From: Spirochaetaceae bacterium | GTDB taxonomy: Bacteria; Spirochaetota; Spirochaetia; Treponematales; Breznakiellaceae | Direction: 5' to 3' | Length of the DNA stretch: 64,000 bases | Assembly (NCBI GenBank): GCA_031278215.1 | Contig: JAITKV010000011.1 | Coordinates: 1-64,000 of the forward strand | Shown: piece after piece, positions 1 through 64,000 of the stretch | Numbering within the stretch: position 1 is the first letter of the stretch | How the letters are laid out: each line of letters opens with the position of its first letter | Made by a program: the position numbers and the translations under genes | Notes under the pieces: model-generated | What the model was told of the DNA's origin: nothing | Database searches by the model: none | What the model saw: the letters and a program-made list of their open reading frames with translations, nothing else

Positions 1-1
1 G

Positions 2-2044
2 GCGGAAAAAGCGTATCTGCAAGCGCAGATCGAAAACGGAAGCCCCGTCAAGCTAATCGCCGAAGCCGACAACTATCCGGCCAGCTTTTACAACACCACG
101 GAGAAAGAGTGGCAGGGTATTAGCATAGACGTATTGGACAAGATATGCGATTTAACCGGACTGGGATATGAAGTCGTAAGCGGCACGGATTCCGTGTGGG
201 TCAACAACCTTGCCGCTTTGGAACACGGCGACGCGGCCATGATTACCGAGCTTCTGCAGTCCGACGAACGGAACGACAGATTCCTGTGGACGGACAAACC
301 CTATGCGGACGACTATTTTGCGCTGCTTTCTTTGATCGATACGCCCAATATCTCCGTTAATCAAGTGGTGTATTCCCGTATAGGCGTCGTTAAAGGCAGC
401 GCGTACGAAGATTTTTTCAACAAGTGGTTTCCCGATCACGGTGATCTTGTGCAATGCGGTAATAACAGCGACGCGCTGCGAAAAATTAAAAACGGCGAGA
501 TTGATTTATGGATGGCGTCGCGCAATATGCTTCTAAGCACCAGCAACTATATGGAAGACCCCGGCTTTAAGATTAATTTGGCGTTTTCGTTTAACTATGG
601 CTCCTATTTGGGGTTCAACAGAGACGAGGCATTGTTAAGGTCCATCGTCAGCAAAGCCCAGGCTTACGTGGATACCGGCACCATCGCGGAACGATGGAAG
701 CAGCGCATTTTCGATTACAGCGGAACCATGGCGAAGCAGCAGTCCATGTTTTTGCTGGGATTGTCCGTAATGCTTATAGCGATCATCGCGCTGCTTGTCG
801 TCATTATAAGCCGCAGAAAACGGGTGAACACCATATTGGAGAGGACCGTCAGGGAGCGCACGGCGGCCCTGGAAGTTCAGACAAAGGCCGCGGAGGCGGC
901 GGCAAAAGCCAAGAGCGATTTTCTGTCCAATATGAGCCATGAAATACGGACGCCCCTTAACGCGATCATCGGCATGACGGAGATCGCAGAAAACGCTGCG
1001 GACATTTCCCGCATGCGATCCTGCAACACCCGCATAAAAGACGCTTCCCGGTATTTATTGGGGCTGGTAACGGATATCCTGGATATGTCGAAAATCGAGG
1101 CGGGCAAGATGGAGTTGTTTCTGCAGTCCTTTTCTCTTCCCGCGATCCTTGAGCAGGTTAAAGATATGTTCCTCTCCCGCTGCCAGAGTAAAAACATTGA
1201 CTTTAACCTGATCTGTGATAAGGTTCCGCCCTTTATAAATTCGGACGAACAGCGTCTTTTGCAGGTGCTTACGAATCTGCTTTCCAACGCCGTAAAGTTT
1301 ACGCCGGAGAACGGACGCATCGATTTCTCCGTCCGCCAAACCGGGGAGGCCGGCGGGAACGCGACATTGGAGTTTTCCGTGCGGGATACGGGCATCGGCA
1401 TGTCCGGCGAACAGCAGGAAATGCTCTTTCACGCCTTTCAGCAGGGCGACAGCAGCATTGCGGCACGGTACGGCGGCACGGGCCTGGGGCTGACGATTTC
1501 AAAGCGCATCGTCGATCTTTTGGGCGGGGATATTCGCGTAAGCTCGGCTCTTGATAAGGGTTCCACATTTACGGTAACCGTTCCGGTACAAGTCTGCGAA
1601 GCGCCGGCATACGCCGGTAAAGACGCGGCCCCCTCCGAAGCCCCCAACTTTGAAGGCAGGACCCTCCTGCTGGTGGAAGACGTGGAGATAAACCGCGAAA
1701 TTATTGTAACGCTCCTGGAGTCGAGCGGCATACGCATCCTCGAGGCCGAGAACGGAAACGAGGCGGTCGAAAAGTTCGAGCGGTTTTCGCCGGGAATAGA
1801 CATTGTTTTTATGGATATAAAAATGCCCCTGATGGACGGCTTTGACGCCACCGCCGCCATTCGGTCGAGCGGACTGCCGGGCGCCGATACCGTCCCCATT
1901 ATCGCCCTGACGGCCAACGCGTTCCGGGAGGATATCGACAAGGCGCATGCGGCCGGAATGAACGACCATCTTAGTAAGCCCATCGATATTGACAGGGTGT
2001 TTGCCGTGATGAGCAAATACCTTGGACCTGTTTATACACAATAG
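2..2044 (+). CDS. Hybrid sensor histidine kinase with periplasmic solute-binding sensor (5' end missing)
   Basis: The reading frame is open from the first base, so the true start lies upstream; 680 residues are visible. The first ~245 resemble a family-3 bacterial solute-binding domain (SBP_bac_3), followed by one membrane helix at ~250-272, a HisKA dimerisation domain with the phospho-acceptor His in SNMSHEIRTPLNAI (~residue 313), an HATPase domain (N box NLLSNAVKFTP, G boxes DTGIGM and GGTGLGL) and a C-terminal receiver with the phospho-Asp in VFMDIKMP (~605). It should sense a periplasmic small molecule, autophosphorylate and pass phosphate to its own receiver. The partner is not visible. 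The last codons and the TAG stop (VYTQ, stop) lie within a copy of dispersed repeat A. Confidence 0.9.
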   Translation, partial: AEKAYLQAQIENGSPVKLIAEADNYPASFYNTTEKEWQGISIDVLDKICDLTGLGYEVVSGTDSVWVNNLAALEHGDAAMITELLQSDERNDRFLWTDKPYADDYFALLSLIDTPNISVNQVVYSRIGVVKGSAYEDFFNKWFPDHGDLVQCGNNSDALRKIKNGEIDLWMASRNMLLSTSNYMEDPGFKINLAFSFNYGSYLGFNRDEALLRSIVSKAQAYVDTGTIAERWKQRIFDYSGTMAKQQSMFLLGLSVMLIAIIALLVVIISRRKRVNTILERTVRERTAALEVQTKAAEAAAKAKSDFLSNMSHEIRTPLNAIIGMTEIAENAADISRMRSCNTRIKDASRYLLGLVTDILDMSKIEAGKMELFLQSFSLPAILEQVKDMFLSRCQSKNIDFNLICDKVPPFINSDEQRLLQVLTNLLSNAVKFTPENGRIDFSVRQTGEAGGNATLEFSVRDTGIGMSGEQQEMLFHAFQQGDSSIAARYGGTGLGLTISKRIVDLLGGDIRVSSALDKGSTFTVTVPVQVCEAPAYAGKDAAPSEAPNFEGRTLLLVEDVEINREIIVTLLESSGIRILEAENGNEAVEKFERFSPGIDIVFMDIKMPLMDGFDATAAIRSSGLPGADTVPIIALTANAFREDIDKAHAAGMNDHLSKPIDIDRVFAVMSKYLGPVYTQ

Positions 2045-2131
2045 ATTTTGGTTTGTCAGGCAGGGACTTTGCCCGGCAAACAATTACAATCGGAATTCCC
2101 TGACAATTTCGAATTGTCAGGGAATAATAAG
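2033..2131 (+). repeat. Dispersed repeat A, copy A1
   Basis: This is a ~100-bp hairpin-rich sequence shared with 8361-8448, 44991-45087, 52066-52162 (inverted) and, shortened, 57050-57106. The order is TATACACAATAGATTTTGG, a small palindrome around GGACTTTGCC, a spacer with TTACAATCGGAATTCCC, and a strong dyad with arms TTCCCTGACAATT and AATTGTCAGGGAA. It overlaps the 3' end of the kinase gene and gives it its stop codon. Confidence 0.85.
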
Positions 2132-2149
2132 CCGGCTGGGCGCCTAACA

Positions 2150-2265
2150 ACATTAGAGTTGTTCGGAAACCTCGGTTTCCGAACAAATTCCGCTTAAAAA
2201 CAGCAAAATGCGGAGCATTTTGCAAGACTTGTAAGATAACCAACCGGGTTATCGAACAAGTCCAC
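2150..2265 (+). repeat. Dispersed repeat B, copy B1
   Basis: It is a series of three hairpins: GTTCGGAAAC with GTTTCCGAAC, GCAAAATG with CATTTTGC, and GACTTGT with ACAAGTC enclosing ATAACC and GGTTAT. Much of the sequence matches 8250-8360. The ends are imperfect inverted repeats (GAGTTGTT and AACAAGTC). No ORF lies in it. Confidence 0.8.
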
Positions 2266-2280
2266 TGTTGTCCGGGGCCG

Positions 2281-2316
2281 TCCGAAAGGTTTGAAAAACG
2301 TATTGGACGGATCCGA
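2281..2316 (+). repeat. Short dispersed repeat C, copy C1
   Basis: The sequence around GAAAGGTTTGAAAAACGTATT is closely similar to 8145-8166 and 27090-27112. Function unknown; it lies in the gap between the kinase and the convergent membrane-protein gene. Confidence 0.5.
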
Positions 2317-2329
2317 AGCATAGACAGTC

Positions 2330-2965
2330 CTATGCGGCGTTTGCATTATTTTTTATATTTCGCGCAATTTCTTTTGTATTGTTGGCAAGCGCCGCTAATA
2401 TCCGCAGCTGTTCTGCAAGAACCCGGGATACGATGATAATAAAAAAGCCAATGAGCGGCCCAATAATTATCACCAATATTCCAAACTGCATAAACCCTAA
2501 ACCGATTTCGCTAAAAAGATAATTCGCATCATTGCCAAGAAAAATTGATGCAAGTAATCCAACACCGGCCCCCATAATACCTATCATGGTTCCCACCCAT
2601 TCTCCAAAGGTTTGAAATAAGTCTGAAAAAATCGGCGTGGCAATAAATTCTGAATCTGCGATATCTATGGTCCTGTTCCGTCTATTCCACCACAATTGAA
2701 ACCCGATCCAGCACGCAAAAGCAATTACAAGCCATGAAAAAATGAATGCGGCGACAAACTTAGCGCCGTATTCGAAAACCCTATTTTGTACAGCCACAAA
2801 AAAAATCACCAAAGGAAGAATCAGATTAATTACCGCCATTACAATATAGGCAAGGCTGTAAATTTTTCCCTTGCCTATAAAATCCAAATATGGTTTTGAA
2901 AAACCAAAAAAAATCCGGGCAAATTTTTCGTTTCCATTGCCCTCTTCAATTCCATGTTCACTCAT
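2330..2965 (-). CDS. Four-helix membrane protein of unknown function
   Basis: 211 residues with four strongly hydrophobic segments (~34-58, 67-92, 123-144, 155-184), a short charged N-terminus rich in Glu/Asn, and a polar C-terminal tail (TKEIARNIKNNANAA). I do not recognise the family. The start is backed by GGAGG seven bases before the ATG. Base use is clearly more AT-rich than in the neighbouring genes, suggesting a different origin or relaxed selection. It lies convergent to the kinase across the A1/B1 repeats and downstream of parB in the same direction, separated by ~294 bp. Confidence 0.8.
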   Translation of the reverse strand: MSEHGIEEGNGNEKFARIFFGFSKPYLDFIGKGKIYSLAYIVMAVINLILPLVIFFVAVQNRVFEYGAKFVAAFIFSWLVIAFACWIGFQLWWNRRNRTIDIADSEFIATPIFSDLFQTFGEWVGTMIGIMGAGVGLLASIFLGNDANYLFSEIGLGFMQFGILVIIIGPLIGFFIIIVSRVLAEQLRILAALANNTKEIARNIKNNANAA

Positions 2966-3259
2966 AAGTCTACCTCCATAGATTTTTTCGGAAAAATTCC
3001 AGCGCTGATCATGGTATAGATAATTTTATACTTTGTCAAGCGGGCCGCTCCAAAACCCCGGCTTCCGGATCTTCCCCTATATATTTTGTGAGTATAATCT
3101 GTCAGAAGCTGTTACTGCGGTCGTCTGATTATCTACTGGTGAAAACTCAATATCGAATTCAAATTCCCCCCGTATAAATTGTGAAAAGGTATAGATTTGT
3201 TTGAATTATTATAAGTATAAAAAGGAATCATAAGACGAAGGCGCCGCCGAACAACCCTA
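2966..3259. other. Intergenic region between parB and the membrane protein
   Basis: About 290 bp, AT-rich compared with the flanking genes. Apart from the GGAGG ribosome-binding site next to the downstream start I see no clear RNA gene, terminator or repeat copy here. Short ORFs in it have no coding character. Confidence 0.4.
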
Positions 3260-4177
3260 TTATACTTTTGCGCCGGGAACCGCCGTGGATAAAAGGCCGT
3301 AAAGGCGGTCCAGGTCTTCCATGGAATAATACTCAATTTCCACGCGGCCCTTTGTCAAGGTTCCGTCGATGCGTACTTTGGTTCCCAGGGTTTCGATGCA
3401 TTTTTCTTCCATGGCCTTTAGCTGGGGGTCCCGCGCGTCCGGCCGCTTGGGGCCGGTCCTGTCCTGCCCGGAAGCCTTCGCGCCGGCGCCTAGTTCCGCG
3501 GCCAGTTTTTCCGCCTCCCGGACGGAAAGGCCCCGGGAGCGGATTTCGGCAAAGAGCCGTTCCTGGGCGGCGGCGCCGGCCAGGGAAAGAATGGCCCGGG
3601 CATGGCCGGCGCTTAGGGAGCCTTCTTCCAGGGCCCGGCGCATGGCCGGGGGAAGTTTAAGCAGCCGCAGGGCGTTTGCCACGGTGGACCGGTTTTTTCC
3701 TACCCGTTCCGCGGTTTCGTCCTGGGAAAGGCCGCCGTTTTCCATAATCTGCCTGTAGGCAGAAGCTTCTTCAATGGGGTTCAAGTCGGCCCGGTGAATG
3801 TTTTCTATCAACGCTATTTCCAGCCGTTTCTGGCCGGAATATTTTCTGACAAGCGCCGGCACTTCCGTCAGTCCCGCCATGCGGGCGGCCCGGCTTCTGC
3901 GCTCCCCGGCGACGATTACAAAGCCGCCCCCTTCCCCTTCGTCCACGATGATGGGCTGGATAATTCCGTGCTGTTTAATAGAGGCCGCCAGTTCCTCCAG
4001 CTCGGCCCGATCAAAGTTCCGCCGGGGCTGTTCAGGATTGGCCGAAAGCCGGTCCAGGGGTAAAAGAATCTCCTCCCCCAAACCGCCCCCCCGGGCCGGG
4101 GTTTCCCGAACTTCCGGGGCTTCATGTTCTTCCGGCAGCAAGGCGCCCAGGCCCTTTCCAAGCCTGTTTTTAGCCAC
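3260..4177 (-). CDS. parB: ParB/Spo0J chromosome-partitioning CTPase/DNA-binding protein
   Basis: ParB binds parS sites near the replication origin, spreads along DNA as a CTP-dependent clamp and is the partner of ParA. The 305-residue protein has the usual opening KNRLGKGLGALLP, the ParB box with GERRSRAARMAGL and ENIHRADLNPIEEA, and a helix-turn-helix LSQDETAERVGKNRSTVANA. I chose the GTG at 4177, which overlaps the last codons of parA by 8 bp and has AAGAGG upstream. An open frame runs further to 4306 but would add non-ParB residues inside parA. No canonical parS sequence was noticed in the window. Confidence 0.95.
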   Translation of the reverse strand: MAKNRLGKGLGALLPEEHEAPEVRETPARGGGLGEEILLPLDRLSANPEQPRRNFDRAELEELAASIKQHGIIQPIIVDEGEGGGFVIVAGERRSRAARMAGLTEVPALVRKYSGQKRLEIALIENIHRADLNPIEEASAYRQIMENGGLSQDETAERVGKNRSTVANALRLLKLPPAMRRALEEGSLSAGHARAILSLAGAAAQERLFAEIRSRGLSVREAEKLAAELGAGAKASGQDRTGPKRPDARDPQLKAMEEKCIETLGTKVRIDGTLTKGRVEIEYYSMEDLDRLYGLLSTAVPGAKV

Positions 4178-4931
4178 GGGCCAGGACCTCTTCTGCGAGG
4201 CTCCGGTAGGCCTTGCCGCCGGAACTGCCCGGATCGTACTGGGAAATAGGAAGGCCGTGGGAAGGAGCCTCGGAGATCCGGACATTCCGGGGGATAATGG
4301 TTTCAAAGACTTTTTCCCGAAAGTAGGCGCTTACTTCCTTAACTACATCCTGGGCCAGCCGGGTCCGCTGATCGTACATGGTAAAAAAGATACCCCCGAT
4401 TTTAAGCCCCGTATTAAGGCTCTTCTGTATCCGCCGGATGGTTTGAAGGAGCAAAGAAAGGCCCTCCATGGCAAAATATTCGCACTGCATGGGAATAAGC
4501 ACCGAATCCGCCGCCGCCAGACCGTTAAGGGTAAGAACCCCCAGGGAAGGGGGGCAGTCGATTAGGATATAATCGTAGCTGTCCTTTACGGGCGCCAGGG
4601 CGGTTTTTAGATACAGATCCCGCTTTTCCTGTTCCACCAACTCCACCGCGGCGCCGGAAAGATCGATGTCCGAGGAAATTACCCGTAGATTCGGCACCGA
4701 GGTGTCCCTAATTACCTGCTCCAGGACGGCCTTGCCCGAGATAAGTTCGTATACTCCGGGTTTTGCCCTGGTTTTATCCAGCCCGACCCCGCTGGTAAGG
4801 TTTGCCTGGGAGTCAAAATCGACCAAAAGTACCGATTTTCCCGCCTCTGCCAGATAGGCCCCCAGGTTCACTGCAGAGGTGGTCTTGCCGACCCCTCCTT
4901 TCTGGTTCACAAATACAAAAACCCTGCCCAT
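4170..4931 (-). CDS. parA: ParA/Soj chromosome-partitioning ATPase
   Basis: 253 residues, deviant Walker A motif KGGVGKTTSAVNLG near the N-terminus, Walker A' region DYILIDCPPSLG and the Soj-type C-terminus. It works as an ATP-dependent, DNA-binding sandwich dimer that segregates the replication origin together with ParB, whose gene overlaps its 3' end. No Shine-Dalgarno sequence precedes the ATG; instead TATAGT lies six bases upstream, so the mRNA may be leaderless. It is divergent from the HAD gene over 71 bp. Confidence 0.96.
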   Translation of the reverse strand: MGRVFVFVNQKGGVGKTTSAVNLGAYLAEAGKSVLLVDFDSQANLTSGVGLDKTRAKPGVYELISGKAVLEQVIRDTSVPNLRVISSDIDLSGAAVELVEQEKRDLYLKTALAPVKDSYDYILIDCPPSLGVLTLNGLAAADSVLIPMQCEYFAMEGLSLLLQTIRRIQKSLNTGLKIGGIFFTMYDQRTRLAQDVVKEVSAYFREKVFETIIPRNVRISEAPSHGLPISQYDPGSSGGKAYRSLAEEVLARG

Positions 4932-5002
4932 GCTTTTACTATACCACAGGGAAGAATTTATTGCTATTGAACTCCTGGACTTTTAGGGTTATTCTATAAA
5001 CC
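4932..5002. promoter_or_regulatory. Divergent promoters for parA and the HAD gene
   Basis: On the plus strand TTGAAC (4967-4972) and TATTCT (4990-4995) are 17 bp apart, and the HAD ATG begins 7 bp after the -10, where transcription would be expected to start. On the minus strand TATAGT (4943-4938) lies 6 bp before the parA ATG; its -35 is weak. Neither start has a ribosome-binding site. Confidence 0.55.
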
Positions 5003-5851
5003 ATGACTCCGGTTCGCCTGCTTGCACTGGATCTGGACGATACCTTGTTGCGTTCGGATCTGTCCATCTCTTTCCGCACCCGGAACGCTATTAGAAGGGC
5101 GGAAAGCCGGGGGGTAACGGTGGTGTTAACCTCCAGCCGCGCCCCCGCGGCCATGGAGCACTTTGCCGCCCTGCTGGGGCTGAACAAAAGACCCGGCTTC
5201 CTTATCGCAAATAACGGAACCATAGTCCAGGAAACCCAAAGCGGGAACCTGATTTTTGATATAAAGATACCCCCTCAGGCGGCGCTTCTTATCTATGACA
5301 TGGCCGACGCGGAGGGCTTTGCGGTTCAAATTTACGATGACGATATTATGTACATTTCCCGGTCCAACGAATTTGCCGAATACGATCAAAAAATAACCGG
5401 CCTGCGCCAGGTGGTGGTGGAAAACTTCCGTTCCATGGTGGCCGCGGGGTGTCATAAGATGCTTATCCCCGGGGACCCCATGATCCTGGAACCCCTGGCC
5501 CGGCTTCTGGCCAACTATGCCGGCGACGTCTCTATTTACACCTCCAAGCCTTACCTGCTGGAAATCCTGCCCCCCGGTACGGACAAGGGAACCGCCCTGG
5601 CCCTGGTGGCGGAAAAGCTTTCCATCCCCCGGGAGGCGGTACTGGCGGTGGGGGATTCCATGAACGACGAGACCATGCTCCGCTGGGCGGGATATTCCGT
5701 GGCCATGGTCAACGCCGACGAGCGGCTTAAAGAAATAGCCGCGCTGGTGACAGAAAAATCCAACGACGAAGACGGCGTGGCGGACCTAATCGAACGGTAT
5801 ATCCTGGGCGGCGAAGATCTAAGCGTCAAGGGATCTGTTAATGGCCGATGA
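5003..5851 (+). CDS. HAD-superfamily Cof-type sugar/nucleotide phosphatase
   Basis: 282 residues with HAD motif I LALDLDDTLL (nucleophile Asp and acid Asp), motif II serine in VVLTSSRAP, a C2-type cap, and motif IV GDSMNDETML. Cof/YidA-type enzymes hydrolyse sugar phosphates, FMN or PLP; the substrate cannot be read from the sequence. The stop overlaps the start of the next gene by 11 bp, so it probably heads an operon with the CBS/ATPase, DRTGG and PHP genes. Confidence 0.9.
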   Translation: MTPVRLLALDLDDTLLRSDLSISFRTRNAIRRAESRGVTVVLTSSRAPAAMEHFAALLGLNKRPGFLIANNGTIVQETQSGNLIFDIKIPPQAALLIYDMADAEGFAVQIYDDDIMYISRSNEFAEYDQKITGLRQVVVENFRSMVAAGCHKMLIPGDPMILEPLARLLANYAGDVSIYTSKPYLLEILPPGTDKGTALALVAEKLSIPREAVLAVGDSMNDETMLRWAGYSVAMVNADERLKEIAALVTEKSNDEDGVADLIERYILGGEDLSVKGSVNGR

Positions 5852-6794
5852 CAAGCCGGACATTCCCATCGGTGCCGACGATTCCCCGTCGGTGGTGCTG
5901 GATCTGATTTACCAGCTTAAAATTAAGGACGTAATGACCACCGCGGTAATTACCGCGGCCAAGACCGATACCCTGCGGCACATTCAGGCCATGATGCGGG
6001 AAAACTACATTACGGGCATCCCCATCACGGAAGACAACAAGCTTTTGGGGCTTGTTTCCATTGACGACATTGTAACGGCCCTGGACAAGGGGCACATCGA
6101 CGCCGCCGCGGACGAAAAGATGACCCGGAACGTCATTGTCCTGGAAGATGACATGCCCCTTTCTTTTGCCATCGCCTACCTTAACAAATACAGTTATGGA
6201 CGGTATCCGGTGGTTAATAAACAAAAAGACCTGGTGGGGATCCTAACCAGTAAAGATGTGATCGGCACCCTTTTGGTAGAAATGAACCGGGAGGTACTGC
6301 GGCTGGAAAAAATAAGCCAGGGCCATAGCGGCACCGCGGGATTTTCGGAGATGGAATTTGCCACCACCAAATACGACTTTGAAATGGCCGGCAGGGCCTC
6401 CACGGAAATCAAAAAGGCCTTAAAAAAACACAACATCGATCCCCAGATTATCCGCCGGGCGGCCATTGCCAGCTATGAGCTGGAGATTAACCAGGTGGTT
6501 CATTCCAACGGCGGGGTCATGCGTTGTTCCATCCAGCCGGATAAGGTGATTGTGATCGCCGCCGATACGGGTCCGGGCATTGAGGATGTTACTCTGGCCC
6601 TGCAGGAAGGCTGGTCCACCGCCAACGAATGGATCCGGTCCCTGGGCTTTGGGGCCGGCATGGGGCTGGCCAATACCAAACGGGTCAGCGACGAATTTAC
6701 CATCAGCTCAAAGCTTGGCGAAGGCACCACGGTCCGTTCGGTGATCTACCTTAATTCCCCCAAGGAAGAATCGGGGATTTCCCCTTTAAAGTGA
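5841..6794 (+). CDS. Paired CBS domains fused to an RsbT/RsbW-like ATPase
   Basis: 317 residues: CBS domain 1 (~26-79, IKDVMTTAVITAAKTDTLR), CBS domain 2 (~92-145), a linker, then a GHKL ATPase domain (~175-305) with N-box ELEINQVVHSN, G1 DTGPGI and G2 GFGAGMGLANTKR. CBS pairs bind adenine nucleotides; the ATPase resembles anti-sigma/switch kinases of the RsbT type. With the next two genes it forms the CBS/ATPase-DRTGG-PHP set known from operons of multimeric [FeFe]-hydrogenases in Thermotoga and anaerobes. A role in sensing energy state and regulating redox enzymes is an inference. AAGGGATCT precedes the ATG. Confidence 0.85.
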   Translation: MADDKPDIPIGADDSPSVVLDLIYQLKIKDVMTTAVITAAKTDTLRHIQAMMRENYITGIPITEDNKLLGLVSIDDIVTALDKGHIDAAADEKMTRNVIVLEDDMPLSFAIAYLNKYSYGRYPVVNKQKDLVGILTSKDVIGTLLVEMNREVLRLEKISQGHSGTAGFSEMEFATTKYDFEMAGRASTEIKKALKKHNIDPQIIRRAAIASYELEINQVVHSNGGVMRCSIQPDKVIVIAADTGPGIEDVTLALQEGWSTANEWIRSLGFGAGMGLANTKRVSDEFTISSKLGEGTTVRSVIYLNSPKEESGISPLK

Positions 6795-6801
6795 GGAACC
6801 G

Positions 6802-7137
6802 GTGACCATACGGGAAGCCGCGGCAATGCTGGACGCGGAAATTATACAGGATAAGTTCAAAGACGCCCCCCTTACCGGGGCCTATACTTCGGACCTTCTT
6901 TCCGATGTAATGGCCAACGCCAAGGATGGGGGCGCGCTGATTACCATCCAGGCCCATAAAAATACCGTGGCGGTGGCGTCCCTGGTAAATGTTTCGCTGA
7001 TCATCCTCTGCAACAACCGGCCTGTACAGGACGACGGTATGCTGGAAGCGGCCCGGGACGAAAACATCGCGGTAATCCGGACCAGGGAAAACCAATTTAC
7101 CGTTTCGGGAAAGCTCTACGCGGCGCTAAAGGAATAG
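6802..7137 (+). CDS. DRTGG-domain protein
   Basis: 111 residues covering one DRTGG-like domain (as in the middle domain of some phosphotransacetylases and in hydrogenase-operon proteins). The sequence has the alternating hydrophobic pattern GGALITIQAHKNTVAVASL and SLIILCNNRP. Starts at GTG with GAGGA upstream, 7 bp after the CBS/ATPase gene, so it is clearly in the same operon. A ligand-sensing role is an inference; no catalytic residues are apparent. Confidence 0.75.
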   Translation: MTIREAAAMLDAEIIQDKFKDAPLTGAYTSDLLSDVMANAKDGGALITIQAHKNTVAVASLVNVSLIILCNNRPVQDDGMLEAARDENIAVIRTRENQFTVSGKLYAALKE

Positions 7138-7141
7138 GGCC

Positions 7142-7936
7142 TTGGCTCTGCTGGCGGACCTGCACAACCATTCCTGCCTTTCTCCCTGCGGTTCCCTGGA
7201 TCTGTCCCCCAGGGTCCTGGCGGAAGCCGCGGCCGCCAGGGGAGTGGCGGTGCTGGCCCTAACCGACCACAACGCCAGCCGCAATTGTCCGGCCTTTGCC
7301 TTCCACTGCCGGCGGCTGGGCATCGTTCCCTTTTTCGGCCTGGAATGTACCACCCTGGAAGAGGTTCACATGGTCTGCCTCTTTGCCGAACTGGACGCGG
7401 CCAGGGCCTTTGGGGATCACATCTATTCGCTCATCATGCCCCTCCCCAACGATCCGGAAAAAACCGGGGACCAGGTGTATGTGGATGCGCAGGACAACAT
7501 CGAAGGGGAACTGGAATATTTTCTGCCCAGCGCCGCGGATATCGGCGTTGACGCCCTGGGCCCCCGGGTCGCGGAATACGGGGGCATTATCATTCCCGCC
7601 CATGTGGACAGGCCGGCCTTTTCCATGTCAAGCCAGTTTGGGGTGGTAAGTCCCGGCCCCTGGGCGGCGGTGGAATGTACCCGCATCCCCCCCATGATAT
7701 TCCCCCCGCCGGTTATGGGTTCCTTTCGGGATTCACCCCCGGCGGTGGAACCCAAAAGGCTCGATACCCTGGGCCATCCCCTGATTACCGCCTCCGACGC
7801 CCACTGTGTCGAACACGTGGGACGCCGCCCCTTTGAGCTTGATACGGAGAGGGAAGAATTGCTTCCCCGGGGCCCCGGGGAGGACGCGGACATGGGCGCT
7901 TTGCAAAGGGCCCTGCAAAAACGGACGCGGCAGTAG
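7142..7936 (+). CDS. PHP-domain phosphoesterase
   Basis: 264 residues. Metal-binding motifs of the PHP family are visible: HNHSCLSPCG near the N-terminus, TDHNASRN, ECTTLEEVH, and a C-terminal SDAHCVEHVG. These enzymes hydrolyse phosphoesters using two or three metal ions; the substrate is unknown. It begins at TTG four bases after the DRTGG stop, with AAAGGA overlapping that gene's end. Position directly after the DRTGG gene matches the arrangement beside hydrogenase genes in other anaerobes, though no hydrogenase gene lies here. Confidence 0.85.
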   Translation: MALLADLHNHSCLSPCGSLDLSPRVLAEAAAARGVAVLALTDHNASRNCPAFAFHCRRLGIVPFFGLECTTLEEVHMVCLFAELDAARAFGDHIYSLIMPLPNDPEKTGDQVYVDAQDNIEGELEYFLPSAADIGVDALGPRVAEYGGIIIPAHVDRPAFSMSSQFGVVSPGPWAAVECTRIPPMIFPPPVMGSFRDSPPAVEPKRLDTLGHPLITASDAHCVEHVGRRPFELDTEREELLPRGPGEDADMGALQRALQKRTRQ

Positions 7937-8047
7937 CCTGGGGCCGTGCCGGGTTCCGGCGGGATTAGGCCGGCGGTATATAAAATGCATGTTTATACAA
8001 TACATTGCATAAAGATCCCGCATTCTGTATATTGAACAAGAGGCGGG

Positions 8048-8135
8048 CCGTTCCCGAAACCCGCTTAGCTTCGGGAACGGCTTGGGGAAAGCGGCCAAAG
8101 GTCCGCTTTTCCCTCTAAGAAAGCATTAGAGTTAA
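8048..8135 (+). repeat. Dispersed repeat D, copy D1
   Basis: Two hairpins in tandem: CCGTTCCCGAA with TTCGGGAACGG, then GGGGAAAGCGG with CCGCTTTTCCC around the loop CAAAGGT. The reverse complement of 21220-21342 matches through most of its length, and 46321-46365 has a similar design. Confidence 0.7.
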
Positions 8136-8212
8136 GGCTGTCTTAAAAGTTTGAAAAACTTATTCGGACCGCTTCTTTAATACGGTATTTGCGTAATGAA
8201 ATGAGCCAATAC

Positions 8213-8455
8213 GTAGGGAAACGCTGATTGGCGTCATTTATACACAATGGAGTTGTTTAAAAACTTCAGTTTTTAAACAACAACCGCTAAAAAACAGCAA
8301 AATGCGGAGCATTTTGCCTAGACTTGTGAAATAACCAACCGGGTTATTGAACAAGTCCAATGGATTTTGGTTTGTCGGGCAAGGACTTTGCCTGACAAGC
8401 AATTACAATCGGAATTCCCTGACAATTTTAAATTGCCAGGGAATAATCAGCGTTT
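8213..8455 (+). repeat. Composite element: repeat A interrupted by repeat B
   Basis: The left terminal sequence TAGGGAAACGCTGAT and the stretch TATACACAATGG (to 8250) belong to A. Then comes a complete B copy (to ~8359), and A resumes with AATGGATTTTGG and ends ATCAGCGTTTTTCTAG at 8455. In the other A copies these two pieces are contiguous. AATGG (or CAATGG) is present on both sides of B, as expected for a target-site duplication. Confidence 0.7.
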
Positions 8456-8478
8456 TTCTAGGTGTAAAAGGAATCTGT

Positions 8479-11400
8479 ATGGATCAACAGGGACGCCGCC
8501 CGGAGCGCCGGGCGGCGCGCCGTCCGGCGCTCCGGGCGGCGAAATGGACACATGGCCGGGGCGGCGAAGGTTTATATGCCGGGCAAAATGAACACGATTC
8601 CTGCGGTATAGGTTTTGTGGCGGATATCCAGGGCCGCCCTTCCCATGACATCCTTAGGCGGGGTCTTGAGGTCCTGGAACGGATGGAACACCGGGGGGCG
8701 GAAAGCGCCGATAACAAAACCGGGGACGGCTCGGGGGTGTTGCTGCAAATACCCCATGGCTATTATAAAACGCTGATCCCCGGCCTGCCCGACCGGGGAA
8801 AGTACGGCACGGGCCTGATGTTCCTGCCGGCGGCTCCAAAGGAACGGCTGGCGGTGGACGGGGCCCTGGAAAAAACCGCCGCCGCCCTGGGACTGGAGAT
8901 CCTTGCCCGCCGCCCCCTGGAACTGGATTCCGCCGCCCTGGGGCCCATGGCCGCCGGGGTGGAACCGTATATTGAGCAACTGGTTCTAACCGCCCCAGAC
9001 ACGGAAAATCTGGAAGCGGCCCTGTACATTTTTAGGAAAACCCTGGAAAAACTGTTTCGGGAACAGGGCGGCGGGGAAACTTCGGGGGCCGTTTCCTGGT
9101 ACATGCCTTCCCTTTCTTCCGCCACCATAGTATACAAGGGCATGCTTATGCCCAACCAGCTTAGGCGCTACTACCGGGAACTGGATAACGGGGCCATGGA
9201 AACCGCGGTGGCCATGGTACATTCCCGGTTTTCCACCAATACCTTTCCCGACTGGCCCCTGGCCCAGCCTTTTCGCCTGGTATCCCACAACGGAGAAATC
9301 AACACCATCACGGGAAACCGGTTTTGGATGAGCGCCCGGGAGGCCCTGTTCTCCACGGAGGGAATGTTCGCGGAAACCAGACTGGGCAGGGCCCTGGCAA
9401 AGGTACTCCCGGTGATCGAGCCGGGCCGCAGCGATTCCGCAAGCTTGGACAACGCCCTGGAACTGCTGGTAATGGCGGGCCGGAGCCTTCCCCATGCCCT
9501 TATGATGCTGATCCCCGAATCCTGGAACGATAAAAACCCCATCTCCGACGAATTAAAGGCCTTTTACGAATACCACGCCTGCTTTATGGAACCCTGGGAC
9601 GGGCCCGCGTCCATCGTATTCTGTGACGGCCGCTATGTGGGGGGGACCCTGGACCGCAACGGCCTTCGGCCGTCCAGGTACACCATCACCAAAGACGGAC
9701 TAATCGTTATGGCTTCCGAAACGGGGGTGCAGGATTTTAAAAGCGAAGAGGTGGAATACAAGGGACGGCTTTTGCCGGGAAAACTTTTGGTGGTGGACAT
9801 GGCCGAAGGACGGATCATCCCCGACGAGGAAGTAAAGGAACAGATCTGCCTGTCCAAGCCCTACGCCGGCTGGGTTCGGAAGAACATAGTTGTTCTGGAT
9901 CAGGGCGCCCCCGGCGGCGCCGTTTCCGGCGATGTCGTTTCCGGCGGCGCCGCTTCCGGCGAAGCGGCTTCCGGCGAAGCGGCTTCCGCCGATGTCGTTT
10001 CCGGCGGCGCTCCGGGCTTTGTCAGCCCCGCCGAAGGGGAACTCCTCTTTATGGAACGCAGCGCCGGCTATACCCGGGAAGACCGGGACAGGCTGCTCCT
10101 GCCAATGGCGGAAACCGCCCAGGAGCCCACCAGTTCCATGGGAACCGATACACCCCTGGCGGTCTTTTCCGATAAGCCTCAGCGGGTCTATGCGTACTTT
10201 AAACAGGTCTTTGCCCAGGTTACCAATCCCCCCATCGACTCGATCCGGGAGGATCTGGTGATGACCCTTACCAGTTTTGTGGGCCCCCAGAAGAACCTGC
10301 TGGACGAAACAGAAGAACACTGCCGGAGGGTAAAGGTTTTAAATCCCATTATGACCGGGGAGGATTTAAACCGCCTTCGTGCGCTGCCGGGCTTTAGTTC
10401 CAGGGTCCTGGATGCGGTCTTTACCGGGGACGATTCCCTAAAGGCGGCCCTTTCCGGCTTTACCGGAAAGGTTCTGGACGCGGCCCGGGGGGGCGGTTCT
10501 TTTCTGATCCTAAGCGACCGGGCCGCCCTGGATCCCCGGCGGGGCTTCTGTTCCATCCCGGCCCTTCTTGCCGCCGGGGCGGCCCATCATGCCCTTATCG
10601 CCGCGGGGCTGCGGATGAAGGTCTCGCTTATTGTTGAATCCGCCGAGCCCCGGGAGCCGATGCACTTTGCCCTTCTCTTTGGCTACGGGGCGGACCTGGT
10701 GGTTCCCTACGGCGCCCTGGCCTCCCTGGAAGCCCTTTGCCGGGAAAAGCACGCCGGGGATTTTGGCCATGCCCGGAAAAACTATATCAAGGGCCTTAAC
10801 AAGGCCATGCTTAAGGTTATGTCCAAGATGGGTACCAGCACCCTCCGGTCTTACCGGGGGGCCCAGGTCTTTGAGGCCGTGGGTCTGGCAGGGGAAGTCA
10901 TGGAAATGTGCTTCCGGGGAACCGCCAGCCGCATCGGCGGCGCGGGATTTGCGGAACTGGAAGCGGAAGCCCTGGCCCAGTACCGCTTTGCCCTGGCGGA
11001 ATGGGAACGGCAGCGGGAACCTGCGGGGCCGGAGACCCTTCTTGAAGGGCAGGGCCAGTACCGGTGGCGAAAGTACGGCGAACGGCACGCCTGGAACCCC
11101 GAGACGATCTACCTGCTCCAGTGGGCCGCCAGAACCGGGGACTATGAAAAGTTTAAACAGTTTAGCGCCGCGGTAAACGCCCTTAACCAATCCCCCCACG
11201 TGATCCGGGGGCTTATTGACTTTGCCCCCCCGGGAACCATCCCCGGAGGACCCGCCGCCCCGGTTCCCCTGGACGAGGTGGAAGGGGAAGAAGAAATTAT
11301 GAAGCGCTTTACCACCGGCGCCATGTCCTTCGGTTCCATTTCCAAGGAAGCCCATGAAACCATTGCCGCGGCCATGAATTCGATCAAGGGCCGGTCCAAT

Positions 11401-13242
11401 TCCGGCGAGGGGGGGGAAAGCCCGGATCGGTTCCCGGTCCAAAGCGACGGCCGCTGGCTGCGGAGCGCCATCAAGCAGGTTGCCTCCGCCCGCTTTGGGG
11501 TTACCAGTGAATACCTGGCCAATGCAGTAGAGCTGCAGATCAAGATTGCCCAGGGCGCCAAACCCGGCGAAGGCGGGCAGCTGCCGGGACATAAGGTAGA
11601 CGGCCTAATTGCCAAAACCAGACATTCCACCCCGGGGGTTACCCTGATAAGCCCTCCGCCCCATCACGACATTTATTCCATCGAGGATCTGGCGGAACTG
11701 ATTTTCGACCTAAAGAACGCCAACCCCCAGGCGCGGATCAGCGTTAAACTGGTCTCCGAAACCGGGATAGGCACCATTGCCGCCGGGGTGGCCAAGGCCC
11801 ACGCGGACAATATCCTTATTTCCGGCTACGACGGCGGTACCGGGGCAAGCCCCCAGTCCAGCATACGCCACGCGGGACTGCCTTGGGAACTGGGGCTTTC
11901 GGAAACCCACCAGGTGCTGGTGCGGAACGGGCTGCGGGGCCGGGTCCGGCTGCAGACCGACGGTCAGCTTAAAACGGGCCGGGACATAGTTATCGCGGGC
12001 ATGCTGGGGGCGGAAGAATTCGGCTTCGGGACTTCCACGTTAATAGTCATGGGCTGCGTGATGATGAGGAAATGCCACGAGAACACCTGCCCCATGGGGG
12101 TGGCCACCCAGGACCCGGAACTGCGCCGGCGCTTTACGGGAAAGAGCGAATACCTGGTGCACTTTTTCCGGTTTCTGGCCCGGGAGGTTCGGGAAATTAT
12201 GGCGGCCCTGGGATTTAAAAAATTCGACGACCTGGTAGGCCGGGCGGATCTGCTGGTGCAGCGAAAAAGCCAAAAACAAAAATCGGCGAACATTGATCTT
12301 TCCGCCGTCCTGTACAGGACCAAGGGCCCCGAAGGGATCCCCGGAGGCAAGGCCATACGAAACACCATGGATCAAATTCACAAAATAAGAAACGTGCTGG
12401 ACAGAACCCTTATCGAAAAGTGCGCCGATTCTTTGGATAAAAAAAGGCCCAGCTCTTTCAGCATGCCGGTTAAAAATACCGACAGGGCCGTGGGGGCCAT
12501 GCTTTCCTGGGAACTCAGCAGACGTTTCGGCGGCTACGGGCTGCCGGAAAACTTTATTACCCTGGACTTTACCGGATCCGCCGGTCAAAGCTTTGGGGCC
12601 TTCCTGACCCAGGGCATAAGCTTTCGCCTGGCCGGCGACGCTAACGACTACCTGGGCAAGGGCCTTTCCGGCGGCCGTATTGCGGTGGCCCCCCCGGAAG
12701 GTTCACGCTTCAAATCCAACGAAAACATCATCCTGGGCAACACGGTCCTGTACGGCGCCACCTCCGGGGAATTGTACGCCGCGGGAATCGCCGGGGAACG
12801 GTTCTGCGTCCGCAATTCCGGGGCCACCGCGGTGGTAGAAGGCACCGGGGATCACTGCGCGGAATACATGACCGGGGGCCGGCTGGTGGTCCTGGGCCGG
12901 GTGGGACGAAATTTTGCCGCCGGTATGTCCGGGGGCGTCGCCTATGTGCTGGACTGTGACGGCCGGTTTGAATATTTTCTAAACAGCGGCATGGTAGAGC
13001 TTTCCGGCCTGGATAACGAAGAAGACGAACGCTTTGTCAAAGACACGATCTCCAAGCATGTATACTGGACCGGGTCCGTCCATGCAAGAACTATTCTGGA
13101 TAATTGGGCCCGGTACAAACCAAAGTTTGTCATGATCCTGCCGGTGGAGTACAAGCGGGCCCTTCAGCAGATGAAGCTTGCGGAACTGGACAGAAAACTC
13201 TACGAGATCCGCGAGCGGGAAGAATTGGAAGTAAAGAATTAG
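8479..13242 (+). CDS. gltB: Glutamate synthase, large subunit
   Basis: Transfers the glutamine amide to 2-oxoglutarate, together with GltD, to make glutamate. 1587 residues: a 41-residue propeptide, class II glutamine amidotransferase domain starting at Cys42 (NEHDSCGIGFVADI), central domain, FMN-binding synthase domain (GAMSFGSISKEAHETI), [3Fe-4S] cysteines in GCVMMRKCHENTCPMGVA (~1193-1204) and the C-terminal glycine-rich beta-helix. I use the ATG at 8479 because AAGGA lies 7 bases before it; the open frame upstream to 8347 is translated repeat. Unusual: a Gly/Ala/Ser/Glu insert at ~475-513 from tandem DNA repeats, and a GC-rich palindromic Arg-rich propeptide. Confidence 0.96.
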   Translation: MDQQGRRPERRAARRPALRAAKWTHGRGGEGLYAGQNEHDSCGIGFVADIQGRPSHDILRRGLEVLERMEHRGAESADNKTGDGSGVLLQIPHGYYKTLIPGLPDRGKYGTGLMFLPAAPKERLAVDGALEKTAAALGLEILARRPLELDSAALGPMAAGVEPYIEQLVLTAPDTENLEAALYIFRKTLEKLFREQGGGETSGAVSWYMPSLSSATIVYKGMLMPNQLRRYYRELDNGAMETAVAMVHSRFSTNTFPDWPLAQPFRLVSHNGEINTITGNRFWMSAREALFSTEGMFAETRLGRALAKVLPVIEPGRSDSASLDNALELLVMAGRSLPHALMMLIPESWNDKNPISDELKAFYEYHACFMEPWDGPASIVFCDGRYVGGTLDRNGLRPSRYTITKDGLIVMASETGVQDFKSEEVEYKGRLLPGKLLVVDMAEGRIIPDEEVKEQICLSKPYAGWVRKNIVVLDQGAPGGAVSGDVVSGGAASGEAASGEAASADVVSGGAPGFVSPAEGELLFMERSAGYTREDRDRLLLPMAETAQEPTSSMGTDTPLAVFSDKPQRVYAYFKQVFAQVTNPPIDSIREDLVMTLTSFVGPQKNLLDETEEHCRRVKVLNPIMTGEDLNRLRALPGFSSRVLDAVFTGDDSLKAALSGFTGKVLDAARGGGSFLILSDRAALDPRRGFCSIPALLAAGAAHHALIAAGLRMKVSLIVESAEPREPMHFALLFGYGADLVVPYGALASLEALCREKHAGDFGHARKNYIKGLNKAMLKVMSKMGTSTLRSYRGAQVFEAVGLAGEVMEMCFRGTASRIGGAGFAELEAEALAQYRFALAEWERQREPAGPETLLEGQGQYRWRKYGERHAWNPETIYLLQWAARTGDYEKFKQFSAAVNALNQSPHVIRGLIDFAPPGTIPGGPAAPVPLDEVEGEEEIMKRFTTGAMSFGSISKEAHETIAAAMNSIKGRSNSGEGGESPDRFPVQSDGRWLRSAIKQVASARFGVTSEYLANAVELQIKIAQGAKPGEGGQLPGHKVDGLIAKTRHSTPGVTLISPPPHHDIYSIEDLAELIFDLKNANPQARISVKLVSETGIGTIAAGVAKAHADNILISGYDGGTGASPQSSIRHAGLPWELGLSETHQVLVRNGLRGRVRLQTDGQLKTGRDIVIAGMLGAEEFGFGTSTLIVMGCVMMRKCHENTCPMGVATQDPELRRRFTGKSEYLVHFFRFLAREVREIMAALGFKKFDDLVGRADLLVQRKSQKQKSANIDLSAVLYRTKGPEGIPGGKAIRNTMDQIHKIRNVLDRTLIEKCADSLDKKRPSSFSMPVKNTDRAVGAMLSWELSRRFGGYGLPENFITLDFTGSAGQSFGAFLTQGISFRLAGDANDYLGKGLSGGRIAVAPPEGSRFKSNENIILGNTVLYGATSGELYAAGIAGERFCVRNSGATAVVEGTGDHCAEYMTGGRLVVLGRVGRNFAAGMSGGVAYVLDCDGRFEYFLNSGMVELSGLDNEEDERFVKDTISKHVYWTGSVHARTILDNWARYKPKFVMILPVEYKRALQQMKLAELDRKLYEIREREELEVKN
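9904..10017 (+). repeat. In-frame tandem repeats inside gltB
   Basis: The 20-mer GATGTCGTTTCCGGCGGCGC occurs at 9931 and exactly again at 9991, with a 15-bp unit GAAGCGGCTTCCGGC at 9961 and 9976 between them. The product is a run of SGGAA/SGEAA-like units between the conserved IVVLDQG and the next conserved block, absent from typical GltB proteins. Confidence 0.85.
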
Positions 13243-13251
13243 GGGTACGGC

Positions 13252-14739
13252 ATGGGAGATCCACGGGGTTTTTTAAAAATAAAACGAAAAATATCCGGGT
13301 ATAGGCCGGTAGAAGAACGGATCAACGACTACAGCGAGGTAGAGAGCCGGCTTTCCGACGATGACCGGCGGCTTCAGGCCTCCCGGTGCATGGACTGCGG
13401 GGTTCCCTTTTGTCATTGGGCGTGTCCGGTGTCCAATGTTATGCCGGAATGGCAGGACAAACTTTTTAGGAACGACTGGGCCGGCGCCTGGGCGGTGCTG
13501 GAAGGTACCAATCCGTTCCCGGAATTTACCGGCCGGGTCTGTCCCGCCCTTTGCGAGGCTTCCTGTGTTCTGGGGGCCAACGACGAGCCGGTTACGATCC
13601 GGCAAAATGAACTGGCGGTTATTGAAAAGGCCTTTGAGTCGGGCTTTGTAAACCCCAGGCCGCCGCGTAGGCGGAACGGCAGGAAGCTTGCCGTGGTGGG
13701 GGCGGGGCCCGCGGGCCTTTCCGCGGCCTACTACCTAAACCGGCAGGGCTTTACCGTAACGGTTTTTGAAGGCGACCGGAAACCCGGGGGCTACCTTCGC
13801 TACGGCATCCCCGATTTTAAACTGGACAAGAGTTTTATTGACCGCCGGGTTTCCCTTATGGACGCCGAAGGGGTAAGCTTTAAAACCAATACCCGGATAG
13901 GCCGGGGGCGCTACGGATTCGGCCTGCCCGGACCGGGGGGCGAAGTTGTCGATCCCCGGGACCTGGAAAGCTCCTTCGACCTTATACTGCTGACCATAGG
14001 AGCCCGGGAACCCCGGGATCTTTCGATCCCGGGCCGGGAACTTTCCGGCATAGTCCAGGCCCTGGATTTTCTTTCCCTGCAGAACAGGGCCATAGCCGGG
14101 GAGCTTGCCGGCGGCCCGGAGCCGCAGGCAGAATCTTTCAGCGCCTACGGCAAACGGGTGCTGGTGATAGGGGGGGGCGACACCGGGGCGGACTGCGTGG
14201 GAACCGCCAACCGCCAGGGGGCAAAGCAGGTAACCCAGATAGAGGTGCTTCCCAAGCCGCCGGAACACCGGCCCCCGGAAGAACCCTGGCCCCTGTGGCC
14301 CAAGGTGCTTAAGACATCCAGTTCCCATCTGGAGGGGGGGGAGCGGATCTGGTCGGTTAATACCAAAGCCTTTGCGGGGTCTAAGGGAAAGGTGCACACC
14401 GTTAAGCTGTGCCGTCTTGACTGGACCCCGGTTCAGGAAGCCTCTGGAATCAGCCGCTGGAAAATGACCGAAATACCCGGTTCGGACTTTGAGATTGCCG
14501 CGGATCTGGTTCTTCTGGCCATGGGCTTTACCCATGTGGTTCAGGACGGCTTGGTGGCGGATCTGGGACTTGAAACCGATGACCGGGGCAATATACGAAC
14601 CCGGGGGAGCTTCCACACCAGCAACCCCAAAGTTTGGGCCGCGGGGGATTCCCGAAACGGGGCAAGCCTGGTAGTCCGGGCCATTGCCGACGGCCGGGCC
14701 GCCGCGGAGGCGATCCGCGCCCATTTTTACACGCCGTAG
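13252..14739 (+). CDS. gltD: Glutamate synthase, small subunit (NAD(P)H-dependent)
   Basis: 495 residues. N-terminal iron-sulfur cysteines in CMDCGVPFCHWACPVSN and CPALCEASCVLG, FAD-binding VVGAGPAGLSAAYYLN (~143), NAD(P)H-binding VLVIGGGDTGADCVG (~303), and a C-terminal FAD contact AAGDSRNGASLVVRAI. It feeds electrons from NAD(P)H through FAD and [4Fe-4S] clusters to GltB. It follows gltB by 9 bp with GGGG before its ATG, so the two are co-transcribed. Confidence 0.96.
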   Translation: MGDPRGFLKIKRKISGYRPVEERINDYSEVESRLSDDDRRLQASRCMDCGVPFCHWACPVSNVMPEWQDKLFRNDWAGAWAVLEGTNPFPEFTGRVCPALCEASCVLGANDEPVTIRQNELAVIEKAFESGFVNPRPPRRRNGRKLAVVGAGPAGLSAAYYLNRQGFTVTVFEGDRKPGGYLRYGIPDFKLDKSFIDRRVSLMDAEGVSFKTNTRIGRGRYGFGLPGPGGEVVDPRDLESSFDLILLTIGAREPRDLSIPGRELSGIVQALDFLSLQNRAIAGELAGGPEPQAESFSAYGKRVLVIGGGDTGADCVGTANRQGAKQVTQIEVLPKPPEHRPPEEPWPLWPKVLKTSSSHLEGGERIWSVNTKAFAGSKGKVHTVKLCRLDWTPVQEASGISRWKMTEIPGSDFEIAADLVLLAMGFTHVVQDGLVADLGLETDDRGNIRTRGSFHTSNPKVWAAGDSRNGASLVVRAIADGRAAAEAIRAHFYTP

Positions 14740-14888
14740 ATGTTGTCCGTAAATGCCCATTGTCTTTATTCGCAAGCGGGTTTAATACCCCGGCCCCCTG
14801 GGGCGGGGTTGGTTGAGTGCCATAAAAGCCGCCGTAAAGGCCGCGCCGGGGACGCCGCGGATCCCGGCCTTCGCAGGGGGCCGCGCCC
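14740..14888 (+). other. gltD-HAD intergenic region with C-like repeat
   Basis: The sequence TTATTCGCAAGCGGGTTTAA at 14765 is identical to 27107-27126 (repeat C region), followed in both by ACCCCG. Otherwise GC-rich with short palindromes. AGGGGG eight bases before the next ATG is a likely ribosome-binding site. Confidence 0.5.
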
Positions 14889-15764
14889 ATGACGGATACT
14901 TCCCTGTTCGGAAAAGTTAAGGCCCTGGCCTTTGACCTGGACGGAACGCTGCTTAGGCCCGACAAGACCCTAAGCGAAAGGACCCTTCGGGCGGTGCGAA
15001 ACTGCGCGGACCGGGGCATGAACATTATTATCGCCACGGGCCGGTCCCTTAGGTCCGGGGAAATATACCGGGAACAGCTTGGCGTCTCCGGCCCCCAGGT
15101 GTATTACAATGGCGCCGAAGTGGTGGACATGCCCGGCGGAACCATGATCCATGCGGGCTTTCTGGATCCCGAACCGGTTCTGTTTTGCGCCGGCCTGGCA
15201 AAAAAACTGGGACTTTACTTCCAGGTATATTTTCCCCGGGGTTTTGCGGGGCCGGAAGAAACGCTGATGGCGGAACGGCTGACGGAAGAAGCGGCCCTGT
15301 ATGCAAAATCCACGGGAATTAGGGCCATTGAAGGGGATTTAGAAGAATACCTTTCCCGGGCCGCCATGCCCGGGGTGATAAAGGCCATGTTCATTAGCGA
15401 TGAAGGCCGCCACAAAAAACTACAGAAGACCCTGCGGGAAAAGTACGGAGACTCCCTCTATGTGGTCCGATCCACCCCGAGATTTCTGGAAGTGCTGGCC
15501 CCGGGGGTTTCCAAGGGGGCGGGACTTGTCCACGCCCTAAACCACCTGGGCCTGGGGCCGGAAGAGGCCCTGGCCTTTGGGGATGAAGAAAACGACATCC
15601 CCATGCTTAGGGCCGCGGGTTTTTCCGCGGCCCCGGCCAATGCCCCCCGGTCCGTCCGGAAGCTAAGCCGGTTCCACATCCCCTCCAACGCCGATGACGG
15701 GGTGGCGGTGTTTCTGGAGGAACAGCTGGCCGCCTGCGGACCGGGGTGCAGCGCCCGCCCTTAA
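14889..15764 (+). CDS. HAD-superfamily Cof-type phosphatase
   Basis: 291 residues with motif I LAFDLDGTLLRPD, motif II IIATGRS, C2 cap, and motif IV FGDEENDIPML. Same family as the gene at 5003 but a diverged paralogue. Substrate unknown; Cof-like phosphatases commonly act on phosphosugars, which would fit its position beside the sugar importer, but it lies on the opposite strand and is convergent with mglC. Confidence 0.88.
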   Translation: MTDTSLFGKVKALAFDLDGTLLRPDKTLSERTLRAVRNCADRGMNIIIATGRSLRSGEIYREQLGVSGPQVYYNGAEVVDMPGGTMIHAGFLDPEPVLFCAGLAKKLGLYFQVYFPRGFAGPEETLMAERLTEEAALYAKSTGIRAIEGDLEEYLSRAAMPGVIKAMFISDEGRHKKLQKTLREKYGDSLYVVRSTPRFLEVLAPGVSKGAGLVHALNHLGLGPEEALAFGDEENDIPMLRAAGFSAAPANAPRSVRKLSRFHIPSNADDGVAVFLEEQLAACGPGCSARP

Positions 15765-15797
15765 GAAAACGCCGATTGGCGTCAGGGTTTTCCTAGC
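15765..15797. terminator. Possible bidirectional hairpin made from repeat-A ends
   Basis: ACGCCGATTGGCGT forms a hairpin between two convergent genes, with AAGAAA on one side and a TTTT run on the other. The sequence looks like the two ends of repeat A joined directly (compare GAAACGCTGATTGGCGTCA at 8216). The mglC stop codon TAG is part of it. Confidence 0.5.
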
Positions 15798-16902
15798 GCT
15801 TTTTCAGATACTTTCTAATATCCAGGGCCACCGCCACGATAATAATCGCCCCTTTAATAATCTGCTGCCAGTACGGGGACATGTTAATAAAGGTAAGACC
15901 GTAGTTGATGACGCTGAAAAGAAGCACCCCGATAACGATTCCCGGCACGGTTCCTATGCCCCCCATGTTGGAAACCCCGCCGACCACACAGGCCGCAATG
16001 GCATCAAGTTCGTATCCGTTACCGTAGTTATTGGTGGCGCCTCCGGTCCGGGCCGCTTCCAGGGTTCCCCCCAAGCCGTAGAGCATCGCCGCCAGGGTAT
16101 ATACGATAATCAAAGTCCGTTCCACATTTACCCCGGAAACCCGGGCGGCCTCGGCATTGCCGCCTATGGCGTAGATGTTTTTACCAAAGGTGGTTTTGTT
16201 GTACAACACATACACAAACACAGAAACGACCGCGGCAATAATAACGATATAGTTGATCGGGAACTTGTGTATTTCCCCGGTAAAGCCCGGGGGGTTAGGC
16301 CCTACGACAAATCCCAGGTCCTCTAAAATACGAAAGGAATTTGAGCCCAGGGTGGTAAAGCGGGTGTCCAGGCCCCCAATGGGCTGGGCGCCGTAGGGGG
16401 GGCGATCAAAGTACAGGGAACAGGTTCCGTAAACCGCCACCATGGAGCCCAGGGTGGCGATAAAGGCGGGGATCTTTAGCTTGGCGGTAATCCAGCCGTT
16501 CAGGAACCCGAAAATGGCGCAGGCCGCCATGGCCGCCAGGATCGGCACCACCAGGGGAAGTTCCCCCAGGCCGGGGTACATGCGCCGGGAATAGGTAAGG
16601 GCCTGGAGCATGGAAGCGGAAACCACCGCGGCCAGCCCCACCTGCCGTCCCGCGGAAAGATCCACCCCGGCGGTAATTAATATCCCCCCCATGCCCATGG
16701 CAATGATAATTCTGGTGGCGGACATATTTAAAACATTAAGCAGGTTGTTAAAGGACAAAAATGTGGCGCCGCTGGCGGCAATGAGCGAATAAAAATGGAT
16801 AAAAACAATCAGGACGATAAATACAATATAAATAGCGTGCTGAACCGCAAAATTCTTAATATCCTTCATCCTGATGTTTAGTCGAATGGGTTGGCGTTCC
16901 AT
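15793..16902 (-). CDS. mglC: Sugar ABC transporter permease (galactose/ribose type)
   Basis: 369 residues with about ten membrane helices and the typical RbsC/MglC segments GMGGILITAGVDLSAGRQVG and AIGGNAEAARVSGV. It forms the channel of the Mgl importer with mglA (ATPase) and mglB (binding protein). Start set at the ATG at 16902 with GGAGG seven bases upstream; an upstream-extended frame to 17064 would lie inside mglA. mglA ends 11 bp upstream. The TAG stop is in a repeat-A-derived sequence. Confidence 0.92.
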   Translation of the reverse strand: MERQPIRLNIRMKDIKNFAVQHAIYIVFIVLIVFIHFYSLIAASGATFLSFNNLLNVLNMSATRIIIAMGMGGILITAGVDLSAGRQVGLAAVVSASMLQALTYSRRMYPGLGELPLVVPILAAMAACAIFGFLNGWITAKLKIPAFIATLGSMVAVYGTCSLYFDRPPYGAQPIGGLDTRFTTLGSNSFRILEDLGFVVGPNPPGFTGEIHKFPINYIVIIAAVVSVFVYVLYNKTTFGKNIYAIGGNAEAARVSGVNVERTLIIVYTLAAMLYGLGGTLEAARTGGATNNYGNGYELDAIAACVVGGVSNMGGIGTVPGIVIGVLLFSVINYGLTFINMSPYWQQIIKGAIIIVAVALDIRKYLKKR

Positions 16903-16913
16903 CGTGGTTCCTC

Positions 16914-18428
16914 CTACATAAATTTTGTGGCCAGGCGCATTATTTCTTCCTGGGTAGCATCTTTTGCCTCCAGAATACCGGTGGCCCTTCCTTCGCACAT
17001 CACCATGATCCGGTCCGAGATACCCAATAATTCGGGCATCTCGGAGGAGATCATGATTACGCATTTTCCCTGTTTAGCCAGTTCAATGATAATGTTGTAA
17101 ATTTCGTATTTAGCCCCCACGTCGATGCCCCGGGTGGGCTCGTCCAGAATAAGAATGTCCGGTTCCGTCAGGAACCACCGGGCAAAGAGGACCTTCTGCT
17201 GGTTTCCCCCGGAAAGATCCCTAATAAGGGTTCTACTGGAGGGGGTTTTAACGTTAAGGGTTTTAATGCTGGCCTGGGCGTCTTGTTCCCCCTTTTTTTC
17301 GTTGATCAGCCCCAGGGTCCCCACATATTTTTTAAGGTTTGCCAGTATCATGTTGTCCTTCACGGACCGCATGGGGATAATCCCCGTAACCCGCCGTTCT
17401 TCCGTAACCAGGGCAAGCTTTTTTTCCTTTGCCTGGGGCGGGTTCTTTATAAGCACTTTTTTGCCGTTAATAAGAACCTGGCCGCTTTCGATGGGCCTAA
17501 GACCGAACAGGGACTCCACCAGTTCTGTCCGCTGGGCCCCCACCAGGCCCCCGATGCCAAATACTTCCCCCCGCCGGACGCTGAAACTTATGTCCTTAAA
17601 CGAATGGGGCATGGCCGATGTCAGGCTTCGGACTTCAAAGACCACTTCTCCGGGGCTGTTGGTTTTTGGGGGAAAGCGGCTGGTTAAATCCCGGCCCACC
17701 ATGTAATTGATAATCTGGTTGTTGGTAAGATTCTTGGCTTGAAATGTCCCGATATGCTTTCCATCCCGCATGATGGAAACCTCATCGGCAATAGTAAGGA
17801 TCTCTTCGATTTTGTGGGAAATATAAATAATGGAGACCCCCTGATCCCGAAGGCGCCTAATAATTTTAAAAAGCTGCGCCACTTCATGTTCCGTCAAGGA
17901 TGAAGTAGGTTCGTCCATAATAATTATCTTGGATTTGTGGGATACGGCCTTGGCGATTTCCAGGGACTGGATCTTGGACACCGATAATTCCCGAACCCAG
18001 ATCCTGGGGGGAATATCCATTTCCAGGTCTTTAAAAAGATCCATCGTGTCGGCGTACATTTTCTTGTGGTCAATAAGTTTGACGGGGCCAAAGGAATGTT
18101 TGGGAAAACGGCCCAGCCAAAGATTTTCCATCACGCTGCGGTAGGGGATGGGCAGCAATTCCTGGTGGATCATGGAAATTCCCGCATCCAGGGCCTGTTT
18201 GGAATCGTTAAAATGTACTCCTTTTCCTTCCAGGACTATTTCTCCCGTATCGGGCTCGTAAATACCAAAGAGGCATTTCATCAAGGTAGATTTACCCGCC
18301 CCGTTTTCCCCCACCAGGGCGTGAACGGTCCCCGGCCGGATGTCAAGGGAAACCTGACTTAGGGCTTGGACCCCGGGAAAGGATTTAGAAACAGCCTGTA
18401 TCCGAAGGACATAATTTTGGTCTGCCAT
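16914..18428 (-). CDS. mglA: Sugar ABC transporter ATP-binding protein, duplicated ATPase
   Basis: 504 residues with two ABC domains in tandem. First: Walker A GENGAGKSTLMK, signature LSVSKIQSLEIAKAV (relaxed), Walker B IIIMDEPTSSL. Second: a degenerate Walker A GGLVGAQRTELV typical for this family, signature LSGGNQQKVLFARW and Walker B ILILDEPTRGID. Energises uptake of galactose/glucose-like or other monosaccharides. Start at 18428 with AGGAG ten bases upstream. It lies between mglB and mglC in one operon. Confidence 0.94.
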   Translation of the reverse strand: MADQNYVLRIQAVSKSFPGVQALSQVSLDIRPGTVHALVGENGAGKSTLMKCLFGIYEPDTGEIVLEGKGVHFNDSKQALDAGISMIHQELLPIPYRSVMENLWLGRFPKHSFGPVKLIDHKKMYADTMDLFKDLEMDIPPRIWVRELSVSKIQSLEIAKAVSHKSKIIIMDEPTSSLTEHEVAQLFKIIRRLRDQGVSIIYISHKIEEILTIADEVSIMRDGKHIGTFQAKNLTNNQIINYMVGRDLTSRFPPKTNSPGEVVFEVRSLTSAMPHSFKDISFSVRRGEVFGIGGLVGAQRTELVESLFGLRPIESGQVLINGKKVLIKNPPQAKEKKLALVTEERRVTGIIPMRSVKDNMILANLKKYVGTLGLINEKKGEQDAQASIKTLNVKTPSSRTLIRDLSGGNQQKVLFARWFLTEPDILILDEPTRGIDVGAKYEIYNIIIELAKQGKCVIMISSEMPELLGISDRIMVMCEGRATGILEAKDATQEEIMRLATKFM

Positions 18429-18476
18429 TGGCCGGTCTCTCCTCTTTAAAGCACGGGGGATGTACAAACCGTACAT

Positions 18477-18563
18477 CCCCCTGCCGGGGTTTTATACCCG
18501 GCTTTGCCAACTCCATGGCCGGCTAAACCTTGGAGGTTTAAAACCGGCCCGGCGACTGATTAT
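18477..18563 (-). promoter_or_regulatory. Hairpin-rich mglB-mglA spacer
   Basis: The 87-135 bp between the mglB stop and the mglA start contains short inverted repeats (for example GTACATCC with GGATGTAC around 18461-18478 and CCGGGTATAAAACCCCGG). Such a spacer hairpin often protects the abundant binding-protein part of an operon mRNA; that role here is inferred. Confidence 0.4.
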
Positions 18564-19574
18564 CTATTTCTGGAAGTCCTTGTAATTGTCCTGGGTTACC
18601 TTCTGGTAGGGGACCCACACATACTTTACGTCGGTGATGGTCCAGCCGGAACTTGAAGGATCGGCGCCCGTGGCCAGGGCATAGGCAACGTCAAAGGTGG
18701 CCTTTCCCTGATTGTCCGCATCGTTAAGAACGGTGCCCAAGAGGGTGCCTGCGGCCAGGGCTTCCAGGGCCGGAGCGGTGGCGTCAACTCCCAGCACAGG
18801 AAGGTATTTCCCGCCCTGGAAATAGCCCGCATTCCGCAGGGATTCAATAACCCCCAGGGCCATGTCGTCGTTGTTGCAGAACACCATTTCGATCTTGTCG
18901 CCGTGGGCGGCCAGGAAGGAGTCCATTTTTTCTACGGCCCGGGGGCGATCCCACATGGCGGTATCTTCCTGGAGCAGTTCAACCTGGATCCCCTGATCTT
19001 TCAGGTATTGAATCGAATACTGGGTCCGCAGTTCCGCATCCTGGTGGCCCGGTTCGCCCTTAAGCATGATGTACTGGATAATCCCGTCGTTGTTCTTGTC
19101 GGCTTCGGGATGGGCGGTCCAATAATCATAGGCGATTTCGCCCTGCATGGAGCCGGACTCTTCGGCCTTGGCGCCCACATAGTATACCCTGTCCCACTTG
19201 TTCATATCTTCCGGCAGAGGTTCCCGGTTAAAGAACACCACGGGGACATCCTTTGCCTGGGCCTTATCGATAATGGTGGCCGCGGCGGTTCTGTCCACAG
19301 GGTTAATGGCGATGGCGCTGATCTTTTTGGTTAAAAAAGAATCAACCTGATCGTTTTGGGTAGCCTGGGCATTCTGGGAGTCGACCACTTCCAAAGCTGC
19401 CTTTCCCTGGGCGTTCGCCTGAATAGCGTTACGGGTATAAGACATAAAGGTGTCGTCAAATTTGTAAATGGCAACGCCGATGGTGGGCTGCCCGCTGTTC
19501 CCGCCGCCTCTGTTACAAGCCCCAAAGGACAGCAACACTACGCAGCAAAGTAAAACAAACATAGCTTTTTTCAC
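18564..19574 (-). CDS. mglB: Galactose/glucose-type periplasmic binding lipoprotein
   Basis: 336 residues. Signal peptide MKKAMFVLLCCVVLLSFGAC with lipobox LSFGAC (lipidated Cys ~20), followed by a Gly/Asn-rich tether and a periplasmic-binding-protein type 1 fold (IGVAIYKFDDTFMSYTRNAI; AINPVDRTAA; VVFFNREPL; FCNNDDMALGVIESL; VLGVDAT). In treponemes MglB binds glucose/galactose and supplies MglAC and chemotaxis. The start is GTG with AGGAGG seven bases upstream. It is the first gene of mglBAC. Confidence 0.94.
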   Translation of the reverse strand: MKKAMFVLLCCVVLLSFGACNRGGGNSGQPTIGVAIYKFDDTFMSYTRNAIQANAQGKAALEVVDSQNAQATQNDQVDSFLTKKISAIAINPVDRTAAATIIDKAQAKDVPVVFFNREPLPEDMNKWDRVYYVGAKAEESGSMQGEIAYDYWTAHPEADKNNDGIIQYIMLKGEPGHQDAELRTQYSIQYLKDQGIQVELLQEDTAMWDRPRAVEKMDSFLAAHGDKIEMVFCNNDDMALGVIESLRNAGYFQGGKYLPVLGVDATAPALEALAAGTLLGTVLNDADNQGKATFDVAYALATGADPSSSGWTITDVKYVWVPYQKVTQDNYKDFQK

Positions 19575-19993
19575 TTTTTTCCTCCTGGAAAAATAGGTTT
19601 ACCGGATCGTGGAAGATCCTGGCTTCCATCGTACGAGGGAATATTCCCGGAGGAAACGGCGATTTCTTTTTATTTACAGGAAAATTTTGCCGGCGCGAAT
19701 TCGTGGAGTTTATACCAGCACTTTCTTTGCAAAACAGGGTAAAAAAATGAATCTTTCCGCCCCCGCGGTTTGCAGGGTGAAAAATCGCCTGATCGGCGCG
19801 CCTGACCGGCGCGCCTGATCGGCGGTTTTTTCGGGTTTTAGGCGAGAAGAGCGACGGCCTGCCGGCCTGCCGGGCGTTGGCGGCGCCGGGGCCGGCGGCG
19901 CCGGGGCCGGCGGCGGCGCCTAAGACGCCGCGGGGTTCGTTTAGCGGGGCCGCGGGATTTGCCCGCAGGGCTCATTTAGCGGGGCCGCCCTGT
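19575..19993 (-). promoter_or_regulatory. mglB control region with two palindromes and a terminator-like repeat
   Basis: In the 419-bp gap, reading towards mglB: a repeat-E hairpin flanked by A- and T-runs (19781-19835), suitable as a terminator for the upstream XylF-like gene; a possible extended -10 TGGTATAAA (19717-19709); a perfect 12-bp palindrome GGGAATATTCCC (19637-19648); and a dyad CGTGGAAG with CTTCCATCG (19608-19631) about 35-60 nt before the start codon. The two palindromes are candidate operators. Confidence 0.5.
19768..19850 (+). repeat. Dispersed repeat E, copy E1, with tripled 13-bp core
   Basis: Starts GTTTGCAGGGTGAAAAATCGCC like 61288-61310. The hairpin core CGCCTGATCGGCG is repeated three times head to tail (19786-19824, the middle unit has one change), followed by GTTTTTTCGGGTTTTA. 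In the other E copies the core occurs once. Confidence 0.75.
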
Positions 19994-21205
19994 TTAGCGC
20001 CGCGGAACATGGGGCGCCGGTTCCGCCGGCTGGACCTTGGGCAGGGTGTTCCGGTAAACCTCGTCTTCCAGGTGAAAGCCGTCCCGGATAATTATCTCTT
20101 TCATGTTTTCGGCGCTTACCGCGACCGGCAAAAACTGAAAGTAGGGGATGCGAAAGGTGCCGTCGTTAACCGCATTGTGGATCGTAAACCGGTAATCCTG
20201 GGCCAGGTCTATGGCCAGATCCGCGGCCGCGGTGGCGATGTAGTTAATGGGTTTATACACCGTCATGGCCTGGGTTCCTTCCACTATCCGCTGGCAGGCC
20301 GCCAGATCCGCATCGGCCCCGATTACCGTCACCCGTCCCGCCAGATGCTTTAGGGCCAGGGCGCGGATAATTGCCTCTGCCTGCAGATCGTTCAGGGCGA
20401 TGATCCCGTCCATGGGGGGATTATAATCCAGGTAGGTATTGATAAATTCAAAGGCCTCTTCCACCCTGGTGGTACCCGGCCAGTGATCGACGATTTTAAT
20501 GCGTTCCCTGTTAATGGCGTCCCCCAGGGTGTTTATAATGCCGCGATGGACCCCCTCGGCATAAAAATCGCCGCTTAGGCCGTTGTAAATAAGAACGGTT
20601 CCCCGGGGAATCCGTTTAAGGATCTCCTGGGCTTGAAGAACTCCCACGGCCTCTCCGTCAAAGGCCATTAAAAGACTTGCCCCGCCGTTGTACACCATCC
20701 GCTCGTAGAGCAGCACCGGAATCCCCTGACGCCGCAGATCCAGCACGGTCCGTGAAAGGTAATGGGGATCGCTGGCAATAAGGACCAGGGTGTCCATTCC
20801 CTGTTCCATTAGATAGTTGATCTGGGCTTCCTGATTGGCCGCGCTGTCTTCTCCGATTTGAACAATCACCTTCGCATTCCGCCGCCGGGCGGTGGCGATA
20901 AAAATATTCCGGTCCCGGGTCCACCGTTCTTCCACCAGGGAATCCATTACCAGGCCGATGGTAACGGCGTCCTTGCGGACCGGTTCCTCCTGCTTGGCGC
21001 ATCCGGAAAACAGAAAAAGCAGCGCCCAAAGCAGCGGCGCCGGCTTGAGCCGAAGCGGCGCCGGCTTGAGCCGAAGCGGCGTCGTCCCGCCGGCGCAGGG
21101 AAGCCTCCGGGGCGCTTCAATGCCTTCGCCCCTCACGCCGGGATAGCAGGGCCCCGGTATAATAAATTTCCTGTCCCACGGCATTTCCCCGGTTTTATTC
21201 TTCAT
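19994..21205 (-). CDS. Xylose-type (XylF-like) periplasmic sugar-binding lipoprotein
   Basis: 403 residues. The body is a type 1 periplasmic binding protein close to XylF (TIGLVMDSLVEERWTRDRNIF; YLMEQGMDTLVLIASDP; LRRQGIPVLLYERMV; AFEFINTYLD...DGIIALNDL; VIGADADLAACQRIV). The lipobox is FLFSGC, but the signal peptide is preceded by a ~50-residue region carrying a perfect 21-bp tandem duplication (LRLKPAP twice). The ATG at 21205 has GAGGAAG close upstream and no later Met precedes the signal. It follows the response regulator by 11 bp. It may serve the sugar-sensing system upstream or deliver a sugar to MglAC; no own permease is present. Confidence 0.85.
   Translation of the reverse strand: MKNKTGEMPWDRKFIIPGPCYPGVRGEGIEAPRRLPCAGGTTPLRLKPAPLRLKPAPLLWALLFLFSGCAKQEEPVRKDAVTIGLVMDSLVEERWTRDRNIFIATARRRNAKVIVQIGEDSAANQEAQINYLMEQGMDTLVLIASDPHYLSRTVLDLRRQGIPVLLYERMVYNGGASLLMAFDGEAVGVLQAQEILKRIPRGTVLIYNGLSGDFYAEGVHRGIINTLGDAINRERIKIVDHWPGTTRVEEAFEFINTYLDYNPPMDGIIALNDLQAEAIIRALALKHLAGRVTVIGADADLAACQRIVEGTQAMTVYKPINYIATAAADLAIDLAQDYRFTIHNAVNDGTFRIPYFQFLPVAVSAENMKEIIIRDGFHLEDEVYRNTLPKVQPAEPAPHVPRR
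21035..21081 (-). repeat. 21-bp tandem duplication in XylF-like signal region
   Basis: Two identical 21-bp units (21035-21055 and 21056-21076) followed by the first five bases of a third. Encodes LRLKPAP twice just before the hydrophobic core of the signal peptide. Confidence 0.9.
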
Positions 21206-21216
21206 AAACTTCCTCG

Positions 21217-22968
21217 CTAGGGCTTTCCCAAAACTCCGGTTTTTAGGAAAGCAGCCTTAGATTTAGAAGGAAAAGCGGACCTTTGGCCGCTTTTCCCAAA
21301 GCCCTTCCCAAACCTAACCGAGTTTTGGGAATGGCTCGTTAACACGGGGTTCATGTCCCCCCCCCCCCCCCCCCGGGAGGGAGGATCTTTCCGGGCTTTA
21401 CGTTTCGTTTTTTCCTCTACCCATTGGGAAGGGCTTAATCCCAGAATTTTTTTAAAGGCCCGGCTAAAGTAGTTGGCGTCCTGGTATCCGCAGAGCGCGG
21501 CAATTTCCTTGATGCTTAGGATCCCTTCTTCCAATGCTTCGCAGGCCCGGTTAATGCGAAGGTGGGCCAGGTGGCCGGAAAAGGTATTTCCTGTTTCCAC
21601 CGGAAAAAGCCGGGACAGATGGGCGGGGCTTATTCTTACGTGGGCGGCGGCGTCTTCCAGGGAAATTGGCTCGCCGTAGTGCTGGGCGATAAACTGCAGG
21701 GCCCTGCGGATCCGCCGGTCGCCGCCGGGCAGGGAATCGACGACTTCCCCCGTCTGCGAGGCCGGCAGGGTGGACAGGCCCGCACAGAGCATGTTCGCCG
21801 CGTATTCCGCCGCGGTTCTGTTTTTCGGGCCGCCGTCCACGGCCATTTGAAGATTCCCCGCGGTCAGGATCTTTTCCGCATCGGCCCCGGCCAGGGCGGT
21901 AAGGGCCCCGGCCATGACGGCCCGGTCGATTTTCGCGGCCCCGGCCAGGGACCAGTCCAGGAAGGTATGGCGAAGTTTAAGCATATTCCGGTCGTTAAGG
22001 AACTGTAAAAGAAGATCTGCCCTGGCCGGGGTTTTTTCGCCGGGGCGGGGGGCGGCCCTTTCTTCCGGATCCTCCGGCGGAGCTTCGGGCCTTCCGAGGA
22101 TGCGGTCCGGGCTGCCGGGTCCTTCCTGGCGCATGCCGGACAGAGCCTGGGTCCAGGAAAACCGGATGTCGTCGCCGGAGGCCACATAGCCCAGGGCATA
22201 GCGGAATTCCCTCATCTGCAGGGTTTCCAGCACATTCCGCAGCACATCCCGGGTCCGGTTAAGTTTTTCGCCGGGGATAAAAATCGGCAGTAATCCCCCC
22301 AAAAGGGGGCCGGAAATGCATTCCAGCCGGTTGGTTATTTCCCGCCGGATGTTTGTCAGTTCCTCCTGGCTAAGCCAGTATTTTTCCCGGCAGATCACGG
22401 CAAAGTGGCCCAGGATCCGCCCGTCCTTTACCAGCCCTAAAAGCTCCCCAAAGGATTGAAGCAGGAACGACTGGGGGTCCCCCATGATGGCGGCCCAGAT
22501 AAAGCCCGCCTCCAGCAGGGGGCGGGTAATTTCAAACCGTTCCCGTTCCGAGGCTTCTTTAAAGACGCCGGCTTTTGTTTTTTCAAGCCGTTCCAGGGCC
22601 CCGGTGATCGTTTCGGTAAGGATTTCCCGGGACACGGGCTTTACCAGGTACTTGTAGACCCCCAGGGAATACGCTTCCTGGGCGATGTCGAACCGTTCAT
22701 AGGCGGTAAGCAGGATCACGATCATGTCGGGAAGAATCCTCCTAAGTTCCCGCAGGGTGTCGATGCCGCTCATGCCGGGCATGCGGACGTCCATAACCAC
22801 CAGGTCGGGTTTTTCCCGGGCTATGCCCTTTAAGGCGTCCATCCCCGACCGGGCGGCGCCGCAGATTTTCAAATCCGGAAAGACCTTTTCTATGGTTACC
22901 GAAAGGCCGTCCAGTACCGGCTGTTCATCGTCCACCAGAAAAATCGACGCCCGTTTTTCCGTCTTCAT
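21217..22968 (-). CDS. YesN-type response regulator (receiver + AraC DNA-binding domain) with poly-G tract
   Basis: 583 residues: receiver with phospho-Asp60 in LVVMDVRMPG and Lys in YLVKPVS; a ~300-residue middle region with a Pro-rich low-complexity linker; an AraC-family DNA-binding domain (ISLEDAAAHVRISPAHLSRLF; SIKEIAALCGYQDANYFSRAFKK, ~435-525). Start at 22968 (MKTEKRASIFLVDDEQ) with GGGGGAAG upstream; the frame to 23058 lies in the kinase gene. After the AraC domain an 18-G run joins it to ~50 extra residues encoded by a repeat-D copy. Expected to control sugar uptake genes on signal from the adjacent kinase. Confidence 0.9.
   Translation of the reverse strand: MKTEKRASIFLVDDEQPVLDGLSVTIEKVFPDLKICGAARSGMDALKGIAREKPDLVVMDVRMPGMSGIDTLRELRRILPDMIVILLTAYERFDIAQEAYSLGVYKYLVKPVSREILTETITGALERLEKTKAGVFKEASERERFEITRPLLEAGFIWAAIMGDPQSFLLQSFGELLGLVKDGRILGHFAVICREKYWLSQEELTNIRREITNRLECISGPLLGGLLPIFIPGEKLNRTRDVLRNVLETLQMREFRYALGYVASGDDIRFSWTQALSGMRQEGPGSPDRILGRPEAPPEDPEERAAPRPGEKTPARADLLLQFLNDRNMLKLRHTFLDWSLAGAAKIDRAVMAGALTALAGADAEKILTAGNLQMAVDGGPKNRTAAEYAANMLCAGLSTLPASQTGEVVDSLPGGDRRIRRALQFIAQHYGEPISLEDAAAHVRISPAHLSRLFPVETGNTFSGHLAHLRINRACEALEEGILSIKEIAALCGYQDANYFSRAFKKILGLSPSQWVEEKTKRKARKDPPSRGGGGGDMNPVLTSHSQNSVRFGKGFGKSGQRSAFPSKSKAAFLKTGVLGKP
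21220..21342 (-). repeat. Dispersed repeat D, copy D2
   Basis: Inverted relative to 8048-8135. Shared core: GGGAAAAGCGG and CCGCTTTTCC around CCAAAGGT, preceded by a second hairpin. It is translated as the C-terminal tail of the response regulator. Confidence 0.7.
21357..21374 (-). repeat. Poly-G(18) homopolymer in the response-regulator gene
   Basis: Eighteen consecutive C on the plus strand (G on the coding strand), translated as glycines. Such tracts change length readily by slippage. With 17 G the frame would end two codons later (T, stop); with 19 G it would end after ~14 residues; with 18 G it reads on to 21217, 11 bp before the next gene. Confidence 0.9.
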
Positions 22969-22981
22969 GGCGCTTCCCCCG

Positions 22982-24466
22982 TCATGACGCTTCCGTAAAC
23001 GGAATGTTAATGGTGATCCTGGTTCCGGAAGGGTCCAGGGGTTCGATGGAAAAGACATTCGCCCGGCCCGAAAAATGCCTAAGCCGGCGGATCACATTGG
23101 AAAGGCCGTGGCCCCCCGTGGTCTGATCCGAAAGATCCTTGTTCTGATCCGCGGCGTCGAAAATTTCGCTTATCCTGTCCCGGCTGATTCCGGTGCCGTT
23201 ATCTTCCATGGTAATAAGCAAATTACCCGTGTCGAGCCTGCCCTGCAGGGTCAGCCGGGCGTCCCGGCTTTTTTGCTGCAAGCCGTGGCGGATGGCGTTT
23301 TCTGCCAGGGGCTGGATCGTCATTTTGGGGACCAGGGCATTTTCTGTATCCTGCATAATGGAAATATCAAAGACAAATACGCCGGGAAAGCGGATGGTAA
23401 TAAGGTACAGATACGCTTCCAGGTGGTGGAGTTCTTCTTTAAGGGTGGCCAGGGAATTGTCCGATTCCCGAAAGGAATACCGCATAAGGGCGGCAAGCTG
23501 TTCCAGAAAGATCCTGGTTCGTTCCGCGCCTTCCACCACCGCAAGCTGGAGCCCCGTGTTAAGGGTGTTAAATAAAAAGTGGGGATTAATTTTTGCCTGC
23601 AGGGCGTCCAGTTCCGCCTTTCGCAGCAGTCCGGTCATTTCCATGTTTTTTAACCGTTCCTGCAGCAGGGCCCGCTCGATTTCCGCCTTTACCTGGATCT
23701 GGTTGAATGAATCCTGGATTGATTTTTTCATCAGGTTAAAGGCCCGGGCGGACGCGCTTATTTCATCATCCCCCTCTACCGCCAGGACGGACTCGTCAAA
23801 AATTCCCTGGGCTATTTTCCGGGCCTCGGATCCCAGCAGAATAATGGGGGCGCTGATCCGCTGGGTAAAGTAAAGGATCACAAAAACCCCCAGGAGCAGG
23901 GCCGCCCCTATGGTGGCCAGGTTCAGCACTATGGCCCGGCGCATCCTGCGGGAAAAAATAGTTAACGACGAAAGCTGATTGTCCAGCATAAAAAGCCGCA
24001 GGGCCGCGGTCCGTTCCCGGATCTGGTTCCCCAGTTCCCGAATCCGGTAGTGCTGGTTCGTATATTCCGGGGCGTTTCTGCCCCGCTTGGCCTGCACCGC
24101 CGCCTCTCCGGTTAAAAGAAATCCGGAGATCAGTTTTGCCAGGTCCCGTTCAATCAGAACCCCTTCGGTTGTATATACCACCGTGTCCAGGTCCAGCGCC
24201 ATCTCGCTGAGGATCCGGGAATGGGAATAGTACTGCCTAAGACTTTCGGTATTCCGGGAAGAGATATAGCTTGAAAGGTTGTTTTCCGCCGCGGCAACTT
24301 CGATAAGCAGGGCCTCCAGGTAGTAATTTTTTTCAAAGAGCAGGGCCATGCTGGAAATGGACGTAAAAATCGTATAGACCGTAAGCCCCGCGGCCAGGGC
24401 GATAAGAAGAATGGGGCCTATGGCGATGGAGACAAGTTTGCTGTATATCGTGGTAAGAAGCTTCAT
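22982..24466 (-). CDS. LytS/YesM-type sensor histidine kinase
   Basis: 494 residues: membrane helix ~12-35, extracytoplasmic sensor region, second helix ~183-206, HAMP (~207-260), His_kinase domain with phospho-His296 in KINPHFLFNTLNTG, and an HATPase domain (N-box PLAENAIRHGLQ, G box DNGTGIS, GGHGLSNVIRRL). It is encoded between a membrane-anchored sugar-binding protein (4-bp overlap, ATGA) and a YesN-type regulator (13-bp gap), the same order as the XylFII-LytS-YesN xylose sensor of clostridia. Most likely it is activated by its neighbour's binding of sugar outside the membrane. Confidence 0.93.
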   Translation of the reverse strand: MKLLTTIYSKLVSIAIGPILLIALAAGLTVYTIFTSISSMALLFEKNYYLEALLIEVAAAENNLSSYISSRNTESLRQYYSHSRILSEMALDLDTVVYTTEGVLIERDLAKLISGFLLTGEAAVQAKRGRNAPEYTNQHYRIRELGNQIRERTAALRLFMLDNQLSSLTIFSRRMRRAIVLNLATIGAALLLGVFVILYFTQRISAPIILLGSEARKIAQGIFDESVLAVEGDDEISASARAFNLMKKSIQDSFNQIQVKAEIERALLQERLKNMEMTGLLRKAELDALQAKINPHFLFNTLNTGLQLAVVEGAERTRIFLEQLAALMRYSFRESDNSLATLKEELHHLEAYLYLITIRFPGVFVFDISIMQDTENALVPKMTIQPLAENAIRHGLQQKSRDARLTLQGRLDTGNLLITMEDNGTGISRDRISEIFDAADQNKDLSDQTTGGHGLSNVIRRLRHFSGRANVFSIEPLDPSGTRITINIPFTEAS

Positions 24467-25446
24467 CTTGGCAGTTGGTTAACAAACTCCGCGGACAGTA
24501 CATAGGATCCGCTGTCTACATACGCGTTGGTCCGCTCGTCCCGCAGCAGCGCGCAGAGGGCTTCTATAACCGCCTGCCCGGCTTTTTCCGGGTTCCGCAC
24601 GATGGTGGCGGAAATAACCCCCAGTTCCATAAGCTGCCGGATCTCCATATTGTCTTCGGCGGCGATAATCAGGGGGGTGCCCACCCTGCCGTATTCGATC
24701 AGGGCCTGGGCGGCCCCCTCGGATTCCCGGGAGCCGGTAAAAACCGCCACGGAAATATTTGTCCGGAAAGAGAGGATCTCCCGGATAAACTCCTCTCCCG
24801 CGGCCAGGGTGTCGTCGTAGGACCGGATCAGGCCGATGTCCCGGACCCCCCGTTCCTGCAGGATCTGCCTGAAGCCCTGGATAAAGGTGGCGTTGGACCC
24901 GGAAAGCAGCACCGCCATATCCCCTCCGGATTTAAGGTTCAGGGCCGCTTCCCCTGCCAGCCGGCCCTGTTCAAAGGGGTTGGTTCCCACATGGACGTCC
25001 CGGTACGCAATGTCGTATTCAAGGCTTACCAGGGGTATGCCCCGGTCTAAAAAAGCCTTGAACAGATCGTCGTAAAAGGGATCCGGGGGAACCGAAAAGA
25101 CCACCCCGTTGGGCTGGGTGTTCAATATAAGCCGCAAAAGTTTGCGGATCTCGTCCCGCTCCCCCTCGGGGTATTCATAGATTTCCAGGGCCGCCTGTTC
25201 CTGTTCCGCCAGGTCCCTCATGCCGTTATAGACCCGGGTATAGAACAGATCGTGGTCCGAGGCGGGGAACAACAGGGCAAACTGGTTTTTAATCCGGTAC
25301 CGGCCGGTCCGGGCAGGATTGATAACCTTTCCCAGGGTCTGTAGTTCCCACAGGGTGCGGACCGCCAACAGGATAAAAACGGCGGCGCAGAGGACTGCTA
25401 GAAGTTTAGACCCCCTGTGGGGAACCCTAACAGGAAATTTCTTCAC
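24463..25446 (-). CDS. Membrane-anchored sugar-binding sensor protein (XylFII-like)
   Basis: 327 residues. An N-terminal uncleaved-looking helix (KLLAVLCAAVFILLAVRTL, ~14-33) without a lipobox or clear cleavage site, then a type 1 periplasmic-binding fold (YTRVYNGMRDLAEQEQAALE; NTQPNGVVFSVP; GIPLVSLEYDI; AAEDNMEIRQLMELG). The start codon is preceded by a short space to the divergent rpmB promoter. The end overlaps the kinase start by 4 bp, so the two proteins are likely made in equal amounts and form a complex. The ligand is not readable; xylose or another aldose is the best guess by analogy. Confidence 0.87.
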   Translation of the reverse strand: MKKFPVRVPHRGSKLLAVLCAAVFILLAVRTLWELQTLGKVINPARTGRYRIKNQFALLFPASDHDLFYTRVYNGMRDLAEQEQAALEIYEYPEGERDEIRKLLRLILNTQPNGVVFSVPPDPFYDDLFKAFLDRGIPLVSLEYDIAYRDVHVGTNPFEQGRLAGEAALNLKSGGDMAVLLSGSNATFIQGFRQILQERGVRDIGLIRSYDDTLAAGEEFIREILSFRTNISVAVFTGSRESEGAAQALIEYGRVGTPLIIAAEDNMEIRQLMELGVISATIVRNPEKAGQAVIEALCALLRDERTNAYVDSGSYVLSAEFVNQLPR

Positions 25447-25454
25447 CTTCCCAC

Positions 25455-25490
25455 TTTACATTATTTTTGCCGTTCGGTATACTCAAAAGA
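25455..25490 (+). promoter_or_regulatory. rpmB promoter
   Basis: TTTACA (25455-25460) and TATACT (25478-25483) are spaced by 17 bp, close to the sigma-70 consensus. The transcript would start near 25490, giving a ~25-nt leader with GAAGGAAGG before the rpmB ATG. Confidence 0.7.
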
Positions 25491-25515
25491 CTTGTTTTTA
25501 TGAAGGAAGGATACT

Positions 25516-25734
25516 ATGTCACGGACCTGTGATATATGCGGAAAACACACCGTCAGCGGTAATTCCGTAAGCCATGCTAAAAATCGCACCCGGCGGGTCT
25601 GGAAGCCAAACCTAAAAAAGGTAAAGACCGAACTTGGCGGGGCCACGGTTACCCTTAAAATCTGCACCCGGTGCTTACGAAGCGATTTTATTACAAAAAA
25701 GGTAGGCCGCCGGGTCCAGGCGCCGGCCCCGTAG
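25516..25734 (+). CDS. rpmB: 50S ribosomal protein L28
   Basis: 72 residues of the standard L28 size with the family segments [15 protein letters not shown] and [10 protein letters not shown]. Two CxxC pairs (CDIC at 4-9 region and CTRC) indicate the zinc-binding form of L28. A strong ribosome-binding site and a consensus promoter lie just upstream. It stands alone, divergent from the sugar-sensing operon. Confidence 0.96.
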
Positions 25735-25799
25735 CCGTTTCGGCGGGGCTTCCCCGGGTCCTGTTCCCCGGAATGTACCAGGCAGGGAAACTTTAGTAT

Positions 25800-27065
25800 A
25801 TGGAAAACGGCATTCAAGTAATAAGCCGGTCCTTTATTCCGGTAGATGATTTTGATTCCTTTACGGTCCTGGGGGATCCGGGCTGCGACGGTCTGGGGGC
25901 CGAAATCGTGTCCACCTTTGTCCGGGGCCTGCGCCCTGCCCCGGAAGCCCCGGCGCCGGGGAGCTTCCAGCTGGTGGTGGGCGATATTGTTCCCTTTGGC
26001 TCACGGACCTTTTACCACAACATGACGGATCTGGTAAACGCCGTGGCGGACAGGCCGGTTTTTATGGTCTGCGGCAACCACGACACGGATTACTACGACG
26101 ACTATTTTGGCCGCCGGGACTATGCCCTGGGGGACCGCAGAACCCTTATTGTCGTCCTGGACAATTCTAAACGGCTTATTGCGGACCGTTCCCTGGAATT
26201 CCTGTCCTATGCCCTGGAACATCACCGGCGCCCCAATATTATCCTGGCCATGCACATTCCGCCCCCCAACGGGGTTTCGCCGAACGCGATTCCCCCGGAG
26301 GAATGGGAAAAGATCCGCTCCCGCTTCGCGCCCTGCCGGGACCGGCTAAAGTACATTATCTGCGGCCACCTGCATTCCTATTTTGAAGACTCCCTGGAGG
26401 GGGCCAGGCTTATTGTTTCCGGCGGCGCGGGGGCCCGGATCGAAGAAGAGCCGGGGATCCAGGCCCCCTATAACCATGTGGTAGATTTTTTTTACGACGC
26501 CGCGGGGGTCCTTTCCCACAGGAAAAGGGATATTCATCCGGTACAGGAACGCCATGGGGATCCCCGGATGCAAACCATGCTTTCTAACGCCTTTTCCCAG
26601 GAATGTATGGCCCATGTCCGCTACAGGCTTTACGCGGAGGATGCGGAAAAACGGGGGATGAAAAACACCGCGAAACTGTTTAGGGCCGCGGCGGACTCGG
26701 AATGGCGCCATGCAAAAAATTTTTATTATACCCTGCCGGGCCTGCAGGAACCGGTTCCGGCCATTGAAGAGGCGGCGGAAAACGAACGCCGGGAAGTTGA
26801 CGAGGTCTACAAAGAATGTCTGGACTACGCCCGGGAGCACAAGCTGGGGCTTCCCGCCTATGCCTTTACCGACGCCCTCGCGGCGGAAAAGGTTCACCTT
26901 GGGCTGTTCCGAAAAGCCCGGGGGCATCTGGAAACCCGGAAAGATATTCCGGAAGAATCGTACTTTACCTGTTCGTCCTGCGGATATACATTTGCGGGGG
27001 CCGAAGATCCCAAGAACTGTCCGGTCTGCGGGGCCCCCGCGGATAAAATTGAACCTGTTCAATAA
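25800..27065 (+). CDS. Calcineurin-like phosphoesterase fused to rubrerythrin
   Basis: 421 residues. Residues ~15-250 are a metallophosphoesterase: GDIVPFG, VCGNHDTD, AMHIPP and ICGHLHSY are present, but the first DxH motif reads GDPGCDG and lacks its His. Residues ~257-375 are a rubrerythrin diiron domain with ligands in SQECMAHVRY, SEWRHA, EVDEVY and AAEKVH. Residues ~388-418 are a rubredoxin-like [Fe(SCys)4] domain (CSSCGYTF, CPVCGAP). The rubrerythrin part should reduce hydrogen peroxide; the substrate of the phosphoesterase is unknown. The frame is continuous across the junction near 26550 with no stop or gap. No strong ribosome-binding site precedes the ATG. Confidence 0.9.
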   Translation: MENGIQVISRSFIPVDDFDSFTVLGDPGCDGLGAEIVSTFVRGLRPAPEAPAPGSFQLVVGDIVPFGSRTFYHNMTDLVNAVADRPVFMVCGNHDTDYYDDYFGRRDYALGDRRTLIVVLDNSKRLIADRSLEFLSYALEHHRRPNIILAMHIPPPNGVSPNAIPPEEWEKIRSRFAPCRDRLKYIICGHLHSYFEDSLEGARLIVSGGAGARIEEEPGIQAPYNHVVDFFYDAAGVLSHRKRDIHPVQERHGDPRMQTMLSNAFSQECMAHVRYRLYAEDAEKRGMKNTAKLFRAAADSEWRHAKNFYYTLPGLQEPVPAIEEAAENERREVDEVYKECLDYAREHKLGLPAYAFTDALAAEKVHLGLFRKARGHLETRKDIPEESYFTCSSCGYTFAGAEDPKNCPVCGAPADKIEPVQ

Positions 27066-27086
27066 CCCCGCTGCGGATCCGGGGCC

Positions 27087-27131
27087 CTCCGAAAAGTTTG
27101 AAAAACTTATTCGCAAGCGGGTTTAAGACCC
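27087..27131 (+). repeat. Short dispersed repeat C, copy C3
   Basis: GAAAAGTTTGAAAAACTTATTCG matches 8143-8165 and, in its right half (TTATTCGCAAGCGGGTTTAA), 14765-14784. It lies between two convergent genes; the thioesterase stop codon is inside it. Confidence 0.6.
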
Positions 27132-28019
27132 CGCCCGCAGTTCCGCCCGAAAAACCACGGCCCCTTCTTCAGGGCCGGTACGTCGGCCCTCCAGGGCAAA
27201 GGCCGCGGTGCAAACCCCGGGGGTGTCGGGGCTGTCCAGGCGGGGATCTTCCAGGGGCGCCATGTAGAGGCCGATGGTTTCTCCGCCCCGGGCTTCGGAA
27301 AGGTAATTGATATCCAGCCGTATCTGCGCGGCCCTTTCAAGAATTTCAATATCCAGCAGATCCTGGATCCACTGGATGTAGCGGGTGTTGTTCATGTGGC
27401 CGTTAAAATCAATGTCGGAATAGCAGACCCGGCGCATCACCGGTTCCGCGGTAAAACTGCGGGCCCCCAGGGACGGGGGCGGCTCGTTGCCGGTTCCCGC
27501 CAGGGCGTCGTGTCCTTCGTTGGAAGAAAAAGAAGCCACCGCGGCCTGGGGGCGAAGCGGCCGGCGTTTTTCCATGTCCACAATAAGCCAGGCGCTGCGG
27601 CCCCGGACCAGTGGTTTTTCCGCGCCGCCGTTTTCCGCGCCGCCGTTTTCCGCGCCGCCTCCCGCGCCGCCTCCCGCGCCGCCTTCCGCGCCGCCGCTTT
27701 CATCGCCGCCCTTTGGGGGCTCCCCGGAAAACGCCCGGATGTCGTAATCCCGGATGGCGAAAAGTTTGTTTGCCCCCCGGGGCCAGGACCGGATCCGGAT
27801 GGCCGTGTTAAACCGGGGGCGCCGCTCCATAAAAACCGAAATTCGCGAAAGAAGCCACAACTGGCCGGTTTCTTTCATCGCATCCCGGCCTACTCCCAGG
27901 ATCTCCGCATGGCTGATGGCCGCTTCTTGAAAAAAGTCAAAGGTAGAAGCCAGGGTAAGGGCGTCGCTTCGATCAATGTGGCCAAAGCGGATTAGCTGTT
28001 GTTCACTGAATATATCCAT
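27123..28019 (-). CDS. Acyl-ACP thioesterase (FatA/FatB family)
   Basis: Hydrolyses acyl-ACP to free fatty acid and ACP. 298 residues arranged as two hotdog domains: N-terminal half (FDFFQEAAISHAEILGVG; LSRISVFMERRPRF) and C-terminal half with the catalytic-type motif SDIDFNGHMNNTRYIQW. Between DYDIRAF and RGRSAWLIVD there is a ~33-residue Gly/Ala/Glu/Asn insert from tandem DNA repeats, making the protein longer than the usual ~245-250 residues. It is followed on the same strand 3' by repeat C. The ATG at 28019 has GAGGGAGAAACC-type purines upstream. Confidence 0.9.
   Translation of the reverse strand: MDIFSEQQLIRFGHIDRSDALTLASTFDFFQEAAISHAEILGVGRDAMKETGQLWLLSRISVFMERRPRFNTAIRIRSWPRGANKLFAIRDYDIRAFSGEPPKGGDESGGAEGGAGGGAGGGAENGGAENGGAEKPLVRGRSAWLIVDMEKRRPLRPQAAVASFSSNEGHDALAGTGNEPPPSLGARSFTAEPVMRRVCYSDIDFNGHMNNTRYIQWIQDLLDIEILERAAQIRLDINYLSEARGGETIGLYMAPLEDPRLDSPDTPGVCTAAFALEGRRTGPEEGAVVFRAELRAGS
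27616..27696 (-). repeat. 15-bp and 12-bp tandem repeats in the thioesterase gene
   Basis: Three 15-bp units based on TTTTCCGCGCCGCCG (27616-27660) are followed by three 12-bp units based on CCCGCGCCGCCT (27661-27696). All are multiples of three, so the frame is kept; they encode GGAEN and GGAG runs. Confidence 0.9.
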
Positions 28020-28030
28020 GGTTTCTCCCT

Positions 28031-28732
28031 CTATGACGCGGGGCCCGAATACAGCATAAGAAACCGGTAGTTTTCGGAAAAGAAGGATAAGGGAACATTC
28101 ACAAGGTAGTAGTCCCCCAAATCAAATACCGTTACCGGCAGCGGCGGAAGGCCGTCGACGGGCTTCTGCGACGCAAGGGCGGCGGCGCTGCTTATTCTGG
28201 GCATGCACCGTTTGCTTATCATCAGGTGGTACCGGCCAAGGCCAAAAAGGAAGCTCTTTGTATGCTCGTCCACTATGCCGGCGCCAAGGTTTTTTAAAGG
28301 GATGATCATTCCGTCCCGGGTGTACCGGGGCACAAAATTGTCATTGCCGGCGATAATCATTTCTACGGTATCTTCGTTGTGCAGAATGTCCATTTTAACC
28401 AGGTACCCGAACTCGCCGGCGTCGTCGATCTCTTCTATGGCGGCGCCGTATTGTTTGTAGGCATTTATGATCTTGTAAAGTTCCAGGAATTCTTCCATGG
28501 ATTTTATTTCTTCCAGTCTTTCTTTCCGTTCTATTTCTTCCATTACCAGGGGGTTGGCTGTTAGGCCTATCTTTATGACGTGCCGGTCCGCGCCGTTATC
28601 CAGCCTGGTGATATACTGAAAAATATCAAGGCAGCCGGAAAGGCTTAGGCCCAGGGCCCCCAGGAAGAAAATTCGCAGGGCCCGCAGCCCCCCGGCGGCC
28701 CCGTTTTCTTTGGCTTTCCAGAAAAAAGTCAT
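28031..28732 (-). CDS. Lipoprotein of unknown function
   Basis: 233 residues. Signal region RIFFLGALGLSLSGC with lipobox LSLSGC (lipid Cys ~34), then a mostly alpha/beta polar protein with no motif I recognise. The start at 28732 shares ATGA with the hybrid kinase stop and has GGAGGAAT upstream, so the two are translationally coupled. It might be an exported partner or sensor accessory of that kinase; this is inferred from context only. Confidence 0.8.
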   Translation of the reverse strand: MTFFWKAKENGAAGGLRALRIFFLGALGLSLSGCLDIFQYITRLDNGADRHVIKIGLTANPLVMEEIERKERLEEIKSMEEFLELYKIINAYKQYGAAIEEIDDAGEFGYLVKMDILHNEDTVEMIIAGNDNFVPRYTRDGMIIPLKNLGAGIVDEHTKSFLFGLGRYHLMISKRCMPRISSAAALASQKPVDGLPPLPVTVFDLGDYYLVNVPLSFFSENYRFLMLYSGPAS

Positions 28733-31700
28733 AAAAGGAATTCCTCCAGTTTTTTTAGCACATCGTCCATGTCCAGGGGTTTCCCCAGGTGGCTGTTCAT
28801 GCCCGACACCAGGCACCGTTCCACATCTTCTTTGAATACATTGGCGGTCATGGCGATAATCGGCACGGCCCGGCGGGGCATTCCCTGGGAATTCCAGGAT
28901 CGTTCCGCCTTCCGGATGCGTTTGGTGGCTTCGTATCCGTCCATTTCCGGCATTTGAATATCCATAAAGATCATATCATATTTTTCCGGGGCCGCACAGT
29001 ATTTTTCTACCGCCACCCTGCCGTTCTCGGCGCAGTCGATAAGCAGCCGGGTTGGTTCAAGCAGGGTTATAAGTATTTCGCGGTTAATTTCCACATCCTC
29101 CGCCAGGAGGATCCGTTTGCCGGGATACTCCCGTATAAGGGCGGGTTTTTCCGTATCCTCGCGGGTCATGGCCCCCCGGAACTGGTTAATAATATCCACG
29201 ATGGCGGAAGGAAAAATTGGTTTGGACAGGAAGCGTTCAAGCCCGATGCTTTTTACCGTGTCTTCGTTGGCTGCCCATTCGGTGGCGGACATCATGGTTA
29301 CCATCCAGGGTTTTTCCGCGCCCCTGCCCTTAATGTACCCGATCAGGGCGCTGTTCCCGGCGTTGAGGGTTTTCCAGTCAAGAAAATAAATATCATAGCC
29401 GCCGTTCTTTTCGATAAGGTTCATCGCTTCCTGTTCTTCCCGGGCGGTGTCGCAGGACAATGTAAAGCGCCGGGCAAGGTCGGAAAAATAGCCCAGCAGA
29501 TCCGCATCATCGTCTACCACGAGGACTCGGATATTGTTCCAGTTGGCGGTGTTTGGGCGGGCCCCCGCGCCTTTACCCCGTTCAAGCTTAACGGTGAACG
29601 AGAAAGTTGCGCCCCGGCCGATTTCCGATTCAACCCAGATTGCGCCCCCCATCATTTCCACAATCCGTTTGCTTATGGCCAGTCCCAGGCCCGTGCCGCC
29701 GAATTTACGGGAGGTATTGTTATCGGCCTGTTCAAAAGAACGAAAAAGCCTTTGCTGCTGTTCGGGGCTTATTCCTATTCCCGAATCGGCCACGCTTATC
29801 CGGATAATGCAAATTCGTTTGCCCGCGGCGGCGCGCTCTTCGCCCATGAAGCTGCTCCGCAGGCTTACCGTTCCTTTTTCGGGGGTAAATTTAACCGCGT
29901 TGGAAAGCAGGTTGGTAATTACCTGGGTAAGCCGCTGATCGTCCCCGATAAAGGTCGAGGGGATGCCGTCTTCCAACTGTACGGTAAAGTGCTGCTGTTT
30001 TTCTTCTACCCGGAAGTTTACCACATTCACCGCCTTGCGCAGGGTTTTTTCAAAATTAAATTCCGCCGTAGAAAGTTCAAATTTATTGGCCTCTATCTTT
30101 GACATATCCAGGATGTCGTTAATTACCCCCAAAAGATGATTAGAGGCGTCTTCGATTTTGGAAAGGCAGTAATCTTTTTTTCCCGGATCCGGAATTCCCT
30201 TGGCTATGGTGGTCATGCCGATAATGGCGTTCATGGGGGTCCGTATTTCGTGGCTCATATTAGCCAGGAATTCACCCTTGGCCTTAACGCTGGACAGGGC
30301 CTCTTCCCGGGCCCGGATAAGGTTTCCGGTCATCTCGTTCCGCTGCATGGCGCTGGCCATAAGAAGGCTGCCGGATTGAAGTATGGCCAGCTCGTCGGCG
30401 GAAAATTCCCTTTCTTGGTGACAATCGTCAAATCCTACAAAGCCCCAAAAAAAATCCTGTAAAAAAACCGGTATAAGAAGCATGGAAACTATGCCCTGGT
30501 CCGCTATGTTTTTTTTGTACCGTTCGGGAAAATCCTTTACCAGCCCCTGGAACGGGTCGCCCTTAAGCAGTTTATCGTACCAGCCGGGGATGCTCTCGCC
30601 CCCCAGTTCAAGCCGGATGCCGCTGTTGTATTCGGCGCTTTTGTCTTTTGCCCATTCGTAGACAAAAACGGTCCGCAGGTCCCCGTCCCGGATCTTGTTT
30701 TTCCAGATATATACCATGTCCACCTTTACCGCCTGGGCCAGGGCGCCCATACATTCCCAGATATCCTGTTCAAAATTCTTTGGGTCCGACTTTAGCAGTA
30801 TGGAGGCGGTATTATTAACCACATGGAGCAGGGAATCCTGCCGTTCGATTTCGGCTATCATGTTCCGGTATTCCCTAAGATCCCGAATATACAGAAGGAT
30901 GTAGTCCCCGCTTTTTCGTACAACCCGCTCTACGATAATTTCCGCGGGGATCAGGGAGCCGTCAAGCCGCCGGTACAGCCATTTTTCGATCCGGCGGCCC
31001 TTGGTGACGGCGTCGGAAAGGACGGTCATTATCTTATCCGAAGACGGGGCCCCGTCTTCCTGGTATTCCGGGGACAGAATAGTAAATTTCTGCAAAAAAT
31101 CCGGCTTTGAATCAAACCCAAAGAGCCGCAGGGCTTCCTGATTACAGTCGATAAGCTTAAAGTTCATGTCCCAAATGGTACAGCCCAGGGGCGTGGCGTC
31201 CAGCATAATATGGGAGCGCTCGTCGGCCTCGACCATTTTTTCCAGGGTTTTATCGGCCTTTTCTTTTTCCCGCAGGTACATGACTTCCTGAAACTTAATT
31301 ACCATGCCGATAAAAAAGCCGCTGACAAGAAAGGCCTGTATTTGTTCAAAAACTTTAAAGGAGGTAAAGGGGCTTGCCAGCCAGGGAAACCGGTAATTTA
31401 GAAAATAACAGACCATAAGCCAGGCAATATGGCTTGAAAGCAGCGCCGCGCAGCTCCATCCCCGGGTTAACAGAAAGATGACCGTGATACTCAGGACAAA
31501 ATAGGTCGATATGCCCCCTTCCGCGGCCCCCAGTAAAAAAAAGGTTACCGGAAACAGGACGTCGCAGAGGATAAGAATAAAAATCCAAATGCCGATCCGG
31601 TGGATCCGGTAAATGTTTACCAGGATCAGCAGCAGGAGGATCAATACGGTTATCCCCAGCAAAACAAACAGCGCCGGCAGGCTTTGGCTGAATAGCAGCC

Positions 31701-31833
31701 GGCCCAGGGCTGCAAGAATGCAGGCCCCCAGGCCCATTACCAGGGACATATTAAGGATTCGGGCTTTAAGGGGCATAAAATCGGAAAAAAGAAACCGTTG
31801 GATAAATTGTTTTGAAATAAACGAAATTTTCAT
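28729..31833 (-). CDS. Large hybrid sensor histidine kinase with two receivers
   Basis: 1034 residues: about six membrane helices (~22-190), a PAS domain (~210-330, DATPLGCTIWDMNFKLIDCN), a GAF-like domain (~345-490), HisKA with phospho-His528 (SNMSHEIRTPMNAIIGM), HATPase (NLLSNAVKFTPEKG, DSGIGIS, GGTGLGLAISKR), receiver 1 (VLVVDDDADLLGYF, D in YFLDWKTL, less canonical) and receiver 2 (ILLAEDVEINREI, phospho-Asp in FMDIQMPEMDG). The last domain block is closely similar to that of the kinase at the window start. It forms an operon with the lipoprotein downstream; the output protein is not visible here. Confidence 0.92.
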   Translation of the reverse strand: MKISFISKQFIQRFLFSDFMPLKARILNMSLVMGLGACILAALGRLLFSQSLPALFVLLGITVLILLLLILVNIYRIHRIGIWIFILILCDVLFPVTFFLLGAAEGGISTYFVLSITVIFLLTRGWSCAALLSSHIAWLMVCYFLNYRFPWLASPFTSFKVFEQIQAFLVSGFFIGMVIKFQEVMYLREKEKADKTLEKMVEADERSHIMLDATPLGCTIWDMNFKLIDCNQEALRLFGFDSKPDFLQKFTILSPEYQEDGAPSSDKIMTVLSDAVTKGRRIEKWLYRRLDGSLIPAEIIVERVVRKSGDYILLYIRDLREYRNMIAEIERQDSLLHVVNNTASILLKSDPKNFEQDIWECMGALAQAVKVDMVYIWKNKIRDGDLRTVFVYEWAKDKSAEYNSGIRLELGGESIPGWYDKLLKGDPFQGLVKDFPERYKKNIADQGIVSMLLIPVFLQDFFWGFVGFDDCHQEREFSADELAILQSGSLLMASAMQRNEMTGNLIRAREEALSSVKAKGEFLANMSHEIRTPMNAIIGMTTIAKGIPDPGKKDYCLSKIEDASNHLLGVINDILDMSKIEANKFELSTAEFNFEKTLRKAVNVVNFRVEEKQQHFTVQLEDGIPSTFIGDDQRLTQVITNLLSNAVKFTPEKGTVSLRSSFMGEERAAAGKRICIIRISVADSGIGISPEQQQRLFRSFEQADNNTSRKFGGTGLGLAISKRIVEMMGGAIWVESEIGRGATFSFTVKLERGKGAGARPNTANWNNIRVLVVDDDADLLGYFSDLARRFTLSCDTAREEQEAMNLIEKNGGYDIYFLDWKTLNAGNSALIGYIKGRGAEKPWMVTMMSATEWAANEDTVKSIGLERFLSKPIFPSAIVDIINQFRGAMTREDTEKPALIREYPGKRILLAEDVEINREILITLLEPTRLLIDCAENGRVAVEKYCAAPEKYDMIFMDIQMPEMDGYEATKRIRKAERSWNSQGMPRRAVPIIAMTANVFKEDVERCLVSGMNSHLGKPLDMDDVLKKLEEFLL

Positions 31834-32057
31834 TAGTTTACTGTACCCATGGTTTACCGTAAATGATAACGCCTTTGCGTTTTTTTTAAAAGACCGGCGG
31901 CCCCCGCCTTTGTCCGCGGCCTTTCTCCCCGGCGCCCGGCCCTTTTAGCGCCCGGGCCCTTCCGCGCCGCCCCCGACGCCTCTTGCGGGCCCCGGCCCCG
32001 CCCGCGTCCTGCCCGGCTGCACGCACGATTGAAGAAACCGGCGGTTTTTCCGATAAT
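31834..32057. other. Divergent gap between hybrid kinase and TPR gene
   Basis: The kinase-proximal part is AT-rich; the rest (31890-32035) is very GC-rich with GGCCCG/CGGGCC palindromes. No clear promoter pair or RNA gene was recognised. Confidence 0.4.
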
Positions 32058-33446
32058 ATGGGCATGAGCGGAATAATCTCCGTCCTTGCGGCAGGTCTTG
32101 TTCTGGGCATTGGGGCCGTATTGGCGGTGTCTTTTATGAACCGATCCAGGGGCGGCAAAAAGGCCAGGGGCCGGGACGCCGTCATGCGAGAGGCGGATAA
32201 AAAGCTGGTCCAAAACCCCCGGGATCACGAAGCCTTGCTTGCGGTGGGGGACATTTATTACCAGGAAGAAAACTGGGATCTTGCCTTCCGAACCTACGAA
32301 ACCCTAAGCGAGCTAATCGCGGTACATCCTACCCTGGATGAATTTACAATTTACCAGCGCTACGGGATCGCGGCCATAAAGCTAAACCGGCCCGCGGATG
32401 CCCATAAGGCCCTTAGTACCGCGATGACCATTAATCCCGATGATTTCGAGGTAAATTATAATCTGGGGAACCTGGAATTCCAGCGGAAAAACTACGAAAA
32501 GGCGATCTTTTATTTTCAAAAGGCCAGGATCCGGGACCCCGAACATGCCCCCACCCTCCGGGGGCTGGGGCATTCCCTTTTTAAAACAAAAAAATACAAA
32601 GAAGCCCTGGCATTTATCCGCAAGGCCATTGATTTGGCCCCGGATGACAAGGAGTCCCTGTACACCCTGGCGGAATGTTACTACGAAGCAAACCAGACGG
32701 AACAGGCCCTGCGGATATTCGCCCACCTGCGGCCCGATCCGGCCAGGGGGCCCAACGCGTGCCTTTTTTCCGGAACCATCAATATGAACCAGCACCAGTA
32801 CGATAAGGCCATCGAAGATTTTGAAATAGGCCTAAAGCACGAAAACATAAAGCCGGAAATTCTTATTGAACTAAAGTACCGGCTGGCCACCGCCTATCTG
32901 CGGGAGCAGGAAATTGCCAAAGCCATAGGCCTTCTAAGGGAGGTTCAAAACATCAACGCGTCCTATAAAGACGTAAACGTCCTTATTACCCGGTACCAGG
33001 AATTAAATGCCAACAAAAACCTTCAAATTTATTTAATGGCCCCCCAGGCGGATTTTATCGCCCTATGCAGGAAGATCGTCATGGGCTACTACCACAGGGC
33101 AAAAATTAAGGTAACAAATATTTCGGTAAATAAAAGCGAAGGGGTAGATATTCTGGCCGAGGTGGACACCCCCAAATGGTCCGATGTGGTTATGTTCCGG
33201 TTTAACAGAAGCCAGGGGTCGGTGGGGGAGCTTATCGTCCGGGACTTCCACTCCCACATTAAAGAAGTCAAGGCCGGCAAGGGAATTTGCATAACTCCCG
33301 GAGGGTTTTCCGAAGAGGCCAAGCGCTATACCGAAGCCAGGCTGATAGACCTGATTGCCAAGGAAAAATTCACCGCCATGCTTAACTCCGTGGACGTCCG
33401 TTCCGCCAGAACCATGGGCCAGACGGCCAGGCAGGGCCCGTCCTGA
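32058..33446 (+). CDS. Membrane-anchored TPR-repeat protein
   Basis: 462 residues. One N-terminal helix (SGIISVLAAGLVLGIGAVLAV, then NRSRGGKKARGR), then several tetratricopeptide repeats over ~35-330 (for example HEALLAVGDIYYQEENWDLA; FEVNYNLGNLEFQRKNYEKA; APTLRGLGHSLFKTKKYKEA; KESLYTLAECYYEANQTEQA), and a C-terminal ~120-residue alpha/beta domain containing WSDVVMFRFNRSQG. Typical of treponemal scaffold proteins; partner unknown. The start is uncertain: ATG 32058 or 32064 fits the helix best; neither has a strong ribosome-binding site. Confidence 0.8.
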   Translation: MGMSGIISVLAAGLVLGIGAVLAVSFMNRSRGGKKARGRDAVMREADKKLVQNPRDHEALLAVGDIYYQEENWDLAFRTYETLSELIAVHPTLDEFTIYQRYGIAAIKLNRPADAHKALSTAMTINPDDFEVNYNLGNLEFQRKNYEKAIFYFQKARIRDPEHAPTLRGLGHSLFKTKKYKEALAFIRKAIDLAPDDKESLYTLAECYYEANQTEQALRIFAHLRPDPARGPNACLFSGTINMNQHQYDKAIEDFEIGLKHENIKPEILIELKYRLATAYLREQEIAKAIGLLREVQNINASYKDVNVLITRYQELNANKNLQIYLMAPQADFIALCRKIVMGYYHRAKIKVTNISVNKSEGVDILAEVDTPKWSDVVMFRFNRSQGSVGELIVRDFHSHIKEVKAGKGICITPGGFSEEAKRYTEARLIDLIAKEKFTAMLNSVDVRSARTMGQTARQGPS

Positions 33447-33499
33447 ATTTAAGAAAAACGAACCCCGGGGCTCTGGCGTAATTGACCGGAATTACCGGT

Positions 33500-33550
33500 T
33501 GTAATTGTTTGGCCGGCGGGGAATTGCCAATGCCTTGCCAGACAAGCTCA
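33500..33550 (-). repeat. Decayed copy of repeat A
   Basis: GTAATTGTTTGGCCGGC followed by GCCTTGCCAGACAAG corresponds to the inverted left half of repeat A (compare 52108-52145) with interruptions. It lies directly before the promoter of the PLP gene. Confidence 0.4.
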
Positions 33551-33561
33551 AAGCTATGATG

Positions 33562-33578
33562 TATAATAGTTTGCATAT
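33562..33578 (+). promoter_or_regulatory. Promoter -10 element of the PLP gene
   Basis: A perfect TATAAT at 33562-33567 ends 11 bp before the ATG, leaving a leader of about five nucleotides. TTGCCA (33535) is too far upstream for a normal -35. No ribosome-binding site. Confidence 0.5.
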
Positions 33579-34724
33579 ATGAAGCCAGACAGCGAATGTG
33601 TCCGGGGGGCCTGGGATTGCGACTCCTCTACGGGGGCGGTAAGCGTACCCATCTACCAAAGCGCCATATTCCGCCACCCCGGACCGGGGGAATCCACCGG
33701 GTTTGATTATTCCCGGGCCATAAACCCCACCAGGACCGTGCTGGAAAAAACCATAGCCCTGCTGGAGCATGGAAAGTACGGCCTGGCCTTCGCCACCGGC
33801 ATGGGGGCGATCTCCACGCTGATAAAACTTTTTTCCCCCGCCCGGGAAAAGCCGGTCCACATAGTTGTTTCCGAGGATCTTTACGGGGGAACCTACCGGC
33901 TCTTTAACGAATATTACAGCCGTTACGGCTTTTCTTTTTCCTGGGTCGATACCAGCAGCCCGGCAAAGGTGGAAGAAGCCCTGCGGCCGGAAACCCGGGC
34001 CCTGGTAATCGAGACCCCCTCCAACCCCATGATGAAGATAACGGACATCCGGGGCTGCGCCGAATTGATCCATGGCCGGGGGGGCCTTTTGATGGTAGAC
34101 AATACCTTCCTAAGCCCCTACTTCCAGAATCCCCTGGATCTGGGGGCGGATTTTGTCTTCCACTCGGGAAGCAAATACCTGGCGGGCCATAACGATACCC
34201 TGGCGGGTTTTATAGTCCATTCCCAGGATCACTATGACCCGGTTCTTCGGGAAGCCCAGAAAAGCGAGGGGGCTTCGCTTTCCCCCTTTGATTCCTGGCT
34301 TACCCTGCGGGGCATTAAGACCCTGGCGCTGCGGATGGAAAAACACCAGGCCGGGGGCAAAATTGTCGCCCCCTGGCTGCGGGGGCATCCAAAGGTAGAA
34401 CGGGTGTTCTACACCGGCTTTAAAGATCACCCCCAGGCGGATGTCGCGGCCCGCCAATGCCGGGGTCATAACGGCATGATATCCTTCTATGTAAAAGAAA
34501 AGCGCCATGTGGAACAGGTGCTTAAACGGATACGGTTTATCCTCTTTGCCGAAAGCCTGGGGGGAGTGGAATCCCTTATCACGTACCCCCTGATTCAAAC
34601 CCACGGGGCCATACCGGAGGCCATGCGCCTTTCCGCGGGGATTAACGACAGGCTCCTTCGTCTTTCGGTGGGCATCGAAAATCCCGAAGATATTATGGCC
34701 GATCTGGCCCAGGCCCTGGCCTAA
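33579..34724 (+). CDS. Trans-sulfuration PLP enzyme (cystathionine gamma-synthase/lyase family)
   Basis: 381 residues of the Cys/Met-metabolism PLP family. Visible: YSRAINPTRTVLEKTIALLE, FATGMGAIST (phosphate-binding region), ETPSNPMMKITDI, VDNTFLSPYFQNPLDLGAD and the PLP lysine in HSGSKYLAGHND. Members make or cleave cystathionine or use O-acylhomoserine with sulfide; sequence alone does not settle which. It lies 190 bp upstream of a transporter-cysK operon in the same direction, which supports a role in sulfur amino-acid metabolism. Confidence 0.92.
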   Translation: MKPDSECVRGAWDCDSSTGAVSVPIYQSAIFRHPGPGESTGFDYSRAINPTRTVLEKTIALLEHGKYGLAFATGMGAISTLIKLFSPAREKPVHIVVSEDLYGGTYRLFNEYYSRYGFSFSWVDTSSPAKVEEALRPETRALVIETPSNPMMKITDIRGCAELIHGRGGLLMVDNTFLSPYFQNPLDLGADFVFHSGSKYLAGHNDTLAGFIVHSQDHYDPVLREAQKSEGASLSPFDSWLTLRGIKTLALRMEKHQAGGKIVAPWLRGHPKVERVFYTGFKDHPQADVAARQCRGHNGMISFYVKEKRHVEQVLKRIRFILFAESLGGVESLITYPLIQTHGAIPEAMRLSAGINDRLLRLSVGIENPEDIMADLAQALA

Positions 34725-34851
34725 GCTCCCCTTTTTCCGGCTGCCGGGCAGTTTTTAGAGGAATCCCCGGTTTTTAGGGGGAACCCCGGCCGGGTCCCGG
34801 ACGGCCGGGTTCCGGATCGTAAAAAATTCCAGGCAAAATTGTAAAATTATA

Positions 34852-34908
34852 TTGACAAAACCTATAGATTTACTATAAAATATTCCTATCGATTTACTAA
34901 GTAATAGG
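34852..34908 (+). promoter_or_regulatory. Promoter and operator of the ABC-cysK operon
   Basis: TTGACA (34852-34857) and TATAAA (34874-34879), spaced 16 bp. A direct repeat CCTATAGATTTACTA / CCTATCGATTTACTA begins at 34861 and 34885; the second copy also forms an imperfect dyad ending ATAGG at 34908 with the core TTACTAAGTAA. The sites span from the spacer to the ribosome-binding site AGGAGG, a position suited to repression. The regulator is unknown. Confidence 0.7.
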
Positions 34909-34915
34909 AGGATCT

Positions 34916-35923
34916 ATGAAACGAATTCTTTGTGCGGTCTGCGCGGCGGCCCTGGCGGCGGTTTCGCTGATCGCGGCGGGACCCGGAGACCGGTCAAGCC
35001 AGCTTTCGGGCAAGAAGATCATCGTGGCGGACGCTAATTCTACCCACCACCTTAACCTGTATGTGGCCTACGAAAAGGGCTTCTTTACCAAACGGGGCCT
35101 GGAGGTGGAAATCCGGCAGACTAGTTCCGGGGTGGCCGCGGTGGTGGGGGGCGAAGCGGACATTGTATTCAATTGCCCCACCGGGGTAATTACCCCCATT
35201 GCCCGGGGGCAGAGTATCACCATCATCGGCCAGGTAAAGATACCCTGCACCTCGGTGCTGGTGGTACCGGTAAATTCTCCGGTCAAGAACCCCCAGGATT
35301 TAAAGAACCTGCAGATCGCGGGCCTTTCTACCACCTGCTGCGCGGTCATCGCTATCCGGAACACCTTAAAAGACAGGTACAAGACCGATTTCGAGCTAGT
35401 AACCCTGGCTCCCGGCGCGGCCCTGGCGGCCCTGGAAGGGGGAGCGGTAAAGGGGGCTATTCTGGAAGAACCCTATGTGGCCGAAGCGCTGCTCCTAAAG
35501 GACGCCGCGGGAAATCCCAAGTACAAGACGGTTTTTGACGGTTCCTCGGACGCCAACGGAGACGGCCGGGTTGACGAAAACCTTGCGGGAAGGAATCCGC
35601 CCTGCCGGACCATCAACGCAAACACGAACTTTATCGCCACCCGCCTGGGAGACGCGAAGGCGTTTATCGAAGCCATCGACGAGGCGAACAAGCTGATCCG
35701 TTCCAATCCTACGGCGGCGGACATTGTGGCCATAGCCCAAAAGTATGTGCCCAATGTTTCCCGCCAGGCGATTATCAACAGTAATCCCAAACTGGGATTC
35801 CAGATTAAACTGGATACCAGGGGGCTTGCCGGATATGCCCAGGCCTTGGTAAATCAGGGAACCATAGAACGGAACCCCGGTACCTCACTGTTTGCCCGGG
35901 AGTTCAGAGGCATCACCTGGTGA
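34916..35923 (+). CDS. NMT1/SsuA-type ABC substrate-binding protein
   Basis: 335 residues. Sec signal peptide (MKRILCAVCAAALAAVSLIAAG, no clear lipobox), then an NitT/TauT-type binding fold (VAYEKGFFTKRGLEVEIRQ; GEADIVFNCPTG; ILEEPYVAEAL). Family members bind sulfonates, nitrate, or pyrimidine precursors. An acidic loop SDANGDGRVDENL looks like a calcium-binding EF-hand/dockerin loop and is unusual for the family. AGGAGG lies 6 bases before the ATG. It is the first gene of an operon ending with cysK, suggesting an organosulfur ligand. Confidence 0.88.
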   Translation: MKRILCAVCAAALAAVSLIAAGPGDRSSQLSGKKIIVADANSTHHLNLYVAYEKGFFTKRGLEVEIRQTSSGVAAVVGGEADIVFNCPTGVITPIARGQSITIIGQVKIPCTSVLVVPVNSPVKNPQDLKNLQIAGLSTTCCAVIAIRNTLKDRYKTDFELVTLAPGAALAALEGGAVKGAILEEPYVAEALLLKDAAGNPKYKTVFDGSSDANGDGRVDENLAGRNPPCRTINANTNFIATRLGDAKAFIEAIDEANKLIRSNPTAADIVAIAQKYVPNVSRQAIINSNPKLGFQIKLDTRGLAGYAQALVNQGTIERNPGTSLFAREFRGITW

Positions 35924-36741
35924 CCTACGAAACAAGGGGATTCCGCCGGGTTCTTCTTGAACTCGGCGGATTCTGTAAAAATTCCTTTTCAAACTTTTTT
36001 TCCCTGGAATTCCTCAGCGTCCTGGCGCCCCTGCTTTTGCTTTGGGAATTTCTTCCCCGGTGGAACATTATCCCCGAAAGTTTAATTCCCCCGTTAAGCG
36101 TCGTGGCCCGGCAGTTCTGGTTTATGCTTTGGCATAAACAACTGGTATTCCATGTACTGTGGAGCATGGGCCGTTTTTTTGCCGCCTTTTTTATCGCGAC
36201 GATCCTGGCGGCGCCCATCGGCCTGCTTATGGGCTGGAACCTTAAAATCCGGGCCTATGTTCTTCCCCTGTGGCAGCTGCTTTCCCCCATTCCCCCTCCG
36301 GCATGGGTACCCATGACAATAATCTTTTTCGGCATTGGAAGCAAAATGCACATCTTTCTTATGTTCATAGGGATCTTCTATCCGGTTCTGTTCAACACGT
36401 ACCAGGGAATCAAAGATACGGATCCCCGGTACCTTGCCTCGGCCCGGGTCTTTGGGGCCAGTGAATTTACCCTGCTCCGGAAGGTTTACTTTTGGCACGC
36501 CTTCGGGTCCATCATCATGAGCCTTAAAACGGGGGTGGCCATGGGGCTGGTGATGCTTTTGATTGGCGAATCCTACGGAGGCCGCATGGGCATCGGATAC
36601 CTTCTGGGGCAAGCGAAGGATTATTTTGTTATCCCCGAAATGATGGTATGCATGGTGGTCCTGGGGTTTATCGGCTGGTTTCTTATCGAGATCCTTAAAT
36701 ACGTGGAAATAAAACTTGCCCTGTGGAAAATAGGCAGATAG
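35920..36741 (+). CDS. ABC transporter permease (SsuC/TauC type)
   Basis: 273 residues with six or so membrane helices and the EAA-loop region GIKDTDPRYLASARVFGASEF typical of binding-protein-dependent permeases. Begins at GTG overlapping the binding-protein stop (GTGA). Forms the channel with the ATPase encoded next. Confidence 0.92.
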   Translation: MTYETRGFRRVLLELGGFCKNSFSNFFSLEFLSVLAPLLLLWEFLPRWNIIPESLIPPLSVVARQFWFMLWHKQLVFHVLWSMGRFFAAFFIATILAAPIGLLMGWNLKIRAYVLPLWQLLSPIPPPAWVPMTIIFFGIGSKMHIFLMFIGIFYPVLFNTYQGIKDTDPRYLASARVFGASEFTLLRKVYFWHAFGSIIMSLKTGVAMGLVMLLIGESYGGRMGIGYLLGQAKDYFVIPEMMVCMVVLGFIGWFLIEILKYVEIKLALWKIGR

Positions 36742-36751
36742 GGGGCCGGCG

Positions 36752-36779
36752 GTAATGCGGTAATGGTAATGTGGTAATG
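36752..36779 (+). repeat. GGTAATG mini-repeats at the ATPase start
   Basis: GGTAATG, GGTAATG, GTAATG and GGTAATG follow each other with one-base spacers, each bringing an ATG. Change in repeat number would alter the distance between the permease stop and the ATPase start. Confidence 0.7.
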
Positions 36780-37703
36780 ATAGAAGCAAAGAGCATTACA
36801 AAATTTTTCTCTGTGGTAAACGAAAAGGGCCTGGCAGAAGGGCTTACCGCGGTGTTGAATGTTTCTCTGCGCATCGGCGCCGGAAGCATCCTTTCCCTCC
36901 TGGGGCCTTCGGGCTGCGGTAAATCGACCTTCCTGGAGATCCTCGCGGGGCTTCAGGCGCCCACCGACGGGACCATTCACATCGACGGCAAACTGGTCCT
37001 GGAACCGCTGCCCTCTACCCGCAAAGAAATGGAAGCCTACAAACGGCGCTACCGGTTTATTTCTCCCCTGGCCAACGGAATATTCAAAGACAGGCCTAAG
37101 CACGATATTGCCATGATCTTCCAGGACTACGCGGTGTTCCCCTGGATGACCGCCATTCAAAATGTGGAATTTGCCCTTAAGCTCCGGATGGCCCGCAGGG
37201 CCGGCGCGGCCGGCGAAGCCCCCAGGCGCCTTACGCGGAAGGAACTGCAGGAACGGGCCGCCTTTTATCTTAACAAGGTGGGCCTGGGGGGCTTTGAACA
37301 CAAGTACCCCTCCCAGCTTTCCGGGGGCATGCGGCAAAGGCTGGCCCTGGCCCGGGCCCTCTCGGTGGAGCCCAAGATCATCTTGATGGACGAACCCTTT
37401 GCCGCGGTGGACGCCCTGACCAGGGAAAAACTGCAGGACGAACTTTTGCAGCTCTGGGACGAGGCCCTTCGTACCGAAAGGCCCCTGACCATCGTCATGG
37501 TTACCCACGAGGTTCAGGAGGCGGTTTATCTTTCCGACGAAGTGGTGGTATTTTCTCCCGGCCCCGGAACAATCCGTAACCGCGTTCCCGTACATATAAA
37601 ACGGCCCCGGGCCCGGACGGACCCGGAGTTGATAGAAATTCAGGATCGGATCTTCGCCATGTTCCAGTACGATATAAATCAGGAAAGCGAATATTCGATT
37701 TGA
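36777..37703 (+). CDS. ABC transporter ATP-binding protein (SsuB/TauB type)
   Basis: 308 residues. Walker [15 protein letters not shown] loop [10 protein letters not shown], signature [16 protein letters not shown], Walker [14 protein letters not shown] loop [10 protein letters not shown]. Between Walker A and the Q loop there is a ~35-residue stretch ([19 protein letters not shown]...) longer than in SsuB/TauB. The ATG at 36777 follows four near-copies of GGTAATG with several in- and out-of-frame ATGs and no classic ribosome-binding site; GTG 36771 is an alternative. Confidence 0.9.
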
Positions 37704-37714
37704 AGGAGCATGAG

Positions 37715-38686
37715 GTGAGCAAAAGCAAAGCCGGTTTTGACAGCCGGGGAAAGATCTATGACGATATAAGCGCCGCCAGAGGAAATACGCCGCTGGTCCG
37801 GCTGCAAAAACTGGGGGCGGATCTTCCGGGAACCATCCTTGCCAAGGTGGAATCTTTTAACCCCTTGAACAGCGTCAAGTGCCGCATCGGCGCCGCCATG
37901 CTCGAGGCCGCAGAAGAGCAGGGCCGGTTAAAAGCCGGCGGAACCGTTATTGAACCCACCTCGGGAAACACCGGCATCGGTCTTGCCTTTGCCTGCGCCG
38001 TCCGGGGCTACAAGCTTATCCTTACCATGCCCGAAACCATGTCGGTGGAACGGCGAAAGCTTGCCGCCATGCTGGGGGCCGACGTGGTCCTTAGTTCCGG
38101 CAAAGACGGCATGAAGGGGGCGGTGCGCAAGGCGGAGGAACTGCGAAGCCAAATACCCGGAAGCTATATGCCTTTGCAGTTTGAAAACCCCGCCAACCCC
38201 GAAGCCCACCGAAGAACCACCGCGGAAGAGATATGGACCGATACCGGGGGCATGGTGGACATTTTTGTGGCGGGGGTAGGAACCGGCGGAACCATCACCG
38301 GCGTTGGAGAAGTGCTTAAGGAAAGAAAACCCGGCGTTAAAATTGTGGCGGTGGAACCCGACGCTTCTCCGGTACTTTCCGGAGGCTTCCCCGGCCCCCA
38401 CCGCATCCAGGGCATAGGGGCGGGCTTTGTCCCCCGGGTCCTTAACCGGGCGGTGATTGACGAGATTATCCGGGTTACCAACGACGATGCGATTCTTAGC
38501 GCCCGCCGCACGGCCCTAAGCGAAGGGATCCTCGCGGGCATTTCCGCGGGGGCCGCGGTATGGGCCGCCCTGCAAATCGCCGCCCGGCAAGAAAGCGCGG
38601 GGAAAAACATTGTGGTTATTCTTCCCGATTCGGGAGAACGGTACTTATCCACCCAGCTTTCCGACACCGGGGAGGTATACGCATGA
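37715..38686 (+). CDS. cysK: Cysteine synthase (O-acetylserine sulfhydrylase)
   Basis: Makes cysteine from O-acetylserine and sulfide. 323 residues with the PLP lysine in [14 protein letters not shown], the substrate loop [12 protein letters not shown], the glycine-rich phosphate loop [12 protein letters not shown], and [13 protein letters not shown] choose GTG 37715 with AAGGAG six bases upstream; a TTG at 37700 overlapping the ATPase stop is less likely. Its place as fourth gene of the importer operon suggests that the transported compound delivers sulfur. Confidence 0.95.
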
Positions 38687-39330
38687 AACATCCGGTCCGT
38701 TCCGGTTTTGCGGCGGGGTCCGCCCTTTTTTGCGGGCCGCTTATTTTTCTTGTCCCTGGTTTTTTTCTTTTGGCCTGTATATCCGAAGAAGACAGGGCCC
38801 TGCAGGATCCCCCCATCATAAGCTCCGCAAGCTACCAGCACACCCTGTACACCGGCAGCCCCCAGCCCATTGAGGCCCGGGCGGCAAAGGACGATGTAGC
38901 CCCCCTGCTTATTACGTACTTCCCTTCGGAACAGGCGCTGCTCCGCAATGAGGGGGGAAGCCGGGCGCCCCCTTCGGAGGTGGGGGATTATTATGTCAGA
39001 ATCGAACGGCCCGGAGGAAACGGATACAAACGGGGCAGGGATATAAAAGTCGAGTACCATATTCAAAAAGCCTTTGTAGCCATCGTTGCCGATCCCGTCC
39101 AGCGCTTTGTCTACGACGGCGCGCCGAAGGAGCCGGTGGTCCGTTCCGAACCGCCGGTGGAACTGCATATTTTGTATACCCCTGTGCCCGCCGCCGGCGA
39201 TGCCACAGAGGATCCTCCGGTATTGAACTTTCCCCCCAGCGGCAGGGGGGTATACCGCGTTACCATTGTTTTTTCCGGCAATGAACGGTATATGGGCGCC
39301 TCCCGGGACATAGAACTGCGGATAGAGTAG
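38683..39330 (+). CDS. Lipoprotein with two MBG-like beta repeats
   Basis: 215 residues. Signal peptide with lipobox FLLAC (Cys ~27). Two repeats of the same beta-rich design follow: [12 protein letters not shown] ... [11 protein letters not shown] and [12 protein letters not shown] ... [11 protein letters not shown], each followed by a short Y-x-G/Y-M-G stretch. This resembles MBG-type bacterial Ig-like domains of surface proteins. It overlaps cysK by ATGA, yet a link to sulfur metabolism is not obvious. Confidence 0.8.
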
Positions 39331-39382
39331 GGGAACACAGCGCGGTCTCTGCCCCGCCTTGGACCATGGCCCTTGGGGATCC

Positions 39383-40987
39383 TTATTTTTGGAGGATCCG
39401 CACCAGGGCCTTTACTTGTTTATCCCCCGTAAGCGCCAGGAGAACAATACCCACCGCGGCAAAGAGCAGGCCTTCAAAAAACAGGGGAAAGCCGTAGCGG
39501 AAAAAATGGATGTCCATCGGGGCAAAGAATGCATGTATCCGGGGGCCTAAAAGGATCACCGGCACGGCCGCGGCGCAGGAAAAGACCATAAGTTTAACCG
39601 CGTACAAAACCGCGGGCCCCAGAATTTCGCCTATGGCCATGGTGGATTTGCGGCCCAGAAAAACAAAGAGCAATGCCGTATTTACCCCGCTGGCTATGGT
39701 CAAGGCCAGGGCTACGCCGGAACCCTTCATGGGCCCCACCAGCAAAACTGCAAGGACCATGTTTATCCCAAAGGAAACAAGCCCCGCCAGGGTAGGAGAC
39801 CGGGAATCGCTTTGGGCGTAAAAGGCCGGCGCCAGAATGCGGTTTAGGGCAATAAAGAAAAGTCCCGGCATGTGGAAGATAAAGGCCCTGTAGGTTAGGT
39901 CCACCGATCGTTCATTAAAATTCCGGGTCTGGTACAAAAGCCGTATTAGGGTTTCGCCCTGGATAAGAAAAAAGAAGGTAATGGGAATGGCTATCAGGGC
40001 CACAATGTCTATGGCCTGGGCAAGCCGCTGTTTGTAATTTTCCCAGCGGCCGGATTTAGCCTGTTCGGCAAGGTCCGGCAGCAGCACCGTGCCGATAGAA
40101 ACCGCAAAGACCCCCAGAATAAGTTCCTGGAGCCGGAGAGAATACTGAAGGCTGGAAACCACCCCTTCTCCGGCGCCCCCGGCCAGGGCGGTGGACACCA
40201 GATCGTTAAGCTGGTAGGCCGCCATCCCTACAATCGTGGGCCCGATAAGCCGAAGCACGGCCTTGGTGCCGGGATTTTTTATCGCCCGGCCAAGGCCGGT
40301 AAAAAAGAAACGGAAGCCCCGCTTCCACACAAAGGGAAACTGTATGGCGGCCTCCATAAAGCCGCCGATGAGGATCCCCGCCGCCATGGCCCTCGCGGGG
40401 TTTTTACAAAAGGGGGAAAGCATATAGGCGCAGGCTATGGTGATCACATTCAGCAAGATCGGCGCCAGCCCCGAGGGGGCAAAGATATGGACGCTGTTCA
40501 AGATTCCCTGGAAAAGGGCGGCAATAGAAATAAAGGCCAAAAAAGGAAACATAAGCCGGGTAAGAAATACCGTTTCGTCAAAGGCCTGCATGCTAAAAAG
40601 CGGGATCAGCAGGGGACAAAGCAGCACCCCCAGAACCACCGCCGCGGTAACAAGAAAGGTAAGAAAGGTAAACACGCAGGAAATAAATTCCCGGATCTTT
40701 TCCCGGTCCCCCCCCAATAGATATTCCTTTAGGGTGGGAATAAAGGCCACCGCAATGGATCCTTCCGCAAAAAGACGGCGAAACAGGTTGGGGATCAAAA
40801 AGGCCACGGAAAACGCGTCCGAAAGGGCGCTGGTCCCCAAAAGAGCGGCCTTGGTCATTTCCCGAAGCAGCCCCAATATCCGGGAAGCCAGGGTAAGCGC
40901 CGACAGCATGGACCCGGACCGCAGCAGGGAATGCCGCCGGGGAACGGAAAAGCCCTCCTCCCCGGGGGGCCCCTTTGTTTCTTTCAT
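39383..40987 (-). CDS. murJ: Lipid II flippase MurJ/MviN
   Basis: Moves lipid II across the cytoplasmic membrane for peptidoglycan synthesis. About 534 residues with ~14 membrane helices and the family start region ALTLASRILGLLREMTKAALLG and NLFRRLFAEGSIAVAFIP. The start is uncertain: ATG 40987, ATG 40996 and GTG 41011 are all in frame; 40987 has AGGG at a usable distance. The gene is convergent with the lipoprotein gene and divergent from mnmE. Confidence 0.93.
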   Translation of the reverse strand: MKETKGPPGEEGFSVPRRHSLLRSGSMLSALTLASRILGLLREMTKAALLGTSALSDAFSVAFLIPNLFRRLFAEGSIAVAFIPTLKEYLLGGDREKIREFISCVFTFLTFLVTAAVVLGVLLCPLLIPLFSMQAFDETVFLTRLMFPFLAFISIAALFQGILNSVHIFAPSGLAPILLNVITIACAYMLSPFCKNPARAMAAGILIGGFMEAAIQFPFVWKRGFRFFFTGLGRAIKNPGTKAVLRLIGPTIVGMAAYQLNDLVSTALAGGAGEGVVSSLQYSLRLQELILGVFAVSIGTVLLPDLAEQAKSGRWENYKQRLAQAIDIVALIAIPITFFFLIQGETLIRLLYQTRNFNERSVDLTYRAFIFHMPGLFFIALNRILAPAFYAQSDSRSPTLAGLVSFGINMVLAVLLVGPMKGSGVALALTIASGVNTALLFVFLGRKSTMAIGEILGPAVLYAVKLMVFSCAAAVPVILLGPRIHAFFAPMDIHFFRYGFPLFFEGLLFAAVGIVLLALTGDKQVKALVRILQK

Positions 40988-41131
40988 AAGCTGCATTACC
41001 CTACACTGCACCCGCCGCTTTTGCCCCTAACGGGGCGGCTTCTTTTTCCGGATCCGTAAATTTCATCCTGCATCCACTGTAAGGGCGAAGGGAGGTTTTT
41101 TCAAGCATACCGCAGGGTGTAAGGTGTATAT

Positions 41132-42550
41132 ATGAGAAACTATGGCGACGACTGCCCCATCGCGGCCCAGGCGGCGGGGCAGGGCGCCCTGGCCCTGATC
41201 AGAACCAGCGGCCGGGGAACCCTGGAACGGATGGCAAAAATTTTCTCCCGGCCCCGAAGGCTGCTGGATTGTCCCGGTAATACCGTGGTTCATGGCTGGA
41301 TCACGGGGGAACATGAAAAAATCGACGAGGTCCTTATATCCGTGTACCGGGCCCCCCGGTCTTACACCGGCGAAGAGGGAGCGGACATTTCCTGTCATGG
41401 CGGAACCGCCGCGGCGGGGGCAATTCTGGCGGCCCTGCGCAAAGCGGGCTTTCAAGATTCCCTGCCCGGAGAATTCACCTTCCGGGCGTTTATGAACGGC
41501 AAAATGGATCTTACCCGCTGTGAATCGGTGATGGAACTGGTATCCGCCAAAACCGGCGAGGCCCTGGGCCGGGCGGCCCGCCGCCTTGCGGGGGCCCTGG
41601 AACAGGAAATTACCGGGATCCGGAACAAGCTTCTCGAGGTCCTTAGCGCCGTGGAATTGTACCTGGATTACCCCGAAGACGAGTTAGAAGGCGCCGAAAC
41701 CGCCGCGGCCGCAGAACCGGGAGGAACCTTTCCCCGCCGCGGGGCGGCGGAAGAAGCCCTGGGGCAGTTGCGTTCTCTGGCCGCCTCGTACCGCAGGGAA
41801 CAGCTGTACCAGCAAGGGGCTTTGGCGGTAATCGCCGGAAAACCCAATGCGGGAAAGTCCAGTCTCTTTAACGCCCTGTTACATGAAGACCGTTCCATTG
41901 TAACCGAAATTCCCGGAACCACCCGGGATTGGATAGAAGCGTCTGTCTCGTTGGAAGGAATTCCCCTGCGCCTTGCGGATACCGCGGGGCTGCGGGAACC
42001 GGAGGAAGGCGGACAGGCGGAAGCCCGGGGAATAGAAAAGAGCAGGGAACTTATAGAAGGGGCGGATCTGGTACTTTATGTGGTAGACGGTTCCGCCGGC
42101 CTGGACGCCGCGGACAAAGCCTTTATCGCGTCCTACAGGAAAGACCAAGCCCCGGAGAAAAAGTTTCTTTTGCCGCTTTGGAATAAGGCGGATCTGGCAA
42201 AGCCATCCGGGGGCGTCCTAAAAGAATATCCGGACCTTAGGGTCCTTAGCGCCGCCGCGGGAACGGGGCTGGAAGAACTTTGCCATTGTATAAGGTCCCT
42301 GCTTATGGACAGCGCTGCCGCGGAAACCTGTGTATCCGCCGGTTTGGGCGCGCCGCGGCAAAAAGAATTAACCGAAAGAGCGGTCCGGGCCCTGGAAGAA
42401 GCCCTGGATCCGGCCAACCGGGAAGAACCCTTAGACCTTATAGCCCCCCTCCTGCGGGAAGCCGTGGACGCCTTGGGAGAAATAACCGGAGAAGTGTCCA
42501 CCGGGGATATACTGGAAATAATGTTCAGCCGCTTCTGCTTAGGAAAATAA
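41132..42550 (+). CDS. mnmE: tRNA modification GTPase MnmE
   Basis: With MnmG makes the cmnm5 group on wobble uridine 34 of tRNAs. 472 residues: N-terminal folate-binding domain (APRSYTGEEGADISCHGG), helical domain, and the G domain with GKPNAGKSSLFNALL, PGTTRDWIE, DTAGLRE, NKAD; the C-terminal CxGK motif is present as FCLGK. A short Ala/Gly-rich stretch (GAETAAAAEPGGTF) enlarges the region before the G domain. The partner mnmG lies only 0.6 kb downstream. Confidence 0.97.
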   Translation: MRNYGDDCPIAAQAAGQGALALIRTSGRGTLERMAKIFSRPRRLLDCPGNTVVHGWITGEHEKIDEVLISVYRAPRSYTGEEGADISCHGGTAAAGAILAALRKAGFQDSLPGEFTFRAFMNGKMDLTRCESVMELVSAKTGEALGRAARRLAGALEQEITGIRNKLLEVLSAVELYLDYPEDELEGAETAAAAEPGGTFPRRGAAEEALGQLRSLAASYRREQLYQQGALAVIAGKPNAGKSSLFNALLHEDRSIVTEIPGTTRDWIEASVSLEGIPLRLADTAGLREPEEGGQAEARGIEKSRELIEGADLVLYVVDGSAGLDAADKAFIASYRKDQAPEKKFLLPLWNKADLAKPSGGVLKEYPDLRVLSAAAGTGLEELCHCIRSLLMDSAAAETCVSAGLGAPRQKELTERAVRALEEALDPANREEPLDLIAPLLREAVDALGEITGEVSTGDILEIMFSRFCLGK

Positions 42551-42562
42551 GCGGAAGCGGCT
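42527..42562 (+). terminator. Strong stem-loop over the mnmE stop codon
   Basis: AGCCGCTT-CT-GCTTA pairs with TAAGC-GG-AAGCGGCT around the loop GGAAAA. It has no following T-run, so it may stabilise the mRNA end rather than terminate by itself. Confidence 0.5.
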
Positions 42563-42611
42563 GAAGCTCAAGGGCGTAAAGCAATAACTGACAGCTATCA
42601 CTTTATAATGA

Positions 42612-42653
42612 AAGGGGCTGCATATCCGGGGCATGTGGACCCCGTAATTCAGC
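42612..42653. terminator. Hairpin between convergent mnmE and histone-like gene
   Basis: GGCTG...CAGCC encloses CGGGG...CCCCG (minus-strand reading). On the plus strand it is followed by AAAAAAAA, on the minus by CCCCTTTC. A likely shared 3' end for the two convergent transcripts. Confidence 0.5.
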
Positions 42654-43031
42654 CTAAAAAAAAGGGAAACTGGATCCGGAAGCAGGTTCCGTAGGTTTCT
42701 TTACCGCAGGCTTCCGTGCCACAGCGGGTTTTTTCGCCGCGGGTTTTTTTGCCGCCGCGGTTTTCTTCGCCGCGGGCTTCTTGGCCGCCGCAGTTTTCTT
42801 GGCCGCAGGCTTTTTTACCGCGGTTTTCTTTGCCGCCGCGGGCTTCTTGGCCGCCGCAGTTTTCTTGGCCGCAGGCTTCTTTACCGCGGGTTTTTTTGCC
42901 GCTGCGGTTTTCTTGGCCGCCGGTTTCTTTACCGCGGGTTTTTTCGCCGCCGCGGTTTTTTTTGCCGCGGGCTTCTTGGCCGCCGGTTTCTTTACCGCGG
43001 GCTTCTTTGCCGCTGTCTTAGGTTCAGGCAT
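42654..43031 (-). CDS. Histone H1-like lysine/alanine/proline-rich protein
   Basis: 125 residues, nearly all built from KKPAAKK and [10 protein letters not shown] units, closing with [10 protein letters not shown]. Such proteins resemble the C-terminal tail of histone H1 and bind and compact DNA; similar proteins are found in some spirochaetes, chlamydiae and Bordetella. Repeat number is expected to vary between strains. AAGGAG lies five bases before the ATG. It sits between mnmE and mnmG on the opposite strand. Confidence 0.88.
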
Positions 43032-43122
43032 ATTTACTCCTTTAGCAATAAGATTCTTTCACTGTAACGCTATCTGTAAAAAACTGCAAGAGAAAAAAAT
43101 ACATTTTACAATTTTTTACTTC

Positions 43123-43159
43123 TTTACACTGGTTATGATTTTTTTTTATTATCATCAAT
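43123..43159 (+). promoter_or_regulatory. mnmG promoter
   Basis: TTTACA (43123-43128) and TATTAT (43147-43152), spacer 18, with the ATG 7 bp after the -10. No ribosome-binding site, so a leaderless mRNA is likely. Confidence 0.5.
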
Positions 43160-44959
43160 ATGGATTACGACTGTATTGTGATCGGCGGAGGACATGCGGG
43201 CATCGAGGCCTCCTTAGCGGCGTCCCGGCTGGGAATGAAGATTCTTATGATCACGCAAAATCCCGATCGTATCGGCGCCCTTTCCTGCAATCCTGCGGTG
43301 GGGGGGCTTTCTAAGGGTAATCTGGTTCGGGAAGTGGATGCCCTGGGGGGCGAGACAGCCCTGCTTATCGATCAAGCCATGATACAATACCGGATATTAA
43401 ATCGTTCCCGGGGGTCTGCGGTCCAGGCCCCCAGGGCCCAGGCGGATAAACTGGCCTATCAAAACGCCGCCCGGCGCAGTATCGAAACCTGCGGGGGTCT
43501 TGAAATAATGATGGACACGGTTACGGAGCTTATGATTGACGAAAAATCCGAAAAGATAAAACGGGTGGCAGGGGTCCGTACCGTCCGGGGACGCGAGATT
43601 AGCGCGGGGGCGGTTATTCTGGCCGCGGGAACCTTTATGGAAGGAAAGATCTTTATTGGCGAATATGACGCCCCCCAGGGCAGACTGGGGGAAGAGGCGG
43701 CCCTGGGATTAGGAAATTTTTTGCGCCGCCGGGGATTTTCCCTGGGCCGCTTAAAAACCGGCACCCCCGCCCGCATAGACGGCGGTACCGTGGATTACAG
43801 TAAAATGGAACGGCAGGATGGCGAAACCGCGGCGCCCTTTTCCTTTGTCTGGGACTATGGCGCGGCTCCGTTTCCTCCGCGGCCCAATATTCCCTGCTGG
43901 ATCACCTATACCACCCCTAAAACCCACGGGATCATCAGCGCCAATATACACCGGTCTCCGCTGTATGGAGGAAAAATTCAGGGCGCCGGCCCCCGGTACT
44001 GTCCGTCCATCGAAGATAAAGTAATGCGCTTCCCCGGCCGGAACCGGCACCATGTTTTTGTGGAACCCGAAGGGCTGTATACCAACGAGATGTACCTTAA
44101 CGGTCTGTCGAGTTCGCTTCCCGAGGATGTGCAGGAACTGTTTATCCACAGTATTCCGGGTCTGGAAGAAGCCCGTATCGTTAGACCCGCCTACGCGGTG
44201 GAATACGATTATCTGGATCCCCTGGATCTATACCCCTCTTTAGAAAGCAAACGGCTGGAGGGCTTTTTTTCCGCCGGACAAACCAACGGCAGTTCCGGGT
44301 ACGAGGAAGCGGCGGCCCAGGGCATTATGGCGGGGATCAATGCGGCGCTTAAAAAACAGGGCGGGGAGCCCGTGGTGCTGGGGCGGGAAGAAGCGTATAT
44401 CGGCGTGCTTATTGACGATCTAACCACCCTGGGAACCACCGAACCCTACCGCATGTTTACCAGCCGGGCCGAACACCGCCTGATGCTGCGGCATGATACG
44501 GCGGACCGGCGGCTTAGTCCCCAGGGCAGGGCCCTGGGGCTTGTGGGGGATGAACGGTGGGAAGGGTTCAACAAAAAACTCGCGGCCCTGGATGTGATCC
44601 GGGAACTGCTTAAAAAAAGGGAATCTTCCCGGGCCAAAGACGATCAAGGAGATCGGGAACTGGCGGCCTTTCCCCCCGAATGGGTAATGGGAGTATCCCT
44701 GGATAATAAGTACGCCGGGTACATCGAAAAAGAAAAACGGATCATAGGACGGAACGCTAAAATGGAACGGGTTAAGCTGGATCCCGGCGCCGATTACAGC
44801 GTCATCCAGGGACTTTCGGCGGAGGCCCGGGAAAAACTTGCCAGGGTGCGGCCCCGTACCGTAGGCCAGGCCGCACGGATCCCCGGGGTACGGCAGGGAG
44901 ACGTGGCCCTTCTTATGGTACTGGCGCGGAGGGCCTCTAAAACCCGGAATATTTCTTGA
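43160..44959 (+). CDS. mnmG: tRNA uridine-5-carboxymethylaminomethyl modification enzyme MnmG
   Basis: FAD-dependent partner of MnmE. 599 residues: Rossmann start VIGGGHAGIEASLAASRLG, the GidA signatures SCNPAVGGLSKGNLVREVDALGG (FAD region), LKTGTPARIDGGTVDYS, GQTNGSSGYEEAAAQG (here AGQTNGSSGYEEAA) and the C-terminal tRNA/MnmE-binding helices. The length is slightly below the ~620-630 usual in the family. Confidence 0.97.
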   Translation: MDYDCIVIGGGHAGIEASLAASRLGMKILMITQNPDRIGALSCNPAVGGLSKGNLVREVDALGGETALLIDQAMIQYRILNRSRGSAVQAPRAQADKLAYQNAARRSIETCGGLEIMMDTVTELMIDEKSEKIKRVAGVRTVRGREISAGAVILAAGTFMEGKIFIGEYDAPQGRLGEEAALGLGNFLRRRGFSLGRLKTGTPARIDGGTVDYSKMERQDGETAAPFSFVWDYGAAPFPPRPNIPCWITYTTPKTHGIISANIHRSPLYGGKIQGAGPRYCPSIEDKVMRFPGRNRHHVFVEPEGLYTNEMYLNGLSSSLPEDVQELFIHSIPGLEEARIVRPAYAVEYDYLDPLDLYPSLESKRLEGFFSAGQTNGSSGYEEAAAQGIMAGINAALKKQGGEPVVLGREEAYIGVLIDDLTTLGTTEPYRMFTSRAEHRLMLRHDTADRRLSPQGRALGLVGDERWEGFNKKLAALDVIRELLKKRESSRAKDDQGDRELAAFPPEWVMGVSLDNKYAGYIEKEKRIIGRNAKMERVKLDPGADYSVIQGLSAEAREKLARVRPRTVGQAARIPGVRQGDVALLMVLARRASKTRNIS

Positions 44960-44975
44960 TCCAAAAGCATTGCGT

Positions 44976-45109
44976 AGGGAAGCGTTGATTATACGCAATA
45001 GATTTTGGTTTGTCGGGCAAGGACTTTGCCTTGCAAACAAGTACAATCGGAATTCCCTGACAATTTCAAATTGTCAGGGAATAAATGACGCCCATCAGCG
45101 TTTCCCTGA
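44976..45109 (+). repeat. Dispersed repeat A, most complete copy A3, with terminal inverted repeats
   Basis: Left end TAGGGAAGCGTTGAT, right end ATCAGCGTTTCCCTGA: 12 of 14 inner bases are complementary. Between them are TATACGCAATAGATTTTGG, the CAAGGACTTTGCCTTG palindrome and the CCCTGACAATTT/AAATTGTCAGGG dyad. About 134 bp, no coding capacity: the design of a miniature inverted-repeat element. Confidence 0.75.
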
Positions 45110-45115
45110 TTGCGC

Positions 45116-45180
45116 AACTATGTTGGCCCGCCAGCGCAGTTGGCCCGCCAACTATGTTGGCCCGCCAACTATGTTGGCGA
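45116..45180 (+). repeat. 17-bp tandem repeat after copy A3
   Basis: The unit AACTATGTTGGCCCGCC occurs at 45116, in diverged form at 45133, at 45150, and partly at 45167. Noncoding; between mnmG and the convergent HIT gene. Confidence 0.9.
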
Positions 45181-45208
45181 GTTTCCTATTGAATAAATCG
45201 GCGCTTTC

Positions 45209-45544
45209 TTAGCCCGGCGGCCAGGCCAATAAACGGCCCCCCAGCACATGGACATGCAGATGATCCACCGTCTGCCCGCCGTCTTCTTTGCAGTTAATCA
45301 CAAACCGGCAGCCCCTCCCGCCGCATCCTTCCTGAACCGCCAGTTCCCGGGCCCTGTAAAGCAGTTTTCCCAAAAGCCCGGCCTCCGCTTCCATGATGCC
45401 GGGGATGTGAACCTTGGGGATCACCAAAAAATGGACCGGCGCCTGGGGATTAATATCCCGAAAGGCCAGCAGTTCATCATCTTCGTAAATTTTCTTGCCG
45501 GGAATTTTTCCGGCAACTATGTTGCAAAAAATACAGTCCGCCAT
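45209..45544 (-). CDS. HIT-family nucleotide-binding protein
   Basis: 111 residues. N-terminal CIFCNIVAGKIPGKKIYED and the histidine triad HLHVHVLGGR. Bacterial HINT-type proteins hydrolyse AMP-lysine or adenosine phosphoramidates. Start at the ATG at 45544 with AGGAGG upstream; the frame continues to 45577 without family residues. Confidence 0.93.
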   Translation of the reverse strand: MADCIFCNIVAGKIPGKKIYEDDELLAFRDINPQAPVHFLVIPKVHIPGIMEAEAGLLGKLLYRARELAVQEGCGGRGCRFVINCKEDGGQTVDHLHVHVLGGRLLAWPPG

Positions 45545-45597
45545 CGGTTCTATTCCTCCTGTTATCATGGTTCCCATGGGGCTGGCGCCCCGCGATT

Positions 45598-46281
45598 TTA
45601 AAACCCTTCAAAAAAACGGCCCCGGACAGCATCAAAAGCTTCGTTTTGGCTCTTGGTGGCGGTCTTTTCGTTGGAATTTTTAAGGTCCCCAAGAAGTTTA
45701 TGCACCTGGATTTCAAGAGTATCCCTGGGAATGCTGACCAAAATAAAGCCCCAGTACAGGGGAGGCTCGCCTTCCGCTCCCGGGGGGCTTCCAAATATCC
45801 ACGAATCGTTTTCTTTCCGGGCCCCCCAAAATACGGTACGGTATATGGCCCGCAGGATCCCGGTATAGTTGGCGCCGTAAAAATTAGCGGGACTTACGCT
45901 TAAATCCCTTTCCAGCCGGGTTCGGATCCGTTCCGCCGCCAAACGGGAAAAGTCCTGTTCCGGGGAAAAATTCCGCACCCACTGGGTAATTACCGCTAAA
46001 TCCGGGCTGCGGATCACCGCCACAAACAAATAGGAATTCCTGTAGGGCTCCAGAGATTCCGCGGCCCCTATGCCCCCTTCAAGATAGGCCCGGAACCAGG
46101 GGGCCAGGGCCGCGCCGTTTTCCCGGTTTTTATAGTCCCTGATCTGCAGGGCCGGGACGGTTCTTGGGGGGGGGAGCACGGAACCCTGCTGCTGCACCGC
46201 TTCGGACAGGGCCCCCCGGGGGTTCGGGGAGGAACAGGAAAGAAGGACCAGAACGGCCGCCGGGCCAAAACAAAACTTCAC
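45598..46281 (-). CDS. Lipoprotein of unknown function
   Basis: 227 residues. Short signal MKFCFGPAAVLVLLSC with lipobox VLLSC (Cys ~16), a Pro-rich linker, and a soluble domain rich in aromatic and charged residues (PYRNSYLFVAVIRSP; FYGANYTGILRAIYRTVFWG; ESWIFG-like NDSWIFGSP; YWGFILVSIP). I do not recognise the family. The GTG start has TATAGT six bases upstream, as in parA. It is followed by the HIT gene 53 bp downstream. Confidence 0.75.
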   Translation of the reverse strand: MKFCFGPAAVLVLLSCSSPNPRGALSEAVQQQGSVLPPPRTVPALQIRDYKNRENGAALAPWFRAYLEGGIGAAESLEPYRNSYLFVAVIRSPDLAVITQWVRNFSPEQDFSRLAAERIRTRLERDLSVSPANFYGANYTGILRAIYRTVFWGARKENDSWIFGSPPGAEGEPPLYWGFILVSIPRDTLEIQVHKLLGDLKNSNEKTATKSQNEAFDAVRGRFFEGF

Positions 46282-46320
46282 CCTTTAACTATACCACAGA
46301 GAGGGCATAAGGGAAGCTCC

Positions 46321-46462
46321 GGAAACCCCGGTTGGGTTTCCAGGGTTTCGGCCAAAGGCCGCCGGCGAAAATTGCTAAGCCCTTGTACTGTAAACAATTA
46401 CCCAAAGCAATTTTCTCCAAAGGCTAAGAAAAGCCTTAAAACTTGAAGTTTTTAGAGCTTTT
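46321..46462 (+). repeat. Series of four hairpins between lipoprotein gene and alr
   Basis: GGAAACCC/GGGTTTCC, GGCC-AAA-GGCC, GAAAATTGC/GCAATTTTC and AGGCT/AGCCT follow each other. The first two resemble repeat D in layout. No ORF; likely one of the dispersed noncoding elements. Confidence 0.5.
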
Positions 46463-46467
46463 TATAA

Positions 46468-46502
46468 TTGTAAGAATTGGCCGGAACCGGTATACTGTTC
46501 CT
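46468..46502 (+). promoter_or_regulatory. alr promoter, leaderless type
   Basis: TTGTAA (46468-46473), spacer of 17, TATACT (46491-46496); the ATG is 6 bp further on, where the transcript should begin. Confidence 0.6.
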
Positions 46503-47618
46503 ATGCGGGCCACCCGGGCGCTTATTCACTTGGATCATCTAAAAGAAAACATCGCCCTGGTTACGGAAAAAACCGGAAGGGCGATCTGCATGCCCCTTAA
46601 GGCCGGCGCCTATGGACACGGCGCCCTGGAACTTGCAGGGGCGGCCCTGGCCGCAGGAGTAACATACCTGGCGGTGGCCACCGTGGGGGAAGGAACCGAG
46701 CTTAGGCAGGGGGGCATAGAGGCGCCGGTGCTGCTTCTTTCCATACCCCTGCCGGAAGAAATTAAAGAATTGGCGGCGTCGGATATGGAGCCCCTGGCGG
46801 GGGACGGCGAATATATAGACGCCCTGGATCACGAGGCCGCCAGAACGGGGAAGCGGATCCGCGTCCACCTGAAGATCGATACCGGCATGGGCCGCATAGG
46901 ATGCAGCCCCGCCATGGCTCCGGCTCTGGCTTCCCGCATCACAAAAAGCAAAAACCTTATGCTGGCAGGAACCGCCACTCACCTGGCGGTTTCCGATTCC
47001 CTTGCCCCCAAAGACCGGGCTTTTACAAACCGGCAACTGGAGGTGTTTTCCGCCGCGGTGGAAGCCATAAAAGCCCTGGGGGTGGATCCCGGCCTGGTAC
47101 ATGCGGCCAATACCGGGGCTGTAACCTTTTATAGCGGCGCCTGGTTTGATATGGTAAGGCCCGGAATTTTACTCTACGGCTATGCGCCCAAGGACAAAAC
47201 CGGCAAGGCCGCGGTTCCGGTAAAACCCTTAATGGAACTGGTCAGCAGCCTGGTCTTTATTAAACCCGTCGCCAGGGGCACGACGGTCTCCTACGGCAGG
47301 ATCTGGAAAGCCAGGACCGGCACCGTCATCGGGACCATTCCCATAGGATATGCCGACGGCCTTCCCAGGGGGCTGGGCAATACGTGGAGGATCCTGGCCG
47401 GCGGGGTTCTGCGGCCCCTGGCGGGCAGAATCTGCATGGATCAGTGCATGGTGGATCTGGGCCGGGACAGCGGCCTGCGGCGCTGGGACAGGGTTACGAT
47501 CTTTGGCGGAAAGGCCCCCCATGCAGGGGTAATGGCTTCCCTGCTGGGGACCATCCCCTATGAAATTACGTGCAATATTAATAAACGGGTTCCCCGGATT
47601 TATATTGACAAGAATTGA
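46503..47618 (+). CDS. alr: Alanine racemase
   Basis: Converts L- to D-alanine for cell-wall synthesis. 371 residues: PLP lysine in MPLKAGAYGHGA, barrel segments LKIDTGMGRIG and GTATHLAVSD, and the catalytic Tyr region TTVSYGRIWKA plus GRICMDQCMVDLG. Start at ATG 46503; the longer frame to 46443 has no ribosome-binding site and lies upstream of the promoter. Followed after 15 bp by clpP. Confidence 0.94.
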   Translation: MRATRALIHLDHLKENIALVTEKTGRAICMPLKAGAYGHGALELAGAALAAGVTYLAVATVGEGTELRQGGIEAPVLLLSIPLPEEIKELAASDMEPLAGDGEYIDALDHEAARTGKRIRVHLKIDTGMGRIGCSPAMAPALASRITKSKNLMLAGTATHLAVSDSLAPKDRAFTNRQLEVFSAAVEAIKALGVDPGLVHAANTGAVTFYSGAWFDMVRPGILLYGYAPKDKTGKAAVPVKPLMELVSSLVFIKPVARGTTVSYGRIWKARTGTVIGTIPIGYADGLPRGLGNTWRILAGGVLRPLAGRICMDQCMVDLGRDSGLRRWDRVTIFGGKAPHAGVMASLLGTIPYEITCNINKRVPRIYIDKN

Positions 47619-47633
47619 CGCAAAGGAGCTTGT

Positions 47634-48251
47634 ATGACAGATAAACGGTATCCGGTTTATGCGGGCAAAGAAGATGACGACGAGACGGAAAACGAAAAAA
47701 ATTCCCCGCCGGATCCTTTAATTGCCCGGATGCTTAAAACCCGGACTATTTTGCTCTCGGGGGAGGTAAAAAAGGAATTGTCGGAAAGAACTATCCGGCA
47801 GCTTCTGCTTCTGGAAGACGAAAGCAAAGATCCTATCCGGGTTTTTATCGATTCCCCCGGCGGGGACGCCGATGCGGGATTTGCGATTTTTGACATGATC
47901 CGTTTTGTCCGGGCCCCGGTATGGACCATCGGGATGGGCCTGGTGGCCAGTGCGGCGGCGATTATCCAGCTTGCGGCCCCCAAGGAACGGCGGGTGGGGC
48001 TTCCCAACAGCCATTACCTGATCCACCAGCCCCTTTCGGGAATACGGGGAGTAGCCACGGATATCGAAATTCACGCCCGGGAACTGGACAAACTTCGGGA
48101 AAAGATCAACAAACTTATTGCCGGCGAAACCGGCACGTCCCTGGAACAGGTGGCAAAAGACACCGACAGGGATTTTTGGATGAACGCGGAAGAGGCGGTC
48201 CGGTACGGCCTTATTTCCAAAACAATTCAACGGTACGAGGAGCTTGTATGA
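47634..48251 (+). CDS. clpP: ATP-dependent Clp protease proteolytic subunit
   Basis: 205 residues. FIDSPGGDADAGFAIFDMI, catalytic Ser in MGLVASAAAIIQ (family usually GxAASMA), His in NSHYLIHQPLSG and Asp in DTDRDFWMNAEE. The N-terminus is acidic (DDDETENEKN) and longer than in standard ClpP, suggesting a ClpP-like paralogue. AAAGGAG precedes the ATG. In an operon with alr and the FGE-type lipoprotein. Confidence 0.92.
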   Translation: MTDKRYPVYAGKEDDDETENEKNSPPDPLIARMLKTRTILLSGEVKKELSERTIRQLLLLEDESKDPIRVFIDSPGGDADAGFAIFDMIRFVRAPVWTIGMGLVASAAAIIQLAAPKERRVGLPNSHYLIHQPLSGIRGVATDIEIHARELDKLREKINKLIAGETGTSLEQVAKDTDRDFWMNAEEAVRYGLISKTIQRYEELV

Positions 48252-49126
48252 AACATACAAAACTTTTACTCACTTTGATCCTGGCCGCCGTCGCAACCAT
48301 TGCCGCCGAAACCCCGGCCGCGCCGGCCCTGCCCCTTTACCCTATGATTTCTGTCCAGGGGGGAACCTTCTTAATGGGAAGTAACGAAGGTTCCTTTAGG
48401 GTTTCCGAACGGGTTCATGAAGTTAGGGTCTGTTCATTTTTATTGTCGGAAACCGAGGTTACCCAGGAACTGTATACGGCGGTAATGCAGGAAAATCCTT
48501 CGTATTTTAAGGGCCCCGCCCTGCCGGTAGATTCGGTAAGCTGGCTGGATACGATCCTTTTTTGCAATGCCCTTAGTTTGCGTTCCGGCCTGCCCCCGGC
48601 CTATACCATCGAAGGGGAAACCGTTACCTGGAACCGGGATTCCATGGGCTACCGGCTGCCCACCGAAGCGGAATGGGAATACGCCGCCCGGGGGGGCGTA
48701 AAGGGCGCGGTGGGAAACAGGGCCCTGGAAAAAGCGTCCTTTGCGGGGGATCCCCAGGGGGATTCTCCGGGGAATCCCCGGGAATATTGCTGGTATGCGC
48801 CGAACGGAGCTTCTTCAACCCATCCGGTAAAGAGCAAGCTCCCCAACCAGTTGGGGCTGTACGACATGAGCGGAAATGTCTGGGAATGGTGCTGGGATTT
48901 ATTCGGCGATTATCCGGCGGAACCGGTGGACAATTACGCCGGAAGCAGCGCCGGAAGAAGCAGGATCTACCGGGGAGGGTCCTATCTTAATCAGATAAAC
49001 CAGCTTAGAACCACCTTCCGAATCTGGGAGGCTCCGGCTTTACGGGCCAGAACCATGGGTTTTAGGATAGCCCTGGACATCGAGGATCCCGGCTGCCCCC
49101 AGGCCGCACGCGGCCGGAAGCCGTAA
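48248..49126 (+). CDS. Secreted FGE-sulfatase-domain (SUMF1-type) protein
   Basis: 292 residues. Signal peptide (LLLTLILAAVATIAAE), then the formylglycine-generating-enzyme fold: GGTFLMGSNEG, ETEVTQELYTAVM, PVDSVSWLDTILFCNAL, YRLPTEAEWEYAARGG, GLYDMSGNVWEWCWD, YRGGSY and TMGFRIA. True FGEs need two active-site cysteines near the C-terminus, which I do not see, so it is probably not an oxidase. Treponemes carry many such genes of unknown role. ATG overlaps the clpP stop (ATGA). Confidence 0.9.
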   Translation: MKHTKLLLTLILAAVATIAAETPAAPALPLYPMISVQGGTFLMGSNEGSFRVSERVHEVRVCSFLLSETEVTQELYTAVMQENPSYFKGPALPVDSVSWLDTILFCNALSLRSGLPPAYTIEGETVTWNRDSMGYRLPTEAEWEYAARGGVKGAVGNRALEKASFAGDPQGDSPGNPREYCWYAPNGASSTHPVKSKLPNQLGLYDMSGNVWEWCWDLFGDYPAEPVDNYAGSSAGRSRIYRGGSYLNQINQLRTTFRIWEAPALRARTMGFRIALDIEDPGCPQAARGRKP

Positions 49127-49141
49127 GTCCCCTTTCCGGAA

Positions 49142-49780
49142 TCAGCGGTCCGGCCCGGGGTACAGATTCTTTTTTCCCCATTCGGCCCGCAGGGTTTCCG
49201 GCTCCGCATCCAAAAGCCGGATTAAAAGTTCCGCCCCCCCCGTCAAGGCGGCTTCCAGGGCCGGGGCTTCGGCGGCGGTAAAATCCGCCAATACCCAGCC
49301 GGCCACGTCCCCCCCGCCGCCCGGCGCCCCCCCCCGGCCGGGCAGCCGGCCCGGGGGGCGGCCTATGCCAATGCGGAGCCGCCAAAAGCCGGCGGATCCC
49401 AGGCAGGCCTTAATGGAACGAAGGCCCTTGTGTCCTCCCAGGCCCCCCGCGTATTTTAAAGAAACCGTTCCCGGGGGCAGTTCCAGTTCATCATGGACCG
49501 CGATGATTCCGGAAGGTTCTATGTTATAAAAGGCCGCCGCTTTCCGCACCGCTTCTCCCGAAAGGTTCATATAGGTTTCGGGCATAATAAAATGGACCTT
49601 GTCCGGGCCTGTGCCGGAAGCGCCGGCCCTGTCTTTAGAACAGTAAAGGGCCTTGAATTTTTTCTTCCAGCCCAGGGTGTTAAAAAACGGAATTTTTTCC
49701 GCCAAAAGCCGCCCCGCGTTGTGGCGGTGGTTTTTATACCCGGCGCCGGGGTTCCCCAAAAAAACTATAAGGCTAAGCAT
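49142..49780 (-). CDS. pth: Peptidyl-tRNA hydrolase
   Basis: Releases tRNA from peptidyl-tRNA dropped by ribosomes. 212 residues: FLGNPGAGYKNHRHNAG (catalytic His in the RHN motif), PETYMNLSGEAV, VHDELELPPGTV and GGLGGHKGLRSI. A Gly/Pro/Arg-rich insert (PGRLPGRGGAPGGGG) lies where the family has RPP followed by the last helix. Start ATG shares one base with the PilZ stop (TAATG), so the two are translationally coupled. Confidence 0.95.
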   Translation of the reverse strand: MLSLIVFLGNPGAGYKNHRHNAGRLLAEKIPFFNTLGWKKKFKALYCSKDRAGASGTGPDKVHFIMPETYMNLSGEAVRKAAAFYNIEPSGIIAVHDELELPPGTVSLKYAGGLGGHKGLRSIKACLGSAGFWRLRIGIGRPPGRLPGRGGAPGGGGDVAGWVLADFTAAEAPALEAALTGGAELLIRLLDAEPETLRAEWGKKNLYPGPDR

Positions 49781-50535
49781 TAGACCGTTAGGCTGTCTAT
49801 GTAGTGCTGAAGGGTATATTTAATAAAACGGTGTATAACCAGTTTATGATCCGGGTTCATCTTGGTAACATCGAACAGAAATATCAGCACATTATCCTTG
49901 CGCTTCCCCATAAGCACCGCGTCGGTAAGCACAAGCCCCCCCCGAAGTTTTAGCTGCATATCCCTGATCAGCGTATTGGGGGGCAGGTCCTCGAGATTTT
50001 CAAACCGGGCGGCGATACCGGCGGCGCTAATATCCAGGATGGTCCCAAAATAAAGGCCCGAAGGACCCTTAATGTTTACGGAGGCGTTGGAATCCTCCGT
50101 ACAGGGGACCCGGATGTACCTGCGCTTGCCCCGGGCTTCGTTAGCCTCCAGGGCCCCAAGCATAATTTTGGTACTTTCCTTAATTCCCAGTTTAAGCTGT
50201 ATGTATCCGCAGGGAACCGAAATATCCATCAGGTACTTCTGCATCAGGGCTTTATCCGTGTTATACGACAGGATCCCCAGCTTGCAATCTTTGGTCCGGG
50301 GGTCTTCCATGATCCCCCGGACATATTCTTCCCATTCTTTTTCCGGCAGCTTTTCGTCGATATTAATGAATATGATGGAATCGGGGAATTTAGCCAGCAG
50401 CTTTAGCGCCCGCTTGTGATCATGGAGTATATAGGATTCAAAACCTGCCATAATAAGGATGTCCAGCAGTTCATCCTGAATAACGCTTTGGGGATAAAGG
50501 ATAAATATTTTTTTTCCTACCGTACCCTGATCCAT
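49780..50535 (-). CDS. PilZ-domain protein with receiver-like N-terminus
   Basis: 251 residues. Residues ~1-120 look like a receiver fold without clear phosphorylation residues (KKIFILYPQSVIQDELLDIL; SIIFINIDEKLP); ~130-245 are PilZ with the cyclic-di-GMP motif RxxxR (RGKRRYIRVP) and DISAAGIAA. It likely binds cyclic di-GMP; target unknown. I prefer the ATG at 50535 because TAGAAT lies 6 bp before it with TTGCAA 16 bp further up; ATG 50541 would be directly against the -10. Confidence 0.87.
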   Translation of the reverse strand: MDQGTVGKKIFILYPQSVIQDELLDILIMAGFESYILHDHKRALKLLAKFPDSIIFINIDEKLPEKEWEEYVRGIMEDPRTKDCKLGILSYNTDKALMQKYLMDISVPCGYIQLKLGIKESTKIMLGALEANEARGKRRYIRVPCTEDSNASVNIKGPSGLYFGTILDISAAGIAARFENLEDLPPNTLIRDMQLKLRGGLVLTDAVLMGKRKDNVLIFLFDVTKMNPDHKLVIHRFIKYTLQHYIDSLTV

Positions 50536-50581
50536 GATCATATTCTAGCATAAACTTCCTCAGTTGCAATAGAATAAATCC
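50536..50581. promoter_or_regulatory. Divergent promoters of the PilZ and mazG genes
   Basis: Minus strand: TTGCAA (50569-50564), spacer 16, TAGAAT (50547-50542), 6 bp to ATG 50535. Plus strand: TAGAAT (50570-50575), 6 bp to the mazG ATG, with no good -35. The two promoters share the 46-bp gap. Confidence 0.5.
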
Positions 50582-51388
50582 ATGGAATACGGAAACGCCT
50601 TTACGCGGCTCTGCGGGATCGTAGAACGCCTGCGGGGAGAAGGGGGATGTCCCTGGGACCGGGAGCAGAGCCCCCAAAGCCTTCGGGGGGATCTGGCCGA
50701 AGAAACCTATGAATGCATCGAGGCCATTACCGGGGGGGATCCGGTCCACATTCGGGAAGAATTGGGGGATCTTTTTCTCCTGGTTACCATGATCTCTTAT
50801 ATGCACCAGCAGGAAGGGCTTTTTACGATTTCCGGCGTCCTGGAGGGCATATCGGAAAAACTGATCCGCCGGCATCCCCATGTATTCGGCGGCGCCAAGG
50901 CAGAAAACAGCGCGGCGGTGCTGGAAAACTGGGCCCGGATTAAGGTTGAGCAGGAGGGCCGCAAACCCAGGGACTCGGTGCTGGACGAAGTTTCCCGTTC
51001 CCTGCCCCCCCTGGAAAGGGCCTTTAAGCTGCAAAAAAAGGCCGCGAAGAAGGGTTTTGACTGGTCCCGGGCCGGCGGGGTTTTGGACAAACTGCGGGAA
51101 GAGGTTGAAGAGGTGGCCGCCGCCGCGGAGGACGCGAAAGAAAAAGACGCCCTGGAAGAAGAACTGGGGGATCTGCTTTTTTCGGTGGTAAACCTGTGCC
51201 GTTTTTTTGCCGTCGACCCGGCCCTGGCCCTGGGGCGGACCAACGGGAAATTTATCCGCCGTTTTAAACATGTAGAAACACGCATGAAAGAAAAGGCCCT
51301 GGAGATGAAGGCGGAAAATCTGGAGGCCATGGACAGGTTCTGGAACGAGGCCAAGCGGCTTCCCCCGCCGGCCGGGGCGGATCCGTAA
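50582..51388 (+). CDS. mazG: Nucleoside triphosphate pyrophosphohydrolase MazG
   Basis: 268 residues, two MazG domains. First: CPWDREQSPQSLRGDLAEE and the metal-binding EETYECIEAI ... REELGDLFLLV. Second: KGFDWSRAGGVLDKLREEVEEV ... EEELGDLLFSVVNLCRFF. Hydrolyses (d)NTPs to NMP and pyrophosphate, cleaning nucleotide pools. Confidence 0.94.
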   Translation: MEYGNAFTRLCGIVERLRGEGGCPWDREQSPQSLRGDLAEETYECIEAITGGDPVHIREELGDLFLLVTMISYMHQQEGLFTISGVLEGISEKLIRRHPHVFGGAKAENSAAVLENWARIKVEQEGRKPRDSVLDEVSRSLPPLERAFKLQKKAAKKGFDWSRAGGVLDKLREEVEEVAAAAEDAKEKDALEEELGDLLFSVVNLCRFFAVDPALALGRTNGKFIRRFKHVETRMKEKALEMKAENLEAMDRFWNEAKRLPPPAGADP

Positions 51389-51518
51389 AAACCCGGAAAA
51401 CGCCGCCGGGGCTGTCCGGGAAATCTCTGCCTTCCGGACGGCCCCCGCCGATTCTTGTATTGACACTGCGCCGGCGCCATGGCATAGTTTTACCAGGAAA
51501 CCCACAGGGGGAAACGAG

Positions 51519-52052
51519 ATGTTGTGCAAAAACCGCGTGTTTTTTGTGATATGTATACTTTTTCCGGCCTTGCTTTACTCTCAAAATTTGGAACCCGGGG
51601 ACATAGACATATTTATCAATAATGTTGAAACCATAAGCGATATGCTAAACGGCGGATATGGGAATACCGATAACGAGACCGCCGAATGGGCGGCGTACAT
51701 AGAAATCGGAACGGAATTCGTGAACTCCTTAATGAATTTATTCGAGGGCGGCGGCCAATTTGACGCCTTTGAAGTGCAGTATGAAAGATTAATGAACTGC
51801 GCCATTCCCGGGGAGCTTGAAGATTTATTTCGCTCCATAGGCTGGAAAAGCAACGGGCATAAAAAGCTTTGGACCCTGTCTTTAGGCGGGGCCTTTTGGT
51901 TTGCAAAAAACAACATCCTTGATATGTTTTCCAAGAACGAGGAGGTGGTTCTGCAAATCGTGGATAAAGTGCTCAACCTGTTTACCCCGCATGACTTGGA
52001 TATTATTTCACAGTCAGAAAAGCTTCAGGAATACATTTTAATGCTTTTCTAG
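51519..52052 (+). CDS. Exported protein of unknown function
   Basis: 177 residues. Signal peptide (NRVFFVICILFPALLYSQ) and a mostly helical acidic domain with no familiar motif. Base use is more AT-rich than in neighbouring genes. GGGGGAAAC precedes the ATG. The TAG stop is the first codon-sized piece of a repeat-A end (TTC TAG GGAAGCG). Confidence 0.7.
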   Translation: MLCKNRVFFVICILFPALLYSQNLEPGDIDIFINNVETISDMLNGGYGNTDNETAEWAAYIEIGTEFVNSLMNLFEGGGQFDAFEVQYERLMNCAIPGELEDLFRSIGWKSNGHKKLWTLSLGGAFWFAKNNILDMFSKNEEVVLQIVDKVLNLFTPHDLDIISQSEKLQEYILMLF

Positions 52053-52162
52053 GGAAGCGCCGGTTTATTATTCCCTGACAATTTGAAATTGTCAGGGAAT
52101 TCCGATTGTAATTGTTTGCAAGGCAAAGTCCTTGCCTTGCAAACCAAAATCAATTGTGTATA
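52048..52162 (-). repeat. Dispersed repeat A, copy A4 (inverted)
   Basis: Reads on the minus strand as the same sequence as 44991-45109, with the end CTAGGGAAGCGCCGG at the 3' end of the preceding gene. The CCCTGACAATTT/AAATTGTCAGGG dyad and the GCAAGGCAAAGTCCTTGC palindrome are complete. Confidence 0.8.
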
Positions 52163-52179
52163 ACGTCGTTTACGGCCCC

Positions 52180-52262
52180 CTGCAGCTGCGGGATAAAAAA
52201 TCCCCCGATCGGCGCTTGTTTAGAATTTTACGCGCGAAGCGCGGCAAACTGCCGGCGCGCTT
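52180..52262 (+). repeat. Dispersed repeat E, copy E2
   Basis: GATAAAAAATCCCCCGATCGGCG followed by TAGAATTTTACGCGCGAAGCG and GGCAAACTGCC corresponds to the inverted copy at 56902-56970. Here the poly-A/hairpin part is degenerate. It directly follows copy A4. Confidence 0.65.
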
Positions 52263-52291
52263 TTTCCGGCGCCGGAAACTGTTTCAAAATG

Positions 52292-53104
52292 TTAAACCTC
52301 CTTCGCCGGAAGGCAAAAAAGGGCCCTGGTATTCTCCGCGATCTGTTCGGCTAAAGCATGGACGTCCGTATGCCGAAGCTCTGCCGCCAGCTTGTAGACT
52401 TCTTCTACCATCCCCGGATGGGCCGGTTTACCCCGGCAGGGAACCGGCGCCAGAAAGGGGCAGTCGGTTTCCAGAAGCAGCCGGTCCGGGGGGACCATGG
52501 CGCAGGATCCCCGGATAGTTTCAGCGTTTTTGTAGGTAAGATTCCCCGCAAATGAAATGTAATAACCCAGGTCCAGAAAGGCCCCCGCTTCTTCGGGGCC
52601 GTAGGAAAAACAGTGAATGACCCCCCGGACCGCCGGATACGCGGCAAGAATTTCCGCGGTCTCCCGGGGGGCTTCCCGGGAGTGGATAATCACCGGCAGC
52701 TTAAGTTTCTGAGCCAGGGCAAGCTGCATCTCCATTAGTTCCCGTTCCCCCGCCGGATCCTTCTTTTCTTCCCCCTCCCCGCGGCTGTAATGGTCCAGCC
52801 CGAATTCCCCCAGGGCGCATACCATACCCCGGGGCGCGGCGTTTATTTCCCCCTCCAGGGCGGAAACCAGCCTGCGCCGGTCCCGAATCACCTGTTCATG
52901 GGGCCACAGGCCGCTGGCAAAGCGAACCGCCGGATACCGGGAAAAAGCGGCGATTCTTGTATCCAGATCCCCGCTTTCAAGACTTACGTCGATAATCGTT
53001 CCAAAACCGGATTTAAAAAGCCCCTCCAGCAGAGCATGGGAATCCAGCTTTCGCTTGTCCAGCAGGGAAAGATGGGCATGGGTGTCGGTGTACAAAAGGG
53101 CCAT
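52292..53104 (-). CDS. tatD: TatD-family metal-dependent DNase
   Basis: 270 residues. Metal-site motifs: DTHAHLSLL, GEFGLDHY, IIHSREA, IHCFSYG and LLETDCPFLAP. TatD proteins are 3'-5' exo/endonucleases acting in DNA repair. The ATG at 53104 lacks a ribosome-binding site; the start is 8 bp after a -10-like TATGGT. Confidence 0.93.
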   Translation of the reverse strand: MALLYTDTHAHLSLLDKRKLDSHALLEGLFKSGFGTIIDVSLESGDLDTRIAAFSRYPAVRFASGLWPHEQVIRDRRRLVSALEGEINAAPRGMVCALGEFGLDHYSRGEGEEKKDPAGERELMEMQLALAQKLKLPVIIHSREAPRETAEILAAYPAVRGVIHCFSYGPEEAGAFLDLGYYISFAGNLTYKNAETIRGSCAMVPPDRLLLETDCPFLAPVPCRGKPAHPGMVEEVYKLAAELRHTDVHALAEQIAENTRALFCLPAKEV

Positions 53105-53142
53105 ACTTATTGACCATACCAGTTTCGGCTGGTACTATACAA
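53105..53142 (-). promoter_or_regulatory. tatD promoter with dyad in the spacer
   Basis: TTGTAT (53142-53137), spacer 18, TATGGT (53118-53113), ATG 8 bp on. The spacer holds a perfect dyad TACCAG-TTTCGG-CTGGTA (53117-53134), a possible operator. Confidence 0.45.
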
Positions 53143-53288
53143 GGCGTATAGGCCGGCGGCAGGCGCAGGTCCGCGTCCGTTTATGCTGCGCAAACCACCG
53201 CAGTTGGAGATGTCAAGGAAGGGCGGGCTAAAGTCCGGCATTAGCTCCCGAAGATCCTCCGCGGCGGATCAGGCTGTACTGTATCTTT

Positions 53289-53371
53289 GCCGGGGTGGTG
53301 GAATGGTAGACACCGGGGACTTAAAATCCCCTCCCCGCAAGGGGGTACGGGTTCAACTCCCGTCCCCGGCA
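53289..53371 (+). tRNA. tRNA-Leu (anticodon UAA)
   Basis: Acceptor stem GCCGGGG (53289-53295) pairs with CCCCGGC (53364-53370), discriminator A at 53371. Anticodon stem GGGGA/TCCCC with loop CTTAAAA gives anticodon TAA at 53332-53334. A long variable arm (CTCCCCGCAAGGGGG region) is typical of leucine tRNAs, and the T arm is CGGGTTCAACTCCCG. The CCA end is not encoded. Confidence 0.95.
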
Positions 53372-53388
53372 AAAGAGGCAATAAAATT

Positions 53389-54426
53389 ATGAAGGTACTT
53401 TTTATCGGCGGTACGGGGACCATAAGCGCCGCCGTCAGCAGACGGGCGGTGGAACTGGGCTGGGACCTGTGGCTTTTAAACCGGGGAAACCGTTCCCGCG
53501 AATCCTGGAACGCCCCCCCGGGGCCGGGGACGGTGCATGACATTACCTGCGATATTTCCAACGAAGAAGAGGTGAAAAAAAAGCTCGGGGCCCTGGATTT
53601 TGATGCGGCCGCGGATTTTATCGCCTATACCCCGGATCAGGTCCGGCGGGACCACCGGCTTCTGGCGGGTAAAACCGGGCAGTACTTTTTTATCAGTTCC
53701 GCTTCGGCCTACCAAAAGCCCCTGTCGTCCTGCTACGTCAGCGAGGGAACCCCTCTGGCAAATCCCTGGTGGGAATATTCCCGGCAAAAAATAGCCTGCG
53801 AGGATCTCCTGTGGAACCTGTACCGGCACGAAGGGTTTCCCATTACCATTGTGCGGCCCAGCCATACCTACGACGAGCGGAGCGTACCCCTGGGCGTCCA
53901 CGGCAAACACGGCAGTTGGCAGGTACTTAAGCGCATCATAGAGGGCAGGGAAGTGATCATCCACGGGGACGGAAGCAGCCTGTGGACCATGACCCATAAT
54001 TCGGACTTTGCCGCGGCCTTTACCGGCCTGGTGGGAAACATCCGCGCCCTGGGCGAGGCGGTGCAGATCACCTCCGGCGAAACCCTCTGCTGGAACCAAA
54101 TCTACCAGGCCATTGCCGCCGCCCTGAACAAACCCCTTAGGGCGGTCCATGTTTCCAGTGAATTTCTGTCCCAAGCCGGCCCCGGCTATGACTTTTTAGG
54201 AAGCCTTACCGGGGATAAGGCGGTTTCGGTGATCTTTGACAATTCCAAGCTTAAACGGCTGGTCCCCGAATTTTGCGCCAAAATCCGTTTTGACGAGGGG
54301 ATCCGGAACACCATAGCGTACATTCTGGGGCGCCGGGAACTACAGGTCCCCGACCCGGAATTTGACGAATTTTGCGACAGGATCATCGCGGTTCGGGAAA
54401 GGGCCATAAAGGAACTAGCCGGTTAA
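53389..54426 (+). CDS. NAD-dependent epimerase/dehydratase family protein
   Basis: 345 residues of the extended SDR type: NAD-binding VLFIGGTGTISAAVSRRAV, later ISSASAYQKP and WWEYSRQKIACEDLL (catalytic YxxxK-like), TIVRPSHTYDE. Resembles NAD-dependent epimerases acting on nucleotide sugars; substrate unknown. The ATG at 53389 is 17 bp after the tRNA-Leu gene with AGAGG between, so the mRNA probably arises from the tRNA transcript. The frame upstream through the tRNA is not coding. Confidence 0.88.
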   Translation: MKVLFIGGTGTISAAVSRRAVELGWDLWLLNRGNRSRESWNAPPGPGTVHDITCDISNEEEVKKKLGALDFDAAADFIAYTPDQVRRDHRLLAGKTGQYFFISSASAYQKPLSSCYVSEGTPLANPWWEYSRQKIACEDLLWNLYRHEGFPITIVRPSHTYDERSVPLGVHGKHGSWQVLKRIIEGREVIIHGDGSSLWTMTHNSDFAAAFTGLVGNIRALGEAVQITSGETLCWNQIYQAIAAALNKPLRAVHVSSEFLSQAGPGYDFLGSLTGDKAVSVIFDNSKLKRLVPEFCAKIRFDEGIRNTIAYILGRRELQVPDPEFDEFCDRIIAVRERAIKELAG

Positions 54427-54550
54427 GAAGGTCCGGCCCCCGGAACAAAGCTTCGCGGTGTTCACGCCGGGGTAATCTTCTGGAAAATCAACGTACATAC
54501 CCCCCATAATATACCCTCTCCATAACTTGACTTTTAGGTATTTATGCTAG
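54427..54550 (+). other. Gap before the FGE remnant
   Basis: About 120 bp with no recognisable gene or repeat. A TTGACT at ~54527 has no matching -10 at a normal distance. Confidence 0.3.
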
Positions 54551-54905
54551 GACTGTGCAATAATCGATAAGCAGCGGGCCAAAGACTATGGATACACCTT
54601 TGCCCATAAGGGCCGTGAAGGGCATGACGGAGCAGACGGGGAAGCCCCCGCTACGGCAAAGACGGAACCGGTAACACATGTTAGCTGGCGGGACGCGATT
54701 GTGTGGTGTAACGCGTACAGCGAGATGAGCGGGAAAGAGCCGGTGTACTACACCGATTCCAACTGTACCACGGTACTAAAAACTTCCACCGCCACTTTAG
54801 GAACTGCGGCGGAGGACGGAGCGGTGATGAAGCCCGGGGCGGACGGCTACCGGCTGCCCACGGAGGCCCAGTGGGAGTATGCGGCCCGGGGCGGGGGAAC
54901 GCCCG
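54551..54905 (+). pseudogene. Remnant of an FGE-sulfatase-domain gene
   Basis: Translation without a start codon gives GYTFAHKGREGHDGADG, VTHVSWRDAIVWCNAYSEMS and GYRLPTEAQWEYAARGGG, all characteristic of the middle of treponemal SUMF1-type proteins. The N-terminal third and the C-terminal GNVWEW and GGSY parts are missing; after ~54905 the match ends, near the convergent P83/100 gene. It is a paralogue of 48248-49126, not a recent copy. Confidence 0.85.
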
Positions 54906-54994
54906 GCCCCGGCTTCTTCTGGAAATCCCCCCTCTACGCCCTCCCTTTGTCCGGTAAAACAGCCCTCAAAAATACCCCATCCACGGCGTTTGGC

Positions 54995-56716
54995 CTATCG
55001 CAGGGTCTGGGCGTTAAGCAACAGAGGCGCGCCGTCCGCCTTTTGGGTAAGGATCCGGTCCCCCTGGAATATGCAGGATCCGTAGGAGTGAACCTCCACG
55101 CTTGACTGGGCCTGCTTTACCAGGCTGGCGTCAAACCGGGCCAGGTAATTTTTTCCGTTTTCCACCGTGATGGCGTAAAAGTTTGTGCCGTTTGTCCACA
55201 ACAGGCTGTTCTGGTGGATGTCGTCGTCCCCCTGTTTAAGCATTTCCAGGGTATCGGGATTTATTTCCACCAGCCGGATCGCGCCGTTTCCCTGGTTGAT
55301 TCCCGCGATGGCAAAGATCCGCGAGCCGGAAAGAACCACCGTCCGGGTGTTAAGGGTGTTCATCCGGGAGCTTTGTACGGTTTGGCCGTTGGATGAATCT
55401 ACCCGTACCAGCCGTCCCAGGGCGCTGCTGGTCTGTAGTATGCTTGCCGCCAGCAGGTTATTCCTGTTCGCGGCGGGATTTACCGCCGAAGCCACGGTGG
55501 TCCCCGCGGCGCTGCCGCTTTCGATCATTTCCTGCTGATCCTGGGCGATTTGCCGCCGTTCCTGCTGGGCCTCCTGGGTTTTTTGATCCGCCCGCTGCTG
55601 GGCGGCTTCCGCTTCCCGGCGAAGCTGCTCCTGCTGGGCTTCCCGCTGGGCCAGTTCCTGCTGCTGCTGCTGATTTGCCTGCTGTTCCCGTTCAAGTTCC
55701 TGCTGCCGCTGCTGGGCCTCCTGCTGCTGCCGCTGGGCCTCCTGCTGCTGCCGCTGGGCCTCCTGCTGCCGCTGTTGGGCTTCCTGTCGGCTTATTCTTC
55801 CCGCCTCTTCATCCTGCCGGGCCTGTTCCTGCTGCCGCTGGGCTTCCTGCTGCCGCCGCTGGGCCTCCTGCCGCTGTTCCTGGGTCAGGCGATATTCCTG
55901 CTCGATGCGCTGCTGGGCCTGAGAACTTGTTTCCTGGTCCCGGACTATGTTTTTTTCTTCCTCCGCTATAGCCTCACGCTGGAGGGTGGCGGTTTGGTTT
56001 GCTTCATCCGCTTCCCGTTCCTTTAGCTCCACCATGCCCTGGCGTTCGTCTATTCCCCGGCCTTCGTCCCGGCGCATGGAGTCGATCACGCTGGGATCGG
56101 TAAGCCCCGAGGTATCTATGGCGCTTAAAGAACCGGGGCTTCCCGTGCCCAGGGGTATGGTCATTAGGGTCTGGCCGGGCCATTCATCGTAGCGGATGGA
56201 AAGGCCCGCCTTTTCCGGAACCAGATTTTCTACCACCAGGGTCTTGTACCGTCCGGTAAAGAAGTCCCAGTCGCCCCGGAAGACGGCGTTGTAGATTGTA
56301 ACATACCGGGCCAAAAGAGCGGCGTCCCCCGCGCTGTAATCGTAGGCGCCCTGCAGATAGCCTTGGATAATAAGGCGGAGGTTCCGGATATGGTCCACCC
56401 CCACATCAACCCCCAGGCCGAATACGTCGGCGTCGAATTTGTCCCCGTCGGGGTCTCCCACGCAGTGGATCACAAAGTACCGGTTCAAGGCCCCCGCCCG
56501 GCCGGCGCCGTTTTTAACCGCCCGGCCCAGTTCGACGCCGATATTGCGGATCTGCTCCACCGTATCGATTCGGGAATGGGGTCCTTCATAATTAATAAAG
56601 TTAACCGTCCCCTGGTTGCGTTCCAGTTCTTCCCGGTTTACATTTTGAGCCGAAAGCCCGGAAAGGGCCGTAAAAAACAACGCGGCCCATATTACAATAC
56701 GAAGGGAACTTTTCAT
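54995..56716 (-). CDS. P83/100-family antigen with Gln/Glu-rich coiled coil
   Basis: 573 residues. Signal peptide (VIWAALFFTALSGLSAQ), an N-terminal conserved domain (VNFINYEGPHSRIDTVEQIR; GVDHIRNLRLIIQGYLQGAY) that defines the Borrelia P83/100 and Treponema homologues, a long coiled coil at ~230-400 made of RQQEAQRQQ units, and a C-terminal beta-rich domain (VVLSGSRIFAIAGINQGNGA). Periplasmic or envelope protein of unknown function. The ATG has AGGAG upstream. The coiled coil is encoded by CTGCTGCCGCTGGGC-type DNA repeats on the plus strand. Confidence 0.93.
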   Translation of the reverse strand: MKSSLRIVIWAALFFTALSGLSAQNVNREELERNQGTVNFINYEGPHSRIDTVEQIRNIGVELGRAVKNGAGRAGALNRYFVIHCVGDPDGDKFDADVFGLGVDVGVDHIRNLRLIIQGYLQGAYDYSAGDAALLARYVTIYNAVFRGDWDFFTGRYKTLVVENLVPEKAGLSIRYDEWPGQTLMTIPLGTGSPGSLSAIDTSGLTDPSVIDSMRRDEGRGIDERQGMVELKEREADEANQTATLQREAIAEEEKNIVRDQETSSQAQQRIEQEYRLTQEQRQEAQRRQQEAQRQQEQARQDEEAGRISRQEAQQRQQEAQRQQQEAQRQQQEAQQRQQELEREQQANQQQQQELAQREAQQEQLRREAEAAQQRADQKTQEAQQERRQIAQDQQEMIESGSAAGTTVASAVNPAANRNNLLAASILQTSSALGRLVRVDSSNGQTVQSSRMNTLNTRTVVLSGSRIFAIAGINQGNGAIRLVEINPDTLEMLKQGDDDIHQNSLLWTNGTNFYAITVENGKNYLARFDASLVKQAQSSVEVHSYGSCIFQGDRILTQKADGAPLLLNAQTLR

Positions 56717-56901
56717 AATTTACTCCTGCATCGGGCGGCCGCAGCGCCGCCGCCGTTCAATCGATCATTAGCGTCAAGGGTTAATGGCAGCGCCATAACA
56801 ACTTCCGCTAAAAAAATAGAATTTACATCAAAAATTTTACAGCAAACAATAAAAACTCGCAAGGTAGTAACGCAAAAAGTGTCAATACCCGGCGCCAAGA
56901 A

Positions 56902-57030
56902 AGCGGCAGTTTGCTGCGCTTTGCGCATAAAATTCTAAAAAATCGCCGATGGGGCGATTTTTTGCCCCGCAGCCCATAAATCGCGGTTTTGCGTCGCCTG
57001 GCGCCGTAAAAAAACCTACAAGCGCCCCGG
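56902..57030 (-). repeat. Dispersed repeat E, copy E3 (inverted)
   Basis: Contains AAAAAATCGCC-GAT-GGGGCGATTTTTT, a good intrinsic-terminator design in both directions, next to TTTTATGCGCAAAGCGCAGC and a GGCGCCAGGCGACGC arm. The order matches E4 at 61222-61350. Confidence 0.75.
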
Positions 57031-57034
57031 GCCG

Positions 57035-57109
57035 CTAGGAAACCCTGATTATACACAATAAATTTTGGTTTGTCAGGGAATAAATGACGCCCATCAGCGC
57101 TTTCCTAGC
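57035..57109 (+). repeat. Dispersed repeat A, internally deleted copy A5
   Basis: Both ends are present (TAGGAAACCCTGATTATACA and ATCAGCGCTTTCCTAG) but the middle between TTTGGTTTGTC and AGGGAATAAATGACG is missing, consistent with recombination between the two TTGTCAGG-like sites of a full copy. Confidence 0.8.
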
Positions 57110-57152
57110 GTCGCTTTTCTAGCGTCGCTTTTCTAGCGTCGCTTTCCTAGCG
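57098..57152 (+). repeat. 14-bp tandem repeat derived from the A right end
   Basis: Units at 57098, 57112, 57126 and 57140 of CGCTTTTCTAGCGT, first and last with CC in place of TC. The unit equals the right end of repeat A (CAGCGCTTTCCTAG). The last unit supplies the stop codon of the PQQ/HEAT gene. Confidence 0.9.
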
Positions 57153-58862
57153 CAAAGAGGCGATTTCCCGTTTGGCCTGGGCCCGGGCCTTGGGGGGCAT
57201 AAAATCCCGTTCCAGAATGCCCAGGAGCTTTATCCCGCTTTCGCTTAGGGGGGGGCCCGAAAAGCGGCAGAGGGACCCTATGGCCTGGGCGGTAACGGCA
57301 AGGACCTGCTCGTCTTTGGTGGAAGTGATGGTCCGGGCAAAGGTCTGCAGGGCTATGCCGTCGGGATCCGTTCCTATCCGGCCTATGGCTTCCGCCGCGG
57401 CGGACTTTACCGTGGGGTCCGGGTCCCTGGTGTACAGATCCGCTAAAAAGGCTATGGTTTCACGGGAGCCGAAATAGCCCAGCAGCCCGGCGGCCTCGGC
57501 CCGGCGCCGCACATGAACCGGGGGGTGGGTCTGCGAAGTCTGGGGGTTCGTGGCGGAGCCGGAAATTTCCCTAAGGTACGCGGCATAAACCGGTTCCTCT
57601 TCACCCACCCGGCCTTCCTGTATCAGGAGGGTAAGCTTTGCCAGTTCTTCCCGCATCTGTTCTTCGTTAAAGCGGAAGTAATCGTCAGCCCAGGGCGAGG
57701 GCGGGGGATTGATAAGGCCGTAGTTTCCTTCGGGGGCGGGGCCGTACAGGGACTGCCGCCGGGGCAGGACCCGGTCTTCCAGCTTATACGCGTAGAGGAT
57801 CCAGTCCGTGCCCCCCGAAACCAGGGTTCCCTCTTCGCTTAGGGCCGGAATGGACGAAGCCCCGTTAAGCCTAAGAAGCCACAGCCTTCTTCCCGCGTCG
57901 CTGAACCCCGCGGCCCCCTGGGAACTGAATACGTAGATTCCCCGTTCGTCCCGGAGCATGTCAAAGGCTTCCGGGCTTTGTGTATCGCCGGTTCTGATGT
58001 GGGTCTCCGCGGTCCATTGCTGTTTTCCGTCCGCCAGGGAAATTTCCACCACCGATCCGCCGCTTAGAAGGATCGCCGCCGTATTGTTCCGGCTTACCCC
58101 CCCCAGGGGCGCGGCCCGGAGCGTTCCCAGGGACCTGACGGAACCCCCGCCGCAGAGCTTTATTTCGCCGGTCCTAAGCAGGACCAGCACGCCGGAATCA
58201 GCGGCGACCAGCCCCGCCGGCGTTCCTCCGATGTTTTGTTTTTCCGCTTTTCCGAAGGGGCTTAATTCCAGCAGATCCCCGTTTTCCAGGATCGCCGTAA
58301 TTCCTCCGGTTTTGGAAAGTACCGGGCTGGCGCCGATCCGGTGTTCCAACTCCCTGCTCCACAGCAAATACCCCGACGCGGTGTAACAGCGGATTAATTC
58401 TTCGGTGGTAACAAAGATCCGTCCGTCCCAGCCGACCAGCACCTGCGCGGTGATGGGCCCCGTGGAGATTTGCCACAATTCCCTTCCCGATCTGTTCACC
58501 GCAATAAGGGTTCCGTCGGTCCGGCAGATGTAACAGGTTCCCTCCCGGGCCCGGCTTACGTAGGGAACCAGCTTTCCCCGGGCATAGTAATTCCAGAGGG
58601 GTTTTCCGTCCAAAGAATAGGCCCTAAGGTGTCCGCCTTCCAGCACCGCCACCACCGTTCCGGCCTGGATCGAGGGGATCCCTATGACGGCCCCGCCGGG
58701 GGCCTGCCTCCAGATTGGAACGGCGGGATTACCCTCGTCTTCGGGAAAGATCCCCTCCGCGGTTTCCGCCCCCAGAAACAGGGCGGAAAAAAGAAAGAAA
58801 AGCTGCCAGACCGCGGAGAAGATAGGCTGTTTTTTCCTGTAGGGTGCAAACATCATAGACAT
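57147..58862 (-). CDS. Exported PQQ-like beta-propeller protein with HEAT repeats
   Basis: 571 residues. Signal sequence (FSAVWQLFFLFSALFLGAETA), then PQQ/BamB-like propeller blades (GHLRAYSLDGKPLWNYYARG; DGTLIAVNRSGRELWQISTG; TASGYLLWSRELEHR), a linker, and at ~455-565 HEAT-like repeats (AGLLGYFGSRETIAFLADLY; PTVKSAAAEAIGRIG; EQVLAVTAQAIGSL). Probably a periplasmic protein-binding scaffold. Three nearby ATGs (58862, 58856, 58853) fit equally; none has a ribosome-binding site. The stop lies in the tandem repeat above. Confidence 0.85.
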   Translation of the reverse strand: MSMMFAPYRKKQPIFSAVWQLFFLFSALFLGAETAEGIFPEDEGNPAVPIWRQAPGGAVIGIPSIQAGTVVAVLEGGHLRAYSLDGKPLWNYYARGKLVPYVSRAREGTCYICRTDGTLIAVNRSGRELWQISTGPITAQVLVGWDGRIFVTTEELIRCYTASGYLLWSRELEHRIGASPVLSKTGGITAILENGDLLELSPFGKAEKQNIGGTPAGLVAADSGVLVLLRTGEIKLCGGGSVRSLGTLRAAPLGGVSRNNTAAILLSGGSVVEISLADGKQQWTAETHIRTGDTQSPEAFDMLRDERGIYVFSSQGAAGFSDAGRRLWLLRLNGASSIPALSEEGTLVSGGTDWILYAYKLEDRVLPRRQSLYGPAPEGNYGLINPPPSPWADDYFRFNEEQMREELAKLTLLIQEGRVGEEEPVYAAYLREISGSATNPQTSQTHPPVHVRRRAEAAGLLGYFGSRETIAFLADLYTRDPDPTVKSAAAEAIGRIGTDPDGIALQTFARTITSTKDEQVLAVTAQAIGSLCRFSGPPLSESGIKLLGILERDFMPPKARAQAKREIASLR

Positions 58863-58962
58863 TTATTTTCGGATAAGCCCGGATATAGCTTAATTTTACT
58901 ATACTTAGGGGAAGTTTTACAAACCGCCGGACAGGGGAGGTATGCGCCGCCGGACAGGGGGC

Positions 58963-60210
58963 CTAGACGCCGCCGGATCGTACAAAAACCACCAGACTTT
59001 CAATGTGGGCCGTCTGCGGATAAAAATCGAAAAAGTACAGTTCCTCCGGCTTGTAGGCCCCGCAGAGTATACGGTAATCCCGGGACAGGGAGGCGGGATC
59101 GCAGGACACGTAGGCCAGTACCGGGGGACCCTGGCGGCAAAGCCAGCGGACCACGGAAGGGGAAAGTCCCTGCCGGGGCGGGTCGGCTACGGCAAAGCTG
59201 TAGGACCGGTCCCTTAGGCCGGAGCGGATCCTGCCGCCGGAGCCGCTTTTACCGGGAACCCATGCGGTGTCCCGCCGGGGAACATACCGGAACCCTTCCC
59301 TCCGGCCCAGGTTTTCTTCCGCCAGCCTAAGGGCCCGGCGGTTTTCTTCCAGCAAATCCGCCCCTCCGGGGAACAGGTTTTCCAGAAATACGGTAAAGGT
59401 TCCCACCCCCGCGTACAGATCCGCCATCGCCGGCGGATCCTCCCGGTGCCGGGAACCCCCGGAGGGGTCCGCCGGGGCCGCGGCCTTTTCCGCGATCCCG
59501 GCAAGGGGAGGGATCAGCGCTTCCAAAGCCCCGGCGTTGCTTTGGAAAAAACAGGAGGCGTCCAGGAGGATCTTCCGGTCCAGTACGGATACGGCCCCCC
59601 GGGAAGGAACCGGACCGGGAATGCCGGTTCCTTCTTCGGCCAAGAGGACCGTTCCCCGGCCGTAGAGGGTAAACCGGTCCTTTCCCGGAGGCGGCCGCAG
59701 ATCCTTCAACAGGGGGCGAAGGACCGGATCGGCGATGGGGCAGTCTTCCACGGGGACCGGGGCGTGACTTTTCCGGGCCTTGAACCCGCACCGGGGACCC
59801 CGGTTGGCCCTGATCGCGTGGAGGGAAAGGCGGTTCCGGTATTCCCAGGGTTTGGAAGGAACCGTAACAAGGGGCGGAAGCGTTTGCGCGGCCCCGGTGC
59901 GGGAAAGGATGCCGGAAAGGATCTCCCCCTTGGCCTGCAGCTGGGCCTCATAAGACAGATGCTGGAGGGAACAGCCTCCGCAGCGGCCGTAGAGGGAGCA
60001 GCGGGGTTCCACCCGCAGGGGCGAAGCTTCTTCCAGGCCGGCGATTTCTGCCCGGGCCCAGCTTCCGTGGTCCTCGGTAATTCGGCCCCGGACCAGGTCT
60101 CCCGGCGCCGAAAGGGGGATAAAGACCTTTTTCCCCCCGTGAAGGGCCAGTCCTTCGCCGCCGGGAAGGATTTTTTCCACCGGGGATAAAAAAGTATCGC
60201 CTATTGCCAT
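58963..60210 (-). CDS. rlmD: 23S rRNA (uracil-5-)-methyltransferase, RumA/RlmD family
   Basis: 415 residues. N-terminal TRAM-like part, four [4Fe-4S] cysteines (CSLYGRCGGCS and the later EDCPIAD), SAM motif ADLYAGVGTFTVFL, DPPRQGLSP and the catalytic Cys in AYVSCDPASLSRDY. Members of the family methylate U1939 or U747 of 23S rRNA or U54 of tRNA; exact site not decidable. A Pro/Ala/Gly-rich insert (AAAPADPSGGSRHREDPP) lies just before the SAM motif. Confidence 0.9.
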   Translation of the reverse strand: MAIGDTFLSPVEKILPGGEGLALHGGKKVFIPLSAPGDLVRGRITEDHGSWARAEIAGLEEASPLRVEPRCSLYGRCGGCSLQHLSYEAQLQAKGEILSGILSRTGAAQTLPPLVTVPSKPWEYRNRLSLHAIRANRGPRCGFKARKSHAPVPVEDCPIADPVLRPLLKDLRPPPGKDRFTLYGRGTVLLAEEGTGIPGPVPSRGAVSVLDRKILLDASCFFQSNAGALEALIPPLAGIAEKAAAPADPSGGSRHREDPPAMADLYAGVGTFTVFLENLFPGGADLLEENRRALRLAEENLGRREGFRYVPRRDTAWVPGKSGSGGRIRSGLRDRSYSFAVADPPRQGLSPSVVRWLCRQGPPVLAYVSCDPASLSRDYRILCGAYKPEELYFFDFYPQTAHIESLVVFVRSGGV

Positions 60211-60239
60211 GTGGAGTGAACTGTATCATAATGGGTCCT

Positions 60240-61208
60240 ATGATTGAAACCACCAGTTGGATCCCCTGTGATGACGGCGCCAGGCTTTTTATACGGCGCT
60301 GGAGCCCCGGTTCCGGCACCCCCAAGGCCCTTGTGCATGCCGTGCATGGCATGACGGAACATTCTGCCCGTTACCGGTTCCTGGCGGAAAAACTCTGCGG
60401 GGCGGGCATTGAACTGTGGGCGGCGGACATGCGGGGCCACGGAAAGACCGCGGATCCCGCGGTGAACGATCCCGCCAGGGGGGGGCTTCTGGGTCATACC
60501 GCGGACCGGGACGGCTTTTTCCGGGTGGTGGCGGATATCGGCATTATTAACAGGCATATTGCCGCCTCCACCGGGGAAACATACGGAAAACTTCCCCTGT
60601 TTCTTATGGGTCATTCCTGGGGATCCTTTTTGGCCCAGGGCTATATTGAAAGCCCGGACGCTTCCACGGTCCTGCGGGGCTGCATCCTCTCCGGCACCCG
60701 GGGGCCGGGGAGCGGATCCATAGCCCTTGGCGTTCCCCTGCTGGCCCTGCTGGCCCTGCTAAGGGGTAAACGGCGGGATTCCGCAGCGGCCCGGGTCTTG
60801 TCAGTAGGACTTTACAACAGGACCTTTAAGCCGAACCGGACCCCCTTTGACTGGCTTTCCCGGGACGAAAAGGCGGTGGACGAGTTCATGGCGGATCCGC
60901 TTTGCGGCAGGCCCTGTTCCTCCGGATTTTACCGTGATATGATACGGGGACTGGCGGCGATACACCGGAAGAAGGCTATTGCCCGGATTAACAGGGCCTT
61001 GAAGGTCTATATTTTTTGCGGCAGCGCCGATCCGGCCGGCGAGATGGGGCTTAGCCCCGCCAGGCTGGTAAAGGCATACCGGGGGGCGGGCATAGAGGAT
61101 TTGGAATTTGTACTTTATCCGGAAGCCCGGCACGAGCCTTTACATGAAATCAACCGGGAAGAGGTTGTGGACGCGCTTCTGAATTGGCTGGAACGGTGCC
61201 TTCCCTAG
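60240..61208 (+). CDS. Alpha/beta hydrolase (monoacylglycerol lipase/lysophospholipase type)
   Basis: 322 residues. VHAVHGMTEHSARYRFLAE, AADMRGHGKT, nucleophile elbow MGHSWGS, acid in FCGSADPAGE, catalytic His in EARHEPLHE. Hydrolyses lipid esters, probably monoacylglycerols or lysophospholipids. ATG 60240 matches the family start; ATG 60231 and 60204 are in frame upstream. Divergent from rlmD over ~30 bp. Confidence 0.9.
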   Translation: MIETTSWIPCDDGARLFIRRWSPGSGTPKALVHAVHGMTEHSARYRFLAEKLCGAGIELWAADMRGHGKTADPAVNDPARGGLLGHTADRDGFFRVVADIGIINRHIAASTGETYGKLPLFLMGHSWGSFLAQGYIESPDASTVLRGCILSGTRGPGSGSIALGVPLLALLALLRGKRRDSAAARVLSVGLYNRTFKPNRTPFDWLSRDEKAVDEFMADPLCGRPCSSGFYRDMIRGLAAIHRKKAIARINRALKVYIFCGSADPAGEMGLSPARLVKAYRGAGIEDLEFVLYPEARHEPLHEINREEVVDALLNWLERCLP

Positions 61209-61221
61209 GCGCCTGTGGCAC

Positions 61222-61350
61222 TTATAGGTTTTTGCGCCGCTTGGCGCCGCTTGGCGCCGCAAAACCTCGATAAATGGGCGCCTGCGAGTTTGCAGGGTAA
61301 AAATCGCCTGACCGGCGGTTTTTTAGGGTTTTATGTACGCAGTGCGGCAG
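61222..61350 (+). repeat. Dispersed repeat E, copy E4
   Basis: Begins with TATAGGTTTTTGCGCCGC and two extra GCGCCGCTTG units, continues with GTTTGCAGGGTAAAAATCGCC-TGACC-GGCGGTTTTTT (terminator-like) and GGGTTTTATGTACGCAGTGC. It probably ends the lipase transcript and lies just before the pcnB ribosome-binding site. Confidence 0.75.
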
Positions 61351-61387
61351 ACTCCCAGGGCCCATACTACAGTTTGCAGGAAAAAGA

Positions 61388-62611
61388 TTGCGGATCCGGT
61401 ACGGAAAAGAGCAGAACGGAAAACTCATACGAAAGGCCGTGGTGTACACGCGGGATGAACACAGGATCGATTTTACCGGAGTAGACCGGGATGCGGTGTT
61501 TATTACCAGCCGCCTGGGGGCCAACGGGTACGAGAGTTACATTGTGGGCGGCGCGGTCCGGGATCTGATCCTGGGAAAAAGACCCAAAGATTTTGACATT
61601 GTTACCGGGGCAACTCCGGCGCAGATTAAGCGGATCTTTCGCAATTCCCGGATCATAGGCCGGCGGTTCCGGCTGGTCCATGTTTTTTTTGGCCCCAAAA
61701 TATTTGAGGTTTCCACCTTCCGGTCCCTTAAGGACGGCCATACCAGCAATACCTATGGAACCATAGAAGAGGATGTCCAGCGCAGGGATTTTTCGTTCAA
61801 CGCCCTCTTTTACGATCCCGGCAAACAGGTGGTGGTGGACTATGTGAACGGAATGGCGGATATCAAAAAACGGATCCTGCGGCCCATTATTCCCGTGGAA
61901 CTTATTTTTAAGGACGATCCGGTGCGGATGATCCGGGCCGTAAAATACGCCGCCGCCGGCGGTTTTAAAATTCCCTGGCTTTTGCAGCGGCGGATAAAAA
62001 AAGAAGCCCCCCTGCTAAAAGAGATTTCCGCTTCCCGGCTTACGGAGGAGCTTAGTAAAATTATCCGTTCACCCTATGCGGCGCGGATAGTGGAAGCCCT
62101 GGAAGATGCGGGGCTTTACGGGTATCTTCAAAAGGAAGCTTCGGCCCTGTTAAAAACCGACGCCGGCTTTCGCAGCAAGTACTTTCGCAGTTTGGCGGAT
62201 AGTTCCGGCGAACCGGGGGAAGGAAAGGCCCTGGCGGCCTTGATCCAGGATTATCTGGAATTAAAGACTCCCTGGCAGGAGCTAAAGCAGTGGGAAGATT
62301 ACCAGGCCGTGTTTTTTGACGCCCGGCGCTTTCTCCTTCCCATGAATCCCCCCCGGCTTGAACTGGACAGATCGATCCGCCGTATCTTTGCGGCCCACGG
62401 AATTGAATTAAAAAAGAAGGCCCTCTTTGAACGGGATCGCCGGACCGGGGAAGGGTCAAGACGTTCCAGGGGTAAAGAAGGATCCCCCGTAAAAGAACAG
62501 GCTCCCCCGGCGGCGGCGCCTGCCGGGCAGGCGGGGGTCCCCGGGCAGGCGGGGACCCGGCCCCTTCGCCGCCGCAGACGGCAAAAAAGTCCGGCCCCCC
62601 GGGGGCTGTAA
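61388..62611 (+). CDS. pcnB: Poly(A) polymerase / tRNA nucleotidyltransferase family protein
   Basis: 407 residues. Nucleotidyltransferase motif GGAVRDLILGKRPKDFDIVTG, RRDFSFNALFYDPGKQVVVDY, then the RNA-binding helical domain (DPVRMIRAVKYAA; ITEELSKII-like LTEELSKIIRS). Adds A tails to RNA 3' ends, promoting decay. The C-terminal ~45 residues are basic and low-complexity (PAGQAGVPGQAG, RRRRRQKS). TTG at 61388 is the start: AGGA precedes it and the protein then begins MRIRYGKE as in other spirochaetes. Confidence 0.93.
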   Translation: MRIRYGKEQNGKLIRKAVVYTRDEHRIDFTGVDRDAVFITSRLGANGYESYIVGGAVRDLILGKRPKDFDIVTGATPAQIKRIFRNSRIIGRRFRLVHVFFGPKIFEVSTFRSLKDGHTSNTYGTIEEDVQRRDFSFNALFYDPGKQVVVDYVNGMADIKKRILRPIIPVELIFKDDPVRMIRAVKYAAAGGFKIPWLLQRRIKKEAPLLKEISASRLTEELSKIIRSPYAARIVEALEDAGLYGYLQKEASALLKTDAGFRSKYFRSLADSSGEPGEGKALAALIQDYLELKTPWQELKQWEDYQAVFFDARRFLLPMNPPRLELDRSIRRIFAAHGIELKKKALFERDRRTGEGSRRSRGKEGSPVKEQAPPAAAPAGQAGVPGQAGTRPLRRRRRQKSPAPRGL

Positions 62612-62647
62612 GGGCCGGGGGCGGAGGCTCCGCCGGGGGCGGAGGGC

Positions 62648-63829
62648 TTATTCCAGTTTCTTAACCAGTTCCTCCACCCGGGTCCTGTATTTGGAAGGAT
62701 CCGCGGAGGAAGCCTCTTCCAGGTATGCCAGGGCCTCTGTTTTTTTGCCCGACGCCAGGGCGTTTATGCCCCGGGCATATTGGATCAGGGCCCGCTCGGC
62801 GCCGTAGTCCAGGGCTGTTTTGTAGAATGCTTCGGCCTCCACATACCGGGCTTCTTCATAGGCTAAAAGACCCAGATAGTAAGGGGGCGCATAATGGCCC
62901 GGTTTAAGGGCCGCGGCCCGCCGAAACAGGGCCCCCGCGGCGGAAAAATCCTTGGCCCCGTAGGCCCTTTGTCCTTCCTCCACCAGTTCGGTAAAGGTCT
63001 TTTTGGCCGCCACATATACGGCATAATCCCTGCTTAGGTCCCGCAGGGGGGTAAAGAGTACGATCCGGTCGTAGACCGCCCGGGCGTTTTCTTCCGCCGA
63101 GGCGGCGGGGGAAAGGACCATAAAGAGGTCCGTCAAGGTTCTAAAGTAGTTTCCCCCCCCGGGGGTGTTTTCCGCCGCCGGAGGAGGCGGAACGGCGGAT
63201 CCGTTATCCACAAAAAAAGACACCAGGGACCACGCCAGGGCCTGAAAGTTGGGGGGAGCGCCGTTTGTATCCGCCCGCAGTATAAGCTCCGGGCTTGCGG
63301 AGGCCCCGGCCTGCCGGACCGTTTCCAGCCAGCTTAGGTTTTCTTCGTAATTTAGGGCGCCCTTTTCCCGGTCGTAGATAAGGGTGCTAAAATAGACCGC
63401 AAAACCCTCCCGTATCCAGGCCGGGGGCTGGGGTATAAAGGCCCGTAAAAACTGGATAAAAGCCTGGTGGGGAAGGATCTTTTCTTCTTCCGGGCTTCCC
63501 CGGAGTACGACCAGTTCCCTGCTGGCCGGCGTATTGTAGTGAAGGTATACGGCGCCGGGGCGGGAGCTTCCCAGCTTGGAACTAACATAGGCGTCGTACT
63601 CGCTTTTTTCGGTAAAGAGGCGGATCCGCAGCAGCCCGGAGAGCCCCGCGGGGTTAAAGCGGAAGATCCTGTTGTATGTGTCAAAGCGCTGTTCCATCTG
63701 GTTTGCGTAAATTGCTCCGTCGGCGCTTCCGGGAGGAACGATAACCTCGTAATGGGTGGATCGAAACTGGGCGGGAAGCAGGGCCCCCAGGCCCAGGATC
63801 AGGGAAATGCCTAAAAAAAACTTTTTCAT
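62648..63829 (-). CDS. Exported degenerate metallopeptidase-like protein with TPRs
   Basis: 393 residues. Signal peptide (FFLGISLILGLGALLPAQ), a domain like gluzincin peptidases of the MA-like group, and C-terminal TPRs (~280-390: AGALFRRAAALKPGHYAPPYYLG; AEAFYKTALDYGAERALIQYARG). Where the peptidase has HExxH the sequence is HQAFIQ, while the downstream REGFAVYF, the third-ligand region, is kept, so catalysis is doubtful. GGAG precedes the ATG. A Pro/Gly low-complexity stretch lies at ~215-230. Confidence 0.83.
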   Translation of the reverse strand: MKKFFLGISLILGLGALLPAQFRSTHYEVIVPPGSADGAIYANQMEQRFDTYNRIFRFNPAGLSGLLRIRLFTEKSEYDAYVSSKLGSSRPGAVYLHYNTPASRELVVLRGSPEEEKILPHQAFIQFLRAFIPQPPAWIREGFAVYFSTLIYDREKGALNYEENLSWLETVRQAGASASPELILRADTNGAPPNFQALAWSLVSFFVDNGSAVPPPPAAENTPGGGNYFRTLTDLFMVLSPAASAEENARAVYDRIVLFTPLRDLSRDYAVYVAAKKTFTELVEEGQRAYGAKDFSAAGALFRRAAALKPGHYAPPYYLGLLAYEEARYVEAEAFYKTALDYGAERALIQYARGINALASGKKTEALAYLEEASSADPSKYRTRVEELVKKLE

Positions 63830-63872
63830 GGTACGCTCCGTTTAATGATTTCCGGCGTTCTGTAAATACCCC

Positions 63873-64000
63873 TTACAAGGCCTGGGAATATTCCTGCCGG
63901 ATCTTGTCAATGATAATGTTCACCTCTTCTATGAGTATTCCCGTATACCGTTCAATGTTGTCAATAATGTACTGCTGCAGGGTATGGATGTTGCCTCCCA
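63873..64000 (-). CDS. C-terminal end of an unidentified gene
   Basis: The frame is open from the window edge to a TAA at 63873. The 42 or so visible residues are helical and hydrophobic/acidic (LQQYIIDNIERYTGILIEEV ... IRQEYSQAL). Not recognised; it lies 43 bp upstream of the preceding gene in the same direction, probably one operon. Confidence 0.6.
   Translation of the reverse strand, partial: GGNIHTLQQYIIDNIERYTGILIEEVNIIIDKIRQEYSQAL

Follow-up and report, generated by a model that had tools for sequence, protein, structure and literature searches.

A family of metallophosphoesterase–rubrerythrin–rubredoxin fusion proteins in spirochaetes and other bacteria

A single open reading frame in a Spirochaetaceae bacterium encodes a metallophosphoesterase (MPE), a rubrerythrin (Rbr) and a rubredoxin-like (Rdx) domain in one chain. 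The frame lies within 64,000 nucleotides of contig JAITKV010000011.1, analysed here as a whole and referred to as the window. Both parts of the fusion belong to known families; the fusion family itself is real, widespread yet patchy, and seemingly undescribed. Source databases name its members sometimes 'metallophosphoesterase' and sometimes 'rubrerythrin', so that the halves are annotated apart. Judged from the alignments, the pair conserved across the family appears to be the MPE and Rdx sites, and not the peroxidase site. For this reason we favour, tentatively and at somewhat less than an even chance, the reading that the fusion is a redox-gated phosphoesterase whose MPE centre would be served by the Rdx site.

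Architecture and reality of the fusion

The frame runs without an internal stop and has the following features (window coordinates, all on the + strand).

25800–27065, +: whole fusion gene, MPE–Rbr–Rdx, 421 amino acids (open reading frame and Pfam)
25851–26534, +: MPE domain, residues ~18–245, GpdQ/Rv0805/purple-acid-phosphatase fold
25872–25898, +: motif I, G25-DPGCDGL-G33, with no His at D+2 and Cys29 at D+3 (sequence and alignment)
25980–25985, +: motif II, GD (D62), followed by I-V-P65, the purple acid phosphatase Tyr being absent (sequence and alignment)
26073–26084, +: motif III, GNHD (residues 92–95) (sequence and alignment)
26253–26255, +: motif IV, His152 (HIPPPN) (sequence and alignment)
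26364–26375, +: motif V, GHLH (residues 189–192) (sequence and alignment)
26535–26570, +: linker, residues 246–257, the least constrained part (dN/dS)
26571–26939, +: Rbr four-helix domain, residues ~258–380, with a complete di-iron set
26961–27050, +: Rdx-like domain, residues 388–417, with 12 residues between its two CxxC motifs (Pfam PF21349)

All three domains score above the curated Pfam cut-offs: PF00149 matches residues 21–194 (38.6 bits, cut-off 21.5), PF02915 (rubrerythrin) residues 260–372 (48.7 bits, cut-off 22.8) and PF21349 (rubredoxin-like) residues 390–416 (36.6 bits, cut-off 26.5). Together with the open reading frame and the motifs, these matches bear out the uninterrupted 421-residue MPE–Rbr–Rdx frame that had been recognized in a sequence-only reading, and structure prediction gave a confident single model for the whole protein. 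The MPE domain ranks with GpdQ, Rv0805 and the iron-containing purple acid phosphatases. It carries the calcineurin-like motifs GD, GNH(D/E), H and GHxH, and its motif I reads D26-P-G-C29-D30, without the His of the classical D-x-H. The di-iron set is composed of E268, E301, H304, E329, E332, E363 and H366, and the Rdx cysteines are paired as C391/C394 and C407/C410. Against the NCBIfam equivalog RuberyRbr (NF045767) the protein scores 74.7 bits, below the curated cut-off of 200, and neither hemerythrin nor HD-GYP is among the 15 Pfam families that match it at E-values up to 1.

A whole-protein search returned 252 proteins at E ≤ 1e-3 among 7,994 candidates scored. An alignment of 111 sequences including the query (A2) was derived from the 120 matches listed of these 252, nine shorter or partial ones being dropped. 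The same domain order, for which a database search had been suggested, is present in at least 110 other full-length relatives, which align along the whole fusion protein. Compared with the relatives at L001, L002 and L003, dN/dS is 0.19–0.27 for the MPE, 0.13–0.21 for the Rbr and 0.10–0.20 for the Rdx part, all three of which are under purifying selection; two short stretches, residues 1–17 and the 12-residue linker, give 0.09–0.31 and 0.34–0.89, respectively. An assembly or sequencing error that joined two genes, or a missed frameshift, can be dismissed with near certainty, given the same fusion in the records of many lineages and dN/dS values of 0.10–0.27 on both sides of the junction.

The combination had been noted as one of no established function. 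In the openly licensed literature searched on rubrerythrin and phosphoesterase (judged mostly by title and abstract), neither a description of the fusion nor a widely known, characterized family of this kind appeared among the papers listed. A survey of rubrerythrins does not name an MPE fusion architecture in its available part (PMC5114695), and the accessible portion of PMC12016516 mentions rubrerythrin and phosphoesterase, but for separate proteins.

Conservation of the three sites

Conservation was assessed in 147 proteins of at least 370 residues, of 193 collected, with the 46 shorter ones dropped. D62, N93, H94, D95, H152, H190 and H192 are kept in all 147, a conservation that is partly by construction because relatives were also collected by an MPE-domain search. 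D26 and Cys29 are each found in 142 of the 147; of the other five, three are gapped at these positions, whereas P0168 and P0170 lack both residues. These two proteins have also lost part of the four-helix domain, with the rubredoxin cysteines kept. Among the 144 long relatives that have a residue at position 28, 143 have Gly, one has Ala and none has His; at position 30, 142 have Asp, two have Ser or Cys, and Lachnospiraceae-type forms have Glu. At position 65, the Tyr site of GDxxY, the 147 proteins have Pro (128), His (15), Ala (3) or Arg (1). Cys29 is the only near-invariant Cys of the MPE domain, followed by C91 (104/147) and C188 (90/147).

The missing motif I His, already noticed in the window copy, proves to be shared across the family (Cys29 in 142 of 144), and is a fixed subfamily trait (GDPGC) rather than a defect of that copy. 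A dead, degenerate MPE was rejected as the default reading because the whole family has the altered motif I while keeping all the other ligands. We infer that Cys29 may bind metal.

A search for stand-alone MPEs, limited to shorter proteins, gave 48 matches. Of the 30 that were read, many seem to result from contig ends or changes of frame, but P0175, P0176 and P0179 (242–244 residues) look complete and carry GDTAC, GDVGC and GDPGC, with neither Rbr nor Rdx. The motif I Cys is thus a feature of the MPE subfamily rather than one peculiar to the fusion. P0186–P0189 and P0193 are remoter MPEs.

The four Rdx cysteines are kept in all 147 long relatives. All seven di-iron ligands (EEHEEEH) are present in 109, one is changed in P0065 and at least two are missing in 37, the largest broken group sharing EAHEDKY or a close pattern; in 35 of these 37, the MPE ligands, Cys29 and the Rdx cysteines are all kept. 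Peroxide reduction is therefore not the function shared family-wide. The earlier suggestion of a link to peroxide or iron state stays plausible, but not as a peroxide reduction common to all members.

Mapped on a quick maximum-likelihood tree of the MPE columns only, the state of the di-iron set needs four changes, or three if P0168 and P0170 are not counted, on a topology with 52 of 148 inner branches weakly supported, a long-branch warning, and loss not distinguishable from gain. A second MPE tree, with six long or odd rows left out, again gives four changes. We read the changes as probable losses, since ordinary rubrerythrins have all of these ligands. In P0132, from the broken di-iron clade, the helices and the Rdx are still present in the predicted fold (pLDDT 92.6, pTM 0.85). 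P0158 (331 residues, on an 85.7-kb contig) comprises an MPE and half an Rbr and ends without an Rdx, so that the Rdx is perhaps not always needed. The Lachnospiraceae-type proteins P0158, P0160 and P0166 carry GDPGCEGLG as their motif, and in each the rubrerythrin domain is present only to about one half.

Distribution and genomic context

The fusion is common to some spirochaetes and many other bacteria, those outside Spirochaetota being identified by source names in the protein lists. Among the matches listed from the whole-protein search, the source names include Treponema, Peptococcaceae, Clostridiales, Omnitrophota, Victivallales, Lentisphaerae and Wallbacteria; the MPE-domain search added Margulisbacteria and Endomicrobiales, and the search of shorter proteins added Lachnospiraceae. 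With its own genome included in each count, the fusion was found in 5 of 58 genomes of one set, in 10 of 195 genomes of its own family (spread over 8 of 56 genera, with 2 positives among 42 high-quality genomes) and in 2 of 392 genomes sampled across the phylum (none of them among the 326 of high quality). This patchy spread fits gene transfer or frequent loss. In one of the ten family genomes (G506), the match at L047 5939–6757 covers only positions 169–420, the C-terminal part of the fusion, and this copy may be truncated or broken.

No relative of the fusion was found on viral contigs. Eight plasmid records matched, over only 36–44% of the query, which corresponds to the Rbr–Rdx half. One plasmid, from Roseburia sp. 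831b, encodes a 393-residue protein annotated 'rubrerythrin' (P0194; L031 3500–4681, − strand) near desulfoferrodoxin, rubredoxin, yaaA and bcp genes. PADLOC returned nothing for P0001 and one weak match, PDC-S10 (E-value 2.7e-4), for P0175.

In the window, the fusion starts 65 bases after the gene for ribosomal protein L28 (25516–25734, + strand, 72 residues, PF00830), and rpmB also precedes it in L001 and L002. The two genes may be transcribed together, as suggested by a promoter-like match at 25455–25483 (two such matches were found in the stretch, with 0.8 expected). Across about nine distinct contexts (window, L001, L002, L003/L043 on one contig, L009, L032/L033, L034, L044, L045/L048/L049, L046 and L047), no neighbour beyond rpmB in the first three is conserved; neighbours were read mostly by eye and some by Pfam, and the L009, L044 and L032/L033 contexts end at contig ends. 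Two-component genes lie within a few kilobases of the fusion in the window. The acyl-ACP thioesterase gene at 27123–28019 has a low-complexity Gly/Ala/Glu/Asn stretch at about 27610–27700 (− strand), between its two Pfam domains. In L003, a long frame with many SVDSDLK/SVDSGLK-type repeats (5449–7923) adjoins the fusion.

A telling context was found in one of the roughly nine, an operon of G530 (protein P0060; L045 2363–10701 and L049 1–6124). Its order is two Na/Pi cotransporters with a PhoU domain, the fusion, a PnrA-type substrate-binding protein whose gene has a 4-base overlap with the fusion, an ABC ATPase, two permeases and a 5′-nucleotidase (PF02872). The set resembles one for the salvage of nucleotides and phosphate. 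With its phosphate and nucleoside-type transporters and its 5′-nucleotidase, this one operon suggests a nucleotide substrate for the MPE. The second messenger or damaged nucleotide earlier proposed as a substrate has no direct support.

The genome carrying the window also encodes an ordinary rubrerythrin (C23), a reverse rubrerythrin (C51) and one rubredoxin (C7). With these two other rubrerythrins at hand, plain peroxide removal does not need the fusion gene, and the fusion is unlikely to be the sole peroxide defence of this organism. On C51 (L035 303–1326), a gene that looks Fur-like by eye is directly followed by the reverse-type rubrerythrin, with its rubredoxin domain first. The C-terminal domain of NADH:rubredoxin reductase (PF18267) was not found in this genome, which is 80% complete.

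Possible functions and comparison with known systems

In the redox-gated phosphoesterase that we favour, the MPE centre would bind iron at the D-x-G-C motif I site, with Cys29 or a neighbour replacing the missing His. The reduced protein would hydrolyse a small phosphoester, likely a nucleotide; peroxide or O2 would oxidize the module and stop hydrolysis, which rubredoxin-borne electrons would restore. Where the di-iron site is present, as in the window protein, peroxide would also be removed next to the enzyme. The broader proposal seems somewhat unlikely: that these proteins form a new, electron-fed class of phosphoesterases, in which rubredoxin electrons would keep a Cys-associated MPE iron centre active, hydrolysis (likely of a nucleotide) would be redox-gated, and the Rbr peroxidase would be an optional guard discarded by several lineages. 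For a Cys ligand to Fe3+ in a protein of the purple-acid-phosphatase fold, there is a precedent in PhoD (PMC4223295). A precedent for ferrous-state dependence is Bhr-HD-GYP, which, in the part of the report available, hydrolyses c-di-GMP only in the ferrous state and is inactive in the ferric state (PMC9388753).

Several points count against redox gating. The Cys-ligated Fe3+ ion of PhoD is, in the accessible text, called redox-inactive by its authors (PMC4223295), and a Cys ligand alone is thus no argument for redox control. The case for Cys29 as a residue tied to the redox module in particular is weakened as well: P0175, P0176 and P0179 keep GDxxC without Rbr or Rdx, so that this Cys is not specific to redox coupling. 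P0168 and P0170 keep the Rdx without MPE D26 and C29, and the Rdx may be a structural knob that binds zinc. The nucleotide substrate, for its part, is indicated by one of about nine distinct contexts.

For members that keep the di-iron site, such as the window protein, a strong rival is that Rbr–Rdx acts as a tethered peroxidase, protecting an iron-dependent phosphoesterase from peroxide without any switching. The complete di-iron set of the window protein and 109 of the 147 relatives argues for this, as does the resemblance of the Rbr part to P. furiosus rubrerythrin, an enzyme credited with hydrogen peroxide reductase activity in the available part of PMC5114695. At least three changes on the MPE tree leave lineages without the di-iron set but with Rdx and MPE, a pattern not expected from protection alone, and as an explanation of the fusion we consider such protection unlikely.

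Similarly doubtful is a mainly structural role, in which the ferritin-like and Rdx parts (four Cys binding Fe or Zn) would serve oligomerization of an ordinary phosphoesterase. The helical bundle is predicted to persist without the ligands in the P0132 model, stand-alone MPE sisters exist, and P. furiosus rubrerythrin is a 16-mer according to the title of structure entry 9qg1; a pure scaffold, however, would not conserve di-iron ligands, and these are intact in 109 of 147. It is quite improbable that, as a strong form of the earlier suggestion would have it, the di-iron site senses peroxide and the MPE responds by destroying a second messenger or damaged nucleotide. The resemblance in fold to the cyclic-nucleotide phosphodiesterase Rv0805, the Bhr-HD-GYP precedent and the two-component genes of the window, though no neighbour is conserved, would fit a sensor, but a quarter of the relatives (37/147) lack at least two ligands of the sensor site, and the sole telling context (G530) is one of nucleotide and phosphate uptake.

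If the redox-gated reading is true, the fusion represents a second design, unrelated to hemerythrin–HD-GYP, for non-haem iron redox control of phosphoester hydrolysis, and rubredoxin gains a regulatory partner other than an oxidoreductase. The proposed coupling is directly testable by ordinary biochemistry, thanks to the family members in which the di-iron site is naturally broken.

Among known phosphoesterases, GpdQ and Rv0805 have D-x-H in motif I. The fusion differs from this glycerophosphodiesterase and this class III cyclic-nucleotide phosphodiesterase in having D-x-G-C (D26-P-G28-C29) at that site, and the latter two have neither Rbr nor Rdx. The purple acid phosphatase set, as given in the accessible part of PMC5591292, comprises D-x-G in motif I and GDxxY in motif II; the window protein shares the D-x-G (D26-P27-G28) but not the GDxxY Tyr, an Fe3+ ligand. 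Unlike purple acid phosphatases and PhoD, it has no signal peptide by eye and is fused to Rbr–Rdx.

Over 169 residues, the Rbr–Rdx part is 38% identical to the P. furiosus-type ('classical group B') rubrerythrin, with which it shares the complete di-iron set and the short-spaced rubredoxin domain; the placement in group B was made by similarity and not from a rubrerythrin tree. The fusion adds an N-terminal MPE, and 37 of 147 relatives lack at least two of the di-iron ligands. P0194, a flavin reductase–rubredoxin–rubrerythrin (the flavin-reductase reading being by eye), is likewise a rubrerythrin with an extra N-terminal enzyme domain, but that domain resembles an electron donor rather than a phosphoesterase. 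The closest functional analogue may be Bhr-HD-GYP of Ferrovum, in which a non-haem iron module is joined to an iron phosphodiesterase active only when reduced, as is proposed for the fusion; the folds (hemerythrin and HD-GYP) are unrelated to those of the fusion, and Bhr-HD-GYP has no rubredoxin.
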